Assembly: GCF_008370255.1 (NCBI RefSeq)
Contig: NZ_SEUI01000001.1
Coordinates: 27,205-91,204, forward strand
Source of the DNA: Pseudoalteromonas sp. FUC4
GTDB lineage: Bacteria; Pseudomonadota; Gammaproteobacteria; Enterobacterales; Alteromonadaceae
Direction of reading: 5' to 3'
DNA length: 64,000 nucleotides
This document shows positions 1 through 64,000 of the stretch, one piece after another (the first letter of the stretch is position 1; each line of letters starts with the position of its first letter). The translations under genes and the position numbers were made by a program. The notes beneath the pieces were generated by a model. That model was not told the DNA's origin and ran no database searches. It saw only the letters and a list, made by a program, of their open reading frames with translations.

Positions 1-1
1 T

Positions 2-475
2 TCACTGCTTCGTGGCGTTATGTCAAAGCTTCGTAGCGAAATAACAAATCCCGTTGATTTAGGCGATGGTAACTCGTTATCGCTTTCGCAGTTAGGTGTA
101 GAAACAGACCGCTACGGTGTTTTAACCCTAAATACAGAAACACTCGACGAGCAAATAGATGCAGATGTAGATTTAGTTCAACAGTTTTTTATAGGTAATG
201 GCGATGATGGTTTTGCACAGTCGTTTGACGAAAAGTTAAGCTTTTATACAGACTCCGACGGTATTATTCAAAACCGAATAGACAGCAAAACAAATCAACT
301 TGATGACATAGATGACCAGCGCTTGGACCTTGCTAGTAAAATGGAGTCTTTATCTGATAGGTTGTACGCTCAATACAATGCGATGGACTTATTAGTAGCG
401 AGCCTTAATAACACCAGTAGTTATGTTCAAGCTCAGCTAGAAAATATGCCTGGGGTTGTACGAGATAACTCTTAA
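2..475 (+). CDS. fliD: Flagellar filament cap protein FliD, 3' end only
   Basis: The reading frame is open from base 2 at the left window edge, so this is the C-terminal part of a longer gene; the first ATG at 20 is internal. FliD is the pentameric cap at the flagellar filament tip under which flagellin subunits are inserted. The visible 157 residues match the FliD C-terminal region: a stretch of the type LSLSQLGVETDRYGVLTLN, then a D/Q-rich helical segment, then a terminal coiled-coil helix. It is followed by a hairpin shared with the convergent small gene downstream. The assignment is supported by the C-terminal pattern and by the fliS/flrA neighbourhood; the N-terminal half is not visible. 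Confidence 0.88.
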   Translation, partial: SLLRGVMSKLRSEITNPVDLGDGNSLSLSQLGVETDRYGVLTLNTETLDEQIDADVDLVQQFFIGNGDDGFAQSFDEKLSFYTDSDGIIQNRIDSKTNQLDDIDDQRLDLASKMESLSDRLYAQYNAMDLLVASLNNTSSYVQAQLENMPGVVRDNS

Positions 476-516
476 TATATAAATAGCATATAGTTTTAAT
501 AGCTAAATAAAAACAT

Positions 517-546
517 AAAAAAACCGTTATTTACAACGGTTTTTTA
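517..546. terminator. Bidirectional intrinsic terminator between fliD and the reversed fliS unit
   Basis: An inverted repeat (AAAACCGTT, 6-nt loop, AACGGTTTT) has an A-run on its left and a T-run on its right, so it can end transcription from both sides. It lies between the convergent fliD and the small fliS-linked gene. Confidence 0.85.
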
Positions 547-568
547 TATTTACTGTTTGAGGTTAATT

Positions 569-883
569 TTAATTGGCTGCTTTATAAGCTTTAATTGCCT
601 TACCAGATTTTTTTTGTTTAATAATGGCTTTAGATGACTCGTTTTTAGCGCTATTTGCTTTTACTAAAATAGTATTTATACGAAGCTGAATTAATTCTAA
701 TTGCTCTGCGCTTGGGCCTTCACTGTTTTCGCACCATTGTTTTAGTTTAGTGTTTAAAGTATTTAAAAAAGGCGGAGCTTCGTCTGCATTATTATCATTT
801 ACTAATACTTCAATGTTACTAAGCAGTGTTTGTATTTGCTCTGCATGGCTTGTTAGTTGCTGCGAAGATGTTGGCGAGTCCAT
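569..883 (-). CDS. Small fliS-linked protein, possible FliT-like flagellar chaperone
   Basis: This 104-residue, mostly helical, soluble protein is encoded 8 bp downstream of fliS on the same strand, and almost certainly on the same transcript. It has no signal peptide or membrane segment. The first ~75 residues look like amphipathic helices, and the C-terminal tail is lysine/alanine rich. In related polar-flagellum clusters the gene next to fliS often encodes a short protein in the position of FliT (FlaI in Vibrio), the export chaperone for FliD. Size and position fit that role, but I see no decisive FliT signature, so the function is inferred from context only. Confidence 0.5.
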   Translation of the reverse strand: MDSPTSSQQLTSHAEQIQTLLSNIEVLVNDNNADEAPPFLNTLNTKLKQWCENSEGPSAEQLELIQLRINTILVKANSAKNESSKAIIKQKKSGKAIKAYKAAN

Positions 884-891
884 AGTTTAAA

Positions 892-1293
892 TTAAACCGC
901 AGGGCTGCGTTGATCTAGCGGAATATTATTCCAACCTTCTTTAATTTCTTTAACAATACTTGATACTTCCATAATTGCTTCAATATCGTTGTTTATGTTT
1001 GCTTGCGTTAAACGGCGTTGGCAGTAGTCGTAAAGTGCCAATAAATTGTTAGAAATACTAGGGTCTTGCTCTACTTCTAAATTAAGTGCGTCTTGTAGGG
1101 CACCAAATAATAAAACACAGGCTGAAATGTTCTCACCTTTTTTAGCTATTTCTTTGCGCTCAATAAACCCTTTTGTAGCTGCTAAACGGCCGATAATATT
1201 ACTAAATATAAGGTTTATTTGTTCGTAAGGAGTCATTTCGGCAATACTACTAGCACGAACTTGACCGTATTTTTTTACTGAGACATGAACCAT
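892..1293 (-). CDS. fliS: Flagellin export chaperone FliS
   Basis: FliS binds the C-terminal disordered region of flagellin in the cytoplasm, prevents premature polymerisation and delivers it to the export gate. The 133-residue product has the family's usual size and four-helix pattern, including the N-terminal Y-G-Q-V motif, the TPYEQINLIF segment and the Y-D-Y-C-Q-R-R-L segment. It lies on the minus strand, opposite to fliD and flrA, whereas in Vibrio-type clusters fliS normally follows fliD in the same direction. A strong sigma-54 element lies about 80 bp upstream of its ATG, so it is probably an early class gene under FlrA/RpoN control. Confidence 0.92.
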   Translation of the reverse strand: MVHVSVKKYGQVRASSIAEMTPYEQINLIFSNIIGRLAATKGFIERKEIAKKGENISACVLLFGALQDALNLEVEQDPSISNNLLALYDYCQRRLTQANINNDIEAIMEVSSIVKEIKEGWNNIPLDQRSPAV

Positions 1294-1706
1294 GGAAAAT
1301 CCTAAAATTTAAAACAATAAAATTATGTGAAAGCTAATATAAAAACTTTAATAAAACTTTTATAAAAACAAAGCAATATTAATGCCAAGCATTTTTACTT
1401 ATGTATGTATCGGCATTTGTAACTTCAACTTAAATTTATAATTGAGTTTATTTACTAACAATAGCATTTTTATTGCCGAGTAAATTAATTTTCAGAGCTA
1501 GGTTGTATTTAGGTAATCGTTAAGTAATAACTAAGTTAAAACTACAACCCATACTTAATGATTAACTATTAAGTATGATTGACTTAACTAGTCCGTCTGT
1601 TTTTTGGCGTTTATGTCAAAAAACTGCCGCTATTGCTTGCATCCATGCTGAACTGGCTTACAATTTAACTAATTATACAAATTAGTGAAAGTACGGCTCG
1701 CTAAAT
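1294..1706. other. Divergent fliS/flrA intergenic region with three dyads
   Basis: This 413-bp AT-rich stretch contains no gene. Besides the fliS sigma-54 element it holds three perfect inverted repeats on the flrA side: 1550-1577 (10-bp arms CATACTTAAT, 8-nt loop), 1599-1624 (8-bp arms GTTTTTTG, 10-nt loop) and 1669-1685 (6-bp arms CTAATT, 5-nt loop). None has the T-run of a terminator serving a gene here. They are candidates for operators or leader structures controlling flrA. Confidence 0.6.
1372..1388 (-). promoter_or_regulatory. Sigma-54 promoter of the fliS unit
   Basis: On the minus strand the site reads TTGGCATTAATATTGCT. This has GG-N10-GC spacing and fits the -24/-12 consensus except at the CAC and G positions. 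Transcription would start near 1360, giving a leader of about 65 nt before fliS. Confidence 0.85.
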
Positions 1707-3143
1707 ATGATCTTGATTTTAGATAATAATAACAACCGCGCAATAGGATTAAATGCTTCACTTGGCTTTATTGGTGAAGCTGTACAACTATTAAGCGAAG
1801 ACTGCTTTGAACAAGAATGCAAAAAATATCAGCAGCAAGAATGCATGATTATTTTAGGAGCGTTGCAATCACTTGACCATGAAAGCTTAATTAAACGCTA
1901 TCCAACTCTACCGTTTTTATTAATTGGCGAAACGCTAAAACCACTATTAAGCATAGCTAATGTGGTGGGGCTTATTTGCGAGCCATTTAATCACGAAGTG
2001 ACAACGCAGTTACTTCACGATTGCCAGCAGTATCAGCGCATGTTGCCAAATGAGCATAAGCACAGTAAACCACACAAAACGTTTGATGGTCTTGTTGGTG
2101 AAACCGATGCGGTTAAAGGTGTTCGCTTTTTAATTGAACAAGTGGCAAAAACCGATGCCAATGTTTTAATTTTAGGTGAATCAGGCACAGGTAAAGAGGT
2201 TGTAGCGCGCAATGTGCATTTATTGTCTAAGCGTAATACCGGGCCATTTGTGCCTGTTAACTGTGGTGCTATTCCGGCAGAGCTGCTCGAAAGCGAACTA
2301 TTTGGCCACGAAAAAGGCGCATTTACGGGTGCTATATCGGCTCGTAAAGGGCGGTTTGAACTAGCTCAAGGTGGAACACTATTTTTAGATGAAATAGGCG
2401 ATATGCCACTACAAATGCAAGTTAAGTTGCTGCGAGTATTGCAAGAACGCAGCTACGAACGTGTTGGTGGTACAAAGGCTATCCAAGCTGATGTACGCGT
2501 TATTGCAGCCACGCATCGTAATCTTGAAACAATGATTGAAGAGGGTAGTTTTAGGGAAGATTTATATTACCGCTTAAATGTATTTCCTATCGAAAATCCA
2601 TCGCTGAGTGAGCGAGCTGATGACATTCCGCTGCTTTTAAAAGAGTTAATGCGCCGTGTTAACGACCAAACAGGTTCTACCGCTAAGTTTACCGAGCGCG
2701 CAGTTGAGAGTTTAAAAGAACATGCTTGGCCTGGTAATATTCGTGAGCTTGCTAATTTGGTGGAGCGTATGGTTATTATGTTCCCTGACAAAGTGGTTGA
2801 TATTCCTGATTTACCTAACAAATATCGTTACATTGAAGTTGAAGCCTACGAGCCAGAATACCCTGAAGAGTTAATGGAAAAAGACGCCTTTAACGACATA
2901 TTTAGCACAGGCTTTAGTGATTACGAAAGTGAGCCAGACGCTGAGTTTAGCCAAACGGGTAGTGGGCTATTGCCTGATGATGGTATTGAACTTAAAGACT
3001 ACTTAGCCGAACTTGAAATTAGCTTAATAACCCAAGCGTTAGAGCGCTATGATTACGTTGTAGCGCGCGCTGCAGAAATACTAGGTGTACGCAGAACAAC
3101 ACTCGTTGAGAAAATGAAAAAGTATAATCTTTCACGAGATTAA
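1707..3143 (+). CDS. flrA: Sigma-54-dependent flagellar master regulator FlrA (FleQ)
   Basis: FlrA/FleQ is the top activator of the polar flagellar cascade. It opens sigma-54 promoters using ATP and in relatives also responds to cyclic di-GMP. The 478 residues comprise an N-terminal FleQ-type receiver-like domain (about 1-115) without the usual acidic phosphorylation pocket, and an AAA+ domain (about 125-360). The AAA+ domain carries Walker A GESGTGKE at 157-164, the sigma-54 contact loop GAFTGA at 204-209 and Walker B LFLDEI at about 225-230. A Fis-type helix-turn-helix sits at the C-terminus ([15 protein letters not shown]). Unlike in most relatives, flrBC do not follow immediately: the reversed tag gene lies between. 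Confidence 0.95.
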
Positions 3144-3449
3144 GGTTTAAAAGCAGCTGTCAGTGTTTAGTTATAAATTGGCCAAATACAGTAGATAAAT
3201 AACCCCTCGTTGTAGGTGCGGTTTTATACCGCACTTTACTTAAAAAATATTAGCAAAAGCGCGAAGTAAATTCGCACCTACACGGTTTTTACTTTTGTTG
3301 TTACGCTGAGCTTGCTCGAGTGAAAAGCGCAGCTTTTAATTACTTAAACACGAGGGCAAATGAGAAACCATAGTTAACTTACGCGTTACTTCTCTAAAGC
3401 GAAGCGTCTCTTACCCTCTTTGTGAACAGAGCACTTTTATGGCTTTTAA
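3144..3449. other. flrA-tag intergenic spacer carrying a REP-like doublet
   Basis: This is a 306-bp gap between convergent genes. It holds the REP-like pair at 3211-3282 and, further right, a small AAAAGC/GCTTTT hairpin near 3325 followed by loosely complementary GAGGG and CCCTC tracts. No open frame of note. Confidence 0.6.
3211..3282. repeat. REP-like inverted doublet between flrA and tag
   Basis: The outer arms TGTAGGTGCG (3211-3220) and CGCACCTACA (3273-3282) are perfect reverse complements. Each half also forms its own hairpin: GTGCGGT/ACCGCAC at 3216-3234 and GCGAA/TTCGC at 3261-3275. Two head-to-head palindromic units are the layout of REP/BIME-type extragenic repeats. The class is inferred from structure; copy number in the genome cannot be seen here. 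Confidence 0.65.
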
Positions 3450-4046
3450 TCACTTACTACTAAAAGCCTTAATAATTTCTTCTTTTCTAAAACAATCATT
3501 ACTATGATCGTTAACCATACCGCATGCCTGCATATGTGCGTATACCGTTGTGGGGCCTAAAAACTTAAAACCCCGCTTTTTTAAATCTTTCGCAAATGCA
3601 GTTGATGCCTCTGTAATTGCAGGGTAGTCCTCAGCGTTATTTAAATTACTTATAATCGGTTTATTACCCACAAACTGCCATTGGTAGTTACTAAAACTTC
3701 CAAATTCTTTTTGTATTTCTATAAAGCGCTTTGCGTTGTTGACGGTTGCCGCAATTTTTAAGCGGTTACGCACAATACCTTCATCAAGCATGAGTCGCTC
3801 AATGTCCTGTGCTGTATATTTAGCTACTTTGTGCACATCAAAATTAGCAAATGCTTTTTTATAACCGCTGCGTTTTTTTAAAATAGTGTACCAACTTAAG
3901 CCCGCTTGCGCGGATTCGAGCGTGATAAATTCAAATAGCTTTGTATCATCATAAAGGGGGTCGCCCCATTCTTCATCATGGTAAATAACGTAGTCGGGTT
4001 TAGTGGTATCGAGCCACGGGCAACGGCACTTTATTTGCTCACTCAT
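3450..4046 (-). CDS. tag: DNA-3-methyladenine glycosylase I (Tag)
   Basis: Tag removes 3-methyladenine from alkylated DNA as the first step of base excision repair. The 198-residue product has the family length and hallmarks: N-terminal CRCPW with a zinc-ligand cysteine, then HDEEWGDPLYDD, the FEFITLESAQAGLSW block that forms the base pocket, and a C-terminal VNDHSNDCF supplying further zinc ligands. It is transcribed against flrA and flrB and has no functional link to motility. Its position splits the usual flrA-flrB-flrC run, with a REP-like doublet at its 3' side, which suggests insertion or rearrangement at this site. Confidence 0.95.
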   Translation of the reverse strand: MSEQIKCRCPWLDTTKPDYVIYHDEEWGDPLYDDTKLFEFITLESAQAGLSWYTILKKRSGYKKAFANFDVHKVAKYTAQDIERLMLDEGIVRNRLKIAATVNNAKRFIEIQKEFGSFSNYQWQFVGNKPIISNLNNAEDYPAITEASTAFAKDLKKRGFKFLGPTTVYAHMQACGMVNDHSNDCFRKEEIIKAFSSK

Positions 4047-4125
4047 TGTTATTCCTTTTTGTGTGCGTCATTTTTATGTCGCTCAAATTATTGATGTAAC
4101 TTAATGATAAGTATGTAAATAAATT

Positions 4126-4142
4126 TTGGTATAAATCGTGCA
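4126..4142 (+). promoter_or_regulatory. Sigma-54 promoter of flrBC
   Basis: The site reads TTGGTATAAATCGTGCA, with exact GG-N10-GC spacing and the same GTGC form of the -12 box seen before fliE. A start near 4154 leaves a leader of about 25 nt before the flrB ATG at 4179. In Vibrio cholerae flrBC are activated by FlrA with sigma-54, which this matches. Confidence 0.75.
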
Positions 4143-4178
4143 TTTAGACATATATCTACATCAATTCGAGATTTGATT

Positions 4179-5291
4179 ATGGCCCTGGCTAGCGTGCTAA
4201 AACCACAGTTTTTTTCTGCAAATCAGTATAACCCATGTTTACTTCAAGAGGAGTACATTGGTGAATTAAGCGATCTGCGCAAGCAAGCAAGTTGGCTTTC
4301 GCACTTGGTTGATACCATGCCTGCAGGTGTGGTTGTACTTGATGGCAAAGGGTTGGTTGCAAAAGCGAATCAAATAGCGATTGATATGCTTGGCGAGCCA
4401 CTTGAAGGCGAACGCTGGTTTAATGTTATTCAGCGCTCTTTTAGGCCACATCAAGATGATGGCCATGAAGTGTCTTTAAAAGACGGACGCCTAATAAAGC
4501 TTGATATTACTGCTTTAGCACCAGAGCCTGGGCAACTTATTTTAATGACGGACTTAACCGAAACCCGCCGCTTACAAAAACGTGTTGCACATATGCAGCG
4601 ATTAAGCGCGCTGGGTAAAATGGTTGCATCATTGGCGCATCAAGTTCGTACGCCTCTTTCTGCGGCTATGTTATACGCTGCTAATTTAGGCTCAAAACGC
4701 TTACCCGAAGCATCTCGTGATAATTTTCAAACAAAGTTAATGTCGCGCTTAAAAGACTTAGAAACCCAAGTTAACGACATGCTGTTATTTGCTAAAAGTG
4801 GCGATCAGCAAGTTGTTGAGCAAGTTTCAATGCAGCAGCTTTTAACAGAAGTTAAAGCGGGCGCTGATGCGATGGTCGCACTTAATGAAAGTGAGCTGGA
4901 TGTAAGCTTACCAGAGCCAGATATACAAATAGTCGGTAATAAAACGGCATTGGCCAGTGCTATTCAAAATCTTGTGCACAATAGTATTCAAGTTATTGGC
5001 AGCGGCGCAAAAGTAAAAATTAGCGCACAAAGGGATTTAAAAGATTTAGATATGGTTCGTATTAGTGTGAGCGACAATGGCCCAGGTGTTGATTTAAGCC
5101 AAAGCGATAAAATTTTTGAACCATTTTTTACTACAAAAAGTCAGGGCACAGGTTTAGGGCTTGCGGTAGTAAGTTCGGTGGCTAGTGCGCACCAAGGCTG
5201 TGTTGATGTGACTAATAATACGCAGGGTGGTGCCTGCTTTAGCTTGTTACTGCCTATTAAGGCAACAACTAAATTAGAGGGGTCATTATGA
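4179..5291 (+). CDS. flrB: Flagellar two-component sensor kinase FlrB (FleS)
   Basis: FlrB phosphorylates FlrC to turn on mid-class flagellar genes. I place the start at the ATG at 4179, 8 nt after a GAG; the TTG at 4173 would add two residues and has no better ribosome site. The 370 residues hold a short PAS-like region (about 38-130, TMPAGVVVLDGKGLVAKAN), a HisKA domain with phospho-acceptor His154 in SLAHQVRTPL, and a HATPase domain with N-box NLVHNSIQV, G1 DNGPG and G2 GTGLGL. There are no membrane segments, as in FleS/FlrB, so it acts in the cytosol. It overlaps flrC by 4 nt. Confidence 0.94.
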   Translation: MALASVLKPQFFSANQYNPCLLQEEYIGELSDLRKQASWLSHLVDTMPAGVVVLDGKGLVAKANQIAIDMLGEPLEGERWFNVIQRSFRPHQDDGHEVSLKDGRLIKLDITALAPEPGQLILMTDLTETRRLQKRVAHMQRLSALGKMVASLAHQVRTPLSAAMLYAANLGSKRLPEASRDNFQTKLMSRLKDLETQVNDMLLFAKSGDQQVVEQVSMQQLLTEVKAGADAMVALNESELDVSLPEPDIQIVGNKTALASAIQNLVHNSIQVIGSGAKVKISAQRDLKDLDMVRISVSDNGPGVDLSQSDKIFEPFFTTKSQGTGLGLAVVSSVASAHQGCVDVTNNTQGGACFSLLLPIKATTKLEGSL

Positions 5292-6754
5292 GTAACACTA
5301 TTTTAGTTGTCGAAGATGACGCAGGGCTTCGTGAAGCCTTAATAGATACTCTTGAAATGTCAGGTATTGAATGTGTTGCAGCGAGCAGTGCTGAGCAAGC
5401 AATGTTACTGCTTAAAAAAGATCAATTTTCGCTTGTTGTAAGCGACGTGCAAATGGGCGCAATGAGTGGACTTGATTTACTACGTAGTATTAAATTAAAC
5501 CACCCTGATTTACCTGTATTGATGATGACTGCGTATGCCACAATTGACGATGCGGTAGAGGCCATGCGCCTAGGTGCAATTGACTACATGGCAAAACCAT
5601 TTGCACCTGAAGTGCTGTTAAATATGGTGAGCCGTTATTTGCCTGAAAAAGCAAAAGAAACCGACGGCCCCGTTGTTGCTGACCCAACTAGTATTCAATT
5701 ATTGGAGCTTGCAAGTAAAGTAGCACGCTCTGATGCAAGTGTAATGGTACTTGGCCCAAGTGGTTCGGGTAAGGAAGTACTTGCGCGTTATATTCATGAT
5801 AAGTCGAGCCGATGTAATGAGCCATTTGTGGCGATTAACTGCGCGGCTATTCCTGAAAATATGCTCGAAGCCACGTTATTTGGTTACGAAAAAGGGGCCT
5901 TTACGGGCGCGATTCAAGCATGTCCGGGTAAGTTTGAGCAAGCACAAGGCGGCACTATTTTACTTGATGAAATTACTGAGATGGACTTAGGGCTACAAGC
6001 TAAACTGTTACGCGTACTGCAAGAGCGGGAAGTAGAGCGTTTAGGTGGCCGTAAAACAATTCAGCTCAATGTACGTATTTTGGCAACAAGTAATCGTGAT
6101 TTGAAAGAAGCGGTTGCTATAAACCAGTTTAGAGAAGATTTATATTACAGGCTTAATGTTTTTCCACTTATGTGGCGACCATTGAGCCAACGCCCTGGCG
6201 ATATTATTGTATTGGCTAAGCATTTAATTGAGCGCCATATAAGTAAAAGCAAAGAGCCCATGGCATATTTAGATAAAGCTGCTGAGCAAAAGTTATTGGC
6301 TCATGCGTGGCCTGGTAATGTACGCGAGCTTGATAACGTTATACAGCGTGCACTTATACTGCGAAGTGGCGATACAATAAACGAGCATGCTATTTTTATC
6401 GAAAATTTAGCGCCTAGTAACTTTGTTATGGAGCCATCATTGGCACCGGCGCAAACAGTATCGCCAACAGAATTAGCTCACGAAGCTCAAGACATTGAGA
6501 AAAGCGCGTTAAGCTCTGCTTACTACGATGAAAAATCATCAGCTGAGGTTGAATCTAAGCCAGGCTTACTAGCAGCAGATACTGGTAGCTATAAAGATGA
6601 GCTTAAAGACAAAGAGCATCGTATTATTTTAGAAACCCTTGCACGTTGCCAAGGTAAACGTAAAGACGTTGCCGAAACGTTGGGAATAAGCCCACGAACT
6701 TTACGTTATAAATTAGCGCAAATGCGCGACTTAGGTATTTCACTCCCTGCATAA
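5288..6754 (+). CDS. flrC: Flagellar sigma-54 response regulator FlrC (FleR)
   Basis: FlrC is the phosphorylated activator of basal-body, hook and switch operons. The 488 residues contain a receiver domain (1-115, acidic pair E9/D10 and D11, phospho-acceptor D53), an AAA+ domain with Walker A GPSGSGKE at 156-163 and the sigma-54 contact loop GAFTGA, then a variable acidic linker and a Fis-type helix-turn-helix (RKDVAETLGISPRTLRYKL) at the end. Its start overlaps the end of flrB, indicating coupled translation. The closest visible targets are the sigma-54 promoters before fliE and fliK. Confidence 0.95.
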   Translation: MSNTILVVEDDAGLREALIDTLEMSGIECVAASSAEQAMLLLKKDQFSLVVSDVQMGAMSGLDLLRSIKLNHPDLPVLMMTAYATIDDAVEAMRLGAIDYMAKPFAPEVLLNMVSRYLPEKAKETDGPVVADPTSIQLLELASKVARSDASVMVLGPSGSGKEVLARYIHDKSSRCNEPFVAINCAAIPENMLEATLFGYEKGAFTGAIQACPGKFEQAQGGTILLDEITEMDLGLQAKLLRVLQEREVERLGGRKTIQLNVRILATSNRDLKEAVAINQFREDLYYRLNVFPLMWRPLSQRPGDIIVLAKHLIERHISKSKEPMAYLDKAAEQKLLAHAWPGNVRELDNVIQRALILRSGDTINEHAIFIENLAPSNFVMEPSLAPAQTVSPTELAHEAQDIEKSALSSAYYDEKSSAEVESKPGLLAADTGSYKDELKDKEHRIILETLARCQGKRKDVAETLGISPRTLRYKLAQMRDLGISLPA

Positions 6755-6763
6755 CCTCCTATA

Positions 6764-6794
6764 AACCCTAAGTTTGCACCGCAAACTTAGGGTT
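6764..6794 (+). terminator. Strong hairpin after flrC
   Basis: Perfect 14-bp stem AACCCTAAGTTTGC with a 3-nt loop, immediately after the flrC stop. No T-run follows, so it may act as a 3'-end stabiliser or a factor-assisted terminator separating flrBC from the fliE operon. Confidence 0.65.
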
Positions 6795-6853
6795 GTCAAA
6801 ACTCTGACTCACAAAAAAACAAGTTAACTCTTTGTATTTAAATGATTAATTAC

Positions 6854-6870
6854 TTGGCACGCTTTGTGCT
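6854..6870 (+). promoter_or_regulatory. Sigma-54 promoter of the fliEFGHIJ operon
   Basis: TTGGCACGCTTTGTGCT matches the -24/-12 consensus almost completely, with the full TTGGCACG box and GG-N10-GC spacing. The predicted start near 6882 lies about 29 nt before the fliE ATG. Confidence 0.92.
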
Positions 6871-6910
6871 TTATTACTTATAAGAGTTCACTGCGTGTCA
6901 GAGATAAATT

Positions 6911-7243
6911 ATGAAAATTCAAAACAGTGCTGCATTTCAAGAAATGCAATCAATGGCTTTAGAAGCCGGCCGTAATAATCAAATTGAAAAGTTGCCGACT
7001 CAAATTCAGCCTACTTCTACTTCCCAGTTTGGCGACATGCTAAGTGATGCACTAAATACAGTGCATGGTTTACAGCAAGATGCGGGTCAAAAAGTAAAAG
7101 CGGTTGAAATGGGGGACCGAAGTGTATCGCTTGCTGAGGCGATGATTGCTTCTCAAAAATCGTCAGTTGCTTTTGAGGCTACAGTACAGGTTCGTAATAA
7201 ACTTGTTGAAGCTTATAAAGAAATCATGAACATGCCTGTTTAA
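6911..7243 (+). CDS. fliE: Flagellar hook-basal body protein FliE
   Basis: FliE joins the MS ring to the proximal rod and is exported early by the type III apparatus. The 110-residue protein has the normal size and C-terminal block (SVSLAEAMIASQKSSVAFEATVQVRNKLVEAYK split over its last 45 residues). First gene of the operon, placed just after the sigma-54 element; fliF follows 20 bp later. Confidence 0.95.
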   Translation: MKIQNSAAFQEMQSMALEAGRNNQIEKLPTQIQPTSTSQFGDMLSDALNTVHGLQQDAGQKVKAVEMGDRSVSLAEAMIASQKSSVAFEATVQVRNKLVEAYKEIMNMPV

Positions 7244-7263
7244 TTAGGTAGTGGAGAATTATT

Positions 7264-8979
7264 GTGGCGCAATCTAACCAATCTACAGACCTAGCACTTG
7301 CTGGTGGCGGTATCGACCAAAGTGGTGGTGATGATCAACAAGAACAAAAATCAGGCTATTTAAGTGCTTTAAATGGCGTTGATGTATTGCGCCAAGTAAC
7401 ATTGGTTATAGCATTGGCTATTTGTTTAGCCATCGCGATTTTCATTATTATTTGGGCTCGTCAGCCAGATATGCGCCCGTTAGGCAAAATGCAAACAGAA
7501 GAGCTTATTCAAACATTAGACTTTTTAGATGCACAACAAATTGAATATCAACTCGATGGCAACGTTGTATCGGTTGACGAAAGTGAATACCAAAATATTA
7601 AACTGTTAATGACCCGCGAAGGGTTAGAGCAAGGTCCTGCGTCGGGTTCCGATATAATTATGCAAGATATGGGCTTTGGTGTAAGCCAACGCTTAGAGCG
7701 TGAACGCTTAAAGCATGGTCGTGAACAGCAATTAGCACGCACTATTGAAGAGCTAAATAACATTACTCGCGCCAAAGTATTGTTAGCCATTCCTAAAGAA
7801 AATGTATTTGCCCGTAGAGAGAAAAAACCATCAGCTACCGTTGTATTGACGCTTAAGCGTGGTCGCTCACTTGACCGTGAAGAAGTAGACTCTGTTGTTG
7901 ATATGATTGCCTCAGCAGTGCAAGGTTTAGAGCCAGCACGCGTTACGGTTACCGACCAAAACGGTCGACTATTAAATTCAGGTTCGCAAAGCTCATTAGC
8001 AGCACGCTCTCGTAAAGAATACGATTTAGAGCGTAAGCGCGAACAAGAGTACCTTGAAAAAATAGATAGTATTTTAATACCGGTTGTTGGGCTTGCAAAC
8101 TACACGGCCCAAGTTGATTTGAGCATGGACTTTAGCTCAGTTGAGGAAACTCAAAAGCGTTATAACCCAGATCTACCAGCGGTTAGAAGCGAAACCACAT
8201 TTGAAGAAAATAACATTGGCGGCCTAGCTGTTGGTATTCCTGGTGCGCTTACAAATCAGCCACCGCTTAACTCAAATATTCCTGAAGTTGCAGGACAAGG
8301 CGGCGCAGGTACTGCTACGTCACCAACACGTAGCCACAAAGAAGCAACACGTAATTATGAACTCGATACAACCATTTCGCATAAGCGCCAGCAAAGTGGT
8401 GTAATACGCAGAATAAGTGTATCGGTTGCTGTTGACTACATTCCTAAAGTGGGAGAAAACGGCGAAACAACCATGACTCCGCGCTCGGTAGAGGCATTGT
8501 CAAATATTCGTCGCTTACTACAAGGTGGTGTGGGTTTTGATATGCAACGTGGCGATGCGCTTGAAGTAGTTACAGTGCCGTTTGTACGCGAAGCAACAGA
8601 TTTAGCCATAGAAGTGCCGCTGTGGGAACAAGATTGGTTTATGAAAATAGCCCGCCTTGTATTGGGAGCCTTAGTTATCATTGTATTGATAATGGCAGTA
8701 GTTAAACCAATGCTTAAACGCTTAATTTACCCAGACGATACACTAGAAGAGTACGATGACGATGCATTAAGCTCGGGCGTAGATATTGGCGACAATACAC
8801 TTGATATGCTAAATAAAGACTTTGATTCTGCTTCGGTTGGTTTCTCAAGTGATGGTACACTGCAGTTACCAGATTTACATGGCGACGAAGATTTACTTAA
8901 AGCAATTCGTGCCCTTGTAGCTAACGAACCAGAACTATCATCACAAGTAGTGAAAGCGTGGTTAACAGAAGATGACTGA
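7264..8979 (+). CDS. fliF: Flagellar MS-ring protein FliF
   Basis: FliF assembles the membrane-embedded MS ring on which the switch and export gate are built. It starts with GTG after a GGAG ribosome site. The 571 residues contain a first membrane helix at about 44-65, a large periplasmic ring-building part, a second membrane helix at about 460-482 and an acidic cytoplasmic tail that binds FliG. The periplasmic part includes the NNITRAKVLLAIPKENVF block and the ring-building motif TVTDQNGRLL. The last codons overlap the fliG start by 8 nt, so synthesis of the two ring partners is probably coupled. Confidence 0.96.
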   Translation: MAQSNQSTDLALAGGGIDQSGGDDQQEQKSGYLSALNGVDVLRQVTLVIALAICLAIAIFIIIWARQPDMRPLGKMQTEELIQTLDFLDAQQIEYQLDGNVVSVDESEYQNIKLLMTREGLEQGPASGSDIIMQDMGFGVSQRLERERLKHGREQQLARTIEELNNITRAKVLLAIPKENVFARREKKPSATVVLTLKRGRSLDREEVDSVVDMIASAVQGLEPARVTVTDQNGRLLNSGSQSSLAARSRKEYDLERKREQEYLEKIDSILIPVVGLANYTAQVDLSMDFSSVEETQKRYNPDLPAVRSETTFEENNIGGLAVGIPGALTNQPPLNSNIPEVAGQGGAGTATSPTRSHKEATRNYELDTTISHKRQQSGVIRRISVSVAVDYIPKVGENGETTMTPRSVEALSNIRRLLQGGVGFDMQRGDALEVVTVPFVREATDLAIEVPLWEQDWFMKIARLVLGALVIIVLIMAVVKPMLKRLIYPDDTLEEYDDDALSSGVDIGDNTLDMLNKDFDSASVGFSSDGTLQLPDLHGDEDLLKAIRALVANEPELSSQVVKAWLTEDD

Positions 8980-10012
8980 TCAAGAACAAAAACAACTCCC
9001 AGCAGCTTTTGATGTTGATAAGCTAGATGGGGTAGATAAAGCCGCTATATTACTTTTGAGTTTATCAGAAGAAGATGCCGCGCAAATCCTTAAACACTTA
9101 GAGCCTAAACAGGTGCAAAAAGTGGGTATGGCAATGGCTGGGCTACAGGATTTATCTCAAGCTAAAATTAGCGCTGTACACAACTTGTTTATAGAACAAA
9201 TTCAAAGCTTTAGTACCATTGGTTTTCAGTCGGAAGACTTTATTAAAAAAGCGCTTACAGCAGCACTTGGTGAAGACAAAGCCGCTAGTCTTATTGACCA
9301 AATTGTTATGGGCTCAGGTGCTAAAGGCTTGGATTCATTAAAATGGATGGACTCTAAGCAGGTCGCTAGTATTATTCGCAATGAGCATCCGCAAATTCAA
9401 ACCATTGTATTATCATATTTAGAACCAGAGCAGTCAGCAGAAATTATTTCTCAGTTTCCTGAAAAAGTACGCTTAGATTTAACCATGCGTATTGCAAACC
9501 TTGAAGAAGTTCAGCCAGCAGCACTGCAAGAGCTAAACGAAATAATGGAAAAACAATTTGCCGGCCAAGCAGGTGCGCAAGCTGCTAAAATGGGTGGGTT
9601 GAAGGCTGCCGCAGATATTTTGAATTACCTTGATACTAACGTTGAAGGGCAGTTAATGGACTCTATTCGTGAACATGATGAAGAGATGTCGCAGCAAATT
9701 CAAGACTTAATGTTTGTGTTTGAAAACTTAATGGATGTTGAAGACCGTGGTATTCAAGCAATCCTACGAGAAGTACAACAAGACGTACTAATGAAAGCAA
9801 TTAAGGGTGCTGATGATGCACTTAAAGATAAAATACTGGGTAATATGTCTAAGCGTGCAGCCGAAATGCTTGCTGATGACTTAGAAGCTATGGCACCGGT
9901 ACGTATAAGCGAAGTAGAAGCGGCGCAAAAAGAGATTTTATCAACAGCGCGTCGTTTGTCTGACTCGGGTGAAATTCAGCTGGGCGGCGGCGGTGGCGAG
10001 GAGTTCCTGTAA
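8972..10012 (+). CDS. fliG: Flagellar motor switch protein FliG
   Basis: FliG forms the upper C-ring, contacts FliF and carries the charged torque face that meets the stator. At 346 residues it has the usual three-part build: an N-terminal FliF-binding domain (KAAILLLSLSEEDAAQILKHL), a middle domain containing the EHPQ motif (about residues 137-140, NEHPQIQTIVLSYL) that binds FliM, and a C-terminal domain with the alternating charged helix DRGIQAILREVQQD. A glycine-rich tail (GGGGGE) precedes the end. It sits between fliF (8-nt overlap) and fliH (3-bp gap). Confidence 0.96.
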   Translation: MTDQEQKQLPAAFDVDKLDGVDKAAILLLSLSEEDAAQILKHLEPKQVQKVGMAMAGLQDLSQAKISAVHNLFIEQIQSFSTIGFQSEDFIKKALTAALGEDKAASLIDQIVMGSGAKGLDSLKWMDSKQVASIIRNEHPQIQTIVLSYLEPEQSAEIISQFPEKVRLDLTMRIANLEEVQPAALQELNEIMEKQFAGQAGAQAAKMGGLKAAADILNYLDTNVEGQLMDSIREHDEEMSQQIQDLMFVFENLMDVEDRGIQAILREVQQDVLMKAIKGADDALKDKILGNMSKRAAEMLADDLEAMAPVRISEVEAAQKEILSTARRLSDSGEIQLGGGGGEEFL

Positions 10013-10015
10013 ACT

Positions 10016-10822
10016 ATGAGCAAACTCAAAGGACGCACACTTCGGGCTGATGAAGCAGATGAATTATTAAAAAATTGGGCTATTCCAGATGTAGCACCAG
10101 ATGAAAGCAGCTTTGGTAATCGCTCTACAGCTTACGGCACACCGCTTAGTGAGTTGTACAAAAAAGAATTAGCCGAAGAAATGCCAGTTGATGAGCCACA
10201 AGAACCAGAACTCCCTGCGCTTACCATGGTTGAGCTTGAACGCATTAGACAAGACGCGTACGAAGAGGGCCTTAAACAAGGTCATGAGCAAGGCTACATA
10301 GATGGCTTTGAAAAAGGCGTTGGTGAAGGTAAAGAAGCTGGCTACAAAGAAGGGCTAGAGCAAGGTAAAAAACAAGGCCTTGAAGATGTAAAACCTTTAA
10401 TTGAAGAGCAGTTAACAAGTTTAAAAAACATTTTAGAGGGGCTAACTACGCCGCTAGATAAAGTAGACGAACAAGCCGAGAAGCAATTAGTACAACTTGC
10501 TAGCATGTTAGCGGAAGCTGTTATTTATCAAGAAGTAAAAACATCGCCTGATGTGATTTTACATACGTTAAAACAAAGTATTGATTCACTTAATGCGGAG
10601 CAAGAAAAAGTACGAATCCATTTAAACCCCGAAGACTTAGAACTCATAAAAGAGAGCTACGGCGAACAAACCATTATTGATAATAACTGGCAGTTAATGG
10701 CAGAGCCCACTCTTGAGCGCGGTGGTTGTGAAGTTAAAACAGCGCAATCGTCACTCGACATGACCCTTAAAACACGTGTCAAAGAAACGTTGGATAGTTT
10801 TTTGCATAATAGTGGTATCTAA
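10016..10822 (+). CDS. fliH: Flagellar export ATPase regulator FliH
   Basis: FliH dimers bind and restrain the FliI ATPase and tether it to the C-ring. The 268-residue product has a proline/glutamate-rich N-terminus. It then has an uninterrupted run of ten glycines at 4-residue spacing, from G85 to G121, preceded by A81 (AxxxG then GxxxG repeats), which is the characteristic helix-packing element of FliH. The C-terminal half is the conserved globular domain that contacts FliI. It starts 3 bp after fliG and is followed by fliI after 18 bp. Confidence 0.93.
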   Translation: MSKLKGRTLRADEADELLKNWAIPDVAPDESSFGNRSTAYGTPLSELYKKELAEEMPVDEPQEPELPALTMVELERIRQDAYEEGLKQGHEQGYIDGFEKGVGEGKEAGYKEGLEQGKKQGLEDVKPLIEEQLTSLKNILEGLTTPLDKVDEQAEKQLVQLASMLAEAVIYQEVKTSPDVILHTLKQSIDSLNAEQEKVRIHLNPEDLELIKESYGEQTIIDNNWQLMAEPTLERGGCEVKTAQSSLDMTLKTRVKETLDSFLHNSGI

Positions 10823-10840
10823 CTATTTTATTGGCGTGTT

Positions 10841-12175
10841 ATGTCAACTCAACGTGTACCTTTAAGCGAACGCTTATCTCAATATCAACAACATATTAAA
10901 ACCCCAGCGCCTGCTGTGGCCGGTATTTTAACGCGTGTTGTTGGCCTTACCCTTGAGGCTAGAGGTTTACGTGCACCCGTTGGTAGCCAATGTAAAATAG
11001 AAACCATGAACGGCTTTGTAGATGCCGAAATAGTCGGTTTTAACGATCAAACTTTGTACTTAATGCCTAACGACCACATTTCTGGTGTGCTTCCTGGTGC
11101 ACGTGTTATTCCCCAAGTTAATAACTTAGGTTTGCCTGTAGGGATGAGCTTATTAGGCCGCGTGGTGGATGGCTTAGGTCGACCGCTAGATGGCCTTGGT
11201 AAAATTAATGCTGAGCATCATTTAAAGTTTGCGCAAAACACTATAAACCCGCTTTCAAGAAGACCAATCACTAAGCCTATGGACGTAGGTGTACGTGCTA
11301 TTAACTCGGTAATTACAGTAGGGCAAGGCCAACGTATGGGTTTGTTTGCAGGTTCAGGTGTGGGTAAATCAGTACTTCTCGGTATGATGACCCGAGGTAG
11401 CGAAGCCGATGTAATTGTGGTTGGCTTAGTCGGTGAACGTGGCCGCGAAGTAAAAGAATTTATTGAAGAAATCCTCGGTGTAGAAGGACGCAAACGTTCA
11501 GTTGTTGTTGCAGCCCCAGCTGATTCATCACCGCTAATGCGTTTAAAAGGCTGTGAGAGCGCTGTAACTATTGCAGAGTATTTTAGAGATCAGGGTTTAA
11601 ACGTATTATTGTTACTCGATTCGGTAACACGTTACGCAATGGCGCAACGTGAAATAGCACTTGCTGTTGGTGAGCCGCCCGCTACAAAAGGTTATCCGCC
11701 TTCGGTGTTTGCTAAATTGCCTGCGCTGGTGGAGCGTGCTGGTAATGGCGGTGAAGGGCAAGGTTCAATTACTGCCTTTTTTACGGTGTTGAGTGAAGGC
11801 GATGATATGCAAGATCCGATTGCTGATGCAGCGCGAGCGATATTAGATGGCCACATTGTACTATCGCGTGATTTAGCAGACAGCGGGCACTATCCCGCTA
11901 TAGATATAGAAAAATCGATTTCGCGTGTTATGCCTCAAGTTGTTTCTGAGCCACACATGCAACAAGCCCGAGTGCTTAAGCAAGTGTATTCAATGTATCA
12001 ACAAAACAAAGACATGATTACTTTAGGTGCCTATCAAAAAGGGACCGATCAAATGCTCGACCAAGCTATAAACATGATGCCAAGAGTAAATGCATTTTTA
12101 CAACAAGGTATGCGAGATGTCATTAGTTACGATGATGGCCTGCAAGGTCTTGCTCTGTTACTAGGACAAGCATAA
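10841..12175 (+). CDS. fliI: Flagellum-specific ATPase FliI
   Basis: FliI is the F1-beta-like hexameric ATPase that unloads export substrates from chaperones at the flagellar type III gate. The 444 residues carry Walker A GSGVGKS, the Walker B region [16 protein letters not shown] and the family block [19 protein letters not shown]. The export-type N-terminal domain and a C-terminal helical chaperone-docking region flank the core. It follows fliH and its stop overlaps the fliJ start by 1 nt. Confidence 0.97.
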
Positions 12176-12621
12176 TGGCTAAAAACAAACTCGATTTATT
12201 ACTCAAAATTGAAAATGATAAAGAAGAAAACTTACGTATGAGTTACTTGCAAGCCAATCAAAACTTGCAAGCAAATCAACAAAAGTTACAAGGGTTAAAT
12301 GATTTTAGACTTGAATACTCTCAACAGTTACACCTAAAAGGTAAGTCGGGTTTATCTAGTGCAGGGTTTGGGCAGTACCATGCTTTTATAGCTAAAATTG
12401 AAGAGGCAATTCGCCAACAAGCAAGTACAGTAAATACCGCTAAACAAGTTGTTACTCAACGTAAAACGCTGTGGCTTAAGCAGCAAATTAAAGCTAAAGC
12501 AGTCGCCAAATTAATCGAAAATCAAAAACTCAAAGCAAATGCGTTAATGGCAAAAAATGAGCAAAAAATGTTAGATGAATTTTCAGCTAATCAGTTTTTT
12601 CAACGTCGTAAAGCTTTGTAA
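12175..12621 (+). CDS. fliJ: Flagellar export coiled-coil protein FliJ
   Basis: FliJ is the stalk-like coiled coil at the centre of the FliI hexamer and an escort for export chaperones. The 148-residue product is almost entirely two long, Q/K-rich amphipathic helices, as expected, with no other domain. Sequence conservation in FliJ is low; the call rests on length, helical pattern and its position directly after fliI. It is the last gene of the fliE operon, with the next sigma-54 element beginning immediately after its stop. Confidence 0.9.
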   Translation: MAKNKLDLLLKIENDKEENLRMSYLQANQNLQANQQKLQGLNDFRLEYSQQLHLKGKSGLSSAGFGQYHAFIAKIEEAIRQQASTVNTAKQVVTQRKTLWLKQQIKAKAVAKLIENQKLKANALMAKNEQKMLDEFSANQFFQRRKAL

Positions 12622-12623
12622 TT

Positions 12624-12640
12624 CAGGCACGTTAATTGCT
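12624..12640 (+). promoter_or_regulatory. Sigma-54 promoter of the fliK-flhB operon
   Basis: CAGGCACGTTAATTGCT carries GGCACG and TTGCT with GG-N10-GC spacing; only the T before GG differs from the consensus. It begins 3 bp after the fliJ stop. A start near 12652 leaves a leader of about 59 nt. Confidence 0.87.
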
Positions 12641-12666
12641 TTATTACTTAGTGGGATTTAACTTTT

Positions 12667-12690
12667 GGCGATATGCGGTGGCATATTGCC
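12667..12690 (+). other. Hairpin in the predicted fliK leader
   Basis: GGCGATATGC and GCATATTGCC pair over 10 bp (one G-U) around a 4-nt loop, wholly inside the transcript predicted from the upstream sigma-54 element and about 20 nt before the fliK start. Confidence 0.55.
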
Positions 12691-12710
12691 GTAATGGTAT
12701 TAGGTGATTT

Positions 12711-14672
12711 ATGGCGATGAATAACATTTCGTTTTTAGTTTCTTCTGAAAAAGATTCACTGTTAGCTTTTAAAGACAATAGCTTAGCTAATGGCGAAGGA
12801 AATTTAGGCGATGATTTTTTAAGCCAACTAAACGAAGCGCATAGTTCTATGGAGCCTTTGTTAAAAGGCAATAAAAATTCTAAAGCCGAAAATTCGATTG
12901 CCATTCCAAAGCATAAACAAAAAGAAGAAAATGATAATCTGAGTGCAAAGCGAGATGAAGACACAGCAGACGACGTTACTTTTGTATCTGTTGAGATGCT
13001 TAACCAGATTAATTCAGCACAAGCAATGAGCACTTCGATTAATAAGCCTTTTGAAGCAACTGAAAGTACAGAGTTAGATAATGCTGACTCTAAAACAGCG
13101 GACTTAAAGGGGCCAAAAATTGATAGCTCAAACTCACTACCTTTGAACTCGTTACCATTAAATGAAGGCAAGTATCATAAAAGTGGTGTTGCCGAAGCTA
13201 TTGAACAGCCATTAAATCCTATAAATAAAAAGCCTGATGACAGTATTGGCCCTATAGTTGATGATGCTGAATTAATTTCAATGGATATAAAAAATCAATT
13301 AGCTCAAGGCAAACCCGTTGATAAAAACTCAAAAAATATAGGGTTGCCAACACCAGTACCTACGCCAGTAACCCCATCTTCAGCGACCTCCCTATTAGCT
13401 GAAGCAGAAATGATACAAGCAAGTTCACAGACATCTGAAAGTGAAGAAATTGCTGCAATAGATACTTTAATGAATAAGGATACGAGCTTAATTAAAGCTA
13501 ATAACGTTATTACTAGTTTAACGCCTGAGCAGCGCTCGCAACTTAATGCGCAAATTAAGACATTAGACAATGCCGGCTCGACTAATAGTGCGACTACTGA
13601 TCGCACTGCCAACCTTAAACAAATGCTTGCGCAATTTATTACTGATAATGAAGAAGCACAGGGTAACGTAGTTAAACAGTCTTTTAGTTCTGAGATTGAT
13701 ACGCTTAATACCACTGAAAAGCAAAGCTTGTTAACACAATTAAACGCTTATATTAAAGCTGAGCAGCCTAAAGGCGAGCAGTTGTCAGTGCTTAAGCAAA
13801 CAGTTAATGAATTAAAAGCTTCAATTGAAATAGGTTTGGCTGATACAGCAAAATCAGACTCAAAAACGTTTGTAGCGCCTGACACTCAAAGTACTGTAAA
13901 TGACACGCAAAAAGTTAGCTCAAAAATATCGACAAGTGAAAACTTTGTACTAAGTAAGGTTGCTACAGCTTCTATAAAGGATGAAAGCGTAGCAAAGTCA
14001 TCTGAGCTGATGCAAAAAGATGGGCTGAAAAATATTACTGCAGAGCAAACAACGGCGCGCGTAGCACAAGTATTTACACAAATTACAGCCGCTTTAAATA
14101 CTCAGCAACCGAGTACATTAAGCCAATACGATTCATTGGGTTATGATCAAAGCTTACTTGATACCCAAATAATACAAACTCAACAATTACAAAGTACATC
14201 ACAAGTAAAGCAGGTAAGTATTGACCCAGGTGTTATGCAGGCAATTAATATTGTTAAAAGTGATGCAGCTAAATTACTACAGGATCGCGTTAGCTCAATG
14301 CTGAGCATTAATAATAAAGAAGCAGAAATTCGCCTTGATCCACCTGAAATGGGTAGCATGCAAATTCGTATTCGTAGCGATGCAGAACAGGCACACATAA
14401 ACTTTGTAGTACAAAGCCAACAAGCTAAAGAGGCACTTGAGCAATCAATGCCGCGTTTGCGTGAAATGTTAGCGCAACAGGGGCTAGAGCTTGGTGAAAG
14501 CACTATCTCTTATGGGCAATCAGGTAGTGAAACCTCTGATCAAAGTGAGGGTGGAACTCAAAGTAATTTGGCTAATAATAAGTCGGTTAATGATGAAAAT
14601 AACGAGCAAGCAAATAATACTGCACAAAGTTCTCGACAACAAACTTCATCATCAATAGATTACTATGCCTAA
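12711..14672 (+). CDS. fliK: Flagellar hook-length control protein FliK
   Basis: FliK is exported during hook growth, measures its length and switches FlhB from rod/hook to filament substrates. The 653-residue product has a long low-complexity S/T/N/Q-rich ruler region and a conserved C-terminal Flg_hook domain. That domain runs over about residues 520-620, with EIRLDPPEMGSMQIRI and PRLREMLAQQGLELGE. A disordered tail rich in N, S and Q ends it. The start ATG at 12711 has a modest AGGTG site. A second FliK-like gene occurs near 34.6 kb on the other strand. Confidence 0.93.
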   Translation: MAMNNISFLVSSEKDSLLAFKDNSLANGEGNLGDDFLSQLNEAHSSMEPLLKGNKNSKAENSIAIPKHKQKEENDNLSAKRDEDTADDVTFVSVEMLNQINSAQAMSTSINKPFEATESTELDNADSKTADLKGPKIDSSNSLPLNSLPLNEGKYHKSGVAEAIEQPLNPINKKPDDSIGPIVDDAELISMDIKNQLAQGKPVDKNSKNIGLPTPVPTPVTPSSATSLLAEAEMIQASSQTSESEEIAAIDTLMNKDTSLIKANNVITSLTPEQRSQLNAQIKTLDNAGSTNSATTDRTANLKQMLAQFITDNEEAQGNVVKQSFSSEIDTLNTTEKQSLLTQLNAYIKAEQPKGEQLSVLKQTVNELKASIEIGLADTAKSDSKTFVAPDTQSTVNDTQKVSSKISTSENFVLSKVATASIKDESVAKSSELMQKDGLKNITAEQTTARVAQVFTQITAALNTQQPSTLSQYDSLGYDQSLLDTQIIQTQQLQSTSQVKQVSIDPGVMQAINIVKSDAAKLLQDRVSSMLSINNKEAEIRLDPPEMGSMQIRIRSDAEQAHINFVVQSQQAKEALEQSMPRLREMLAQQGLELGESTISYGQSGSETSDQSEGGTQSNLANNKSVNDENNEQANNTAQSSRQQTSSSIDYYA

Positions 14673-14726
14673 GTGCTGCTATTATAATAGTTAAAACAAG
14701 CAAGTACCTTTGCAATTAAAGGAATC

Positions 14727-15260
14727 ATGATGGCTGAAGAAGCAAGTTTAGAAATTGAAGAAACCGGTAAAAGTAAAAAGAAACTAATAATAATTATAGT
14801 AGCGGTACTACTTATTATAGGTGGGGCTGCGGGTTACTTTTTTATATCGGGTTCGGATACGCTAGTTGAAACCTTAGATGCAGAGACTGCAATGTCTACG
14901 TATGCTCCTTCTGCTGCAGCGGGTGATTCAGCAGAAATGGGCAGTGCTTTATATGTTGCTATGCCACGCCCATTTGTCTTTAACGTACCTGGCTCAAGCC
15001 GCGACAGAATTGTGCAAATTAAAGTGCAGTTATTAGTACGCGGTGAAGTAAATGAAGAAACAGCCAAGAAACATATTCCGCTTATAGAAGGGACGCTACT
15101 AAGCGTGTTTTCTACTACAACAGCTGATGAGTTAAGTACAAGTAGTGGTAAAGAAACACTTCGTTTCTCTGCACTTGAAAAGGTACAAAAAGCCTTAATG
15201 GATGTTGAAGGCAGTAAAGTAATTGAGCGGGTATTGTTTACCGGCTTTGTAATGCAATAA
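14727..15260 (+). CDS. fliL: Flagellar basal-body-associated protein FliL
   Basis: FliL surrounds the stator units and supports torque and stator recruitment. The 177 residues show a short cytoplasmic lysine-rich start, one membrane helix (about 19-38, IIIIVAVLLIIGGAAGYFF) and a periplasmic domain with the family motif LYVAMPRPFVFNV. The start is one of two adjacent ATG codons after an AAAGGAA ribosome site. It lies between fliK and fliM as in most gammaproteobacteria. Confidence 0.94.
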   Translation: MMAEEASLEIEETGKSKKKLIIIIVAVLLIIGGAAGYFFISGSDTLVETLDAETAMSTYAPSAAAGDSAEMGSALYVAMPRPFVFNVPGSSRDRIVQIKVQLLVRGEVNEETAKKHIPLIEGTLLSVFSTTTADELSTSSGKETLRFSALEKVQKALMDVEGSKVIERVLFTGFVMQ

Positions 15261-15269
15261 GGGGCTAGC

Positions 15270-16361
15270 GTGAGCGATTTATTATCCCAAGACGAAATTG
15301 ATGCGCTATTACATGGCGTTGATGACGTTGAAGAGGAAGATATACACGAAGGTGAAGATGGCGGGGGAAGTACGCTCCAGTACGATTTTTCTTCGCAAGA
15401 TCGGATCGTGCGTGGTCGTATGCCGACGCTGGAAATTGTTAACGAACGCTTTGCTCGCCATATGCGAATTAGCCTATTTAACATGATGCGTCGCACCGCC
15501 GAGGTGTCTATTAACGGCGTACAAATGATTAAATTTGGCGAGTATATTCATACTCTATTTGTTCCTACCAGTTTGAATATGGTGCGTTTTAGACCTTTAA
15601 AAGGCACTGGCCTGATTACCATGGAAGCACGACTTGTGTTTATTTTGGTAGATAACTTTTTTGGTGGTGACGGGCGTTACCATGCAAAAATAGAAGGCCG
15701 AGAATTTACTCCTACAGAACGTCGAATTGTACAAATGCTCCTTAAAATAATCTTTGAAGATTACAAAGAAGCATGGGCACCGGTTATGGATGTATCATTT
15801 GAATATCTCGATTCTGAAGTAAACCCAGCAATGGCAAACATTGTAAGCCCAACCGAGGTTGTGGTTATTAGCTCTTTTCATATCGAGCTTGATGGTGGCG
15901 GTGGGGATTTTCATATCGCTTTACCTTACTCAATGCTTGAGCCGATTCGAGAACTGTTAGATGCGGGTGTTCAATCTGATACTGAAGATACTGATTTGCG
16001 TTGGAGCAAAGCACTTCGTGATGAAATAATGGATGTAGAGGTTGAAATATCAACTCAGTTACTTGAAGTTGATTTAAGCTTAAAGCAAATTATGGAACTC
16101 AAAACTGGTGATATCATCCCGGTTGAAATGCCTGAGCATATAACCGTATTTGTTGAAGAACTACCTACATTTAGAGCTAAAATGGGTCGCTCTCGCGATA
16201 ATGTTGCGCTGCAAATTAGTGAAAAAATTAAACGACCTGATTCAGTTAAATCTGAGCTGCATGTATTTACCAAAGGCGGCAAGAAAATTGACTCAGATGC
16301 AGAATTAGCAGAACTAGAAGATGATTTGCACCTCTCTGACGGTGTAGACTTAGACTGGTAA
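15270..16361 (+). CDS. fliM: Flagellar motor switch protein FliM
   Basis: FliM forms the C-ring wall and binds phospho-CheY to change rotation direction. It starts with GTG after GGGGC. The 363 residues begin with the CheY-binding peptide LLSQDEIDALLHG, followed by the CheC-like middle domain (RIVRGRMPTLEIVNERFARH, and GGDGR in the ring contact) and a C-terminal SpoA domain that pairs with FliN. FliN follows after 20 bp. Confidence 0.96.
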   Translation: MSDLLSQDEIDALLHGVDDVEEEDIHEGEDGGGSTLQYDFSSQDRIVRGRMPTLEIVNERFARHMRISLFNMMRRTAEVSINGVQMIKFGEYIHTLFVPTSLNMVRFRPLKGTGLITMEARLVFILVDNFFGGDGRYHAKIEGREFTPTERRIVQMLLKIIFEDYKEAWAPVMDVSFEYLDSEVNPAMANIVSPTEVVVISSFHIELDGGGGDFHIALPYSMLEPIRELLDAGVQSDTEDTDLRWSKALRDEIMDVEVEISTQLLEVDLSLKQIMELKTGDIIPVEMPEHITVFVEELPTFRAKMGRSRDNVALQISEKIKRPDSVKSELHVFTKGGKKIDSDAELAELEDDLHLSDGVDLDW

Positions 16362-16381
16362 TTGATTAAAAGGTTAAAAGT

Positions 16382-16780
16382 ATGAGCGATGATCAAGACA
16401 CAATGGACGAATGGGCAGCAGCATTAGCAGAAGCTGAAGGTCCGGATGATAGTGGCGAAGCACACGTTGCAGAGCTTGATGAGTTAAGTGATTCAAAGCA
16501 CGAAATGAGTGGCGATGAAAAACGAAAACTCGACACTATTTTAGATATTCCCGTTACTATTTCAATGGAGGTAGGGCGCTCTAAAATTAATATTCGTAAC
16601 TTACTGCAACTCAACCAAGGCTCTGTTGTTGAACTTGACCGTGTTGCTGGTGAGCCTCTAGACGTGCTAGTTAATGGTACTTTAATCGCTCATGGCGAAG
16701 TAGTTGTAGTAAACGACAAGTTTGGTATTCGCTTAACTGATGTGATAAGCCAAGTAGAGCGGATCAAAAAATTACGATGA
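16382..16780 (+). CDS. fliN: Flagellar motor switch protein FliN
   Basis: FliN lines the base of the C-ring and docks FliH. The 132-residue protein has an acidic, disordered N-terminal half and a C-terminal SpoA domain (about 55-132) with LDIPVTISMEVGRSKINIRN and GEPLDVLVNGTLIAHGEVVV. Its stop overlaps the fliO start by 4 nt. Confidence 0.96.
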   Translation: MSDDQDTMDEWAAALAEAEGPDDSGEAHVAELDELSDSKHEMSGDEKRKLDTILDIPVTISMEVGRSKINIRNLLQLNQGSVVELDRVAGEPLDVLVNGTLIAHGEVVVVNDKFGIRLTDVISQVERIKKLR

Positions 16781-17160
16781 GCTTATTAGTTGCTTTAACG
16801 AGTGCCGTTTTTTCAAAAGCAGATGTGGCAACACCCACTGGAGATATACTCTCTATGGTGCTGTCGCTTGTTATGGTGCTAGTACTTATTATTGTGTTGG
16901 CATTTTTTGTTAAAAAGCTCAATCCAAATTTAGCCAACAGCGATGAATTTAAAGTAGTCAGAAGCCTACCTTTAGGTTCTCGCGAGCGTCTGATGGTTGT
17001 TGAGATAGATAATGCTCAGCATTTACTTGGTGTAACTCCCCACAGTATTAATTACTTACACAAGTTAGAAACCCCATTAAGTGAAAAAGAACTACCTGAA
17101 CTCGCTAAACGATTTGGTAAACTTTTAAACCCGCAATCAAACCAAAATAAAAAGAATTAA
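16777..17160 (+). CDS. fliO: Flagellar export gate assembly protein FliO
   Basis: FliO is a small membrane protein that helps assemble the FliP ring of the export gate. The 127 residues show an N-terminal hydrophobic stretch and one strong membrane helix (about 26-46, [19 protein letters not shown]). A conserved cytoplasmic segment follows ([18 protein letters not shown]...HLLGVT), typical of FliO. It overlaps fliN by 4 nt and is followed by fliP after 4 bp. Confidence 0.92.
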
Positions 17161-17164
17161 ACCT

Positions 17165-17905
17165 ATGACAAAGTGGCTGCTTATTATTTTTGCTATGGTG
17201 TTTGTACCAAATGTAAGTGCAGAAGGAATTGATGCGCTTACTATTACAACAAACGCTGATGGCACACAAGATTACTCAGTAACGTTGCAAGTTTTAGCAA
17301 TTATGACGGCGTTGAGCTTTATACCGGCTGCCATAATTATGATGACCTCTTTTACCCGTATAATTGTTGTGCTCGCCATTTTGCGCCAAGCAATAGGTTT
17401 GCAGCAAACACCGTCAAACCAAGTGTTATTAGGTATGTCGCTTTTTTTAAGTATTTTTATAATGTCGCCTATTTACCAGCAGGTAAATGAGCAAGCTATA
17501 GAGCCTTACTTAAATGAGCAGGTTACTTCAGTACAAGCTTTAGAGCTGGCTAAAGAGCCAATGAAAGCATTTATGCTTTCACAGGTGCGTTTAAAAGATT
17601 TAGAAACGTTCGCTAAAATCGCAGGTTACGATCAGCTCGATTCGCCACAAGATACGCCATTAATAGTGTTAATACCGGCCTTTGTAACTAGCGAACTGCA
17701 AACGGCATTTATAATCGGGTTTATGTTTTTTATCCCATTTTTAATTGTTGATTTAGTGGTCGCTTCGGTCTTAATGGCGATGGGTATGATGATGCTTTCC
17801 CCCATGATAGTGTCCTTGCCGTTTAAAATAATGCTATTTGTACTTGTTGATGGTTGGAGCTTAGTGATGGGGACTCTAGCTAAAAGCTTTGGTTTAGGGA
17901 CTTAG
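17165..17905 (+). CDS. fliP: Flagellar export gate protein FliP
   Basis: FliP is the main pore subunit of the FliPQR export gate. The 246 residues begin with a cleavable signal peptide (cut probably after VSA at residue 19), and show four membrane helices and the family block [26 protein letters not shown]. Near the C-terminus is the second conserved block [21 protein letters not shown]. fliQ follows after 40 bp. Confidence 0.96.
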
Positions 17906-17945
17906 TATGCAATGCATCAATATGATTCAACAATAGGAGTACAAC

Positions 17946-18215
17946 ATGGAACCGGAAATTTTTGTTGATATTCTTAGTGACGCACTATTTTTAGTTATTA
18001 AATTGGTGTCTGCAATTGTAGTACCAGGCTTAATTATTGGCTTAGTGGTTGCGGTGTTTCAGGCTGCTACGTCAATCAATGAACAAACATTAAGTTTTTT
18101 ACCTCGTTTATTGATTACCATAAGTGCGCTTATTGTTGGTGGGCATTGGCTAACTCAAGAGCTAATGGACTTTTTTACTCGTCTAGTATTACTTATTCCT
18201 GAAATTGCAGGTTAA
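17946..18215 (+). CDS. fliQ: Flagellar export gate protein FliQ
   Basis: FliQ is the small two-helix gate subunit packed around FliP and FliR. The 89-residue product has two hydrophobic helices and the conserved segment GLVVAVFQAATSINEQTLSF. The start follows a GGAG site. fliR begins 2 bp after its stop. Confidence 0.96.
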   Translation: MEPEIFVDILSDALFLVIKLVSAIVVPGLIIGLVVAVFQAATSINEQTLSFLPRLLITISALIVGGHWLTQELMDFFTRLVLLIPEIAG

Positions 18216-18217
18216 AT

Positions 18218-18997
18218 GTGGAATACCCCTTTGCTGTCGTTATTCAATGGTTGAGCGATTTTTTGTTGCCGCTGGTACGCATTAGCTCAATGATTATGAT
18301 TATGGCAGGTTTAGGTGCTAAAAATGTGCCTACGCGAATAAAAATGGGTTTATCGGTTGTGGTAACCCTTGTTGTTGTGCCTGTTCTGCCGCCTGCTACC
18401 TTCACTAATTTGTTTTCGTTTGAGATGATTTTAGTTGTTATCCAACAAATGATGATTGGTGTTGCCATTGGGTTTGCATCTGTACTTTTATTAAATACCT
18501 TTGTGTTGGCAGGTCAAATACTCGCTATGCAAACCGGTTTAGGTTTTGCTTCGGTTATTGACCCCTCTAATGGTGCAAGTGTACCCGCCGTGGGTCAGTT
18601 TTTTCTTATTTTAGCGACTCTTTTATTTTTTGCTTTTAATGGTCATTTAATGATGATTCAAATGGTGGTGCATAGTTTCCAAGTGCTACCTATTGATGGC
18701 ACGTGGTGGTCTGTAGACCATTACTGGGACATAGTGACGTGGGGTGGCTGGATGTTTACTACAGCATTAGTACTCTCCCTTGCTCCGCTTACAGCTATGC
18801 TCGTGATTAATATGTCGTTTGGCATTATGACGCGCGCGGCACCGCAATTAAATATTTTCTCTATTGGTTTTCCGTTTACCTTAGTGGCTGGGCTTATTAT
18901 TATTTGGGCAACACTAGGTAACTTTGTTACTCAATTTGAGTTTCAGTGGTTAAAAATGGTTGAGCTTATGTGTACTTTAGTTGGTTGTTCACCTTAG
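18218..18997 (+). CDS. fliR: Flagellar export gate protein FliR
   Basis: FliR closes the FliP5-FliR1 pore helix. It begins with GTG 2 bp after fliQ. The 259 residues contain about six membrane segments and the conserved central block (GFASVIDPSNGASVPAVGQF). The late segment MLVINMSFGIMTRAAPQLNIF is the conserved loop of the family. flhB follows after 9 bp with an AGGAG ribosome site at the end of fliR. Confidence 0.95.
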   Translation: MEYPFAVVIQWLSDFLLPLVRISSMIMIMAGLGAKNVPTRIKMGLSVVVTLVVVPVLPPATFTNLFSFEMILVVIQQMMIGVAIGFASVLLLNTFVLAGQILAMQTGLGFASVIDPSNGASVPAVGQFFLILATLLFFAFNGHLMMIQMVVHSFQVLPIDGTWWSVDHYWDIVTWGGWMFTTALVLSLAPLTAMLVINMSFGIMTRAAPQLNIFSIGFPFTLVAGLIIIWATLGNFVTQFEFQWLKMVELMCTLVGCSP

Positions 18998-19006
18998 GAG
19001 AAAGGT

Positions 19007-20137
19007 ATGTCTGAAGACTCAGGACAAGAAAAAACAGAAGAACCCACATCCAAAAAGCTTGAAGAATCTAAAAAGAAAGGCCAAATTGCGCGCTCAAAAG
19101 AGCTAGGTACTATGTTTGTACTTATTTTTTCGGCTATATCGCTTTTAATGTATGGCCCCGAAATTGGTAAAGGTTTATACAACGTAATGGGCCGCACACT
19201 TAGCTTAAATCGTAACGAAGCCTTTGATACGACTAAAATGTTTGCTGTATGGGGAGAGGTTGCAGACGCGTTAATGTTTCCCATGGCTATGTTTGTGTTA
19301 ATTATAGTGTTAGCTGCATTTATTGGTAACACATTACTCGGTGGTTTTAACTTTAGCTGGGAGGCTGCTGCACCTAAAGCAAGTAAAATGTCACCAATGA
19401 AGGGCTTTAAGCGGATGTTTGGCCCGCAAGCGGCTATTGAGCTTGTAAAGTCACTTTTAAAATTTGGCTTGGTTGCAAGTTTTGCAGTATTTTTAATTAA
19501 TACTTATTTTGATGAAATACTGCATTTAAGTTTAGAAAGTGCACCGGGAAATATTATTCATGCCTTAGATATTTTAGGGTGGATGTTTTTAGGCCTTTCG
19601 TGCACTTTAATTGTTATTGCCGCCATTGATGCGCCATTTCAAAGTTACAACCATAACAAACAACTTAAAATGACAATGCAAGAAATCAAAGATGAGTATA
19701 AAAATTCCGAAGGTGACCCACAAATAAAAGCGCGTATTAGACAAACACAACGGCAAATGTCGCAAAACCGTATGATGCAAGATGTCCCAGATGCTGATGT
19801 TATCGTTACCAATCCAACCCATTACTCAGTAGCATTAAAATACGATACAGAGCGCGCAGGAGCGCCTATTGTAATTGCTAAAGGTATTGATGAAATGGCG
19901 ATGCAAATTCGTAAAGTAGCAATAGGTAACGAAGTACCTATTTTAGAATCCCCCATGTTGACCCGAGCGCTTTATCATACAGCTGAAGTAGGAGAGCAAA
20001 TACCTGATCAGCTATTTACCGCTGTAGCGCAAGTTTTAGCGTATGTATTTCAGCTTAAACGCTTTAATAAAGGGCGCGGAAAACGTCCAACTAAACTTAA
20101 TAATAAGCTCCCAATCCCTGACGACTATAAGTATTAA
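19007..20137 (+). CDS. flhB: Flagellar export switch protein FlhB
   Basis: FlhB is the export gate component whose autocleavage and response to FliK switch substrate class from rod/hook to filament. The 376 residues start with the charged EKTEEPTSKKLEESKKKGQIARSKE segment, split by lysines as in the family. Four membrane helices follow, then the cytoplasmic domain with the cleavage motif NPTH at 269-272. It is the last gene before the flhA promoter. A separate protein resembling only its C-terminal domain is encoded at 34.3-34.6 kb. Confidence 0.96.
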   Translation: MSEDSGQEKTEEPTSKKLEESKKKGQIARSKELGTMFVLIFSAISLLMYGPEIGKGLYNVMGRTLSLNRNEAFDTTKMFAVWGEVADALMFPMAMFVLIIVLAAFIGNTLLGGFNFSWEAAAPKASKMSPMKGFKRMFGPQAAIELVKSLLKFGLVASFAVFLINTYFDEILHLSLESAPGNIIHALDILGWMFLGLSCTLIVIAAIDAPFQSYNHNKQLKMTMQEIKDEYKNSEGDPQIKARIRQTQRQMSQNRMMQDVPDADVIVTNPTHYSVALKYDTERAGAPIVIAKGIDEMAMQIRKVAIGNEVPILESPMLTRALYHTAEVGEQIPDQLFTAVAQVLAYVFQLKRFNKGRGKRPTKLNNKLPIPDDYKY

Positions 20138-20154
20138 ACCGTTAACTGAGTAAC

Positions 20155-20171
20155 TTGGAATAGTTATTGCA
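20155..20171 (+). promoter_or_regulatory. Sigma-54 promoter of the flhA-flhF-flhG-fliA operon
   Basis: TTGGAATAGTTATTGCA has exact GG-N10-GC spacing and a consensus TTGCA -12 box. The predicted start near 20183 is about 27 nt before the flhA ATG at 20210. Confidence 0.82.
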
Positions 20172-20209
20172 AATTCTACGTAGTGTCAATTTTTTGAAAT
20201 TGTAGGATT

Positions 20210-22321
20210 ATGAGTTTTAAAGCGGTATTACAACAACTTAACAAAGATAAAAAAGACTATGCCAAAGGGGTAGGTACTCCTTTGCTGGTGCTTGCTGCCT
20301 TGGGAATGGTGATTTTACCGTTACCACCATTTTTACTCGATATCCTTTTCTCGTTTAATATTGCCCTCGCGTTAGTGGTTTTACTCGTGACTGTTTACAC
20401 GATGAAACCGGTTGAATTTGGTATATTCCCCTCAGTATTATTAATCGCTACGATTATGCGTTTAGCGCTTAACGTTGCCAGTACTCGTGTTGTATTACTT
20501 GAAGGTCATAATGGTGGTGATGCAGCTGGTAAAGTAATTGAAGCGTTTGGCTCCGTTGTTATTGGTGGTAACTATGCTGTTGGTTTGGTTGTATTTTTAA
20601 TCCTTATTATCATTAACTTTGTTGTAATTACTAAAGGTGCAGGGCGTATATCGGAGGTATCTGCGCGTTTCACCCTTGATGCAATGCCAGGTAAACAAAT
20701 GGCCATTGACGCCGATTTAAACGCTGGCTTTATTAGTGCTGAGCAAGCGCGTGACCGCCGCGAGGAAGTAACCCGTGAGGCTGATTTTTACGGCTCAATG
20801 GATGGTGCGAGTAAATTTGTGAAAGGCGATGCTATTGCAGGCATTGTTATATTAATCATCAATATTGTTGGTGGTTTGTTTGTAGGTATGATTCAGCACA
20901 ATATGAGCTTTGGCGATGCCATGGAAGTATATACATTACTTACCATTGGTGATGGCTTAGTTGCTCAACTTCCTTCTTTATTGCTTTCTATTGGTACTGC
21001 AATTGTTGTAACACGCCAAAATGAATCGCTCAATATGGGTGACCAATTCAAGAAACAACTTGGTAACGAAAAGTCACTCTTTATTGCTTCAGGTATTTTG
21101 ATCATCATGGGTATTGTGCCAGGTATGCCGCATTTAGCTTTTTTAAGTTTAGGAGCATTACTGGGTTATTTAGCTTACTACACACAGCAAAGTAAATTAA
21201 AAACCGCTGCCGCAGAAGCTGAAGAGGCCGCTAATGGTGGAAGTGCAGCTACGGGTGTTGCTAATAAACAAGAGCAAAAAGAACTTGGTTGGGATGATGT
21301 TCAACAGGTTGATGTAATTGGCTTAGAAGTCGGTTACAGATTAATTCCGTTGGTAGATCAATCACAAGGTGGTGAGCTACTTAATCGTATTAAAGGAGTA
21401 CGTAAAAAGCTTTCTCAAGAGCTTGGTTTTTTGGTGCCGCCTGTGCATATTCGCGATAATTTAGAGCTTGACCCTAATGCTTACAGAATAACGTTAATGG
21501 GTGTTTCAACCGGTGAGAGCGAGCTCAAACATGGCGACGAACTAGCGATTAATCCAGGGCAAGTATTTGGTCCAATTAAAGGCGTTGACACTAAAGACCC
21601 TGCGTTCGGCCTTGATGCAGTATGGATAAAACCCGATCAAAAAGATGAAGCGCAATCACTCGGTTATACCGTAGTTGATTCTGCCACTGTTGTTGCAACC
21701 CATATTAGCCAGTTATTAACCAACAGTGCAGCGTTATTACTAGGGCATGAGGAAGTTCAAAACTTGCTTGATATGCTTGCTAAAAGTCACCCTCGTTTAG
21801 TCGAGGGACTCGTACCCGATGTATTACCATTAACTGCAATTGTAAAAGTACTACAAAATTTATTAAATGAAGGGGTGGCTATTCGCGACATGCGCTCAAT
21901 TGTTCAAACCCTTGTTGAATATGGTCCGCGCAGCCAAGACCCTGATGTATTAACCGCTGCAGTGCGTATTTCTCTGCGTAGATTAATTGTTCAAGATGCG
22001 GTGGGTATGTCATCAGAAATCCCCGTCATAACCTTGGCGCCTGAGTTGGAACAGATGTTGCATCAGTCATTACAAAATGCAGGCGATGAAGGTGCCGGTA
22101 TTGAGCCAGGACTTGCAGAGCGACTTCAAGTGTCATTAACACAAGCGCATCAAAATCAAGAAATGGCCGGGGAACCTTCTATATTGCTAACGTCAGGAAT
22201 GTTACGCACTGTGTTATCTCGTTTTGTTAAGTACACCATTCCAGGATTGAGAGTGATGTCTTATCAAGAGGTACCAGATGAAAGACAGATCAAGATTGTA
22301 AGCTCGGTAGGCCAACAATAA
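20210..22321 (+). CDS. flhA: Flagellar export gate protein FlhA
   Basis: FlhA forms the nonameric ring of the export gate that receives chaperone-substrate complexes and uses the proton gradient. The 703 residues comprise eight membrane helices in the first ~330 residues and a large cytoplasmic domain. The conserved FHIPEP-type loop is represented by SARFTLDAMPGKQMAIDADLN around residues 155-175. The C-terminal region includes VEYGPRSQDPDVLTAAVRISL, the chaperone-docking part. It heads a transcription unit with its own sigma-54 element and is followed by flhF. Confidence 0.97.
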   Translation: MSFKAVLQQLNKDKKDYAKGVGTPLLVLAALGMVILPLPPFLLDILFSFNIALALVVLLVTVYTMKPVEFGIFPSVLLIATIMRLALNVASTRVVLLEGHNGGDAAGKVIEAFGSVVIGGNYAVGLVVFLILIIINFVVITKGAGRISEVSARFTLDAMPGKQMAIDADLNAGFISAEQARDRREEVTREADFYGSMDGASKFVKGDAIAGIVILIINIVGGLFVGMIQHNMSFGDAMEVYTLLTIGDGLVAQLPSLLLSIGTAIVVTRQNESLNMGDQFKKQLGNEKSLFIASGILIIMGIVPGMPHLAFLSLGALLGYLAYYTQQSKLKTAAAEAEEAANGGSAATGVANKQEQKELGWDDVQQVDVIGLEVGYRLIPLVDQSQGGELLNRIKGVRKKLSQELGFLVPPVHIRDNLELDPNAYRITLMGVSTGESELKHGDELAINPGQVFGPIKGVDTKDPAFGLDAVWIKPDQKDEAQSLGYTVVDSATVVATHISQLLTNSAALLLGHEEVQNLLDMLAKSHPRLVEGLVPDVLPLTAIVKVLQNLLNEGVAIRDMRSIVQTLVEYGPRSQDPDVLTAAVRISLRRLIVQDAVGMSSEIPVITLAPELEQMLHQSLQNAGDEGAGIEPGLAERLQVSLTQAHQNQEMAGEPSILLTSGMLRTVLSRFVKYTIPGLRVMSYQEVPDERQIKIVSSVGQQ

Positions 22322-22342
22322 GATTTTAACAGGGGTTAAACC

Positions 22343-23824
22343 ATGAAGATTAAACGTTTTTTTGCTAAAGATATGCGCACAGCACTTAAAGAAGTTAAAG
22401 ATGAGTTAGGTGTTGATGCGGTTATTATGTCAAATAAAAAGCTAGCTAACGGTGTAGAAATTGTAGCGGCAGTTGATTATGACAAAGCAACCCCTAAAGT
22501 AGCAGTGCAACCACAACGTACTGCTGAGCCTCGTGCTCAAGCGCCACAGCAAAGCATGCATAATTTTATAAAACCAGAGCCTCAGCGTGCCAAACCTGAG
22601 CCTCAAGCAAAAGTGGCTGACAGCTTACAAGCATTATTAGAGCGTCAATCACCGCGTCCACGTTCTCCTGAACTAGCATCTATGTTTTCACAATCGGGTA
22701 TTGATACTACTGATAACTATCAAGAACCTGCTGCGCAGCCACGTACTAAAAATATGTTTGCACGTGATGATGAAGCCCAGACACGTCCACAAACTCAAGC
22801 CGATAGCTTAGGTTTTGATGATTTAGACCGTGACTTTGATGATTTAGATAGCCCGGTAACTACTCGCCCACAAAATAAAAATAATGAAAGCGAAGAAATG
22901 ACAACAATGCGTGAAGAAATGAACGCAATTCGTCAATTATTAGAACATCAAGTATCGGGTTTAATGCAGCAAGACATGGCACGTCGCGACCCAACTCGTG
23001 CTTGTATGGTTGACCGTTTGGTTGGCATGGGTATTGATAAAGAAGTCGCGCAGCAAATGGCATGTTTTGTACCTGACGATGTATCTCGTCAACAAGGTTG
23101 GAAAGCATTGCTAACAATGGTTGAGGATCAAATGCAAACAACCAATAACGAAATACTTCGCCAAGGTGGTGTATATGCGTTAGTGGGTCCAACAGGTGTG
23201 GGCAAAACCACGACAGTTGCTAAGCTTGCAGCGTTAGGTGCACAAAAGTATGGCGCTGATAAAGTGGCCTTAATAACCACGGATACATACAGAATTGGTG
23301 CTTATGAGCAGCTTGCAACTTACGGCCGTATTATTGGTTGTGGTGTTAAACAAGTTAAAGATGCTAATGAGTTAGCTGAAGTTTTATATCATTTACGAAA
23401 TAAACGTCTAGTGTTAATTGATACGGCAGGTATGAGCCAACGAGATTTACGCTTAACTGAGCAGTTAAATACATTGATGCGCAACCAGCGTGTGGACATT
23501 CGCAACTACCTGGTACTCAGTGCCACAGCGCAAATGAATGTATTACAAGAAACTGTACGCCACTTTAAAAAAGTACATTTAAGTGGTTGTATTTTCACCA
23601 AGTTAGATGAATCATTAAGTTTGGGTGAGATTATTAGTATTGCCATTCAAAATCGCCTTCCAATAGGGTATCTTACTAACGGACAACGAGTACCAGAAGA
23701 TATTCGTGTTGCAAATGCTGAAAAACTAGTAAAAAAGGCTGAGCAATTATATTTAAAAAGAACAAAAGCACAACATTCAAGGCATCAAGCAGTGGCGCCA
23801 AGTACAGTAGGGATGTATGATTAA
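22343..23824 (+). CDS. flhF: Polar flagellum placement GTPase FlhF
   Basis: FlhF is an SRP-type GTPase that marks the pole for flagellum assembly. The 493 residues have an N-terminal B domain (MKIKRFFAKDMRTALKEVK), a long proline/glutamine/arginine-rich linker (about 50-190), and an NG domain. The NG domain carries P-loop GPTGVGKTTT at about 282-291, DTAGM and TKLDES motifs. The neighbouring flhG overlaps its end by 8 nt, so the positive and negative number regulators are made together. Confidence 0.95.
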   Translation: MKIKRFFAKDMRTALKEVKDELGVDAVIMSNKKLANGVEIVAAVDYDKATPKVAVQPQRTAEPRAQAPQQSMHNFIKPEPQRAKPEPQAKVADSLQALLERQSPRPRSPELASMFSQSGIDTTDNYQEPAAQPRTKNMFARDDEAQTRPQTQADSLGFDDLDRDFDDLDSPVTTRPQNKNNESEEMTTMREEMNAIRQLLEHQVSGLMQQDMARRDPTRACMVDRLVGMGIDKEVAQQMACFVPDDVSRQQGWKALLTMVEDQMQTTNNEILRQGGVYALVGPTGVGKTTTVAKLAALGAQKYGADKVALITTDTYRIGAYEQLATYGRIIGCGVKQVKDANELAEVLYHLRNKRLVLIDTAGMSQRDLRLTEQLNTLMRNQRVDIRNYLVLSATAQMNVLQETVRHFKKVHLSGCIFTKLDESLSLGEIISIAIQNRLPIGYLTNGQRVPEDIRVANAEKLVKKAEQLYLKRTKAQHSRHQAVAPSTVGMYD

Positions 23825-24677
23825 CACAGTATTAGATCAAGCAAGCGGCCTGCGCAAAATGAGTCAAAACAATAACAACGGCGTTAAAGTTATCGCTGTA
23901 ACCGGTGGTAAAGGTGGGGTGGGGAAAACAAATGTTTCTCTAAATACCGCTATTGCACTAGGGCAGCAAGGTAATAGAGTACTAGTACTGGATGCTGACT
24001 TAGGTTTAGCTAATTGTGATGTGATGCTTGGTTTACGTGTAGAGCGTAATTTGTCACATGTTTTGTCTGGTGAATGTGAGCTTGACGAAATTTTAGTTGA
24101 AGGTCCTGCTGGTATTAAAATTGTACCCGCTACATCGGGTTCGCAAAGTATGGTTGAGTTATCACCATCGGAGCATGCTGGACTAATTCGTGCGTTTAGC
24201 GAATTGAATACCGAATTTGATATTTTAATTGTAGATACGGCCGCTGGTATTTCAGACATGGTGCTGAGCTTTTCTCGAGCAGCACAAGATGTAATGGTTG
24301 TAGTGTGCGATGAACCAACATCAATCACGGATGCTTACGCACTTATTAAAGTATTAAGCCGTGAGCATGGCGTTTATAAATTTAAAATTGTTGCCAATAT
24401 GGTCCGCAGTATGCGTGAAGGCACTGAATTATTTGCAAAGCTATCTAAGGTTACCGATCGCTTTTTAGATGTGTCAATGGAGCTAGTAGCAACGGTTCCT
24501 TATGACGAAAATATGCGCAAAGCAACGCGTCGTCAAAAAGTAATAGTAGAGCTATTTCCTAATTCGCCAGCCGCTCTTGCGTTTAAAACGCTGGCAACAA
24601 AAGCAGTTAAATGGCCAATACCAAACCAACCATCTGGGCATTTAGAGTTTTTCATTGAGAAACTAGTAAACGGCTAA
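23817..24677 (+). CDS. flhG: Flagellar number regulator FlhG (FleN, MinD-like ATPase)
   Basis: FlhG restrains flagellar number by antagonising FlhF and, as FleN, the FlrA/FleQ activator. The 286 residues begin with the DQASGLRKM motif (the FlhF-activating N-terminal segment). A deviant Walker A GGKGGVGKTN follows at about 29-38, then the MinD signature LVLDADLGLANCDVMLG and an amphipathic C-terminal helix for membrane attachment. It overlaps flhF by 8 nt and precedes fliA by 2 bp. Confidence 0.95.
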   Translation: MINTVLDQASGLRKMSQNNNNGVKVIAVTGGKGGVGKTNVSLNTAIALGQQGNRVLVLDADLGLANCDVMLGLRVERNLSHVLSGECELDEILVEGPAGIKIVPATSGSQSMVELSPSEHAGLIRAFSELNTEFDILIVDTAAGISDMVLSFSRAAQDVMVVVCDEPTSITDAYALIKVLSREHGVYKFKIVANMVRSMREGTELFAKLSKVTDRFLDVSMELVATVPYDENMRKATRRQKVIVELFPNSPAALAFKTLATKAVKWPIPNQPSGHLEFFIEKLVNG

Positions 24678-24679
24678 TT

Positions 24680-25414
24680 ATGACAATATTGGTGAATAGA
24701 GCTATGGGATATCAATCAACACAAAACTTAAATGTGATTGTTGAGAAGCATGCATCACTTGTCAAAAAAGTGGCATGCCATCTAATTGCTCGATTACCAC
24801 CTAGCGTTCAGCTTGATGATTTAATTCAATCAGGAATGATAGGCTTAATAGAAGCTTCAAAAAACTTTGATGCAACAAAAGGCGCAAGCTTCGAAACTTT
24901 TGCTGGCATTCGTATTCGCGGTGCTATGCTTGATGAAATGCGCCGTGGTGATTGGGCTCCTCGTTCAGTACACCGTAAAAGTCGGCAAGTTGCAGAAGCA
25001 ATTACTGGGCTCGAAAGTAGTCTTAATCGCGAACCAACAGATACAGAAGTTGCTGAAAAACTTGAAATTTCACTCAATGAGTACCATCATATTTTAAATG
25101 ATGTGAATGCAAGTAAAATACTAGGTATTGAAGACCTTGGTGTTGATGAGGATGTTATTACTCCCGTAGGCCAAGATTTAGCGCAAGATAAGCCTTTCAA
25201 TAATGTTAAAAATGATCGGTTTAATGAGTCTTTGCTAAGTGCAATTAAATCATTACCAGAGCGTGATGCAATGGTGCTTTCTTTGTACTATAACGATGAA
25301 ATGAATTTAAAAGAAATAGGACATATACTCGATGTAAGTGAATCGCGTGTAAGTCAGATACATGGTCAGGCGATGATTAAGCTCAAAGCTAAAATCAATG
25401 ACTGGATAAATTAG
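24680..25414 (+). CDS. fliA: Flagellar sigma factor FliA (sigma-28)
   Basis: FliA directs RNA polymerase to late genes such as flagellins and chemoreceptors and is held back by FlgM. The 244 residues show region 2 (LIQSGMIGLIEASKNFD, and FETFAGIRIRGAMLDEMRRGDW), region 3, and a C-terminal region 4 (LPERDAMVLSLYYNDEMNLKEIG with a helix-turn-helix ending in ESRVSQIHGQAMIKL). It lies 2 bp behind flhG. I found no clear sigma-28 promoter inside this window, so its targets are mostly elsewhere. Confidence 0.95.
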   Translation: MTILVNRAMGYQSTQNLNVIVEKHASLVKKVACHLIARLPPSVQLDDLIQSGMIGLIEASKNFDATKGASFETFAGIRIRGAMLDEMRRGDWAPRSVHRKSRQVAEAITGLESSLNREPTDTEVAEKLEISLNEYHHILNDVNASKILGIEDLGVDEDVITPVGQDLAQDKPFNNVKNDRFNESLLSAIKSLPERDAMVLSLYYNDEMNLKEIGHILDVSESRVSQIHGQAMIKLKAKINDWIN

Positions 25415-25454
25415 TAGTAAGTAAACAAAGGTTAATACCTCACTGGGGGATGTT

Positions 25455-25838
25455 TTGGATAAAAACATGAAAATTCTTGTAGTTGATGATTTTTCAACGA
25501 TGAGACGCATTATAAAAAACCTGTTACGTGATTTAGGTTTCACTAACGTTCAAGAAGCTGATGACGGCTCTACGGCTTTGCCTATGCTACAAAATCAAGT
25601 GTTTGATTTTGTAGTTACGGATTGGAATATGCCTGGAATGCAAGGTATTGACCTTTTAAGGGCAATTCGTGCAGATGATAAGTTAAAACATATCCCTGTA
25701 TTAATGGTAACGGCAGAAGCTAAAAAAGAACAAATAATAGCTGCAGCGCAAGCTGGTGTTAATGGTTATATTGTTAAGCCTTTTACGGCTGGAACATTAA
25801 AAACTAAGTTAGAAAAAGTATTTGAACGCTTAGGCTAA
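25455..25838 (+). CDS. cheY: Chemotaxis response regulator CheY
   Basis: CheY carries phosphate from CheA to the FliM switch. The 127-residue receiver has the acid pocket D11/D12, phospho-acceptor D56 in VVTDWNMPG, the conserved T near 86 in VLMVTAEA and the lysine in GYIVKPF. I use the TTG at 25455, which follows GGGGGA closely; the ATG at 25467 would drop four residues and lies far from that site. It heads the chemotaxis block. Confidence 0.95.
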
Positions 25839-25855
25839 TGATGGGGGAGAGGCTT

Positions 25856-26629
25856 ATGCCAGCACCAGCTGCACCTCAAATAACGTTAGAACAAGCTCGT
25901 CAGCTCGTTGTTTTTTTAGAAAATGATGAGCAAGATAAAGCAAATCAGTTGATTTTAGAGACTGCCTCGCAAGAGCAGTCTGAATTATTTGCTGAAGTTG
26001 GAAAGTTGACCCGTCAATTGCACGAAGCCCTTAAAAGTTTTGATCTTGATACTCGTTTAACTGATTTAACAACCGATGCTATTCCAGATGCTAAAAAGCG
26101 GCTTAATTATGTTATAGAAATGACAGAAAGCGCGGCTAATAAAACAATGGATGCAGTGGAAGCGAGTCTTCCTATAGCCCAGCAATTAGCAGATGAAATA
26201 TCTCATATCAAACCGACATGGGATCGTTTAATGAGCCGCGAAATTGAGTTGGGTGAGTTTAAACAACTTTGTCACAGTATCGATAAATTTATGAATAACT
26301 CTCATCATAAAACAGATGAGCTTCAAAGCTTAATGACAAATGTACTAATGGCTCAAGACTATCAAGACTTAACAGGCCAAGTTATTCGCCGTGTTATAGA
26401 ACTTGTTAGGGAAGTAGAAGAAAGCCTACTTCATCTTTTAACAGCGTTTGCTGAACAAGATGATAGTGACAGCACAGTGAATAAAGTAGAACAACAAAAA
26501 ATAAAAGAACCAGTTGCCACACAAACTTTAGCAGGTCCTGAAGGCCCTATTATTGATAAAGAATCGCGTAACGATGTTGTATCTGATCAAGATGAAGTCG
26601 ATGATCTTTTATCAAGTTTGGGCTTCTAA
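25856..26629 (+). CDS. cheZ: CheY-P phosphatase CheZ
   Basis: CheZ dephosphorylates CheY to end the signal. I choose the ATG at 25856, preceded by GGGGGAGAGG at the right distance, over the ATG at 25838 that overlaps the cheY stop. The 257-residue product is a long helical hairpin with the active-site segment QDYQDLTGQVIRRV and the C-terminal CheY-docking peptide DEVDDLLSSLGF, both family hallmarks. It lies between cheY and cheA. Confidence 0.94.
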   Translation: MPAPAAPQITLEQARQLVVFLENDEQDKANQLILETASQEQSELFAEVGKLTRQLHEALKSFDLDTRLTDLTTDAIPDAKKRLNYVIEMTESAANKTMDAVEASLPIAQQLADEISHIKPTWDRLMSREIELGEFKQLCHSIDKFMNNSHHKTDELQSLMTNVLMAQDYQDLTGQVIRRVIELVREVEESLLHLLTAFAEQDDSDSTVNKVEQQKIKEPVATQTLAGPEGPIIDKESRNDVVSDQDEVDDLLSSLGF

Positions 26630-26644
26630 GAGGAGAGTAACTGC

Positions 26645-28825
26645 ATGTTTGAAGTCGATGAAGATATTTTACAAGACTTTCTCGTAGAGGCAGGAGAAAT
26701 CCTAGAGCTTTTATCTGAACAGTTGGTTGAACTGGAAAATAATCCAGAAGATACAGAGTTACTAAACGCTATATTTAGAGGCTTTCACACTGTAAAAGGT
26801 GGTGCAGGCTTTTTAGCTATGACAGAACTTGTTGATGCTTGTCATGGTGCTGAAAACGTATTTGATTTATTACGTCAAGGCGTGAGGACGGTCAATTCAG
26901 AATTAATGGATGTTATTTTACAAGCGCTCGACACCATTAATGAAATGTTCGCTACTATCCAGAATAGGGATAAACCAGAACCTGCAGATCCTGAATTACT
27001 TCATACCCTTCATATTTTAGGTCTACCTCCAACAGAAGATGGGCGTAACGGTGTATCTTCGAACAATGAAGTTGAACAACCTCAAAACGAAGTAGTTGAT
27101 ACGGCCATAGTTGATGACGAAGATCCGTTTGCATTTGATGGACTATTTAGCGGAACGCCTTTGGTTAGCGATGCTGAAATTGATGAAATAACTGAAGACG
27201 AATTTGAAAACTTACTGGATGAACTACACGGTAAAGGACAAGGTCCTGTAATTGAGAAGCCAGTAGCAAGCAGCAATGATTTTAATGGTGACATTACTGA
27301 TGATGAATTTGATAACTTATTAGATGAGTTACATGGAGTCGGCAGTTTTGGTGATGTTGCTAGCAAAGTACCTGTAGAACCAGCAAAATCAGTCTCAAAC
27401 ACGGTTAATTCATCAGATGATGAAATTAGTGATGACGAGTTTGAAGCACTCCTTGATGAACTTCATGGTAAAGGTACTGCACCTAAATCAATAGAAAGCA
27501 CGCCAGCTGTGAATCAGCCCAGTATTCCTGAAACACCAGTTGTTAAAGCTAGTGAGCCTGTAAAAAAACCAGAGCCTGCCAAAGCACCTGTTTCTAAACC
27601 GGTAGAAAAGCCTGTTGTGAAAGCAGCGCCCGCAGCGGCAAAAAAATCAGCGCCGCCTGCAGCAGAAACTACCGTTCGTGTAGATACAAAACGACTTGAC
27701 CAGATTATGAATATGGTCGGTGAGTTAGTCCTTGTGCGAAACCGCTTAGTGAGTCTTGCGACTAACTCTGATAGCGAGGCGATGGGTAAAGCTATCTCTA
27801 ATCTTGATGTAGTAACTGCTGATATTCAAGGTGCAGTTATGCAAACACGAATGCAGCCAATTAAAAAGGTATTTGGTCGTTTCCCTCGCGTGGTACGTGA
27901 TTTAGCGCGCAGCTTAAATAAAGATATTAATTTACAACTTGTTGGTGAAGAAACCGATTTAGATAAAAATTTGGTGGAAGCACTTGCCGATCCGCTTGTG
28001 CATTTAGTTCGAAATTCAGTTGACCATGGTATTGAAATGCCTGCTGTTCGTGAGGCAGCAGGTAAGTCTAGAACAGGTAATGTTACTCTATCAGCGTCTC
28101 AAGAAGGCGATCATATCTTGCTAACCATTAAAGATGATGGCGCTGGTATGGATGCTGAAAAGCTGAAAAAAATAGCAATTAGTAAAGGCGTGCTCGATCA
28201 TGACCAAGCGAGTCGACTTTCTGACACCGAAGCGTATAACTTGATTTTTGCACCCGGCTTTTCTACAAAAGAAGAGATATCTGATATTTCAGGTCGTGGT
28301 GTAGGTATGGACGTGGTGAAAACTAAAATCACCCAATTGAACGGTTCAGTAAGTATTCAATCTGAGTTAGGCGTAGGTACTATTTTAGAAATAAAAGTAC
28401 CACTTACCTTGGCTATATTACCGACCTTAATGGTGATTGTTGGCTCACAAACATTTGCGTTACCACTTGCCGGTGTGAGTGAAATATTCAACTTAGATTT
28501 AACTAAGACAAATGTCGTTGATGGGCAATTAACAATTATTGTGCGTAAAAAGGCAATACCGTTATTTTACCTTGAGCACTGGTTAGTAAAGGGCTCAGAT
28601 CGCTCTCAGCGAAAAGCAAATGGCCACGTAGTTATTGTCCAAATTGGTACCAAGCAAATAGGTTTTGTTGTTGACTCATTAATTGGTCAAGAAGAAGTTG
28701 TAATTAAACCACTTGATGCATTACTTCAAGGCACGCCAGGTATGGCGGGTGCTACGATAACTTCAGATGGTGGCATTGCACTGATTTTAGACGTTCCAAA
28801 CATGTTAAAACATTACGCAGGCTGA
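26645..28825 (+). CDS. cheA: Chemotaxis histidine kinase CheA
   Basis: CheA autophosphorylates in response to receptors and passes phosphate to CheY and CheB. The 726 residues contain P1 HPt (1-110, phospho-acceptor H48 in FRGFHTVKGGAGF), a long acidic linker (about 130-345), the P3 dimerisation helices (DQIMNMVGELVLVRN), a P4 kinase domain with HLVRNSVDHGIE and GRGVGMDVV, and a P5 CheW-like domain. I see no typical P2 CheY-binding domain. Instead the linker has three near-identical motifs (182-196, 217-231, 261-275) of the form I-[TS]-[ED]-D-E-F-x-x-L-L-D-E-L-H-G. In Vibrio a region in this part of CheA (the LID) binds ParP/ParC. Confidence 0.95.
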   Translation: MFEVDEDILQDFLVEAGEILELLSEQLVELENNPEDTELLNAIFRGFHTVKGGAGFLAMTELVDACHGAENVFDLLRQGVRTVNSELMDVILQALDTINEMFATIQNRDKPEPADPELLHTLHILGLPPTEDGRNGVSSNNEVEQPQNEVVDTAIVDDEDPFAFDGLFSGTPLVSDAEIDEITEDEFENLLDELHGKGQGPVIEKPVASSNDFNGDITDDEFDNLLDELHGVGSFGDVASKVPVEPAKSVSNTVNSSDDEISDDEFEALLDELHGKGTAPKSIESTPAVNQPSIPETPVVKASEPVKKPEPAKAPVSKPVEKPVVKAAPAAAKKSAPPAAETTVRVDTKRLDQIMNMVGELVLVRNRLVSLATNSDSEAMGKAISNLDVVTADIQGAVMQTRMQPIKKVFGRFPRVVRDLARSLNKDINLQLVGEETDLDKNLVEALADPLVHLVRNSVDHGIEMPAVREAAGKSRTGNVTLSASQEGDHILLTIKDDGAGMDAEKLKKIAISKGVLDHDQASRLSDTEAYNLIFAPGFSTKEEISDISGRGVGMDVVKTKITQLNGSVSIQSELGVGTILEIKVPLTLAILPTLMVIVGSQTFALPLAGVSEIFNLDLTKTNVVDGQLTIIVRKKAIPLFYLEHWLVKGSDRSQRKANGHVVIVQIGTKQIGFVVDSLIGQEEVVIKPLDALLQGTPGMAGATITSDGGIALILDVPNMLKHYAG
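27188..27469 (+). repeat. Three acidic DEFxxLLDELHG motifs in the CheA linker
   Basis: Residues 182-196, 217-231 and 261-275 of CheA are three copies of one 15-residue motif, differing at only a few positions and separated by 20 and 29 variable residues. The DNA copies have diverged more than the protein, indicating selection on the peptide. Confidence 0.85.
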
Positions 28826-28832
28826 TAATAAA

Positions 28833-28857
28833 GTAGGTATATTAAATATATACCTAC
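28833..28857. other. Perfect dyad between cheA and cheB
   Basis: GTAGGTATAT and ATATACCTAC form a 10-bp stem around a 5-nt loop in the 56-bp gap. There is no T-run, so it is not a standard terminator; it may be a processing or stability signal, or an operator. Confidence 0.6.
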
Positions 28858-28881
28858 ATATAAATTTAATAAGAGAGTTAA

Positions 28882-30048
28882 ATGGCCGTTAAAGTTTTAG
28901 TTGTTGATGATTCAAGCTTTTTTCGTCGTAGGGTTAGCGAAATACTTGAACAAGATAGCGACATACAAGTTATAGGCTTTGCTGTGAATGGCAGAGAGGC
29001 TGTTGAAAAAGCAGCTCAACTACGTCCTGATATGATCACTATGGATGTCGAAATGCCTGTGCTTGATGGTATTAGTGCAGTTAAAGAGATAATGGCGAGT
29101 AATCCAACGCCCATCTTAATGTTTTCATCACTTACACGTGATGGCGCAACAGCAACGTTTGATGCGCTAGATGCTGGCGCGATGGATTTTTTACCGAAAA
29201 AATTCGAAGACATTGCACGCAATAACGAAGACGCAATTAAGCTTTTGCAAAGTAAAGTAAAAGATATAGGGCGAAGACGTTTACCGCGAACATTTAGAGC
29301 TGCAACACCAGCTAAACCAGTCATTTCAACCAAGCCAACAGTAAGTTCACTCTCGCAAAGAGCAAGCACATCAACAACTCAAATCAGGCAGCCTGATAGA
29401 AGCTTTCAAAGAGCTACGCCAGTTGCATCGACAAGTACAAATGTGGCCTCAATGCGAGCGAGTGGAAAACAATATCAACTTTTAGCTATTGGTACCTCTA
29501 CAGGTGGCCCTGTTGCACTGCAAACTATACTGACTCAATTGCCAGCTAATTTTCCTCATCCTATTTTACTTATTCAGCATATGCCCGCTGCATTTACACC
29601 TGCATTTGCAGCGCGCTTAAATGGGCTGTGCCAAATAAAAGTTAAAGAAGCACAACAAGGTGACCGCCTACAGCCAGGAACTGCTTATTTAGCACCCGGT
29701 GGACAGCAGATGATGGTAGAAGGGCGTGGCGGTAATAGAACTCTGCGCGTATTTGAAGATCATAGTGAGAGAATCAGTTATAAACCGAGCGTAGATGTAA
29801 CTTTTGCAAGTGCAGCTAAGGCATATCAAGGTGATGTACTTGCTATTGTTTTAACAGGTATGGGCGCAGATGGTCGCGATGGTGCGAGAATGTTGAAACA
29901 AACGGGTGCAACTATTTGGGCGCAGGATGAGAAAAGCTGCGTTGTTTATGGTATGCCTCAAGCAATTACTAATGCGGGGCTTTCAAGTGAAAGCTTAGCA
30001 CTGAGTGATGTTGCAGCGTGCATAAAAAGAGAGGTAGGTTGTGGATAA
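28882..30048 (+). CDS. cheB: Chemoreceptor methylesterase/deamidase CheB
   Basis: CheB removes methyl groups from receptors and so resets adaptation. The 388 residues have an N-terminal receiver domain with phospho-acceptor D55 (ITMDVEMPV), a disordered S/T/Q-rich linker (about 140-190) and a C-terminal esterase. The esterase triad is S206 in GTSTGGP, H233 in HMPAAFT and D330 in GMGADGRDG. The gene ends by overlapping motC by 8 nt. No cheR is in this window. Confidence 0.95.
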
Positions 30049-30805
30049 ACTCTCAATATTTGGGCTACTTGTAGCACTAGGTGCAATAGGTTTAGGGTAT
30101 TCTTTAGAAGGCGGCGTGGTTTCTGCTTTATTTAATGGTCCAGCCCTTATAATTGTATTAGGCGGCACGCTTGGTGCTGTTATGTTGCAAACATCAGCAA
30201 GTACCTTTAAAAAAATGCTAAATATGAGCACGTGGGTTTTTGTTGCGCCACAATACGATATTGAAGACGCAATAGAGCAAGTTAAACGATGGTCTCATAA
30301 AGCGCGTCAAGAAGGTTATTTAGCACTTGAAAATGAAGCGCTGGCTCACCCAGATGCGTATGCTGCAAAGGGTCTAAGCTTACTTGTAGATGGCTGCTCA
30401 GAGCAAAAGCTACGTGACACACTGGAAATTGATTTACTGCTGGAGCGCGATCGTTTACTTGAAGCTGCGCGTGTTTATGAAGCAATGGGGGGTTACAGTC
30501 CTACCATAGGGATTTTAGGTGCCGTGCTTGGTTTAATACAGGCAATGTCGTTTATTACTGACCCGCAAATGCTTGGTGCGGGCGTTGCAACGGCATTTAT
30601 TGCGACCATTTATGGTGTTGGCTTAGCTAATTTATTGTTTTTACCTATGGCAAATAAGTTAAAGCAGCGTGTAGAGCAAAAAATGCTTTACCATGAAATG
30701 TTTGCTGAAGGAATCATCGCAATAAGCGTTGGCGAAAGCCCAGTAAATATAGAACTAAAGCTTGAAGCCTACCGCGTAGAGCGTCCTAATTTAGTGGACG
30801 AATAA
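30041..30805 (+). CDS. motC: Flagellar stator protein MotC (MotA family)
   Basis: MotA-family proteins form the pentamer of the ion-driven stator that pushes FliG. It starts with GTG, overlapping cheB by 8 nt. The 254 residues have four membrane helices and the cytoplasmic loop with charged residues ([34 protein letters not shown]). The last part of that block is the conserved pore region. The name MotC follows the Pseudomonas-type arrangement in the chemotaxis cluster with motD; the coupling ion cannot be read with confidence. Confidence 0.9.
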
Positions 30806-30806
30806 T

Positions 30807-31766
30807 ATGTTACGCCGACGACTTCGTCATTCTGCTCCTAAAAGCCAACATACAGAACGCTGGCTTGTATCGTATGCCGATTACATGACCATTATGTTTG
30901 CCTTTTTTGTAGTGCTGTATGCAATAGCGATTAACAAAGAAGAGCAATTTCAAATACTCTCAGACTCCCTCGAACATGTTTTTGATAAATCAGCCCGCCA
31001 ATACTCTGGTCAAGGTGAAGGCGTCAATGGTAATGGGATATTGACCGATAGAGTGACACCTGAACAAGAAGTTCTTTACGGTGAAAGTATTTTAAAAGAA
31101 GAACAAGGACCAGAGTTACTCGACGGTCAAAGTGATACAAGTAACATACAACAAAAATATCTAGGAAAGCCTCTCGACAGCTTATTAACTAAATTACAGT
31201 CAGCGCTTATTGATGAAATTCGTGATGGAGAAGCTAGTTTAGAGCTTAACCAAGATTGGCTAATTATAGAGCTAAACTCTGGCATGCTATTTTCAAGTGG
31301 TAGCTCAGTGGCACACTCTAGGGCAAAACAAGTCGTCAAGATTGTTAAAGATATCATTGCCCCAGTAGATAACTATGTAAGAGTTCGTGGTTATACTGAT
31401 GATGAGAGTATTCGTAATGAAATATTTCGCTCAAATTGGGAGCTTTCTGTAGCTAGAGCCACGTCTATTTTGGTAGAACTTGAAGCATTAGGTATTAATT
31501 CTGCCAGAATGGCGATAGAAGGTTATGGCCAATACTCACCTTTTGCAAGTAACGACACAGAGCAAGGGCGAGCAGAGAATCGTAAGGTTGTTATCGCACT
31601 TTCTAAGTATGGGCTACCACAAAAAAAAGATATTGAAAGTGATGAGCAATCTGATGAACCTTTAGTGGCCGAGCCTGAAATTGAACTACCTTCAGATGAC
31701 GATACAATAAAAATAATTCGTTTGCCCCATGGTGGTATTCGCATAACAACGCGCAATGAACAGTAA
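30807..31766 (+). CDS. motD: Flagellar stator protein MotD (MotB family)
   Basis: MotB-type proteins complete the stator and anchor it to peptidoglycan. The 319 residues show one membrane helix (about 22-42) containing the ion-binding aspartate D25 in SYADYMT, a plug/linker region, and a C-terminal OmpA-like domain (VRGYTDDESIRNEIFRSNWELSVARA). An acidic tail ends the protein. It begins 1 bp after motC. Confidence 0.92.
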   Translation: MLRRRLRHSAPKSQHTERWLVSYADYMTIMFAFFVVLYAIAINKEEQFQILSDSLEHVFDKSARQYSGQGEGVNGNGILTDRVTPEQEVLYGESILKEEQGPELLDGQSDTSNIQQKYLGKPLDSLLTKLQSALIDEIRDGEASLELNQDWLIIELNSGMLFSSGSSVAHSRAKQVVKIVKDIIAPVDNYVRVRGYTDDESIRNEIFRSNWELSVARATSILVELEALGINSARMAIEGYGQYSPFASNDTEQGRAENRKVVIALSKYGLPQKKDIESDEQSDEPLVAEPEIELPSDDDTIKIIRLPHGGIRITTRNEQ

Positions 31767-31778
31767 TTAGGATGTAAT

Positions 31779-32549
31779 GTGAAGATTTGGACTGTCGCTA
31801 ATCAAAAGGGGGGAGTTGGTAAAACAACAACTGCAGTGAGCCTTGCTGGTATTTTGGCCTTGCAAGGTAAGCGTGTGTTGCTTATAGATACAGATCCTCA
31901 TGCATCACTCACTTATTACTTTGGCATTGACTCAGAAGATTTAGAAGTCAGTGTGTACGATATTTTTGCACGTGGAACAAGCATGCAAAGTGAAGAGATA
32001 CTTCAAGCTTTATGCCCATCAACACTTGATAATCTAGATATTTTACCTGCAACTATGGCAATAGCTACGCTTGACAGAAGTATGGGTAATAAAACAGGCA
32101 TGGGGTTAATACTAAAAAAAGCGCTTGCAAAAATAAGCGAACATTATGATTATGCCATTTTAGATTGCCCTCCGGTTTTAGGCGTGCTGATGGTGAATGC
32201 GCTTGCAGCAAGCGAGCGGATTTTAGTGCCAGTGCAAACGGAGTTTTTAGCACTCAAAGGGCTTGATAGAATGATGCGTACTATGGATTTGATGCAATCC
32301 TCTCAAGCAAAAGATTACCAATATACTATAATTCCTACCATGTACGACAAACGTACCAAAGCATCGCTAGAGGCATACAAAACATTGCAAAGTACATATG
32401 GTGATAAAGTTTGGCCAGGTGTGATACCGGTGGATACCAAATTTAGAGATGCAAGCTTTGCACAAAAAGTACCTGTAGAGTATTGTCCTCGCTCACGCGG
32501 TGTATACGCATATAAAGCACTGCTAGAATATTTAATTGAACAAGGTTAA
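31779..32549 (+). CDS. parC: ParA-like ATPase ParC, chemotaxis array positioning
   Basis: In Vibrio, ParC is a ParA-family ATPase that recruits chemotaxis arrays to the cell pole and passes them to daughter cells. The 256 residues begin with MKIWTVANQKGGVGKTTTA (deviant Walker A), then LLIDTDPHASLTYYFG and YAILDCPPVLG, all ParA hallmarks. It starts with GTG after AGGA. The assignment to ParC rather than another ParA relies on its position before parP and cheW, the same order as in Vibrio cholerae. Confidence 0.88.
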   Translation: MKIWTVANQKGGVGKTTTAVSLAGILALQGKRVLLIDTDPHASLTYYFGIDSEDLEVSVYDIFARGTSMQSEEILQALCPSTLDNLDILPATMAIATLDRSMGNKTGMGLILKKALAKISEHYDYAILDCPPVLGVLMVNALAASERILVPVQTEFLALKGLDRMMRTMDLMQSSQAKDYQYTIIPTMYDKRTKASLEAYKTLQSTYGDKVWPGVIPVDTKFRDASFAQKVPVEYCPRSRGVYAYKALLEYLIEQG

Positions 32550-32552
32550 TGA

Positions 32553-33347
32553 ATGAGTAAGCAATTGTTTGCTAATGAAAAAGTAATGAAACAATACCTC
32601 GGGGCTTTGTTATGTGAAGATGAGCCTGTAGATAACCTTGAGCCAGTTGCAAAATTACTTGAGCAAATCCCAGATGATTCACAACACAAGCATATTCATT
32701 CAAAACCTAAAGAACAATTAAAAGCAGCAGAGAGCACATTTGATAATGGCTTACTTAATGTTGAAATTGAGCCAATAGCTGAGCCAGCGTTTGAAACCGA
32801 AAAAGTTAATGAAGTGGTTGACGAGAAAGTAATAGCACCTGCAATTACTACTATAGAAAAGCCAGAGCTGGAGATTGTAACTACTAGCCAATCAGACTAT
32901 TTTGATGGTGAATTTCAGGCACTATTTTTTGAAGTTGCTGGCTTGACCTTGGCTGTGCCATTAAAAGCACTCGGTGGAATACATCAATTAGGTGAAGTAA
33001 ATCATTTGTTTGGTAAGCCGAAATGGTTTAAAGGCGTTATGCTCAACAGAGAAGAGAAGCTTAATGTTGTTGATACGGCGCGTTGGGTAATGCCAGAAAA
33101 GTATGATGATAAATTAGAGGCATCTCTAGATTATCAATATTTAATTATCTTAGGCGATAGCCAGTGGGGTTTATTGGCTGAAAAGTTGATAAATAACATT
33201 ACATTGAGTAAAGAAGATGTAAAATGGCGTACAAATAAAAGTAAGCGCCCATGGCTTGCTGGCGTTATAAAAGAAAAAATGTGTGCTTTGATAGACGTAG
33301 ATAATTTAAATATATTATTAGAGAAAGGCTTAGATAGCCGTCAGTAG
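32553..33347 (+). CDS. parP: CheW-like array partner ParP
   Basis: ParP links ParC to the array by binding CheA and receptors. The 264 residues have a long acidic, proline-containing N-terminal half (about 1-125) and a C-terminal CheW-like domain (about 126-260) with FQALFFEVAGLTLAVPLKAL, the counterpart of the CheW first subdomain. It is longer than CheW and divergent from it, which separates it from the true cheW that follows after 24 bp. Confidence 0.87.
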   Translation: MSKQLFANEKVMKQYLGALLCEDEPVDNLEPVAKLLEQIPDDSQHKHIHSKPKEQLKAAESTFDNGLLNVEIEPIAEPAFETEKVNEVVDEKVIAPAITTIEKPELEIVTTSQSDYFDGEFQALFFEVAGLTLAVPLKALGGIHQLGEVNHLFGKPKWFKGVMLNREEKLNVVDTARWVMPEKYDDKLEASLDYQYLIILGDSQWGLLAEKLINNITLSKEDVKWRTNKSKRPWLAGVIKEKMCALIDVDNLNILLEKGLDSRQ

Positions 33348-33371
33348 TAATGACCATTACGGGGTAATAGC

Positions 33372-33869
33372 ATGAATCAAGATAAATTACTGTCAGCAAA
33401 TAAAAACGCGGATAATAATGATGAAATTTTACAGTGGGTTACGTTTAAGTTAGAAGAAGAAACTTACGGCGTAAATGTAATGCAAGTTCAAGAAATACTG
33501 CGCTACACTGAAATAGCCCCTGTACCAGGTGCACCTTCTTATGTGATTGGTATTATTAACTTACGCGGCAACGTTGTTACAGTTATTGATACACGTGCAC
33601 GTTTTGGTTTGTTAGCTGCTGATGCAACTGACAATTCTCGTATATTAATTATCGAAGCTGAAGAGCAAGTTATTGGTATTTTAGCTGATAGCGTATCTGA
33701 AGTGGTTTATTTACGCAGCTCTGAAATCGACAGTGCACCAAATGTAGGTACTGAAGAAAGTGCTAAGTTTATTCAAGGTGTTTGTAACCGCGATAACGAA
33801 TTACTGATTTTGGTTGATTTAAATAAGTTACTCAGTGATGACGAATGGGATGAGTTAAGCGATATATAA
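33372..33869 (+). CDS. cheW: Chemotaxis adaptor CheW
   Basis: CheW bridges receptors and CheA in the array. The 165 residues contain the full CheW domain: QWVTFKLEEETYGVNVMQVQ, the motif VPGAPSYVIGIINLRGNVVTVID, and the late VSEVVYLRSSEI and GVCNRDNELLILVDL blocks. It follows parP and precedes a small DUF2802-type gene, as in Vibrio and Shewanella. Confidence 0.96.
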   Translation: MNQDKLLSANKNADNNDEILQWVTFKLEEETYGVNVMQVQEILRYTEIAPVPGAPSYVIGIINLRGNVVTVIDTRARFGLLAADATDNSRILIIEAEEQVIGILADSVSEVVYLRSSEIDSAPNVGTEESAKFIQGVCNRDNELLILVDLNKLLSDDEWDELSDI

Positions 33870-33886
33870 GCTTTACCAAATAAATT

Positions 33887-34288
33887 ATGCTGTTACTTAG
33901 TATAGCTATATCAGCGTTAGCGGTAGGACTTATATCGCTTGCGCTAATAATTGCATTAAAAAATAAACAAGCGAATGAAATTAATGCTGTATCGCAGCAG
34001 CTTAAAGATAGTTCAGAACAAACTCATATTTTGCGCAGTGAAATATCAGAGCTTAGAACAGGGCTCTTAAGTATTGGTAAGCGCGTGCTTGAGGTTGAGC
34101 AACAAAATCAAGATTTAATGCAACAACAAGCAGCGCAAAAGTACGATGATCCTGATGCTAAAATTTACTCTCGTGCTGTAAAAATGGTTGAGTTAGGTGC
34201 AGACCTTGATGAAGTCATACGCGAGTGCGAATTACCGCGAGCAGAAGCCGAATTACTATTTTCATTACATAAACAAAAAGGCGCTTAG
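33887..34288 (+). CDS. DUF2802-type membrane-anchored coiled-coil protein
   Basis: This 133-residue protein has one N-terminal membrane helix (about 3-25), a Q/E-rich coiled coil (about 28-85), and a conserved C-terminal helical part (YSRAVKMVELGADLDEVIRECELPRAEAELL). That part has the look of a small helix-turn-helix-like DUF2802 domain. Genes of this type sit directly behind cheW in many polarly flagellated gammaproteobacteria; the function is unknown to me. The gene's last codons and stop lie inside the terminator hairpin that ends the chemotaxis operon. Confidence 0.8.
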   Translation: MLLLSIAISALAVGLISLALIIALKNKQANEINAVSQQLKDSSEQTHILRSEISELRTGLLSIGKRVLEVEQQNQDLMQQQAAQKYDDPDAKIYSRAVKMVELGADLDEVIRECELPRAEAELLFSLHKQKGA

Positions 34289-34297
34289 CGCCTTTTT
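34275..34297. terminator. Terminator overlapping the end of the chemotaxis operon
   Basis: AAAAAGGCGC, loop TTA, GCGCCTTTTT. The stem includes the last codons of the DUF2802-type gene and the stop TAG straddles loop and stem. A- and T-runs on both sides also let it serve the convergent flhB-like gene. Confidence 0.88.
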
Positions 34298-34319
34298 AGT
34301 TATAAGCGTATAAATAATC

Positions 34320-34628
34320 TCACGCTTTAATATTTAACTTACCTTGAAAGTCCTGCCAACCTGGTGGAAATTGACCTCTTAATACATACGAAAACGCAAT
34401 AAGCTCTGCAATAACATAATAAAGCTCTTTAGGAATTTCTTCCCCTAAGCTTAAATGCGACAACGTTTTAGCAAGTGCTGCATCTTCGTGGATCATAATT
34501 CCTTTTAGTTTAGCCGCTGCTATTATTTCATCAGCTAATTCACCAAATCCCTTAACACTTACAGTGGGTGTGTTACCAGCTTCGTACAAAAGCCCAATGG
34601 CTGATTTATTAATCGGTGTTTTACTCAT
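34320..34628 (-). CDS. FlhB C-terminal-domain homologue (FlhX-type)
   Basis: This 102-residue soluble protein corresponds only to the cytoplasmic domain of FlhB after its cleavage site. Segments such as AIGLLYEAG, VSVKGFGELADEII and LSLGEEIPKELYYVIAELIAFSYVL align by eye with the same part of the full FlhB. It has no membrane part and no NPTH autocleavage motif. Such stand-alone FlhB C-domain proteins can substitute for the cleaved fragment in some bacteria. It lies 2 bp downstream of a second FliK-like gene, so the two probably act as a pair on the export switch; this is inferred. Confidence 0.85.
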   Translation of the reverse strand: MSKTPINKSAIGLLYEAGNTPTVSVKGFGELADEIIAAAKLKGIMIHEDAALAKTLSHLSLGEEIPKELYYVIAELIAFSYVLRGQFPPGWQDFQGKLNIKA

Positions 34629-34630
34629 AG

Positions 34631-37084
34631 CTAAACCTTAATATTAATAATTGCGTGAGACTTATAGAATGCCTGATTGTTGGCATCGCCTCGCTTTAAG
34701 TTGAGCTCGCCAACTTGTAAGCCATGTTTAGCTAGTTTTGATCTTAAATTATCTAAGTGAGGGTGAGCAATTGCACTTACTTCTTGGCTTGATGCTAGTA
34801 GTTGGCAATCAAGTGCTTTATCCATTAACTCTGCAGTAATTTGTAGCTGCCCAAGTTGGGCATAATCAAAGTTTAATCTGACAAACCATACATTTTTATC
34901 TTCTAATTTACCGGCGCTTGGCTTTTTATACTGCCCAAGGATTATTTCTGTTTGGGCTACTTCTGGAGGTAATCTCATCGGTAATAAAAATTGTGCAAGC
35001 GGGTTTGTGTCCGGCTGTTGATTTGGTGTTGAGACACTTACTTGGGTAAGTGTGTTTTTAACGTGCACGATTTCGCTGGCCAAAGCTTGTACTTGAGCTT
35101 GTTGAAGCTGTTCAAGCATTTTTGCTCCCGTGTTACCCATTTTAAAAGTAGGTATAAGTACTTGTAAGAGGGCATCTAAGCCAGTTTGATTATTAACACT
35201 AATAGGCGTTACTGATTGGCTAATCAGAGGCGCAGCTAAAATACTCACAGCCACCTGTTCAAGCCCTTTAGTGAAACTACTTTGCAGCATATCACCCGCT
35301 AGTTGAGTGGGCTGTAAAGTAGCAAGTATCTCACGCTGTATGGTTGTAGGGTTTATGTTATTACTTGAAACCATACGGTTAAATGCTTGATTAATTAAGC
35401 GAGTTAAATCAGGAGTGTCTTTTGTTGCCTTATTTGTAATATCAGTAATTTGACTGCTTAAAAGCTGTTTATTGTAAGCCAGCCTATCTGTAGGGGTTGT
35501 GGCATCAGGAAGCTTTAATAATGTACTTAATATTTTTGCTTCTATTGGTTGTAGCATTTGACTACGAGAGTGCGCATTTGATAACGGCTCAGTTAACAAG
35601 GTAATGCTTTTAGTGATCACTGTGCTTGTGTTGTTTTGATTATTATCGTTTATTGCAAGCTGTGCTGAGGAGGTGGTAAGTCCCTTAGTGACTACTTCAT
35701 TGGTAGGATTAAGCAAAGTGTTTGATTTACTGTTTTCACTAGTAATAAGGGAGCTTAATTGGCTTGCTTTTAAATCACTTGGCTTAGCGCTCGCCACTTC
35801 ACCTAGGGTAGTATTATTTGTTATTGGCGTGTAGGTTGTTGCTGTGTTTGCAGGTGTTTGCCAAACACTAACACTTCCTTTTACTAGTTGCGTTAATTGT
35901 ACAATCGGCGGGAGCCTTGAAAAGTGCTCAGACAAAATATTGCTCGTATTGTTATTTAACGCAGTACTCACACTTTGAGTAATGTTAACTCTATTTAGCG
36001 GTGATTCACTCAGTTGTATAGCTAAAGACGTTTTTTGTTGCGTAGGCAAGGTTGATAGCTGCGTTAGCTCAGATTTACTTATTGTAGCAAAAGGCTTATT
36101 TTCAAAATATTTAACCGCATCATTAATTCGCGTTTTTAAATCACTAAAACTATTTTGTAGCCACGATTTTATTGGACTATTTAGGGTCAATAATGGATTT
36201 ACTTTAATATTACTCGCAGAAACGGCTACTTCAGGTGCATTGCTTTTTTGCGCTAAAAGTAACTCGTTAAATGGTTTTGAGAATGAGTTGTTAAGCGTTA
36301 CTTTTATATTGTTTGTATCGGTTTTAATAAATAATTTATCTGCCTGGTTCACTAAATTTACTTTAATAGGCGTATTAGGTAGCTCGGCAAGTTGTTGATT
36401 ATTAATGGGTGTTGTAAATGAACCTGACTTTTGAGGATGAGTTAAAATAGCCAGTTTTGGTGTTACTTGAAGCTGCGCACTGGGTAATAAGGCCGCGAGT
36501 AAATTAGTAAGTTTAGTTTGGCTAAGTGGTTGCGAGTGAACCGTATCAGCAAAGCGGTTAATAACATTAATCTGTGCGCCTTTATTGGTCGTACTAACAA
36601 CTACTTTTAAAGGCTGTTCAGTTGTAAGTAACTGGGCTATGTCTTTATTTATGGCAATACTTGCGTTGAGTTTATCAATAACTAACTTGGGAGAAGGGGA
36701 TACAGCAACTTGTACATCCATTGGTTGGCTTTGTATCTCAGTGCCCGTGCTTACATAATTTAACAAGCGCTGTAATTGTACCGGCTGATTTAAAGTAAGG
36801 GTTGTACTGTTTGGCGAGATGTTGAGTTGCTTACCATCAGGGCTGATTTGTATGTTAGCACTGACTATTTTTTGCAGGTTTTGTGGTGCGCTTGTAGTGC
36901 CAAGCCTTAATGTTTGCCAATGCTTATCAATAAATACATCAAGCGTAATCGAGTCTTTCGAAAATTGGATGTTTTTAGCCGCAAGTACCTCACTAGGTAA
37001 CTGGGGTAACTCATTGGTCTGGCTGTGAGCAGATTGATTGATAACCAATGAGTTAGATAATGTTATTTGCGTTGGTGTATTCAT
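34631..37084 (-). CDS. Second FliK-like hook-length control protein
   Basis: The 817 residues consist of a very long S/T/N/Q-rich low-complexity region and a C-terminal Flg_hook-like domain. That domain occupies about the last 120 residues (LGQLQITAELMDKALDCQLL and HLDNLRSKLAKHGLQVGELNLKRGD). Compared with the FliK at 12.7 kb it is longer and its C-terminal domain is more diverged, lacking the RLDPPEMGS block. It forms a two-gene unit with the flhB C-domain gene, transcribed divergently from ccmA. It could tune substrate switching or belong to another export step; I cannot tell which. Confidence 0.8.
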   Translation of the reverse strand: MNTPTQITLSNSLVINQSAHSQTNELPQLPSEVLAAKNIQFSKDSITLDVFIDKHWQTLRLGTTSAPQNLQKIVSANIQISPDGKQLNISPNSTTLTLNQPVQLQRLLNYVSTGTEIQSQPMDVQVAVSPSPKLVIDKLNASIAINKDIAQLLTTEQPLKVVVSTTNKGAQINVINRFADTVHSQPLSQTKLTNLLAALLPSAQLQVTPKLAILTHPQKSGSFTTPINNQQLAELPNTPIKVNLVNQADKLFIKTDTNNIKVTLNNSFSKPFNELLLAQKSNAPEVAVSASNIKVNPLLTLNSPIKSWLQNSFSDLKTRINDAVKYFENKPFATISKSELTQLSTLPTQQKTSLAIQLSESPLNRVNITQSVSTALNNNTSNILSEHFSRLPPIVQLTQLVKGSVSVWQTPANTATTYTPITNNTTLGEVASAKPSDLKASQLSSLITSENSKSNTLLNPTNEVVTKGLTTSSAQLAINDNNQNNTSTVITKSITLLTEPLSNAHSRSQMLQPIEAKILSTLLKLPDATTPTDRLAYNKQLLSSQITDITNKATKDTPDLTRLINQAFNRMVSSNNINPTTIQREILATLQPTQLAGDMLQSSFTKGLEQVAVSILAAPLISQSVTPISVNNQTGLDALLQVLIPTFKMGNTGAKMLEQLQQAQVQALASEIVHVKNTLTQVSVSTPNQQPDTNPLAQFLLPMRLPPEVAQTEIILGQYKKPSAGKLEDKNVWFVRLNFDYAQLGQLQITAELMDKALDCQLLASSQEVSAIAHPHLDNLRSKLAKHGLQVGELNLKRGDANNQAFYKSHAIINIKV

Positions 37085-37187
37085 TATTTTAAATCAAGTT
37101 TTTGTTAATCGATTATAAAGCAATATTCGTATTACCCTATCATTATGGTAGACTAACGCCTAATTTTTGGCAGAGAGAATCGTCATC

Positions 37188-37808
37188 TTGTTACACATTA
37201 AGTCCGTCACCTGCATCAAGCAAGATCGTTGTTTGTTTGCGGATCTTAATTTTAGCCTTAATAGCGGTCAAATCATGCAATTAGCGGGTCCTAATGGGGC
37301 TGGTAAAACATCGCTATTGCGTATTATCGCAGGCTTTTCTGTGCCTGATGAAGGGTCTGTTCTGTTCCAAGAGCAACCTATATCTAAGTACTATGAAGAG
37401 TATGCCAGAGAGCTGCTTTTTATAGGGCATAAAACAGGTGTAAGTACTCAGCTTAGTGCAGTTGAAAATGTTCGCCACTGGTTACAAATTAATGGCTACA
37501 TAAATGAGCCTGATTTATATCCTATTTTAGCGCAACTTGGCCTTGTTGGACTTGAAGATGTACCCGTTAGAATGCTATCTGCTGGGCAACAACGGCGCGT
37601 GGCTTTAGTTAGACTTTGGTTAAGTGATGCTAAATTATGGGTACTTGATGAGCCATTTACCGCGCTTGATAAAAGCGGTGTCGCCTTTTTACAGCAGCGA
37701 TTTACTGAACACTTACAAAGCGGTGGTGCCATTTTATTAACGACCCACCAAGACTTAACGACCCACTTTAGTAACTTACAAACGGTTACACTGGAGTATC
37801 GCCACTAA
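37188..37808 (+). CDS. ccmA: Haem exporter ATP-binding subunit CcmA
   Basis: CcmA is the ATPase of the CcmABCD complex that releases holo-CcmE for cytochrome c maturation. I use the TTG at 37188 (MLHIKSVTCIKQ), about 8 nt after GAGAG; an upstream TTG at 37167 would add seven residues. The product has Walker A GPNGAGKTS, signature LSAGQQRR, Walker B LWVLDEPFTALD and the switch histidine in TTHQDL. It starts the nine-gene ccm operon, overlapping ccmB by 1 nt. Confidence 0.94.
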   Translation: MLHIKSVTCIKQDRCLFADLNFSLNSGQIMQLAGPNGAGKTSLLRIIAGFSVPDEGSVLFQEQPISKYYEEYARELLFIGHKTGVSTQLSAVENVRHWLQINGYINEPDLYPILAQLGLVGLEDVPVRMLSAGQQRRVALVRLWLSDAKLWVLDEPFTALDKSGVAFLQQRFTEHLQSGGAILLTTHQDLTTHFSNLQTVTLEYRH

Positions 37809-38494
37809 TGACTCGTCAACACTCTTATTGGTTGCTATTTAGTGCGGTATTTACCAAAGATGTAAAACTTGCGTTTCGCCAGCGCGCCGAAATTGTAAAT
37901 CCTATTTTATTCTTCTTAATTGTAATTTCATTATTTCCGTTAGCAATAGGGCCTGAGCCCGGTCTACTTGCGAGAATGGCGCCAGGTATTATTTGGGTTG
38001 CCGCATTACTCTCTACCATGTTGGGTTTAGATAAGTTGTTTAGGGATGATTTTAACGATGGCTCGTTGGAGCAGTTAATTGCATCCTCCTATCCGTTATC
38101 GCTAACCGTACTTGCTAAAGTGGCTGCTCATTGGGTGGTAACAGGTTTACCGCTTGTATTAATGACACCGCTATTTGCATTGTTGTTAAACCTAGAGAGT
38201 ACGGCGTTAACAGCAACCGTTTTAACACTATTATTAGGCACACCATTATTGAGCTTTATAGGCGCAATAGGTGCTGGGCTTACTGTGGGGCTACAAAAAG
38301 GAGGTATTTTGATGAGTTTACTCGTACTGCCTTTGTATATTCCTGTTTTGATTTTTGCAACGTCGGCTATCGATACCAGTACAATGTCACTGGATTATAG
38401 TGGGCAGCTTGCCATCCTTGGTGCAATGTTACTTATTGCTATTATTAGCGCACCAATTGCCATATCGTCAGCTTTAAAAGTGAGTGTAAGTTAA
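37808..38494 (+). CDS. ccmB: Haem exporter membrane subunit CcmB
   Basis: CcmB is the membrane partner of CcmA. The 228 residues form about six membrane helices with the family segments FTKDVKLAFRQRAEIVNPILFF near the N-terminus, split by charged residues, and LDKLFRDDFNDGSLEQL. Start and stop overlap the neighbouring ccm genes by 1 nt each. Confidence 0.95.
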   Translation: MTRQHSYWLLFSAVFTKDVKLAFRQRAEIVNPILFFLIVISLFPLAIGPEPGLLARMAPGIIWVAALLSTMLGLDKLFRDDFNDGSLEQLIASSYPLSLTVLAKVAAHWVVTGLPLVLMTPLFALLLNLESTALTATVLTLLLGTPLLSFIGAIGAGLTVGLQKGGILMSLLVLPLYIPVLIFATSAIDTSTMSLDYSGQLAILGAMLLIAIISAPIAISSALKVSVS

Positions 38495-39231
38495 TGTGGA
38501 AGTGGTTACATCCCTATGCTAAAGCAGAGCGTGCATATCAGTTATGCAATACGTTACTGCCATATTTTGCCGTAGTTACCGTAGTTAGTATGATTGTTGG
38601 ATGGGTATGGGGCCTTGGTTTTGCACCCGCCGATTACCAACAAAAAGACAGCTACCGTATCATTTTTATTCATGTGCCTTCTGCCATTTTATCTATGGGC
38701 GCTTACTCTTCAATGGCGATTGCCGCTATTGTTGCACTTGTATGGCAGCTACGAAATGCCGAACTTGCCGTTATAGCTATTGCGCCTGTTGGTGCATGTA
38801 TAACAGCTATTGCCCTTATTACGGGCGCTGCATGGGGTAAGCCTATGTGGGGTGCTTGGTGGGTATGGGATGCACGTTTAACGTCTGAGCTTATTTTATT
38901 ATTTTTATATCTTGGCGTACTTTCGCTTTACCATGCATTTGAAGATAAGAAGTCAGCAGGGCGTGCGGCTTCTATTTTAGCAATTGTTGGCGTAATTAAT
39001 TTACCTATTATTCATTACTCTGTTGAGTGGTGGAATACGTTACACCAAGGTGCAAGCATTACAAAGTTGGATACAAAAGCGATAGATCCAAGTATGTTTT
39101 GGCCTCTTATGGTTAATATTTTAGCCTTTGCTGCTTTTGTTGGAACAGTGACTTTAATTCGTCTTAAAAATGAAATTTTGCAACGAGAAAAGCACCGACC
39201 GTGGGTGCGCTCGTTGTTAAATAAGGGGTAA
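38494..39231 (+). CDS. ccmC: Haem handling protein CcmC
   Basis: CcmC loads haem onto CcmE at the periplasmic face. The 245 residues have six membrane helices and the tryptophan-rich WWD-type motif WGKPMWGAWWVWDARLTSELI. Haem-liganding histidines occur in the IIFIHVPSA and VEWWNTLHQGASIT segments. It lies between ccmB and ccmD. Confidence 0.96.
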   Translation: MWKWLHPYAKAERAYQLCNTLLPYFAVVTVVSMIVGWVWGLGFAPADYQQKDSYRIIFIHVPSAILSMGAYSSMAIAAIVALVWQLRNAELAVIAIAPVGACITAIALITGAAWGKPMWGAWWVWDARLTSELILLFLYLGVLSLYHAFEDKKSAGRAASILAIVGVINLPIIHYSVEWWNTLHQGASITKLDTKAIDPSMFWPLMVNILAFAAFVGTVTLIRLKNEILQREKHRPWVRSLLNKG

Positions 39232-39233
39232 TT

Positions 39234-39437
39234 ATGCAATTTGACTCTTTTTCTGATTTTATTGCAATGGGAGGTTATGGATTTTATGTCTGGCTTTCTT
39301 TTGGTACATGCGCACTTATTTTACTCGGTATTTTAGTGAACTCTTTGAGAGACACCAAGCGTATTATGGCTTCAGTGGAGCAACAAATAATACGTGAAGC
39401 GCGAATTAAAAAAGCTAAGCAGGAACAAATCTCATGA
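39234..39437 (+). CDS. ccmD: Haem exporter small subunit CcmD
   Basis: CcmD is a small membrane protein stabilising CcmABC. The 67-residue product starts with the usual aromatic [14 protein letters not shown] segment leading into one membrane helix, then a positively charged cytoplasmic helix. It overlaps ccmE by 4 nt. Confidence 0.94.
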
Positions 39438-39913
39438 ATCCAAGACGTAAGAAGCGCCTATTGGTAATCATTGCCGTACTGTTTGGTATTGGTGGGTCTA
39501 TTGGTTTAGTGCTTTATGCACTTCAAGAAAATATTAATCTTTTTTATACGCCAAGCGAATTAATTGATGGCAAAGGCCCTAATAAAGAAAAACCCTTCAT
39601 TGGGCAAAAGCTACGTATTGGCGGCATGGTTGTGCCAGGTACGGTTGAGCGTAATGAACAAAGCTTGCAAGTAAACTTCAAGCTAATAGACACTGGTCCA
39701 TTAGTGACTGTGCGTTATCAAGGTATATTGCCAGATTTGTTTCGTGAGGGGCAAGGCATTGTAGCGCAAGGTGTATTAGTCGAACCTAATGTTATTGAAG
39801 CATTTGAAGTGCTTGCAAAGCATGATGAAGAGTACATGCCAGCAGAAGTTGCAGAGGCAGTTAAAGGTATTAAACACGAAAAACCAAAATACAACTTAGA
39901 TAGTGGTAATTAG
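39434..39913 (+). CDS. ccmE: Periplasmic haem chaperone CcmE
   Basis: CcmE binds haem covalently and passes it to CcmFH. The 159 residues have an N-terminal membrane anchor (about 8-30) and an OB-fold domain. The haem-binding histidine is H130 within [11 protein letters not shown], with the conserved tyrosine Y134. GGMVVPGTV is another family motif. ccmF follows after 2 bp. Confidence 0.96.
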
Positions 39914-39915
39914 CT

Positions 39916-41886
39916 ATGATCCCAGAAATTGGTTATTTTTCTTTAACGCTTGCCATGGTGCTAAGCGTTTTACTGTGTATCTTTCCTCTTTGGGGCGCGC
40001 ATACCGGTAATCTTCGATTAATGCGTGCGGCTCCATCTTTAGCAATAGGGCAGTTTGCTTTTGTATTAATCTCTTTTGCTGCACTTATTTATGCAAGTTT
40101 AACAGACGACTTTACCGTGTCGTACGTGGCGTATCATTCAAGTAGTACACTGCCTTGGTATTACAAAATCACCTCTACATGGGGAGGGCATGAAGGAGCT
40201 ATTTTATTATGGTTAGTCATGCAAGCGGGTTGGACAGCTACTGTTGCAGCGCGTTCTAAATCATTACCTTGGGTTTTGCGTGCTCGCGTACTAGGTGTGC
40301 TTGGCTTTTTAGGTGTCGGTTTTATGATGTACACCTTACTGCTTTCAAGCCCGTTTGAGCGCCTACTTCCTTATTTTCCGGTAGAAGGGCGTGATTTGAA
40401 TCCGCTGCTTCAAGATCCAGGTATGATTATTCATCCACCATTATTGTACATGGGCTATGTGGGGTTGTCGGTTGCTTTCTCTTTTGCTATAGCTGCATTG
40501 TTAACCGGTAAACTTGATAACACATGGGCTAAATGGTCACGTCCGTGGACGATGACTGCATGGGGTTTCTTAGGTTTAGGTCTTACCATTGGTAGCTGGT
40601 GGGCGTATTCAGAACTAGGCTGGGGCGGCTGGTGGTTCTGGGATCCAGTAGAAAACGCAGCGCTTATGCCTTGGCTTGTTGCAACCGCATTACTGCATTC
40701 ATTAAGTGTGACAGAAAAGCGCGGTATATTTAAATCATGGACTGTATTATTAGCAATTGCAGGCTTTTCGTTAAGCTTGTTAGGTACGTTTATTGTACGC
40801 TCGGGTATTATTGTATCGGTACATGCGTTTGCTACAGACCCTGATAGAGGCTTATTTATACTCGCCTTTTTAGGCATCGTTGTCGGTGGTGGCTTGGCGT
40901 TATATGCAATGCGTGTATCGCAAGTTCACAGTGAAGGGCGATATAAGCTGGTATCGCGCGAAGTAGCGTTATGGCTCAATAATATATTTTTAGTCGTTGC
41001 TACATTAATTGTTATGTTAGGTACACTGTTGCCAATGGTTCATAAAGAAATGGGCTTAGGTAGCATTTCTATTGGCGAACCGTTTTTTAATAAGATGTTT
41101 GCAATAATTTTAGTACCGTTTGCTATTTTGATGGGTATCGGACCACTTTTACGTTGGAAGCAAAACAAGTGGGCTTTTTTGCAAAACAAAATATTAATGG
41201 GTGTATTAGCAAGTGTTGTGATTACCTGTGCTTGGTTGTTCTCAAGTTACGATTTAGTAAAACCACTTACATTATTAGCGACAACACTGGCGGTTTGGAT
41301 TGCAATATCAACAGGGATTGATATTTACACCAAAGCAGCTGTACACGGGAGCTTAAAAGAAGGCTTAAAACGCTTTACTGTAAGTTACTGGGCTATGGTA
41401 CTTGGGCATATTGGTATTGCATTTATTATTGCGGGCGTAACACTTACCTCGGCTTATTCAGTAGAGCGTGATGTATCGATGAAACCGGGTGAAACAGCAC
41501 AGCTTAATGAGTATGAATATCGCTTTGATGGTGTAAAAACTATTCGTGGACCAAACTACAGCGGTCATGCAGGCGTTGTATCGGTGCTTAAAAATAATGA
41601 GCTAGTAACACGTTTACACGCCGAAAAACGTAAATATGACATTGGTATGCAATTTATGACTGAGGCGGCAATAGATGCCGGTTTTAAACGTGATTTATAT
41701 TTAGCATTAGGTGAGCAACTAAGTGGTGATGCATGGTCACTTCGTATTTATCATAAACCATTTGTACGCTGGATATGGATTGGTGGTGTGCTTATGTCAT
41801 TTGCAGGCTTCATGATTTTATTTGATAAGCGTTACCGTACATCAGCTAAAACAGCCCGTAAAGATGTGCCGGAGAGTGTTTTATGA
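39916..41886 (+). CDS. ccmF: Haem lyase core subunit CcmF
   Basis: CcmF, with CcmH and CcmI, attaches haem to apocytochrome c. The 656 residues form a large multi-helix membrane protein with WGGHEGAILLW near residue 93 and the WWD motif WGGWWFWDPVENAALMPWL near residue 237. Conserved histidines occur in segments such as DPGMIIHPPLLYMGYVG. It overlaps ccmG by 4 nt. Confidence 0.97.
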   Translation: MIPEIGYFSLTLAMVLSVLLCIFPLWGAHTGNLRLMRAAPSLAIGQFAFVLISFAALIYASLTDDFTVSYVAYHSSSTLPWYYKITSTWGGHEGAILLWLVMQAGWTATVAARSKSLPWVLRARVLGVLGFLGVGFMMYTLLLSSPFERLLPYFPVEGRDLNPLLQDPGMIIHPPLLYMGYVGLSVAFSFAIAALLTGKLDNTWAKWSRPWTMTAWGFLGLGLTIGSWWAYSELGWGGWWFWDPVENAALMPWLVATALLHSLSVTEKRGIFKSWTVLLAIAGFSLSLLGTFIVRSGIIVSVHAFATDPDRGLFILAFLGIVVGGGLALYAMRVSQVHSEGRYKLVSREVALWLNNIFLVVATLIVMLGTLLPMVHKEMGLGSISIGEPFFNKMFAIILVPFAILMGIGPLLRWKQNKWAFLQNKILMGVLASVVITCAWLFSSYDLVKPLTLLATTLAVWIAISTGIDIYTKAAVHGSLKEGLKRFTVSYWAMVLGHIGIAFIIAGVTLTSAYSVERDVSMKPGETAQLNEYEYRFDGVKTIRGPNYSGHAGVVSVLKNNELVTRLHAEKRKYDIGMQFMTEAAIDAGFKRDLYLALGEQLSGDAWSLRIYHKPFVRWIWIGGVLMSFAGFMILFDKRYRTSAKTARKDVPESVL

Positions 41887-42452
41887 ACCGTAAAATTTTA
41901 GCTATTGCGCCGCTTTTAGTGTTTGCTTTTGTGTGTGTATTTTTATACCAAGGTCTTTTTTCCAACCCTCGTGAAATTCAAACAGGGCGGTTAGGTCAAG
42001 AGATGCCAGCGTTTAATTTACCTGATTTAATGCAAGACAATAAGCAGTGGACCAACGAGTCGTTAAAAGGCGAAGTTTACTTATTAAATGTATGGGGTAC
42101 GTGGTGCCCAACATGTTTAGTTGAACTTGGTTATTTAACTAAGTTACGTGAGCAAGGCGTTAAAATTATTGGACTATATTACGTACAAGGTTACGACGCT
42201 GATTTTGATGGCCCGTTTGATATGCAATCACTTCGCAGCGAAGTCACTGATATGCTGCAACGTGCGGGTGACCCTTACCAATTTAATATTTTAGATTTAC
42301 ACCGTACTTTGTCGTTGGATTTAGGTGTATCGGGTGCGCCAGAAACATTTTTAGTTGATAAAAACGGCACTATTTTGTTACATCACACCGGTGATATAAA
42401 CCCGCGAGTATGGCGAGCTAAATTTGCGCCAATTATGCAGGAGCTTAAATAA
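41883..42452 (+). CDS. ccmG: Thiol:disulfide oxidoreductase CcmG (DsbE)
   Basis: CcmG keeps the apocytochrome CxxCH cysteines reduced for haem attachment. The 189 residues have an N-terminal membrane anchor (about 5-25) and a periplasmic thioredoxin fold with active site WGTWCPTCLVE. A cis-proline in SGAPETFLVD completes the fold. Overlaps ccmF by 4 nt and ccmH by 1 nt. Confidence 0.95.
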   Translation: MNRKILAIAPLLVFAFVCVFLYQGLFSNPREIQTGRLGQEMPAFNLPDLMQDNKQWTNESLKGEVYLLNVWGTWCPTCLVELGYLTKLREQGVKIIGLYYVQGYDADFDGPFDMQSLRSEVTDMLQRAGDPYQFNILDLHRTLSLDLGVSGAPETFLVDKNGTILLHHTGDINPRVWRAKFAPIMQELK

Positions 42453-42913
42453 TGAAGTGGTTACTACTTACGCTTAGCCTTTTTGTAAGCACGGGTGCGT
42501 TTGCACAGCAAGATCGCTATCAATTTGATAACAACAAACAAGCAATATTGTTTGAAGAGTTAACCAAAGAGCTACGTTGCCCTAAGTGTCAAAATCAAAA
42601 CATTGCGGACTCAGACGCTATTGTTGCTAAAGACTTGCGCGATAAAGTGCTCATCTTGGTTAAAGAAGGTAAAAGCAAAGACGAAGTGATTGATTATATG
42701 ATTGACCGCTTTGGCTATTTTGTTCATTACGACCCACCAGTTACGCCAGCGACTTTAGTGCTGTGGGTACTACCTGTATTAATTGTAATTGTTGGCTTTG
42801 GTTTTATTGTTATTCGCCAACGAAAAGCATCAGTAAAACAAACATGGAGCAGCGACGACGAAATGCTGTTAGCTAAGCTAATTGATGAAAATAAACGTCA
42901 GGGGCAAAGTTAA
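42452..42913 (+). CDS. ccmH: Cytochrome c maturation thiol protein CcmH
   Basis: This is the short CcmH (CycL/NrfF type) that presents reduced apocytochrome to CcmF. The 153 residues show a signal peptide ending near AFA at residue 18, the redox motif LRCPKCQNQNIADS, and a C-terminal membrane helix (about 102-123). The separate ccmI gene supplies the TPR part that is fused in E. coli CcmH. Confidence 0.95.
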   Translation: MKWLLLTLSLFVSTGAFAQQDRYQFDNNKQAILFEELTKELRCPKCQNQNIADSDAIVAKDLRDKVLILVKEGKSKDEVIDYMIDRFGYFVHYDPPVTPATLVLWVLPVLIVIVGFGFIVIRQRKASVKQTWSSDDEMLLAKLIDENKRQGQS

Positions 42914-44167
42914 ATGATTTTAATGTGGGCGTGTTTTGCTTTACTCACTCTGGTTGCTCTTGGGTTTGTGATGTTGCCTTTTTTAAAAAAAGAGCGTGTT
43001 CAAACAATTACTCATAACGCCAATGCTGAGCTAATTAGTATTTATGAGCAGCGTTTAGTTGATTTACAAACCGATTTAGATAATCAGCGAATTGATACCG
43101 TAAATCATGCAGAATCAATTGTTGAATTAAAACGTCGTTTATTGAACGAATTATCACCAGAAAAATCACTTAACAGCAAAGGTAATAATCGTATTTTTGC
43201 TTTAACTGGTGGCGCATTTGTTCTTGCTCTAGCAGGTGTTTTTTATGGTTTAACGGGTAGTCAGCAGCAAATTTCGGCGTGGAATGATGCAATGGATAAT
43301 TTAGCTGATTACGGCGAGCGTGCTGTAATGCAAAAAGGTGAGCCGCTTAGCCAAAATGAGCTGCAGGCATTTGCATTGGCGCTTCGTACAAAGCTTAGCC
43401 GCTCAGGGGATGATGAAGTTGCTTGGATGCTACTTGGACGAGTTGCTATGTCGCTTAATGAATTTGACATGGCGCAGCAGTCATTTGATAAAGCACTACG
43501 TATGAATCCTGATAATATGCAGGTACTTATTAGTTATAGCCAAGTTTTATTACTAGAAGGCAGCGAAGCTAATATGACTCGTGCGGCAGGTATGCTCTCA
43601 AAAGTACTAAACGTTGAGCCTACCAATTTAGATGCTATTTCGTTACTCGCGCTGATAGCTTATGAGCGTAAAGATTGGCCGCAAGCTAAAACTGCATTTG
43701 AAGTTTTATTGGCGAGCATGGAAAAAAATGATTCACGTTATAACATGATCTCAGAACGTATTGCTGATATTGAGCAGAAAATGCAGAGTGAAGGCTCTGT
43801 TATGCCAGTTACTACTACAACGGGTGCTATTGCAGTTACAGTCGACATATCAAAAGAGCTTATTGATAAACAGCCAAAAGACGGTATTTTGTTTATATTT
43901 GCAAAAGCTGCAACTGGCTCACCTATGCCATTGGCTGCTGTTAAGCTTACTCAATATTCATTTCCAATTACAGTTGAGTTGAGTGATAGTAGTGCAATGG
44001 TTGCAGGGCTTAACTTGTCGAGTGCAGAAAATATTATTATTTCGGCGCGTATTTCTATTGATGATTCGGTTATGCCAAGCTCTGGTGAGCTAGAAGGTCA
44101 TTCACAGTCGTTAAAGCGTGAAAGTGTAAGTGACTACCAACTTCAAATTGATACATTAATACCTTAA
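42914..44167 (+). CDS. ccmI: Apocytochrome c chaperone CcmI
   Basis: CcmI binds the C-terminus of apocytochrome c through TPR repeats and hands it to CcmFH. The 417 residues contain two membrane helices (about 2-22 and 95-115), TPR repeats around 165-280 (AWMLLGRVAMSLNEFDMAQQSFDKALRMNPDN), and a C-terminal beta-rich domain (ILFIFAKAATGSPMPLAAVKL). It starts directly after the ccmH stop and is the last ccm gene. Confidence 0.92.
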   Translation: MILMWACFALLTLVALGFVMLPFLKKERVQTITHNANAELISIYEQRLVDLQTDLDNQRIDTVNHAESIVELKRRLLNELSPEKSLNSKGNNRIFALTGGAFVLALAGVFYGLTGSQQQISAWNDAMDNLADYGERAVMQKGEPLSQNELQAFALALRTKLSRSGDDEVAWMLLGRVAMSLNEFDMAQQSFDKALRMNPDNMQVLISYSQVLLLEGSEANMTRAAGMLSKVLNVEPTNLDAISLLALIAYERKDWPQAKTAFEVLLASMEKNDSRYNMISERIADIEQKMQSEGSVMPVTTTTGAIAVTVDISKELIDKQPKDGILFIFAKAATGSPMPLAAVKLTQYSFPITVELSDSSAMVAGLNLSSAENIIISARISIDDSVMPSSGELEGHSQSLKRESVSDYQLQIDTLIP

Positions 44168-44176
44168 GGACGTTAG

Positions 44177-44908
44177 ATGTTAAAACACAGTTTTACTTTT
44201 TTATGTTTATTGATACTAGCCGGCTGTGCTCAAGTACCACAAAGCAAAGTAGATGACAGAGATCCGCTGCAAAGTATTAATCGTCCATTATATGACTTTA
44301 ATATGGATGTACTGGATGCTTATTTGTTGCGCCCAGTTGCTGTAGGCTATGTTGAAGTAACGCCTGTACCGGTAAGAAACGGTATTGTTAATTTTACAGG
44401 TAATATCACCGCACCTGTAGATATGATCAATGCGGGTTTGCAAGGTAAACCGGGTAATGCAAGTGTCAGCTTAGCACGCTTTTTAGTTAACTCTACTGTT
44501 GGTCTGTTTGGTATCTTTGATGTTGCAAGCTCACTAGGTCTTGAAATAGTCGATGAAGACTTTGGACAAACGTTGGGTGTATGGGGCGTAGGTGATGGCG
44601 CCTATTTAATGCTACCAGGTATGGGGCCAACAACAGCACGTAACCTGACCGGTGATGTAGTCGACAACTTTGTATTACCTGAAGTTGCGCTAACGACGCC
44701 ACAAACTATTTTAGTATTTGTTTTAAAAGCAGTTGAGGCGCGTGCATCTTTAATACCACAAGAAGGGCTATTAAATGATTCACTTGATCCGTACTTATTT
44801 GTAAAAGATATTTACTTCCAGCGTCAAATTTATGAGCTGTACGATGGCAACCCACCTATAAAAGAAGAGCCAGCTGATTTTGATGAAGACTTTCTAGAAA
44901 GTTTATAA
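44177..44908 (+). CDS. mlaA: Outer-membrane lipid asymmetry lipoprotein MlaA (VacJ)
   Basis: MlaA removes phospholipids from the outer leaflet of the outer membrane and feeds them to the Mla pathway. The 243 residues begin with a lipoprotein signal (lipobox LAGC, lipidated C17). The family segments DPLQSINRPLYDFN, GRPGNA-like GKPGNASVSLARFLVNST, and VWGVGDGAYLMLPGMGPTTARN follow. It follows ccmI by 9 bp and is probably cotranscribed with the end of the ccm operon; a terminator follows. Confidence 0.95.
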   Translation: MLKHSFTFLCLLILAGCAQVPQSKVDDRDPLQSINRPLYDFNMDVLDAYLLRPVAVGYVEVTPVPVRNGIVNFTGNITAPVDMINAGLQGKPGNASVSLARFLVNSTVGLFGIFDVASSLGLEIVDEDFGQTLGVWGVGDGAYLMLPGMGPTTARNLTGDVVDNFVLPEVALTTPQTILVFVLKAVEARASLIPQEGLLNDSLDPYLFVKDIYFQRQIYELYDGNPPIKEEPADFDEDFLESL

Positions 44909-44923
44909 TTGAAGCCACTGATA

Positions 44924-44951
44924 AAAACGCCAGTTAAATGCTGGCGTTTTT
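44924..44951 (+). terminator. Terminator after mlaA
   Basis: AAAAACGCCAG, 7-nt loop, CTGGCGTTTTT; a GC-rich 6-bp stem core with flanking A and T runs ends the ccm-mlaA unit. Confidence 0.9.
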
Positions 44952-45055
44952 ATTTACTGTTCATATATAAGCAGAACTTTGGCTAGAGAAAAATAAACTT
45001 GAATATCATTGTGATTCAATATATTAGTAAATATCTTAACCAGAGTTCAGGTTAC

Positions 45056-46282
45056 TTATTTTTCGTTAACTATTAACTGCATTTGCTCATTAACCCAAGT
45101 CAGTGCTTCATGATAGGCATCAGGAACTTTTTCACCTAGGTTTAGCTCTTTTGCTAACTCGCTTGCGGCTGACCAGTTAGCTTGTTCATAATACTTAACT
45201 AAGTTTAAATATTTTGCCAGTAAGCCTTCATCGTTTAATAACGCTGCTTTTATGTCATTCGAAAGTGGAAGCTTTTTCATAACGCTTTGCATACTCTCAT
45301 CTAAAATAGCATCCATAAGAGACATCATACCGGTTAAAAATGCCATACCGGTGTCTTTAAATTGACCATGAGATATAGCGAGTAATTCACCAAATCTAGC
45401 GCGCGTAAGTGATAGCCTGATAAGCTCTACAGGCTTATCTGCAGAGACTTGGGCTGCAAATAGTAGTGATAGTAACTTTTTAATTTCGTTTGCACCAAGT
45501 ACTATAAGTGCTTGCTTAATAGTGCTTATTTCAGCACGCCTAACAAACGCTGCTGAATTTGAATACCTAAGTAATTTATAAGATAGGTTTACATCACGCT
45601 CGAACACATTAGTGATCTTTTTAAGATCCATATCAACGCTTGATGTTTCGTAAAGTAATTCGGCTAACGCCATTTCTGAAGGCGGTAGAGCCTTACTTTG
45701 CACCATTTCAGGTTTTGAGAAGAAAAATCCTTGGAAATAATCAAAACCTAGCTCTAAAGCTTGTTGGTAAATCTCGTAGGTTTCTACTTTTTCGGCAAGC
45801 AACTTAATATGCGAGTGTGGTTTTAAGTCTTTAAGAACTGTTTTTATTGTATCTATGTCACATGTTAAAAAGTCGATTTTAATAATATCAATAAACGGGT
45901 AAAAGTGGCGCCATACAGGCTGATGAATATAGTCATCAAGAGCGATAGTGTAACCTTTATCTTTTAAATCTTTAACAATGGCTAATAATCTCTTCCCTGG
46001 CTGCACGGTTTCAAGTATTTCTACTACGATTGTGTCTTTACCCAATAGAGTAGGGTAACCCTTTAATAGCGTTTCTAAGGTAAAGTTTATATAAGCGGGC
46101 TTATTGTCGGTTAAATCTTCTAAGCCGAAGTTAAACTGGCTACCTTCAATAAGTCGTGTAGTTGCTTCGTCACCATCTATATCGGGGAATACGTTATCAA
46201 CGCCATCGCGAAATAAAAGCTCATATCCAATGAGTTTTTTATCTCTGTCTAAAATTGGTTGGCGTGCAGCGTAAAAATACAT
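45056..46282 (-). CDS. EAL-HDOD signalling protein (YuxH type)
   Basis: The 408-residue product, starting at the ATG at 46282 after GGAAC (an upstream in-frame start adds 20 hydrophobic residues without a good ribosome site), combines an N-terminal EAL domain (about 1-190) and a C-terminal HDOD domain (about 195-400). The EAL signature reads ELL rather than EAL (E21-L23). INFT, VEILE, LDDY and IKIDF are recognisable, while the loop after DDY lacks the usual FGTG. So the phosphodiesterase activity is uncertain and the protein may sense c-di-GMP instead. Related EAL-HDOD proteins affect motility in Vibrio. It stands alone between mlaA and putP. Confidence 0.88.
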   Translation of the reverse strand: MYFYAARQPILDRDKKLIGYELLFRDGVDNVFPDIDGDEATTRLIEGSQFNFGLEDLTDNKPAYINFTLETLLKGYPTLLGKDTIVVEILETVQPGKRLLAIVKDLKDKGYTIALDDYIHQPVWRHFYPFIDIIKIDFLTCDIDTIKTVLKDLKPHSHIKLLAEKVETYEIYQQALELGFDYFQGFFFSKPEMVQSKALPPSEMALAELLYETSSVDMDLKKITNVFERDVNLSYKLLRYSNSAAFVRRAEISTIKQALIVLGANEIKKLLSLLFAAQVSADKPVELIRLSLTRARFGELLAISHGQFKDTGMAFLTGMMSLMDAILDESMQSVMKKLPLSNDIKAALLNDEGLLAKYLNLVKYYEQANWSAASELAKELNLGEKVPDAYHEALTWVNEQMQLIVNEK

Positions 46283-46612
46283 AAATAGTTCCGTAAGATT
46301 AATGTAATTAAGTATTGTAATAATATATGGCAAAAGACTCAAAATAGCATTACGTATATTTGCTAGATTAATAAATTATCATTAAAAATGAAGGCGTTTC
46401 TGCATTTAATTTATTATATTTCATCAATTCGCTTTAAAAATGTTCAACATGAATGTTTTTGCATCAGCTAGAAGTAACAAGTTGGAGATTTTATTATTAA
46501 GCATGATATAGTCGGCGAGAATGGTTTTTACCCCAATAGTGTCTTAACTATAAAATTTTAAGAGTCATTATTTGGATTAAAGCCTATTATTAATAATTAT
46601 GCGGAGGCTAAT
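46283..46612. other. Divergent EAL-HDOD/putP intergenic region
   Basis: About 330 bp of AT-rich DNA between two divergent genes. It must hold promoters for both, but I found no well-formed sigma-54 or sigma-28 element and no strong dyad. Confidence 0.5.
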
Positions 46613-48091
46613 TTGGAAACAGGAATGATTATTTCACTAGCATTATATTTTATTGTAATGTTAGGTATCGGACTATATGCATATAAGCAATCTACTGACG
46701 ATGTATCTGGTTACATGTTAGGTGGACGAAATCTATCTCCAAGTGTAGCTGCACTGTCTGCTGGTGCATCTGATATGAGTGGCTGGATTTTAATGGGCCT
46801 ACCTGGTGCGATGTTTGTTACTGGTTTTAGTAGTACATGGATAGCAATTGGCTTGGTGATTGGTGCTTGGTTAAACTATCTGTTAGTTGCACCGAGATTA
46901 CGTGTTTACACTGAAAAAGCAAACGACTCTATAACAATCCCAGATTACTTTTCAAATCGCTTCAATGATAAATCCAATTTATTACGTGTTGTATCAGCTG
47001 TGGTAATTATTGTTTTCTTTACTCTTTATACTTCATCTGGTGTTGTCGCTGGTGGTAAATTGTTTGAAAGTTCATTTGGTTTAACTTATGAAATGGGTTT
47101 ATACATTACAACGGGCGTAGTTGTTTTATATACCTTGTTTGGTGGCTTTTTAGCTGTAAGCTTAACTGACTTTGTGCAAGGTTGTATTATGTTCATTGCA
47201 CTTATTCTAGTCCCAACTGTTGCATACTCTTTGCTTGAACAACCTTTAGAATCAACTTTACATAGCGTAAATCCAGATATGCTTAATTGGATTGGTGCAG
47301 GTTCTGCATTAGGTATTATTTCTGCAATGGCCTGGGGTTTAGGTTATTTTGGCCAACCACATATCATTGTTCGTTTTATGTCGGTACGTAGTGTTAAAGA
47401 TATGCCTAAAGCACGCCGTATTGGTATGACATGGATGATTGTTGCTGCCATTGGTGCTGTTGGTACTGGTATATTTGGTGCAGCTTATACTTATGAGAAC
47501 AACATTGTAGTTGAAGATCCAGAAACAATTTTCTTAATTCTTTCTGAGTTACTGTTCCACCCACTTATTGCTGGTTTTTTACTTGCTGCAATTTTGGCTG
47601 CGATTATGAGTACTATCTCATCTCAATTATTGGTTAGTTCAAGTTCATTAACAGAAGATTTCTATAAAACATTCTTACGTAAAGATGCCAGTGATAAAGA
47701 GCTAGTTGCTGTTGGCCGTATTAGTGTTGCCGTAGTTGCTATGTTCGCTATTTATTTAGCTTACGACAGAGATAGCTCTATTTTAGACCTAGTAAGTAAT
47801 GCGTGGGCTGGCTTTGGTGCTGCGTTTGGACCACTTGTATTGTTTAGCCTTTATTGGAAACGCATGAACTTTGCTGGTGCGTTGGCTGGTATGTTAGTAG
47901 GCGCATTTACTGTGCTAATTTGGATATATGGACCATTTACTATCAATGGTGAAAGCTTAAGTAGCTTTATGTACGAAATAGTACCTGGCTTTATTTTAGC
48001 AAGTATTGCAATTGTTGTTGTTAGCTTAGTAACAAAAGGGCCTGAGAAAAACATCACTGCTTTATTTGATGAAGTAGAAAAAGAGCTTTAA
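46613..48091 (+). CDS. putP: Sodium/proline symporter PutP
   Basis: PutP imports proline with Na+. The product of 492 residues starts at TTG, 5 nt after GGAGG, and forms about 13 membrane helices of the SSS family. Characteristic segments are YMLGGRNLSPSVAALSAGASDMSGW (split across the first 60 residues), which contains Na+ and proline ligands, and GYFGQPHIIVRFMSVRS. LLVSSSSLTEDFYK near residue 340 is also typical. No putA lies next to it in this window. Confidence 0.95.
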   Translation: METGMIISLALYFIVMLGIGLYAYKQSTDDVSGYMLGGRNLSPSVAALSAGASDMSGWILMGLPGAMFVTGFSSTWIAIGLVIGAWLNYLLVAPRLRVYTEKANDSITIPDYFSNRFNDKSNLLRVVSAVVIIVFFTLYTSSGVVAGGKLFESSFGLTYEMGLYITTGVVVLYTLFGGFLAVSLTDFVQGCIMFIALILVPTVAYSLLEQPLESTLHSVNPDMLNWIGAGSALGIISAMAWGLGYFGQPHIIVRFMSVRSVKDMPKARRIGMTWMIVAAIGAVGTGIFGAAYTYENNIVVEDPETIFLILSELLFHPLIAGFLLAAILAAIMSTISSQLLVSSSSLTEDFYKTFLRKDASDKELVAVGRISVAVVAMFAIYLAYDRDSSILDLVSNAWAGFGAAFGPLVLFSLYWKRMNFAGALAGMLVGAFTVLIWIYGPFTINGESLSSFMYEIVPGFILASIAIVVVSLVTKGPEKNITALFDEVEKEL

Positions 48092-48125
48092 TTAGCAATT
48101 ACTATTTTTAAAATGAGTAGTAAGT

Positions 48126-48288
48126 AATATCAATCCGTAATAATACTTAATCGTTTTGCGGGTCTAAACGTGTTGTTACTGGCGTTAAAAATTTTCATTT
48201 AGAACAACTAAATATCGATTTTTTTGCCTAGCTATCAACACGTTTTCCTACCCTCAAATAGATCACTTAATTAAGCTAATTGGTATAA
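48126..48288. repeat. Structured MITE-like intergenic repeat candidate after putP
   Basis: This non-coding block of about 163 bp starts with TAATATCAATCC and ends with ATTGGTATA, near-inverted ends. Inside are a perfect 9-bp inverted pair AACGTGTTG (48167-48175) / CAACACGTT (48236-48244) and, nested in it, a perfect hairpin ATTTAG-AACAA-CTAAAT (48197-48213). It has no coding potential. The nested symmetry and end motifs suggest an interspersed element; I recall similar sequences in Alteromonadales intergenic DNA but could not check. Confidence 0.6.
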
Positions 48289-48290
48289 TA

Positions 48291-48322
48291 AAAAAGGGAG
48301 CAACTTAGTTGCTCCCTTTTTT
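48291..48322. terminator. Terminator between putP and yebG
   Basis: GGGAGCAAC, loop TTA, GTTGCTCCC with A-run before and T-run after; bidirectional, between convergent putP and yebG. Confidence 0.9.
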
Positions 48323-48361
48323 ATTTAGTTTGTCCCGTCCAAGGAGGGAGCATTCTATGAA

Positions 48362-48679
48362 TTAACTTACTTTTTTATCGTTGTTATCTTCAATTGATGC
48401 AATGTTATCTGACTTTTTACTTTTTGCTGGCGCTTTGGTAACAGTTGGATCTTTGCCACCTTTTAATATGGTCATAAAGTCATCTTTGCTTTTCGCTATT
48501 TCTAAAGCAAGTGATTCAATTTGTTGCTCACTAAGCGGTACGTCTACCTTTTCTAGCATCAGCTCTAGTGATTCTGCTATATCGAGCATCTTGTCATAAG
48601 CATCCGCTTCTTTTTTGGTAGTAAACGTCATACGCTCGACTCCATTTCGTTCTACAACATATTTAACAACAACAGCCAT
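48362..48679 (-). CDS. yebG: SOS-induced protein YebG
   Basis: YebG is a small DNA-damage-induced protein of the LexA regulon with unclear function. I start it at the ATG at 48679 (MAVVVKYVVERNGVERM), which follows AGGAG; the frame stays open further upstream but without a ribosome site. The 105 residues share with E. coli YebG the N-terminal KYVV block, the FTTKKEADAYDKMLDIA segment and an acidic/lysine-rich tail. A clean LexA box lies about 55 bp upstream. Confidence 0.93.
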   Translation of the reverse strand: MAVVVKYVVERNGVERMTFTTKKEADAYDKMLDIAESLELMLEKVDVPLSEQQIESLALEIAKSKDDFMTILKGGKDPTVTKAPAKSKKSDNIASIEDNNDKKVS

Positions 48680-48994
48680 GATTTCTCCTGCAAAATTGCT
48701 TGGCACCGTGGTTTTCAAAAAAACCATTAGATTACTGTTTTTATGTACAGTAATGGTTTGTAGGTAAATTTGCAAGCACGAAGTATTAATTTTTAGGTGT
48801 CTTAAATTTGACAAAAAACGGTAACTTTACTTTAGTTAAGCAATCACTTTGTTGTACCAGCTGCATTTTCAGGATTTCGGATCATAGTGATAATGCGTTT
48901 AGGTACACTTTAAGTGATGAACTTTAACGTTCCTTATTTATTGATTTCCTGAGCAATACTCAAAATTAAGAAAAGAAGAATAAGGGCAAATTTA
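48680..48994. other. Divergent yebG/comEA intergenic region
   Basis: 315 bp between divergent genes. The yebG side holds the LexA box; on the comEA side I see only AT-rich DNA with no clear operator. Confidence 0.55.
48734..48749. promoter_or_regulatory. LexA (SOS) box of yebG
   Basis: CTGTTTTTATGTACAG is a CTGT-N8-ACAG palindrome that fits the gammaproteobacterial LexA consensus. It is flanked by TTA/TAA, which extends the symmetry to TTACTGT/ACAGTAA. Confidence 0.92.
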
Positions 48995-49291
48995 ATGAAA
49001 ACGTTAAAAAATTTACTCATCATAAGTTTATTATGCTTACTACCCGCGGCTACCGCGTATGCACAATTACCAGAAGTAACTAAGCAAATGCCTCAAGCTG
49101 AGACAATTAGTATAAATAATGCTGATGCAAATATGCTCGCCAAGTTACCGGGAATAGGTAAGAAAAAAGCGCAGGCAATTGTGGATTACCGTGAGGAGAA
49201 CGGCGAATTTAAAAGCGTCAGTGATTTGTCGCAAGTTAAGGGGATTGGTAAAAAATTATTAGCTAAATTAGAAGGAAAAATATCACTTTAA
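48995..49291 (+). CDS. comEA: ComEA-like helix-hairpin-helix DNA-binding protein
   Basis: Periplasmic ComEA binds incoming DNA during natural transformation and ratchets it through the outer membrane. The 98-residue product has a signal peptide (cut probably after AYA at 23) and a double helix-hairpin-helix domain with the motifs LAKLPGIGKKKAQAIVDYR and LSQVKGIGKKLLAKLEGKI. Short stand-alone proteins of this type are common in Alteromonadales and Vibrio. A competence role is inferred from the family. Confidence 0.9.
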   Translation: MKTLKNLLIISLLCLLPAATAYAQLPEVTKQMPQAETISINNADANMLAKLPGIGKKKAQAIVDYREENGEFKSVSDLSQVKGIGKKLLAKLEGKISL

Positions 49292-49305
49292 AGCGAGTAA
49301 GTAAT

Positions 49306-49330
49306 AATCAGGGCGCTATGCGCCCTGATT
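49306..49330. terminator. Terminator between comEA and the dsbB unit
   Basis: AATCAGGGCGC, loop TAT, GCGCCCTGATT: an 11-bp perfect stem. It overlaps the last codons and stop of the small membrane protein gene on the minus strand. Confidence 0.8.
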
Positions 49331-49618
49331 AAATTGTTTTAGTGCATTGGTTAAATGCTTTTTAGCAAAGTTAATTTCAATGGGAGTCGTTAAAAGTGGA
49401 TAGCAAAGTCCGCCAAGTATTAAAAATGGGATTAATATCCAGCCTTTAAAAATGGTAAATATTAAAAATAATGGGCTAAGTAACAGCAGCTTTATAATAC
49501 GTAATAAAACTTTATCAGTTGGTGATAGCATACTTAACGAAAGTGCTATTACGTCCTGACGCTTGCGCACTTTTAAGTGTTTAAGATCATTTAATTGGCT
49601 TGAAAAAAAGGTAAACAT
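49316..49618 (-). CDS. Uncharacterised small membrane protein behind dsbB
   Basis: I do not recognise this 100-residue protein by function. It has a charged N-terminal part (about 1-30, LNDLKHLKVRKRQDVIALSLSM) and a hydrophobic central region (about 38-80) likely forming two membrane helices (LLLLSPLFLIFTIF and ILIPFLILGGLCYPLL), with a short helical tail. It starts 1 bp after the dsbB stop, so the two are cotranscribed. Its 3' end is embedded in the terminator stem. A link to disulfide chemistry is not implied: it contains a single cysteine. Confidence 0.75.
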   Translation of the reverse strand: MFTFFSSQLNDLKHLKVRKRQDVIALSLSMLSPTDKVLLRIIKLLLLSPLFLIFTIFKGWILIPFLILGGLCYPLLTTPIEINFAKKHLTNALKQFNQGA

Positions 49619-49619
49619 A

Positions 49620-50138
49620 TTAAATCGACTTTTTAATTAATAAACGGCTAATTACTAAAGTAAACAAAGTGATTGAGAAAAGCGCAAATATAATTTCCAT
49701 CCAAGCAGGCATACTCAAACCAATAAATTGCCAATCTATATTTCCACAATCTCCGGTCGCTTGAAAAAAGCTAGGTATCCATTCGTGCAGTGGCATAAAT
49801 GATGGGAAATTTGGTTCAAACTCACAGCTAAATGCAAAAGGATCTGTGGTGGTTTGCATATCAATATGCTCACGAGCAATTAAGTATCCCCAAATACTCG
49901 ATATCCCCCAAATAACATACGCTAATATACGAGCAGTTTTACTTTGTGGTTTACTCGAGCCTACAATTCCTGCACCTAATAACCCCAATACTGCAGTGCG
50001 TTGATATATACACATTATGCAAGGTGCCAATCCCATTTGGTATTGAAAGAAAAGGGCGGTAACTTCAAGTAAAAAAACGATAGCCGTAAATAAAAGCCAC
50101 GGGGTACGTTGGGTGGGTAATTGCGCAAGCCAGTTCAT
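49620..50138 (-). CDS. dsbB: Disulfide bond formation protein DsbB
   Basis: DsbB reoxidises DsbA and passes electrons to quinone in the inner membrane. The 172 residues have four membrane helices, the first periplasmic pair C40-x-x-C43 in APCIMCIYQR, and the second pair C105 and C131. The conserved quinone-contact arginine is in IYQR. The small uncharacterised membrane gene follows directly. Confidence 0.95.
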   Translation of the reverse strand: MNWLAQLPTQRTPWLLFTAIVFLLEVTALFFQYQMGLAPCIMCIYQRTAVLGLLGAGIVGSSKPQSKTARILAYVIWGISSIWGYLIAREHIDMQTTTDPFAFSCEFEPNFPSFMPLHEWIPSFFQATGDCGNIDWQFIGLSMPAWMEIIFALFSITLFTLVISRLLIKKSI

Positions 50139-50455
50139 AAAAATTCCGCGTTTAAATAAGACGTTAGATTATGACCTAGGATAAAGTATGCGGCAACAAA
50201 AAGGAAAAAAAAGCTACCGAAGTCGCTTTTTATAAGTTGAAATTATCGACTACTCAATTCAGCCTTAGCAAAAATTAAATGATGTTCTATTATTACCCCA
50301 TCGATGCACAAACTCAGTTATATCGCTTACTTATACCGCGGTGGTGCATCATCTAAAAAATTATTTATGGTTGCACTTTTTGCACTTGTTCTTATAGTAA
50401 GTTAATTAAGCTCGGGCGCTGCGTAAATAAAAATATCTTCATAATAACAATGTAC

Positions 50456-50493
50456 CTACAATGAATATTGCTCTAGATATTCATCCATTGTAG
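50456..50493. other. Inverted repeat upstream of fadR
   Basis: CTACAATGAATAT (50456-50468) and ATATTCATCCATTGTAG (50477-50493) pair over 13 bp with a 4-nt bulge and an 8-nt loop. There is no T-run, so a terminator is unlikely. Confidence 0.55.
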
Positions 50494-50590
50494 CTAAATT
50501 AGAGAAACCCAAATTTAATTATTTATTAATTTTAAATTTCTACTCATTTGCTTTATTAATATATATTACTTTACTTGTTAGTTATGCTTC

Positions 50591-50607
50591 GTCTGGTACA
50601 ATCAGTC
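50591..50607. promoter_or_regulatory. Possible FadR operator upstream of fadR
   Basis: GTCTGGTACAATCAGTC resembles the FadR operator AACTGGTCNGACCAGTT, sharing CTGGT on the left and CAGT on the right at the correct spacing. It lies 50 bp before the fadR ATG, as expected for autoregulation. Confidence 0.5.
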
Positions 50608-50656
50608 AGTTATTCGTGTAAAACGATGAGTGTTGATTAATTCGAGTGGGAACTGG

Positions 50657-51370
50657 ATGAGAATTTTTAAAGCGAAAAGCCCAGCAGGATTTGCTGAAGA
50701 ATATATAGTTGAGTCCATTTGGAACGGCGATTTCCCTCCAGGTTCAATTTTACCTGCCGAGCGAGAACTTTCAGAGTTAATCGGTGTTACAAGAACAACC
50801 TTAAGAGAAGTATTACAGCGTTTAGCACGTGATGGTTGGCTAACAATTCAGCATGGTAAACCTACAAAAGTAAATAACTTCTGGGAAACGTCTGGCTTAA
50901 ACATTCTTGAAACATTAGCGCGCTTAGATGAAGACAAGATGCCAGAGCTGACAGATCAGCTTTTATCTGCACGTACTAATATTAGTGCTATTTATACACG
51001 TGCTGCAATTAAGTTGAATCCTGAACGCGTGATTGAAATTTTATCACAAAGCCATGAGCTAGAAGACACAGCTCAAGCATTTGCTGATTATGATTATAAA
51101 GTGCATCACGAATTAGCCGTTGCGGGTAATAACCGTATTTATGTATTAATACTTAACGGTTTTAGAGGCTTTTATTCAAAGATTGGTTGTCATTACTTCT
51201 CTGATGCCGGAACCCGTGAACTTGCTCGTCAGTTCTATAAAGATTTAACCATTTTGGCAGAAAATAAAGAGCATGATGGTGCTATTTCTATGATGCGTAA
51301 ATATGGTCATCAAACGGGCGAGATTTGGCAAAAAATCCGTGGTGATATGCCCTCAGATATAATGGACTAA
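50657..51370 (+). CDS. fadR: Fatty acid metabolism regulator FadR
   Basis: FadR represses fatty acid degradation and activates unsaturated fatty acid synthesis, releasing DNA on binding long-chain acyl-CoA. I start at the ATG at 50657 ([22 protein letters not shown]), matching the E. coli start, not the upstream in-frame TTG. The 237 residues have the GntR winged helix ([20 protein letters not shown]) and the near-identical linker [21 protein letters not shown]-terminal acyl-CoA domain ([18 protein letters not shown]) follows. Confidence 0.96.
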
Positions 51371-51732
51371 GCCTAAGAGAGAAACCTGCATTTGCAGGTT
51401 TTTTTATATCTGTAAAATTTAACGCCACCGTGTATGAAGTTTTAAAAAGTTTAATGTATAAACCACTTCGATATTTTTAAAAGTTTTACTTAGTTACAGC
51501 GCAACTTACACTTTAAAATAGGCCCATTATTCAAGCAGATTAGTGCAAGTTGCAAGTGTTCGTTATTTTCGATTGTTCACATCGTTAAATGCGATTGTTT
51601 TTTTGCAGTGAATAACTTTAGAATGCCAATTAATTATATATATGCGCTATTGTTTTTTAATTTTTAGCGCCCATATAAGTACCAGCATTGCGAAAGCAAT
51701 TGAAAACAAACTCAAAATATTTGGAGAATAAA
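51371..51732. other. fadR-peroxiredoxin intergenic region
   Basis: After the fadR terminator this 362-bp stretch carries the peroxiredoxin promoter. Two direct repeats CGATTGTT occur at 51570-51577 and 51592-51599, 22 bp apart start to start, i.e. two helical turns, which could be an activator site. No other clear signal. Confidence 0.5.
51382..51407 (+). terminator. Terminator after fadR
   Basis: AAACCTGCA, 2-nt loop, TGCAGGTTT followed by a T-run, 11 bp after the fadR stop. Confidence 0.92.
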
Positions 51733-52338
51733 ATGGGTGTATTAGTAGGCCGCCAGGCACCAGACTTTACCGCTGCAGCTGTTCTTGGTAACGGTGAAAT
51801 TGTAGATAGCTATAACCTTCATGAAACAATTAAAGGTAAAAAAGCAGTTATCTTCTTTTACCCACTAGATTTCACGTTTGTATGTCCTTCTGAACTTATT
51901 GCATTTGATAAGCGTTTTGAAGAGTTTCAAAAGCGTGACGTAGAAGTAATTGGTGTTTCTATCGATTCACAATTCTCACATAACGCATGGCGTAACACTG
52001 CTGTTGAAGACGGCGGTATTGGTAAAGTTCAATACGCACTAGTTGCAGACGTTAAACACGAAATCTGTAAAGCATACGACGTTGAGCATCCAGAAGCGGG
52101 TGTTGCGTTCCGTGGTTCTTTCTTAATCGATGAAGAAGGTAACGTACGTCACCAAGTAGTGAACGATTTACCACTAGGTCGTAACATCGACGAAATGCTT
52201 CGCATGGTTGACGCGCTAGCGTTCCACACTGAGCACGGTGAAGTATGTCCTGCTGGTTGGACTGAAGGTAAAAAAGGTATGGACGCAAGCCCTGAAGGCG
52301 TAGCTAAGTTCTTATCTGAAAACGAAGGCGAGCTATAA
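51733..52338 (+). CDS. Typical 2-Cys peroxiredoxin (AhpC/Prx family)
   Basis: The enzyme reduces hydrogen peroxide and organic hydroperoxides with thiols. The start is the ATG at 51733 after TTGGAG; the frame extends 15 codons upstream without support. The 201 residues have peroxidatic C51 in DFTFVCPSEL, the GxSxDS block GVSIDSQFSH, the catalytic arginine in GVAFRGSFLID, and resolving C172 in EVCPAGW. The longer C-terminus fits the eukaryote-like (Prx1) branch rather than the AhpC that pairs with AhpF. No ahpF is adjacent, so the reductant is unknown. Codon use is unusually regular, as in highly expressed genes. Confidence 0.95.
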   Translation: MGVLVGRQAPDFTAAAVLGNGEIVDSYNLHETIKGKKAVIFFYPLDFTFVCPSELIAFDKRFEEFQKRDVEVIGVSIDSQFSHNAWRNTAVEDGGIGKVQYALVADVKHEICKAYDVEHPEAGVAFRGSFLIDEEGNVRHQVVNDLPLGRNIDEMLRMVDALAFHTEHGEVCPAGWTEGKKGMDASPEGVAKFLSENEGEL

Positions 52339-52358
52339 TTTAGCCCTTAGTTTTAAAT

Positions 52359-52386
52359 AAAAAAACCGCCAATTGGCGGTTTTTTT
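52359..52386. terminator. Terminator between the peroxiredoxin and TonB-receptor genes
   Basis: AAAAACCGCC, AATT, GGCGGTTTTT-type symmetric hairpin with A- and T-runs; works for both convergent genes. Confidence 0.93.
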
Positions 52387-52397
52387 ATGTCTTTTAT

Positions 52398-54989
52398 TTA
52401 GAAAGAAAAACTTACTTTAGTGTACAAGTAGCGGCCACGCGGGTTATGCACAGCTGATGCATAACCGTATAAATCGCCATCGCCATCACCAATTGCAAAT
52501 GGTGGCTCTTCATCAAATAAGTTATTAACACCTAAAGATATTTTAGCTGATTCAGTAATACGGTACGACGTTTGTAAATCAACAAGCGTTTGCGAGTCAA
52601 TCATACGTGAAGTATTGCTATCAAAGTCTAAATTGCCATCAAAGTCGATATCAGGCGTATCTTCAAATTCACCTACATAACTGATATTTACATTGGTGTT
52701 AAACTCACCAATTTCCCAGTTAGTTGAGAAAATAAAGCGATGCTCTGGGTAGCCATATTCCCCCGTGTAATCACGACCATTTTTTTCAAACTTATCTTGA
52801 TATGCCCACTCTAGATTGAATTTAAGTAAACCTAAGTCATCAAGAGAGTGGTTATAGTTTGCTGAAACATCAACACCAGATACTTCCTGCGACGATAAGT
52901 TTTTAAATGTGCTGTGTATTTTTTGTATTGTGCCTAAGCTTGCACCGCCTGTAGGGGCTAAACGGACACATACGGTACTATTTTGATTACCACATTCTGC
53001 AGCATAAATAGGACCAAATTCTTCTTCATCGATTTTGTTATCTTGAGTAATGCTCCATACATCAACACTTAAACCAAACTCAGTTGTTGGTGCCCAGATA
53101 ACGCCCACGTTCCATGATTCTGACTCTTCTGCTTTTAAATCAGGGTTACCAGAGAACTCAATGTTGTAATCAAGTGCTTGGCAATCTAATCCTGTTTGTT
53201 CACAGCGCTGCGTATCAACAAAAAATTGGCTTTTTTGTGATGGACCTAAGCCTATTTGCGCTAATGAAGGCGCTCTAAAGCCTTGCGCCCAAGAACCACG
53301 AACCGTTACTTCATCAGTCGGTGCCCAGCGCAGAGCTATTTTTGGATTTGTTGTTGTACCAAAGTCGCTATAATCATCGTAACGACCGGCTAATTGTAGT
53401 TCGAGGTTTTCAGCAAGTGGGATTGAGAACTCAACATATGCAGCGTATTGTTCACGATCTGCAGAAGCTGATACTGATTCAGTACCAAATATTAAACCAC
53501 GTTGAAATTGATCATCAGGAATGTCATTAACGTCTTCTTCTCGGTACTCAATACCTGCAGCCATCATTACTACATCGTCGCCAAAGCTGAATGCTTCGCC
53601 AGTAATGTTCGCATCAAAAGAGGTCATGTGAGACTCACCACGACGTACTAAGCTTGTTGTAATACGGTCAATTACAGCTGGGTCGTTATATGTGCCACCA
53701 AATGGATTGTAGTTTCCTGCATCAATTTCTTGTTGTAAGAAATCAGTACGCACCCAACCTTGTGTTCTATCACCTGTTTGAAGAGATTTGCTTCGGCCTT
53801 TTTGTACAGCGGTTTCCCAGCTCCAGTCATTAAACTCACCTCTAAGCCCTGCAACAAAGCGAAGAGTATCTGATTCAATATCCCATTGGCGTGCGCCAGC
53901 ATCAACTGTGCGGTAGCGACCAATTTGAATGTCTTCACCAAATGGATTGTTAGGGTGGTTAGCTGGGACAGTTAAGCCTGCATCTTCATCAAGTGGAGTA
54001 GGGGCTCCGGCCGCAACAGACGTATTGTGCTGTACTGCCATTTCTAAAAAGCCAGTAATACCGTTATCAAAGTTGTATTCAAATTGTGAAATAGCGCCTA
54101 CACGCTCAGATGCTGGGGCAACATATCCATATGGGCCGTAATCAAATAAACAGCTACCATTTGAAGTTGCATTTTCAACAGGACAGGCAGGGTCGATTGT
54201 TTTAACGTCATCGACGATAAAGTAGCCTGGGAAGCCACGAGATGAGCGAAAATCTTCACCACCATAAGGTGATTGATTTGCTGTACCTAAACTGCCCATT
54301 TCATCAGAAGAAAGAGATGTATTTTTAAAGTAATCGATAATCACTGACGCGCTACTTTTCTCGCTAGTAGTACCCCACACTAAACTTGCTGTTGTTTCTT
54401 CATAATTTGGACCATCAGTACCACCGTAGCCTAAATTAACCTCAACACCGTCAATGTCTTTTTTCAAGATAACGTTTACAACACCCGCTACTGCGTCTGA
54501 GCCGTAAATAGCAGAAGCGCCATCTTTTAGTATATCGATTCGCTCAATGGCAGAAACTGGGATACTGTTAATATCTACAAATGAGTTTGTGATACCTTCG
54601 GCAAATGCACTAATAGATACACGACGGCCATTGATTAGTACGAGCGTAGCATCAGCACCTAAGCCACGTAAACTAACAGCAGCAGACCCATTTGCAGTTG
54701 AATCTTGGTTGTTACCACGTGTTGAGAAAGTACCGCTACCCGCTACAGGCATTCTTTCGAGGAGTTGTTGTAGGTTGTCATAACCCATGTTCTCAATATC
54801 AGCTCTTCCGATTGATTGAACCGGAGAAGGTCCTTCGATATCTGAACGTTTGATCCGTGAGCCAGTTACTTCAATGCGCTCTACTTTTTTAGCTTCTTCA
54901 GCAGCGTAAGTTATTGTTGTAAAACCTGCTGAAAGTGCGATTGTAGCACCTGCAATTAAGCTAGGTGTAAATGCAGTTGATTGCTTCAT
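52398..54989 (-). CDS. TonB-dependent outer-membrane receptor
   Basis: This protein takes up a bulky substrate across the outer membrane using TonB energy. The 863 residues start with a signal peptide (cut near YAA at 30), a TonB-box-like segment (RIEVTGSRI at 38-46) and a plug domain (SIGRADIENMGYDNLQQLLERM, LVLINGRRV, RIDILKDGASAIYGSDAVAGV). A 22-strand-type barrel ends in the terminal aromatic YTKVSFSF. The sequence type resembles the large peptide/carbohydrate-linked TonB receptor group of Alteromonadales. No neighbouring enzymes or transporters hint at the ligand. Confidence 0.93.
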   Translation of the reverse strand: MKQSTAFTPSLIAGATIALSAGFTTITYAAEEAKKVERIEVTGSRIKRSDIEGPSPVQSIGRADIENMGYDNLQQLLERMPVAGSGTFSTRGNNQDSTANGSAAVSLRGLGADATLVLINGRRVSISAFAEGITNSFVDINSIPVSAIERIDILKDGASAIYGSDAVAGVVNVILKKDIDGVEVNLGYGGTDGPNYEETTASLVWGTTSEKSSASVIIDYFKNTSLSSDEMGSLGTANQSPYGGEDFRSSRGFPGYFIVDDVKTIDPACPVENATSNGSCLFDYGPYGYVAPASERVGAISQFEYNFDNGITGFLEMAVQHNTSVAAGAPTPLDEDAGLTVPANHPNNPFGEDIQIGRYRTVDAGARQWDIESDTLRFVAGLRGEFNDWSWETAVQKGRSKSLQTGDRTQGWVRTDFLQQEIDAGNYNPFGGTYNDPAVIDRITTSLVRRGESHMTSFDANITGEAFSFGDDVVMMAAGIEYREEDVNDIPDDQFQRGLIFGTESVSASADREQYAAYVEFSIPLAENLELQLAGRYDDYSDFGTTTNPKIALRWAPTDEVTVRGSWAQGFRAPSLAQIGLGPSQKSQFFVDTQRCEQTGLDCQALDYNIEFSGNPDLKAEESESWNVGVIWAPTTEFGLSVDVWSITQDNKIDEEEFGPIYAAECGNQNSTVCVRLAPTGGASLGTIQKIHSTFKNLSSQEVSGVDVSANYNHSLDDLGLLKFNLEWAYQDKFEKNGRDYTGEYGYPEHRFIFSTNWEIGEFNTNVNISYVGEFEDTPDIDFDGNLDFDSNTSRMIDSQTLVDLQTSYRITESAKISLGVNNLFDEEPPFAIGDGDGDLYGYASAVHNPRGRYLYTKVSFSF

Positions 54990-55028
54990 CCTTAAGTCCT
55001 TGTTGATATGTTATAAATTTAGTTGCTC

Positions 55029-55084
55029 TATACCAATCCTTTTTAAATTGTTAAATAAATCTCGTATTTAAGCGGATTGATATA
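55029..55084. repeat. Short palindromic element upstream of the TonB receptor
   Basis: TATACCAATCC (55029-55039) and GGATTGATATA (55074-55084) are inverted 11-bp arms with one mismatch around 34 bp. The same TA[CT]CAATC[CG] end motif begins the element after putP and appears at 56793 after ratB, so these may be related repeat ends. Confidence 0.55.
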
Positions 55085-55369
55085 ACAAGCGAGGATATTA
55101 ATATCATGTAACTTAAGTGTTAGCAATTAGACTGAAATGTGATTTTAGTATGGTTTTTTGTATGATTTTAAAACAGATTTTATGCGCTGAAGAAGTTTGA
55201 AATAGGCGCATATGCTTTATTTTGGAAATAACAAATACAGCCTAAATGCGAGTAATAATTAAATTAATTAATTCACAATAAAACTGTAATAAATTATTTA
55301 TATGTATATTCTGAATGAATAGCAATCTTGTTGTATATTAATAAAGCAAATAATAATTAATTTTTTAAT

Positions 55370-55398
55370 AAAAAAACGCCTAACTTATTAGTTAGGCG
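55370..55398 (-). terminator. Terminator of smpB
   Basis: On the minus strand CGCCTAAC, 6-nt loop, GTTAGGCG is followed by a T-run, 7 bp after the smpB stop. Confidence 0.9.
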
Positions 55399-55404
55399 CT
55401 GTGC

Positions 55405-55884
55405 TTATACTTTGTGTTTCATTAAGCGTTCTTTTTCGCGAGACCAATCTTTATTTTTCCCGTCGTCACGTTTATCGTGCAACTTTTTACCTTTTGCTAG
55501 ATGAAATTCAAGTTTTACCCAGCATTTTTTCCAGTACATAGCTGTAGCAATTAATGAATAGCCATCTCGCTCTGTTGCACCGAGTAGACGGTCAAGTTCG
55601 CGTCTGCTTAATAGTAACTTACGATAACGCAAAGGATCGCAAATTACATGGGTTGAAGCACTATTAAGTGGCTGGATTTGCGCGCCAAGCAAAAATGCTT
55701 CGCCATTTTTAAGATGAATATAAGTTTCGGTGATGTTTACCTTACCAGCTCGGATGCTTTTAACTTCCCAGCCTTGTAGTTCAACACCTGCTTCAAACTT
55801 ATCGTGTAAAAAATACTCATGTCGCGCTTTTTTGTTTAGCGCGATGGTATTACTTGTCGATTTTGATGAATTTTTCTTAGCCAT
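55405..55884 (-). CDS. smpB: tmRNA-binding protein SmpB
   Basis: SmpB binds tmRNA and guides it to stalled ribosomes for trans-translation. The 159-residue protein has the family length and motifs: [36 protein letters not shown], and a basic C-terminal tail ([20 protein letters not shown]) that enters the mRNA channel. No ssrA gene is visible in the window. It is divergent from ratA. Confidence 0.97.
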
Positions 55885-56030
55885 AGTGCCCTATAATATA
55901 CGTAATGTGAGATGTTTTATATCGATTTTTTAATAATGCTTTTAAAAATTAAGCTTTAACTTAAGCAGCATGAAAATTTGGGGAAACGCGCAAAGCTTGC
56001 TAAAATTCCTCCACACAGTTGGGAGTGAGT

Positions 56031-56471
56031 ATGCCACAAATAGAAAAAAGTGCGCTGGTTATGTACAGCACTAAAGAGATGTTTGATCTAGTTAATGATG
56101 TAGAAGCTTATTCACAGTTTTTACCAAATTGTTCAGACTCAAAAATTGTTTCACAGCACGATAATAACATGACCGCGAGTTTAGAAATATCTAAGGCGGG
56201 TATAAAAAAGTGGTTTACCACCGAAAACACCTTTGTTGATGAACAAACCGTGTTGCTGCGCCTTGTTGATGGTCCATTTAAGATGTTAAAAGGGCGCTGG
56301 CACTTTCAAGCGCTTGATACTAAAGCTTGTAAAGTACAGTTAGAGTTAGAGTTTGAATTTTCAAGTAAGTTAATAGAGCTTGCCTTTGGAAAGATTTTTA
56401 ACGATGTAGCAAAAAATATGGTGAGTGCATTTACTCAACGTGCAAAACAGATTTATGGAGCGCGAGTATGA
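56031..56471 (+). CDS. ratA: START-domain ribosome-associated protein RatA
   Basis: RatA (YfjG) is a small START/polyketide cyclase-like protein. In E. coli it is reported to bind the 50S subunit and block subunit joining; its relatives are linked to coenzyme Q. The start is the ATG at 56031 after GGGAG. The 146 residues show the family segments EMFDLVNDVEAYSQFLPNCSDS, LEISKAGIKKWFTTEN and the terminal helix ending FTQRAKQIYG. It overlaps ratB by 4 nt and is divergent from smpB, the usual arrangement. Confidence 0.93.
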   Translation: MPQIEKSALVMYSTKEMFDLVNDVEAYSQFLPNCSDSKIVSQHDNNMTASLEISKAGIKKWFTTENTFVDEQTVLLRLVDGPFKMLKGRWHFQALDTKACKVQLELEFEFSSKLIELAFGKIFNDVAKNMVSAFTQRAKQIYGARV

Positions 56472-56791
56472 TCAATGTTGAGGTGGTCTTTGCATTACCG
56501 ACCACGGCCACGTGTTTATCAATTGAAGTGCCACAAGGGACTACCGTCGAGCAAGCTGTTATTCAGTCCGGTATTATAGAAAAGTGCCCAGAAATAGATG
56601 CCACATCACTAACGTTAGGTGTGTGGAATCGAACTGTAAAAGCTAACTATGAGCTAAAAGATGGTGACCGTATAGAAATATACCGCCCATTAATTGCAGA
56701 CCCTAAAGATGCGCGCAGAAAGCGTGCTGAAAAAGCAAAAGAAGAGGGGCGTGCAAATAAAATAACGGGTGGTCGCCCACTCGAGAAGTAA
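56468..56791 (+). CDS. ratB: RnfH-family ubiquitin-like protein RatB
   Basis: This is a small beta-grasp protein of the RnfH/UPF0125 family found with ratA; its role is not firmly known. The 107 residues include VEVVFALPTTATCLSIEVPQG near the N-terminus (split by charges), LGVWNRTVKANYELKDGDRIEIYRPL and the basic tail DPKDARRKRAEKAKEEGR. The ATG overlaps the ratA stop. Confidence 0.92.
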   Translation: MINVEVVFALPTTATCLSIEVPQGTTVEQAVIQSGIIEKCPEIDATSLTLGVWNRTVKANYELKDGDRIEIYRPLIADPKDARRKRAEKAKEEGRANKITGGRPLEK

Positions 56792-56880
56792 TACCAATCG
56801 GCATAAACTTCGAACAATTTGACAGATTATATCTCACGCTAACGTTGTTTAAAGTTGTAAAAGCTTTTAAATGAACCAGT

Positions 56881-56910
56881 AAAAAAGGTGAGCCAGGCTC
56901 ACCTTTTTTA
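56881..56910. terminator. Terminator between ratB and bamE
   Basis: AAAAAAGGTGAGCC, 1-nt loop, GGCTCACCTTTTTT; symmetric, serves both convergent genes. Confidence 0.93.
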
Positions 56911-56923
56911 CTAACTGAGACGT

Positions 56924-57283
56924 TTATTGCTCTAGCGGTGTATTAAAGTTTTCAGGTTGGTCATAATCACCTGAGATTGAAACTAACTTTTCATTTTCAA
57001 AGTTAATTACTAACTCTTTATTTTGCTCGTTTTTACGGCCTTTATTGAAGCTGTAAATATAACGCCAAGTATTATTATCAAAGGCGTCCTCGGCAATAGG
57101 TCTACCTAATACATAAATAACTTGCTCTCGAGTCATATTTACACGAAGTTTTTCAACATCAGATTGCTCTAAAAAGTTGCCTTGTGGGATGTTAATTCGG
57201 TATACCCAGCTAGAGCAACCAGCTGCTGAGCTAAGTGTTAAAGCAACGATAAGCCAAAGAGAAAAAGTTTTTAACGACTGCAT
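56924..57283 (-). CDS. bamE: Outer-membrane assembly lipoprotein BamE (SmpA)
   Basis: BamE stabilises the BamD-BamA part of the outer-membrane protein assembly machine. The 119 residues have a lipoprotein signal (AAGC lipobox, lipidated C23) and the family motif RINIPQGNFLEQSDVEKL. MTREQVIYVLGRPIAEDAF and WRYIYSF follow. It stands alone, convergent with ratB. Confidence 0.96.
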   Translation of the reverse strand: MQSLKTFSLWLIVALTLSSAAGCSSWVYRINIPQGNFLEQSDVEKLRVNMTREQVIYVLGRPIAEDAFDNNTWRYIYSFNKGRKNEQNKELVINFENEKLVSISGDYDQPENFNTPLEQ

Positions 57284-57390
57284 TGTTAGTTGTGATCCTT
57301 ATTTTTTATAATCTGCATGATACCGATTAGTCACTGAAGGTAAAACCCTTTTAAGCAATTGTTTTGTGTTAAGGGCGTTAAGGTAATGAT

Positions 57391-57720
57391 TTGACCACTA
57401 ATAATGAAAAAAGTTTACAACACATCGAAACGAATATTTTAAAAACTGAGTCCATTTGGTTTTTATATATAGTTGAAACGCGATTAGGTCATTGGTACAC
57501 CGGGATCACGACTAATGTTGAAAAACGTTTTGCAACTCATCAAGCCGGGAAAGGGGCTAAAAACCTTAAAGGGAAAGGGCCGCTTTTACTTATCCATCAA
57601 CAACAAGTGGGCAATAAAAGTGAAGCGAGTAAGCTTGAATATCAATTAAAAAAGCTCACTAGAGCCAAAAAGGAAGCATACGTTTTAGCATTTAATAGAG
57701 GCGATAGTGAAAACGCTTAG
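57391..57720 (+). CDS. GIY-YIG nuclease-fold protein (UPF0213/YhbQ type)
   Basis: This small GIY-YIG domain protein may cut or bind DNA; its cellular role is not established. It starts at TTG after AAGG. After a non-conserved 22-residue N-terminus, the 109 residues contain WFLYIVETRLGHWYTGITTNVEKR (GIY and YIG positions as LYI and YTG, catalytic R in KRFATHQ). A conserved E (SKLEYQLKKLTRAKKEAYV) and basic C-terminal helix complete the fold. Confidence 0.88.
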   Translation: MTTNNEKSLQHIETNILKTESIWFLYIVETRLGHWYTGITTNVEKRFATHQAGKGAKNLKGKGPLLLIHQQQVGNKSEASKLEYQLKKLTRAKKEAYVLAFNRGDSENA

Positions 57721-57742
57721 CTTGTTCAAAATAAGTATATTG

Positions 57743-57784
57743 GTTGTGAGAAAAAACTATCTTAGTATAGTCTTTGCTCACAAC
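57743..57784. terminator. Hairpin between the GIY-YIG and chemoreceptor genes
   Basis: The outer arms GTTGTGAG/CTCACAAC enclose an inner stem ACTAT/ATAGT. It lies in the 86-bp gap between convergent genes, so a shared transcription-end role is likely although a classic T-run is absent. Confidence 0.5.
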
Positions 57785-57806
57785 AGACGTGCAGTACTAT
57801 AGCTAC

Positions 57807-59726
57807 TTAGCGGTGTTTTTCAAAGGTAGCTACAAGTGCATCAAGTGTTTGAGCGCTGTTTGCTAAGTCTCGAATAGCTTGCTCTGTATTGATTTGTTCG
57901 CTCATTGCTTTATCGCTAATTTCGCTAATCTGTTCAATATTACGACTTACATCGGCAACCACATTACTTTGCTGCTCAGTTGCAGTCGCTATGAGCGTAG
58001 CCATATCGTTTATCTCATTGGCTGTTTCGGTTATCGTATCGAGTAATTCTACTGAGTTTTGCATAGCACCAACGCTTTGCTGTGCTTTATCTTTCGATTG
58101 ACCAATATCGTTAACTACATCGTCAGATATTCTTGTAAGCTCTTCAATCATAGATTGGATTTCGGTGGTTGATTGTGATGTGCGGTTTGCCAGTGCACGT
58201 ACTTCATCAGCAACAACAGCAAAGCCTCGTCCATGTTCCCCTGCGCGAGCAGATTCAATAGCCGCATTTAAAGCAAGTAGATTAGTTTGATCCGATATAC
58301 CTCTAATTGAGTCAACAATACTTGCAATATCAACTGTCTTTTTAGATAGCAAAGTTACTTGCTCTGTAATGCCATCAATATCGCTGGCAAGGGCTGAGAT
58401 AGTTGCTTGGCTTTGTAATACTTGGTTGTGGCTCTGAATTGTATTTTCGCGGCTGCTATCGGTTAACTTAGCTGTATTTGCAGCACTTTGCGCTATTTCT
58501 TGCACTGTCGCGCCCATTTCGTTGATTGCTGCTGCGACAGAGATTGTTTGCTCTTTTTGGTGATCTATTGCTTGAGAGTTTCGTTTTGCTTGTTCAAATA
58601 CATGATCAGAGCTTTGGCGTATATCGTGGCTTTCGCTTGCAACTTGAGTAATCGCCGTTTCTATTTTATTAATAAACTGATTAAAGCCATTACTTAGGTT
58701 GTTAAGCTCTGGTTGGCTTGACTCTGGTAAGCGATACGCTAAGTTTGCATCGCCAGAGCCTAATCGTGAAAATAACTCAGCCATTTTAGAAAGTGGAGAT
58801 GAAAGTGAGCGTGCAAGTAAGTAACTAATCAAACTAGCAACTAATGCTGTAATTATCGTAAAGGTAAAAATTTGCCATTGTAAGGTATTCACACTTGCGA
58901 AGACTTCACTTTTTGGCACTTGAGCTACAACATATAAATCGGTATTTTTAATTGGCGTAGCAGCGACAAGAGTGGGTTCGCCATTTAAGCTGATTTCTTC
59001 TAGCGCAAAGCCATTACTATTAAATAGTTGGCTGTGGATATTTGCAGTATATAAATCATCAATATTTGCTTTAGCTACTTTACTTGCATCTTTATGAAGC
59101 TGAATCAATCCACTTTTATCGGCTATAAATACAAAACCTGTTTGCTCAATTTTAAATTGCTGTAATAGCTTTTGCATATCAGTGATACTTTTTGCAAGAC
59201 CTGCTAAACCAGTACCATTAGCCTGCTGATGATTTATAAACATTTTTACATCATTGGCTGATTCTTGATAAATACTTATAGAGTAAGGTTGCTTTGATTG
59301 CTTAAAAGCAAAAAACCAGCCATCGGCTGCATCGTTTTTTAACACTCGTAAAAAACCATGCTGATTCCAATACTGTGCAGTCTCTCTATTTGCCCAAGAT
59401 GCTGTTGCTAAATCGTATTGTTGGGCAACACGATTTAATTCTTTCAATAATAAAGTGTCGTCTTGATTACTAGACTGAGCCCATTGTAAAACAAATTCGT
59501 TTGATGATAGTTGCTGAGCAGCACCGAGTAACTCGTTGATTTCACCGCCTATGTGATTGCTGATTGTTTGCAGTTTACTAGGAAGCTCTGACTCGATCAT
59601 ACGTTGCTCAATTATGTCTTTAGAGCTGTATAAAGAGGTCAAGCCAATCAGTGCCGCTACGCATATAGCAATAACACTGCCTAAAGCTGTGATTTTTTGA
59701 GTAATAGAAAGGTTTTGTATCGTCAT
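57807..59726 (-). CDS. Methyl-accepting chemotaxis protein
   Basis: This transmembrane chemoreceptor feeds the CheA/CheW array encoded at 25-34 kb. The 639 residues have a first membrane helix (about 10-32), a periplasmic Cache-like ligand domain (about 33-275), a second membrane helix (about 280-302), a HAMP domain and a cytoplasmic signalling domain. That domain has the hairpin tip ([30 protein letters not shown] in two halves), identical to the MCP consensus. There is no C-terminal CheR-docking pentapeptide; it ends EKHR. The ligand is unknown. I see no clear sigma-28 promoter upstream. Confidence 0.95.
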
Positions 59727-59853
59727 GATATTAATTAATTTTACAACTGAGTAGAGGGTTATATTAGCACATTATTTATTTTGAGCTAAATATTGCCTAC
59801 TGCGAAATGAATAGAAGGTAGCGTGGTATGGTTAAAGTTTTATGAATATGCAT

Positions 59854-59885
59854 AAAAAAGCCCATATGCAAAGCATATAGGCTTG
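59854..59885 (-). terminator. Terminator of ilvC
   Basis: On the minus strand GCCTATATGC, TTT, GCATATGGGC then a T-run; about 33 bp after the ilvC stop. Confidence 0.9.
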
Positions 59886-59918
59886 GTTTCTAACAAGCGA
59901 AACATTTATTGTTTAGGG

Positions 59919-61391
59919 TTAAACAATCTTTTTCATTGCTGACATGTAGCCACGTAATTTAGCACCTACTTTTTCAACTGGGTGCTCACGAAGGGCGGCG
60001 TTAATTTGAATTAATGTTTGGTTATCAACTTGGTTACTGTGCTCGCCAAGACCTTTACCAATAACATCTGTATCAATGTTTTTCATAAAATCTGCAAGTA
60101 ATGGTAAACATGCATGGTTATATAAGTAACATCCATACTCTGCAGTGTCAGAAATTGTACGGTTCATTTCAAAAAGCTTTTTGCGTGCAATAGTATTGGC
60201 AATTAATGGCGTTTCATGTAAAGACTCGTAGTAAGCTGACTCTTCAATAATACCGGCTGCTGTCATGGTTTCAAAAGCAAGTTCAACACCTGCTTTTACC
60301 ATTGCTACCATTAAAATACCGTTATCAAAAAATTCTTGTTCAGAGATTTCTACATCGCCAGCAGGGGTCTTTTCAAAGTTAGTCTCTGCTGTTTCTGCGC
60401 GCCATTTAAGTAAGTTTACGTCATCGTTATTCCAGTCTTCCATCATGGTGCGTGAAAAAGTGCCATCGATGATGTCATCTTGATGCTTATTATAAAGCGG
60501 GCGCATAATTAGTTTTAGCTCTTCGCTTAGTTCGAACGCTTTTACTTTTGCAGGGTTTGATAAACGGTCAAGCATGTTTGTAACGCCGCCGTACTTAAGT
60601 GCTTCGGTAATTACTTCCCAGCCGTACTGAATTAGTTTTGATGCATAACCCGCATCAACCCCTTTTTCTACCATTTTATCAAAACATAAAATAGAGCCAG
60701 TTTGTAACATGCCACATAAAATGGTTTGTTCGCCCATAAGATCTGACTTAACTTCAGCAATAAATGATGATTTAAGTACACCAGCACGGTGTCCACCAGT
60801 TCCTGCTGCATACGCTTTCGCTTGTGCTAAACCAAGACCTTGAGGGTCATTTTCTGGGTGAACAGCAATTAGAGTTGGTACACCAAAACCGCGTTTGTAT
60901 TCTTCACGTACTTCAGACCCAGGACACTTAGGCGCAACCATGATTACAGTAATGTCTTCACGCACTTGCATGCCTTCTTCAACAATATTAAAGCCATGAG
61001 AGTAGGCAAGTGTAGAGTCTTTTTTCATCAGTGGCATAATCGCACTAACTACAGCGGTATGTTGCTTATCTGGCGTTAAATTAAGTACTACATCAGCTGT
61101 TGGGATTAGTTCTTCGTAAGTGCCAACAGTAAAGCCGTTTTCAGATGCGTTCAAAAATGATTGACGACGCTCAGAAATAGCTGATGCGCGTAATGTGTAA
61201 GAAACATCTAAACCAGAGTCACGTAAGTTTAAGCCTTGGTTTAAACCTTGTGCGCCACAGCCTACAATAACTAGCTTTTTACCTTTAAGTGCATCAACGC
61301 CATCGGCAAATTCGCCTGCGTCCATAAATTCACATTGCGCTAATTGCGCTAATTGTTCGCGTAAAGGTAAGGTATTGAAATAATTCGCCAT
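59919..61391 (-). CDS. ilvC: Ketol-acid reductoisomerase IlvC
   Basis: IlvC converts acetolactate and acetohydroxybutyrate to dihydroxy acids with NADPH and Mg2+, the second step of branched-chain amino acid synthesis. At 490 residues it is the long, class II enzyme as in E. coli, with a duplicated knotted domain. Motifs: the Rossmann segment [52 protein letters not shown] and [14 protein letters not shown]. It is divergent from its regulator ilvY across a 138-bp gap. Confidence 0.97.
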
Positions 61392-61413
61392 TGTTAGTGT
61401 CCTATAAAGTCAT

Positions 61414-61450
61414 GTTTGTTAGATGCGCAATGTTTACTGCGCTTACAAAC
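61414..61450. promoter_or_regulatory. Extended dyad upstream of ilvC
   Basis: GCGCA (61425-61429) and TGCGC (61438-61442) are inverted and enclosed by a second pair GTTTGT (61414-61419) / ACAAAC (61445-61450). It lies 23 bp upstream of ilvC in the shared ilvC/ilvY region and is a candidate operator or leader structure. Confidence 0.5.
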
Positions 61451-61501
61451 ACCATATGTAAAATCGTTGCTTGCGTAAAATGATATATTTGAATTAAAGT
61501 G

Positions 61502-61516
61502 TTTCATAATGTGAAA
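61502..61516. promoter_or_regulatory. Possible IlvY binding site
   Basis: TTTCATAATGTGAAA is a 5-bp-arm palindrome with the T-N11-A shape of LysR-family sites, 14 bp before the ilvY start in the divergent region. Confidence 0.5.
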
Positions 61517-61529
61517 TACAGGGGGTTGG

Positions 61530-62435
61530 ATGGAACATAAGCACTTAAACTACTTTTTAGCGTTGGCTAAAACACTTCACTTTGGGCGCGCAAGTGAGCT
61601 TTGCCACATAAGCGCACCCACTTTGAGCCGAAATATAAAGCATTTGGAAGAAGAAGTTGGAGTGGCGTTGTTTATCCGCGATAACCGAAGCGTTAAATTA
61701 ACGCGTGAGGGGGAGTCGTTTATTGATTACGCCACGGCAACGCTTGCTAATTGGCAACGTTTTAAAACGAATGTAAAAGATCCACAACAGCATATTTACG
61801 GCAAAGTAAGTATTTATTGTTCTGTAACTGCATCTTATAGTTTTTTATATCAAATATTAGAGCAACTTCGTGCGCAGCATCAGTACATAGAAATAACATT
61901 AAATACCGGTGACCCTGCACTTGCTATAAATCGTGTGCTAGATGGCCACGAATTAATGGCAATTGCGGCTAAGCCTAATAAATTACCGTCGCAAATTGCC
62001 TTTGTTGATATTGGGCACTCACCACTTTTATTAATTGGCCCAAAAATTCAATGTCCGATCACACAAAAGCTTACACAAAATAGTGATGACATTAATTGGT
62101 CTGATTTAGAGTTTATTGTCCCAGAACAAGGTTTTTCTCGCCAAAGGTTAGAGCACTGGTGGCGCAAAAATAATATTCACGGAAAAATCTACGCTCAAGT
62201 TGCAGGACATGAAGCAATGGTATCTATGGTGAGCTTAGGACTAGGTGTCGCTATGGTCCCTAAAATAGTGCTAGATAACAGCCCGCTACAAGATAAGGTA
62301 CAAATCCTAACACCAAAAATGCAAGCACCTGAAGGGTTTGATATCGGTTTGGCGGTATTAAGGAAAGAGTTAAATGACCCTGCAATCAGTGCGTTGTGGA
62401 ATATTGCGCAAACTTTAGAGGCAAAAGCGATTTAA
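61530..62435 (+). CDS. ilvY: LysR-type activator IlvY
   Basis: IlvY activates ilvC when its substrates are present and represses itself. The 301 residues have an N-terminal winged helix (HKHLNYFLALAKTLHFGRAS, CHISAPTLSRNIKHLEEEVG) and a LysR substrate domain. Divergence from ilvC over 138 bp is the classic arrangement and supports the name. The ATG follows GGGGG. Confidence 0.94.
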   Translation: MEHKHLNYFLALAKTLHFGRASELCHISAPTLSRNIKHLEEEVGVALFIRDNRSVKLTREGESFIDYATATLANWQRFKTNVKDPQQHIYGKVSIYCSVTASYSFLYQILEQLRAQHQYIEITLNTGDPALAINRVLDGHELMAIAAKPNKLPSQIAFVDIGHSPLLLIGPKIQCPITQKLTQNSDDINWSDLEFIVPEQGFSRQRLEHWWRKNNIHGKIYAQVAGHEAMVSMVSLGLGVAMVPKIVLDNSPLQDKVQILTPKMQAPEGFDIGLAVLRKELNDPAISALWNIAQTLEAKAI

Positions 62436-62551
62436 TGCGCGCAGAGAATAAGCAAGTTAGTTAAATAGTATGAATATAGGTTGCGTATAAGTTTACTATT
62501 ACTTAACATTGAGCGCTAATAATAAAAACAATGACGCTTGAGAGTTTATTT

Positions 62552-63598
62552 ATGAACCACGCAGTATCACTTGCTCATTCTGCCCAATGCCTAAAAAAGG
62601 CGATTCCTTTGATGGTAAAGTACCGTATGCCGGTAACCCCTATCAACTATGCAATTTGGTACTGTTACATTCAAGGAAGCAATCCTTCACTAAATGCTGA
62701 ATTAGACCATGTTATTGCTGAGCAACAAACATGCTCACAAGACAAAGCAAAAGAAATTTTTGATAAGCATTTAACGCAAGACGATCTGGCTTTTTTTCAA
62801 GAAATGACTGAAAAATTCCATACAACCATGGAGCAAGTCCAGCAAGATATAAGCACCACGCTTGAGCATTCCAAAAGCTTTACAACAAGTTTAGTTGATT
62901 CACAAAATGAATTAAATATGCTTGCTGATGTAAATTCTTATAATGAAATATTAGGTTGTGTAGAGCGCTTAACCGACGACTCTATTGCTATGCAGGATTA
63001 TGCTAGAGAATTTCAAACTAAGTTAGCTTTTGCTTACAACGAAATAAAAGATTTAAAAGAAGCACTTAATATTTCAAAAGAAGCAGCTGATACCGACACA
63101 CTTACGGGGTTTTATAACCGAGGTAAGTTTGATTCAGATATCGTAAAATTTTGTTTTGAATACTCAGAGAAAGCACAGGAAGATTCTCTTGCCGTACTAA
63201 TTATGTTTGATATTGATCACTTTAAACGTTTTAACGATGACTTTGGTCATCAAAAGGGTGACGAAGTATTGAGGTTAGTTGCCAAAAAAGTGAGAGAAAA
63301 TACAACTGAAACAGCAAATATATATAGATACGGTGGCGAAGAGTTTTGTATAACAGCTTATTTTGACACTATTAACGACATAATAGCGTTTGCCGATTGT
63401 ATACGTTTAGCTATTGCGAAATTAGCGATTCGTAAAAAGCATGATGTAACAGCTAAACGTGCTATTTCTGCAAGTTTTGGTTTAGCTATTTTACGTCCAT
63501 TTACTAATAGCTCAGTTTTAGTTGAGCGTGCAGATAGAGCCTTATATATCGCAAAAACACATGGACGAAACCGAATAGAAATAGCCCCTGATATTTAA
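62552..63598 (+). CDS. Diguanylate cyclase (GGDEF protein)
   Basis: GGDEF enzymes make cyclic di-GMP, which counters motility. I start at the ATG at 62552, preceded by GAGAG; the ATG at 62531 lacks a ribosome site and would add seven residues. The 348 residues have an uncharacterised helical N-terminal region (about 1-170, KKAIPLMVKYRMPVTPINYAIWY) and a C-terminal GGDEF domain. The active site reads YRYGGEEFC and the upstream block is DTLTGFYNRGKFD and FDIDHFKRFNDDFGHQKGD. I see no RxxD inhibitory site directly before GGEEF. No membrane segment, so it acts in the cytosol. The regulated target is unknown. Confidence 0.94.
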   Translation: MNHAVSLAHSAQCLKKAIPLMVKYRMPVTPINYAIWYCYIQGSNPSLNAELDHVIAEQQTCSQDKAKEIFDKHLTQDDLAFFQEMTEKFHTTMEQVQQDISTTLEHSKSFTTSLVDSQNELNMLADVNSYNEILGCVERLTDDSIAMQDYAREFQTKLAFAYNEIKDLKEALNISKEAADTDTLTGFYNRGKFDSDIVKFCFEYSEKAQEDSLAVLIMFDIDHFKRFNDDFGHQKGDEVLRLVAKKVRENTTETANIYRYGGEEFCITAYFDTINDIIAFADCIRLAIAKLAIRKKHDVTAKRAISASFGLAILRPFTNSSVLVERADRALYIAKTHGRNRIEIAPDI

Positions 63599-64000
63599 TA
63601 AGCATCAGATGCTTGATTTGTTACGGCTAAAGCCGCTATTAACCTTGGTAGCCTAGTAGGCTGTAAGGTTAATAAAATAGAATTGTTAGAGTTGGCTTCC
63701 TGCGGATTTTATTTGAATTAAAGCATTTGCCAAGTTATTCCTCTTTTCCAAAGTTTCTAAAGTAGTGCTAGCTTAGCCAACGCACATAACTAACTTGAAG
63801 GATTTGTCACTCCAAAAATATAAAAGTTAACATTTGTGTATACAAATTGTGAATAATTGTAACCAGCTAGAGATAGTTTAAAAAGACCTTGCTAGTATGG
63901 GGAACTTACTTACTTAATTTAATTCTTTGATGTACGCTGATGCGGTATTCCCTCTCCTTATTAACAGCTCTATGTTTTAGCACTTTGTTTGCTTGCCTTT
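63599..64000. other. Right-edge non-coding region with hairpins
   Basis: The last 402 bp contain no supported gene. Directly after the GGDEF gene are three palindromes (63601-63613, 63624-63633, 63637-63674); the rest is AT-rich and unassigned. Confidence 0.6.
63601..63674. repeat. Hairpin cluster after the GGDEF gene
   Basis: AGCATC-A-GATGCT, GGCT-AA-AGCC, then a long hairpin with arms TATTAACCTT (63637-63646) / AAGGTTAATA (63665-63674) and an inner stem AGCCTA/TAGGCT with a 1-nt loop. Three stacked palindromes are more than a single terminator needs, and no T-run follows the last. Confidence 0.6.

Follow-up and report, generated by a model that had tools for sequence, protein, structure and literature searches.

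The linker of the chemotaxis kinase CheA described here carries three short acidic repeats at the place, between P1 and P3, where a P2 domain would be. These repeats are real, they are old, and they occur in every F6-type CheA that was sampled (F6 is a class name, taken here to cover the CheAs close to the one under study). Judging from sequence comparisons, we consider it rather likely that the repeats are multivalent CheY-docking motifs of the FliM-N/CheZ-C type (N-terminus of FliM, C-terminus of CheZ) standing in place of P2, and this P2-less CheA probably passes phosphate to CheY by way of a flexible string of short peptides.

The CheA linker and its repeats

The window, that is, the whole stretch of 64 kb that was analysed, holds a flagellar and chemotaxis cluster in which cheY, cheZ and cheA are adjacent, with parC, parP and cheW further on. 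The features of CheA are the following:

26645..28825, + strand: cheA, 726 aa (ORF and Pfam); Pfam domains P1 (Hpt) 7-98, linker about 110-340, P3 342-401, P4 449-588, P5 595-723
27197..27232, + strand: CheA repeat 1, DEFENLLDELHG, aa 185-196, in the context EITEDEFENLLDELHGKG
27302..27337, + strand: CheA repeat 2, DEFDNLLDELHG, aa 220-231, in the context DITDDEFDNLLDELHGVG
27434..27469, + strand: CheA repeat 3, DEFEALLDELHG, aa 264-275, in the context EISDDEFEALLDELHGKG

According to the original prediction the stretch from P1 to P3 has three copies of the motif DEFxxLLDELHG, and the three listed above match it exactly; together they span aa 185-275 of the linker, ahead of the start of P3 at 342, and all of them contain the core D-E-hydrophobic-D/E-x-L-L. 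The proposed absence of P2 was also borne out, as the Pfam matches of this CheA are Hpt, H-kinase_dim, HATPase_c and CheW only, and no P2 or CheY-binding domain was matched at E 1. The family SHOCT (PF09851) was considered for the window CheA and rejected at 21 bits, under its gathering cut-off of 27; one of the other CheAs (L071) passes it with 32.7 bits across its copies, and in our judgement the SHOCT and EF-hand matches are a likeness of composition. The best named relatives of the window CheA belong to Pseudoalteromonas, with 80% identity at most. A second CheA of the same genome (contig 16, L332) has a stretch that reads as a P2 domain.

When the linker was shuffled 1000 times, none of the shuffles contained three 12-mers that agreed with one another at 8 or more of the 12 positions, and five contained two. 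Any two copies share 10-11 identical residues, 5-7 of which are written with different codons; because the synonymous codons differ at so many identical residues, the copies are old, and selection at the protein level has kept them.

Of 281 gammaproteobacterial genomes searched at the protein level, 120 gave CheA matches at E <=1e-100 (121 rows). From these, 106 match regions were taken, comprising 100 close, F6-type CheAs and six distant ones (L121-L126) that were not counted. Left aside were the row of the window, 11 frames that were short or interrupted and, without necessity, G137, G221 and the second G047 match. With a relaxed pattern, repeat copies were found in 100 of 100 F6-type gammaproteobacterial CheAs, from one to five in each (one copy in 6, two in 42, three in 40, four in 10 and five in 2). 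A strict pattern gave at least one linker copy in 92 of the 100 (91 with other linker borders), and the eight that fail it carry variant copies. Furthermore, 80 named relatives, whose loci may partly overlap with the 100 unnamed ones (L247, for example, resembles L021), have two copies in 8 cases, three in 69 and four in 3, and include Shewanella, Aeromonas, Photobacterium, Aliivibrio and Vibrio.

Over 81 sequences (the 80 named ones and the window), majority identity averages 0.87 for the repeats, which are thus conserved to the same degree as the catalytic domains (0.86 in P3-P5); the average is 0.84 in P1 and 0.33 in the rest of the linker (125-338). Besides the repeat flanks and single prolines, the other conserved stretch of the linker is aa 114-126, directly after P1, which is perhaps the end of P1. 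The flanks are conserved in a manner specific to each copy: G198 (0.74) and P201 (0.62) after repeat 1, G233 (1.00) and F235 (0.83) after repeat 2, and G277 (0.99) and P280 (0.96) after repeat 3.

We also compared 40 CheAs of other classes, drawn from the matches of a phylum-wide search, by means of two in-house P2 profiles seeded with 13 segments chosen by eye among those same 40. The profiles match 21 of the 40, 13 of these 21 being their own seeds, and three more (L309, L323, L327) look P2-like by eye. Against the 100 F6 linkers the P2 profiles gave no match (best E 0.83), and the F6 repeat was found in none of the 40 non-F6 CheAs, where a broad repeat pattern gave four matches in three proteins, inside stretches read as P2. 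P2 and the F6 repeat are both missing from 16 of the 40 and, therefore, the F6 repeats are no universal substitute for P2. P2 shares with the repeats the position between P1 and P3 and the job proposed here for them, but it is a folded domain, whereas the F6 CheAs have short motifs in a stretch that is predicted to be disordered and that gives no match to the P2 profiles.

Likeness of the repeats to the FliM and CheZ peptides

Three other features of the window bear on the proposed function of the repeats:

25455..25838, + strand: cheY, the proposed ligand (ORF; closest solved chains 3to5 and 4hns)
26591..26626, + strand: C-terminal peptide of CheZ, DEVDDLLSSLGF, CheZ aa 252-263, a known class of CheY-docking peptide
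15282..15317, + strand: N-terminal peptide of FliM, LSQDEIDALLHG, FliM aa 5-16, a known class of CheY-docking peptide

The two solved chains are presumably Vibrio cholerae CheY3. Against a further solved chain, 2fka, the CheY of the window is identical at 37 of 47 residues in its C-terminal part (counted on the alignment). The gene cheY was found (>=170 bits) in 95 of the 100 F6 regions, the other five being judged from the region only; E. coli genomes searched with the cheY DNA gave nothing at that sensitivity. Excerpts of PMC3774744 describe that activated V. cholerae CheY3 binds FliM and that one face of CheY is common to FliM and CheZ.

The C-terminal end of CheZ is DEVDDLLSSLGF, as had been claimed, and the sequence DEIDALLHG, with which FliM was said to begin, is indeed present in this protein, but at residues 8-16 behind MSDLLSQ and not at the very start. 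The FliM peptide LSQDEIDALL aligns without gaps with ITDDEFEALL of CheA, and both are acidic; the CheA repeat is predicted to resemble the FliM peptide also in forming a helix within a flexible segment. They differ in that FliM has a single copy and CheA several, in the Ile/Val that FliM presents where CheA has Phe, and in the LDxLHG tail, which is absent from FliM. As for CheZ, its peptide shares with the CheA repeats the register D-E-hydrophobic-D/E-x-L-L-x-x-L over 10 residues; it is found once, at the very C-terminus, and the CheA profile does not lift it over chance-level helices.

To put this likeness into numbers, a FliM profile of 10 columns was made from 29 FliM N-termini (30 genomes with FliM, of which G118 gave no motif) and run against the 106 regions, which give 9513 ORFs of at least 60 aa, spurious frames among them. 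The FliM N-termini are nearly invariant (LSQDEIDALL, 29 of 30 genomes). The 50 best ORFs comprise 23 CheZ, 22 CheA, 2 FliM and 3 others, and the 100 best comprise 54 CheZ, 38 CheA, 2 FliM and 6 others; CheZ is a known positive for this profile. Among the 9513 ORFs, the 100 F6 CheAs rank at a median of 119.5, and the best CheA match coincides with a repeat in 96 of the 100. Within the window, FliM ranks first, CheZ second and CheA third among 121 ORFs. Repeat 1 scores 11.0, a value reached by 1.6% of random 230-aa stretches, repeat 2 scores 13.6 (0.3%) and repeat 3 scores 17.2 (0.05%).

Several controls were included. Compared with random stretches of 230 aa, 85 of the 100 F6 linkers score above the 99th percentile and 33 above the 99.9th; 86 outscore their own shuffles (p <=0.01) and 99 their own reversal, and the score of the repeat consensus was reached by 41 of 100000 permutations of its letters. 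Regarding the P2-positive CheAs, 17 of 21 stay under the 99th percentile (11.5) with the FliM profile. In the remaining four, the best linker match exceeds it (L315 12.9, L318 14.5, L328 12.9, L329 12.7) and lies in DDIxAV or NDIEAV, a segment that we take to be the P2 helix touching CheY; after CheZ, these four serve as another positive for the profile, though a partial one.

The likeness is asymmetric, since the reverse test, with a profile made from the CheA repeats, failed to pick out the N-termini of FliM or the C-termini of CheZ, whose recovery had been expected. Within the window this reverse profile gives 11.7 to an ORF read as FlhA and 6.6 to the CheZ tail, and its best match in FliM lies outside the N-terminus; in the 106 regions its best matches outside CheA come for the most part from the N-terminal region of CheZ and from FlhA-like helices. 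In addition, a profile of the CheZ C-terminus ranks CheA lower than the FliM profile does (median 242.5 of 9513). What is shared is thus the core and not the whole repeat, because CheA has features of its own, a Phe that is nearly invariant and the tail LHG.

The polar landmark FimV/HubP of the same genome has similar acidic motifs, and the CheW of the window ends in LSDDEWDELSDI. Such observations would fit an explanation in which the repeats bind CheW, CheV, CheB, FimV/HubP or CheA itself, or act in the control of the kinase. We regard it as very improbable, given that no such partner alone explains the likeness to both FliM-N and CheZ-C, whose common ligand is CheY.

In another approach, read-through chains CheY-(CheZ)-CheA from natural loci were folded with AlphaFold, seeking a gain in confidence for a docked repeat. 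A single reading frame runs through CheY, CheZ and CheA in L192 and in 10 further loci. In L193 and nine more it covers CheY and CheA, CheZ being in another frame, and of these a total of eight were used. Two alignments that mixed the read-through sequence with single-gene rows were discarded, as the CheA rows were apparently placed onto CheY. In the low-confidence model of L193 each repeat is predicted as a separate helix of 11-12 residues (587-598, 624-635, 671-681) with disordered flanks, and that of L192 likewise places one helix per repeat (581-592, 617-628, 666-677) in a disordered linker, with pLDDT near 75, 59-66 and 62-67 in the repeat blocks versus about 29-42 in the flanks. Both models are poor (pTM 0.24 and 0.27; mean pLDDT 40.9 and 57.6) and no contacts can be read from them; the CheZ tail, which served as positive control in the L192 model, had no gain in confidence either (48-53).

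ParC, ParP and the LID element

As an alternative to CheY, the original prediction named ParP/ParC as partners of the repeats. The corresponding genes of the window are:

31779..32549, + strand: parC, ParA-like ATPase (ORF, Pfam, profile)
32553..33347, + strand: parP, N-terminal segment followed by a CheW-like domain (ORF, Pfam, profile)

According to excerpts of PMC5706961 and PMC7534058, ParP binds in Vibrio an element of CheA located between P2 and P3, the localization and inheritance domain (LID), which is stated there to occur only together with ParC/ParP. The repeats are in the same protein and in the same linker, and they possibly overlap this ParP-binding element.

We searched 43 genomes genome-wide with a ParP profile of 31 rows and a ParC profile of 24 rows, and for the remaining F6 CheAs the ParC/ParP status was judged from the local region. 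True ParC proteins score 327-410 bits and other ParA-type matches 140-218 bits. Eight genomes (G154, G234, G007, G018, G137, G020, G021 and G124) have, genome-wide, no ParC and no ParP above the level of CheW, their best match to the ParP profile being 29-51 bits; these absences come from draft genomes and are not proof (G124, for example, is 95% complete in 240 contigs). ParP without ParC was observed in G144, and only a partial ParC match in G245.

Seven CheAs from these genomes (L071, L113, L099, L115, L119, L108 and L056) retain one to three copies of the repeat; the CheA of the eighth genome, G137, is not among them. L071 and L113 keep the DEFExLL core and have lost the DxLHG tail, while in L099, L115, L108, L056 and L119 one or more of the copies ends in LHG, LYG or VHG, those of L119 being partly degenerate. 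The gene cheW follows cheA directly in L071, L113 and L056, and after 1.2 kb in L099; no parC or parP was found in the fetched regions of L115 and L119, and for L108 the absence is read from the genome search alone. On the tree of the CheA core, the label without ParC/ParP requires six changes, at least two of them on supported branches. The presence of repeats in these seven CheAs implies, therefore, that docking of ParP/ParC is not their sole role; either the statement that LID occurs only with ParC/ParP fails for the repeats, or LID is a different element.

With respect to copy number, the mean is 2.82 with a local ParP (n=68), 2.50 with ParP elsewhere in the genome (n=12; ParP match >=95 bits), 1.85 with ParC only (n=13) and 2.00 with neither (n=7). 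The ParC-only class may hide divergent ParPs, such as a CheW-like protein beside ParC in L118 (9693-10583), so this class was not used as evidence of ParP loss. A relation between the number of repeats and parP was observed across genomes, the copy number being higher with ParP (68 versus 20 CheAs, p 9e-6, a value without tree correction), but it was not confirmed on the tree, where three independent supported pairs are too few to reach significance and, consequently, the link is not claimed.

These data bear on two further explanations. In the first, the repeats would be LID itself and would dock the AIF of ParP, tethering the arrays to the pole via ParC, with no role for CheY. The published binding of ParP to a CheA element restricted to ParC/ParP (excerpts of PMC5706961 and PMC7534058), the fact that conservation from the end of P1 to P3 is mainly in the repeats, and the uncorrected relation with ParP are in agreement with it. 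We nevertheless find it improbable: the copies retained without ParC/ParP and the six changes of that label on the tree stand against it, the copy-number link comes down to the three supported pairs, and the conserved aa 114-126 could be LID, or the end of P1, instead.

The second is a dual use, in which the core would dock CheY in every F6 CheA and ParP, where it exists, would share these copies or additional ones, with CheY and ParP competing for the copies or dividing them up. The occurrence of copies in all 100 CheAs together with their higher number when ParP is present would be accounted for, as would the position-specific conservation after each copy, as if the copies were not interchangeable, and the loss of the tail but not of the core in L071 and L113. 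On the other hand, a tail of the type LHG, LYG or VHG persists in the five remaining CheAs that lack ParC/ParP, and the copy-number link was not confirmed on the tree, and we hold this dual use to be rather unlikely.

Consequently, the two halves of the prediction that the repeats are docking peptides for CheY or for ParP/ParC fared differently. The first is favoured by the sequence and phyletic evidence; the second was weakened by the seven CheAs, although a second role of this kind is possible. FliM was present in 30 of 30 genomes searched, and no case was encountered of repeats in a genome devoid of all the partners.

A proposed docking mechanism and its meaning

Returning to the preferred explanation, i.e. 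CheY-docking motifs in place of P2, the repeats would be short helical docking motifs strung on a disordered linker that replaces the folded P2. Each of them, when bound, would form a helix of about 12 residues and would grip the alpha4-beta5-alpha5 face of CheY. CheY docked in this way would be kept near the phosphorylated P1, and phosphotransfer would be faster, as with P2 in E. coli; several copies could provide avidity or accommodate several CheY molecules per CheA. The binding of CheY, the face of CheY that is used and the kinetic role are what we infer from the comparisons above. FliM and CheZ peptides prefer phosphorylated CheY (CheY-P), whereas a dock on the donor side must take unphosphorylated CheY; as a speculation, this preference may be altered by the conserved Phe, which CheA has at the position of Ile/Val.

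Excerpts of PMC5705603 report, for E. coli, binding of CheY to P2 at about 0.5 uM and to isolated P1 at about 900 uM, and that tethering lets P1 and P2 jointly hold one CheY. In the F6 CheAs, devoid of P2, the repeats would supply a tether of the P2 type. P2 is missing from about half of all CheAs; a survey, as excerpted from PMC10782961, states that P2 is dispensable and that the linker is unstructured in CheAs without it.

In the literature searched (CheA/ParP/ParC/LID, P2-less CheA and CheY docking) the repeats are undescribed in the titles and abstract openings among the matches listed, a scope outside which the LID papers of PNAS 2014 and J Bacteriol 2018 fall. The kind of docking motif is known from FliM-N and CheZ-C; within that literature, its repeated form inside a P2-less kinase is new. 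We would extend this, as a doubtful generalisation at present, to the proposal that the F6 class swapped a folded CheY-binding domain for FliM-like peptides, that kinase, motor, phosphatase and perhaps FimV/HubP share one CheY peptide code, and that P2-less CheAs generally may dock their regulator via class-specific short linear motifs.

If our preferred explanation is true for the F6 linkers, those of Vibrio, Shewanella and Pseudoalteromonas among them, the docking function would have changed its form and not been lost, and the LID of polar localization and the recruitment of CheY may share one element. On the rates of phosphotransfer it makes a quantitative and testable prediction, for a group that is both large and well studied.

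Repeats and conserved motifs in CheA linkers

The CheAs of L071 and L113, two loci of the type bearing DEFxxLLDELHG repeats, belong to one lineage, and both occur without ParC/ParP. They carry longer repeats, in which the DEFExLL core is kept and the LHG tail is lost:

L071, 4995-7100: CheA with longer repeats such as LPEGVDPDGEITDDEFEALLNQRD, 3 copies
L113, 11986-14172: CheA with longer repeats such as LPEGWDPDEDITDEEFEQLLQMRE, 2 copies

Other motifs were observed among the 40 non-F6 CheAs, which lack DEFxxLLDELHG repeats. Seven of them (L300, L310, L313, L317, L324, L330 and L334) share a PGEVSLDDLERAF-like conserved linker motif, possibly another docking motif; none of the seven gave a match to our P2 profiles. 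A second class (L306, L309, L323, L327 and L331) is marked by FGFF or YGFF, present in five copies in one member without a P2 match:

L306, 1971-4142: CheA with five FGFF/YGFF copies

In the remaining four the motif is single-copy and located behind a P2, called by profile in L331 and by eye in L309, L323 and L327.

In the CheA of the window, a short stretch directly follows P1:

26984-27022 (CheA aa 114-126): pattern type A-x-x-x-L-L-x-x-L-x-x-L-S

Its conservation was seen across 81 CheAs; it may either close the P1 domain or form a functional element of its own, perhaps the ParP-binding LID.

FliM-profile hits in CheW and FimV/HubP

33372-33869: CheW, C-terminal end LSDDEWDELSDI
L014 (same genome, C1:120332 region), ORF 421-3018: FimV/HubP polar landmark (TIGR03505)

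With the FliM N-terminal profile, this end of CheW ranked sixth among the hits in the 121 ORFs of the window. FliM-like acidic motifs are present in FimV/HubP, with LDQDELESLL scoring 18.5, LSNDDLDSLF scoring 14.3 and LDDIDxLI found in 8 copies. According to a passage of a review, the factor joining HubP to ParC is unidentified (PMC7534058).

ParC loci and candidate ParP proteins

ParC is present at 13 loci (L041, L044, L061, L095, L096, L107, L111, L112, L114, L116, L117, L118 and L120) for which the ParP profile recognised no ParP. At some of them a CheW-like ORF adjoins ParC, and this ORF may be a divergent ParP.
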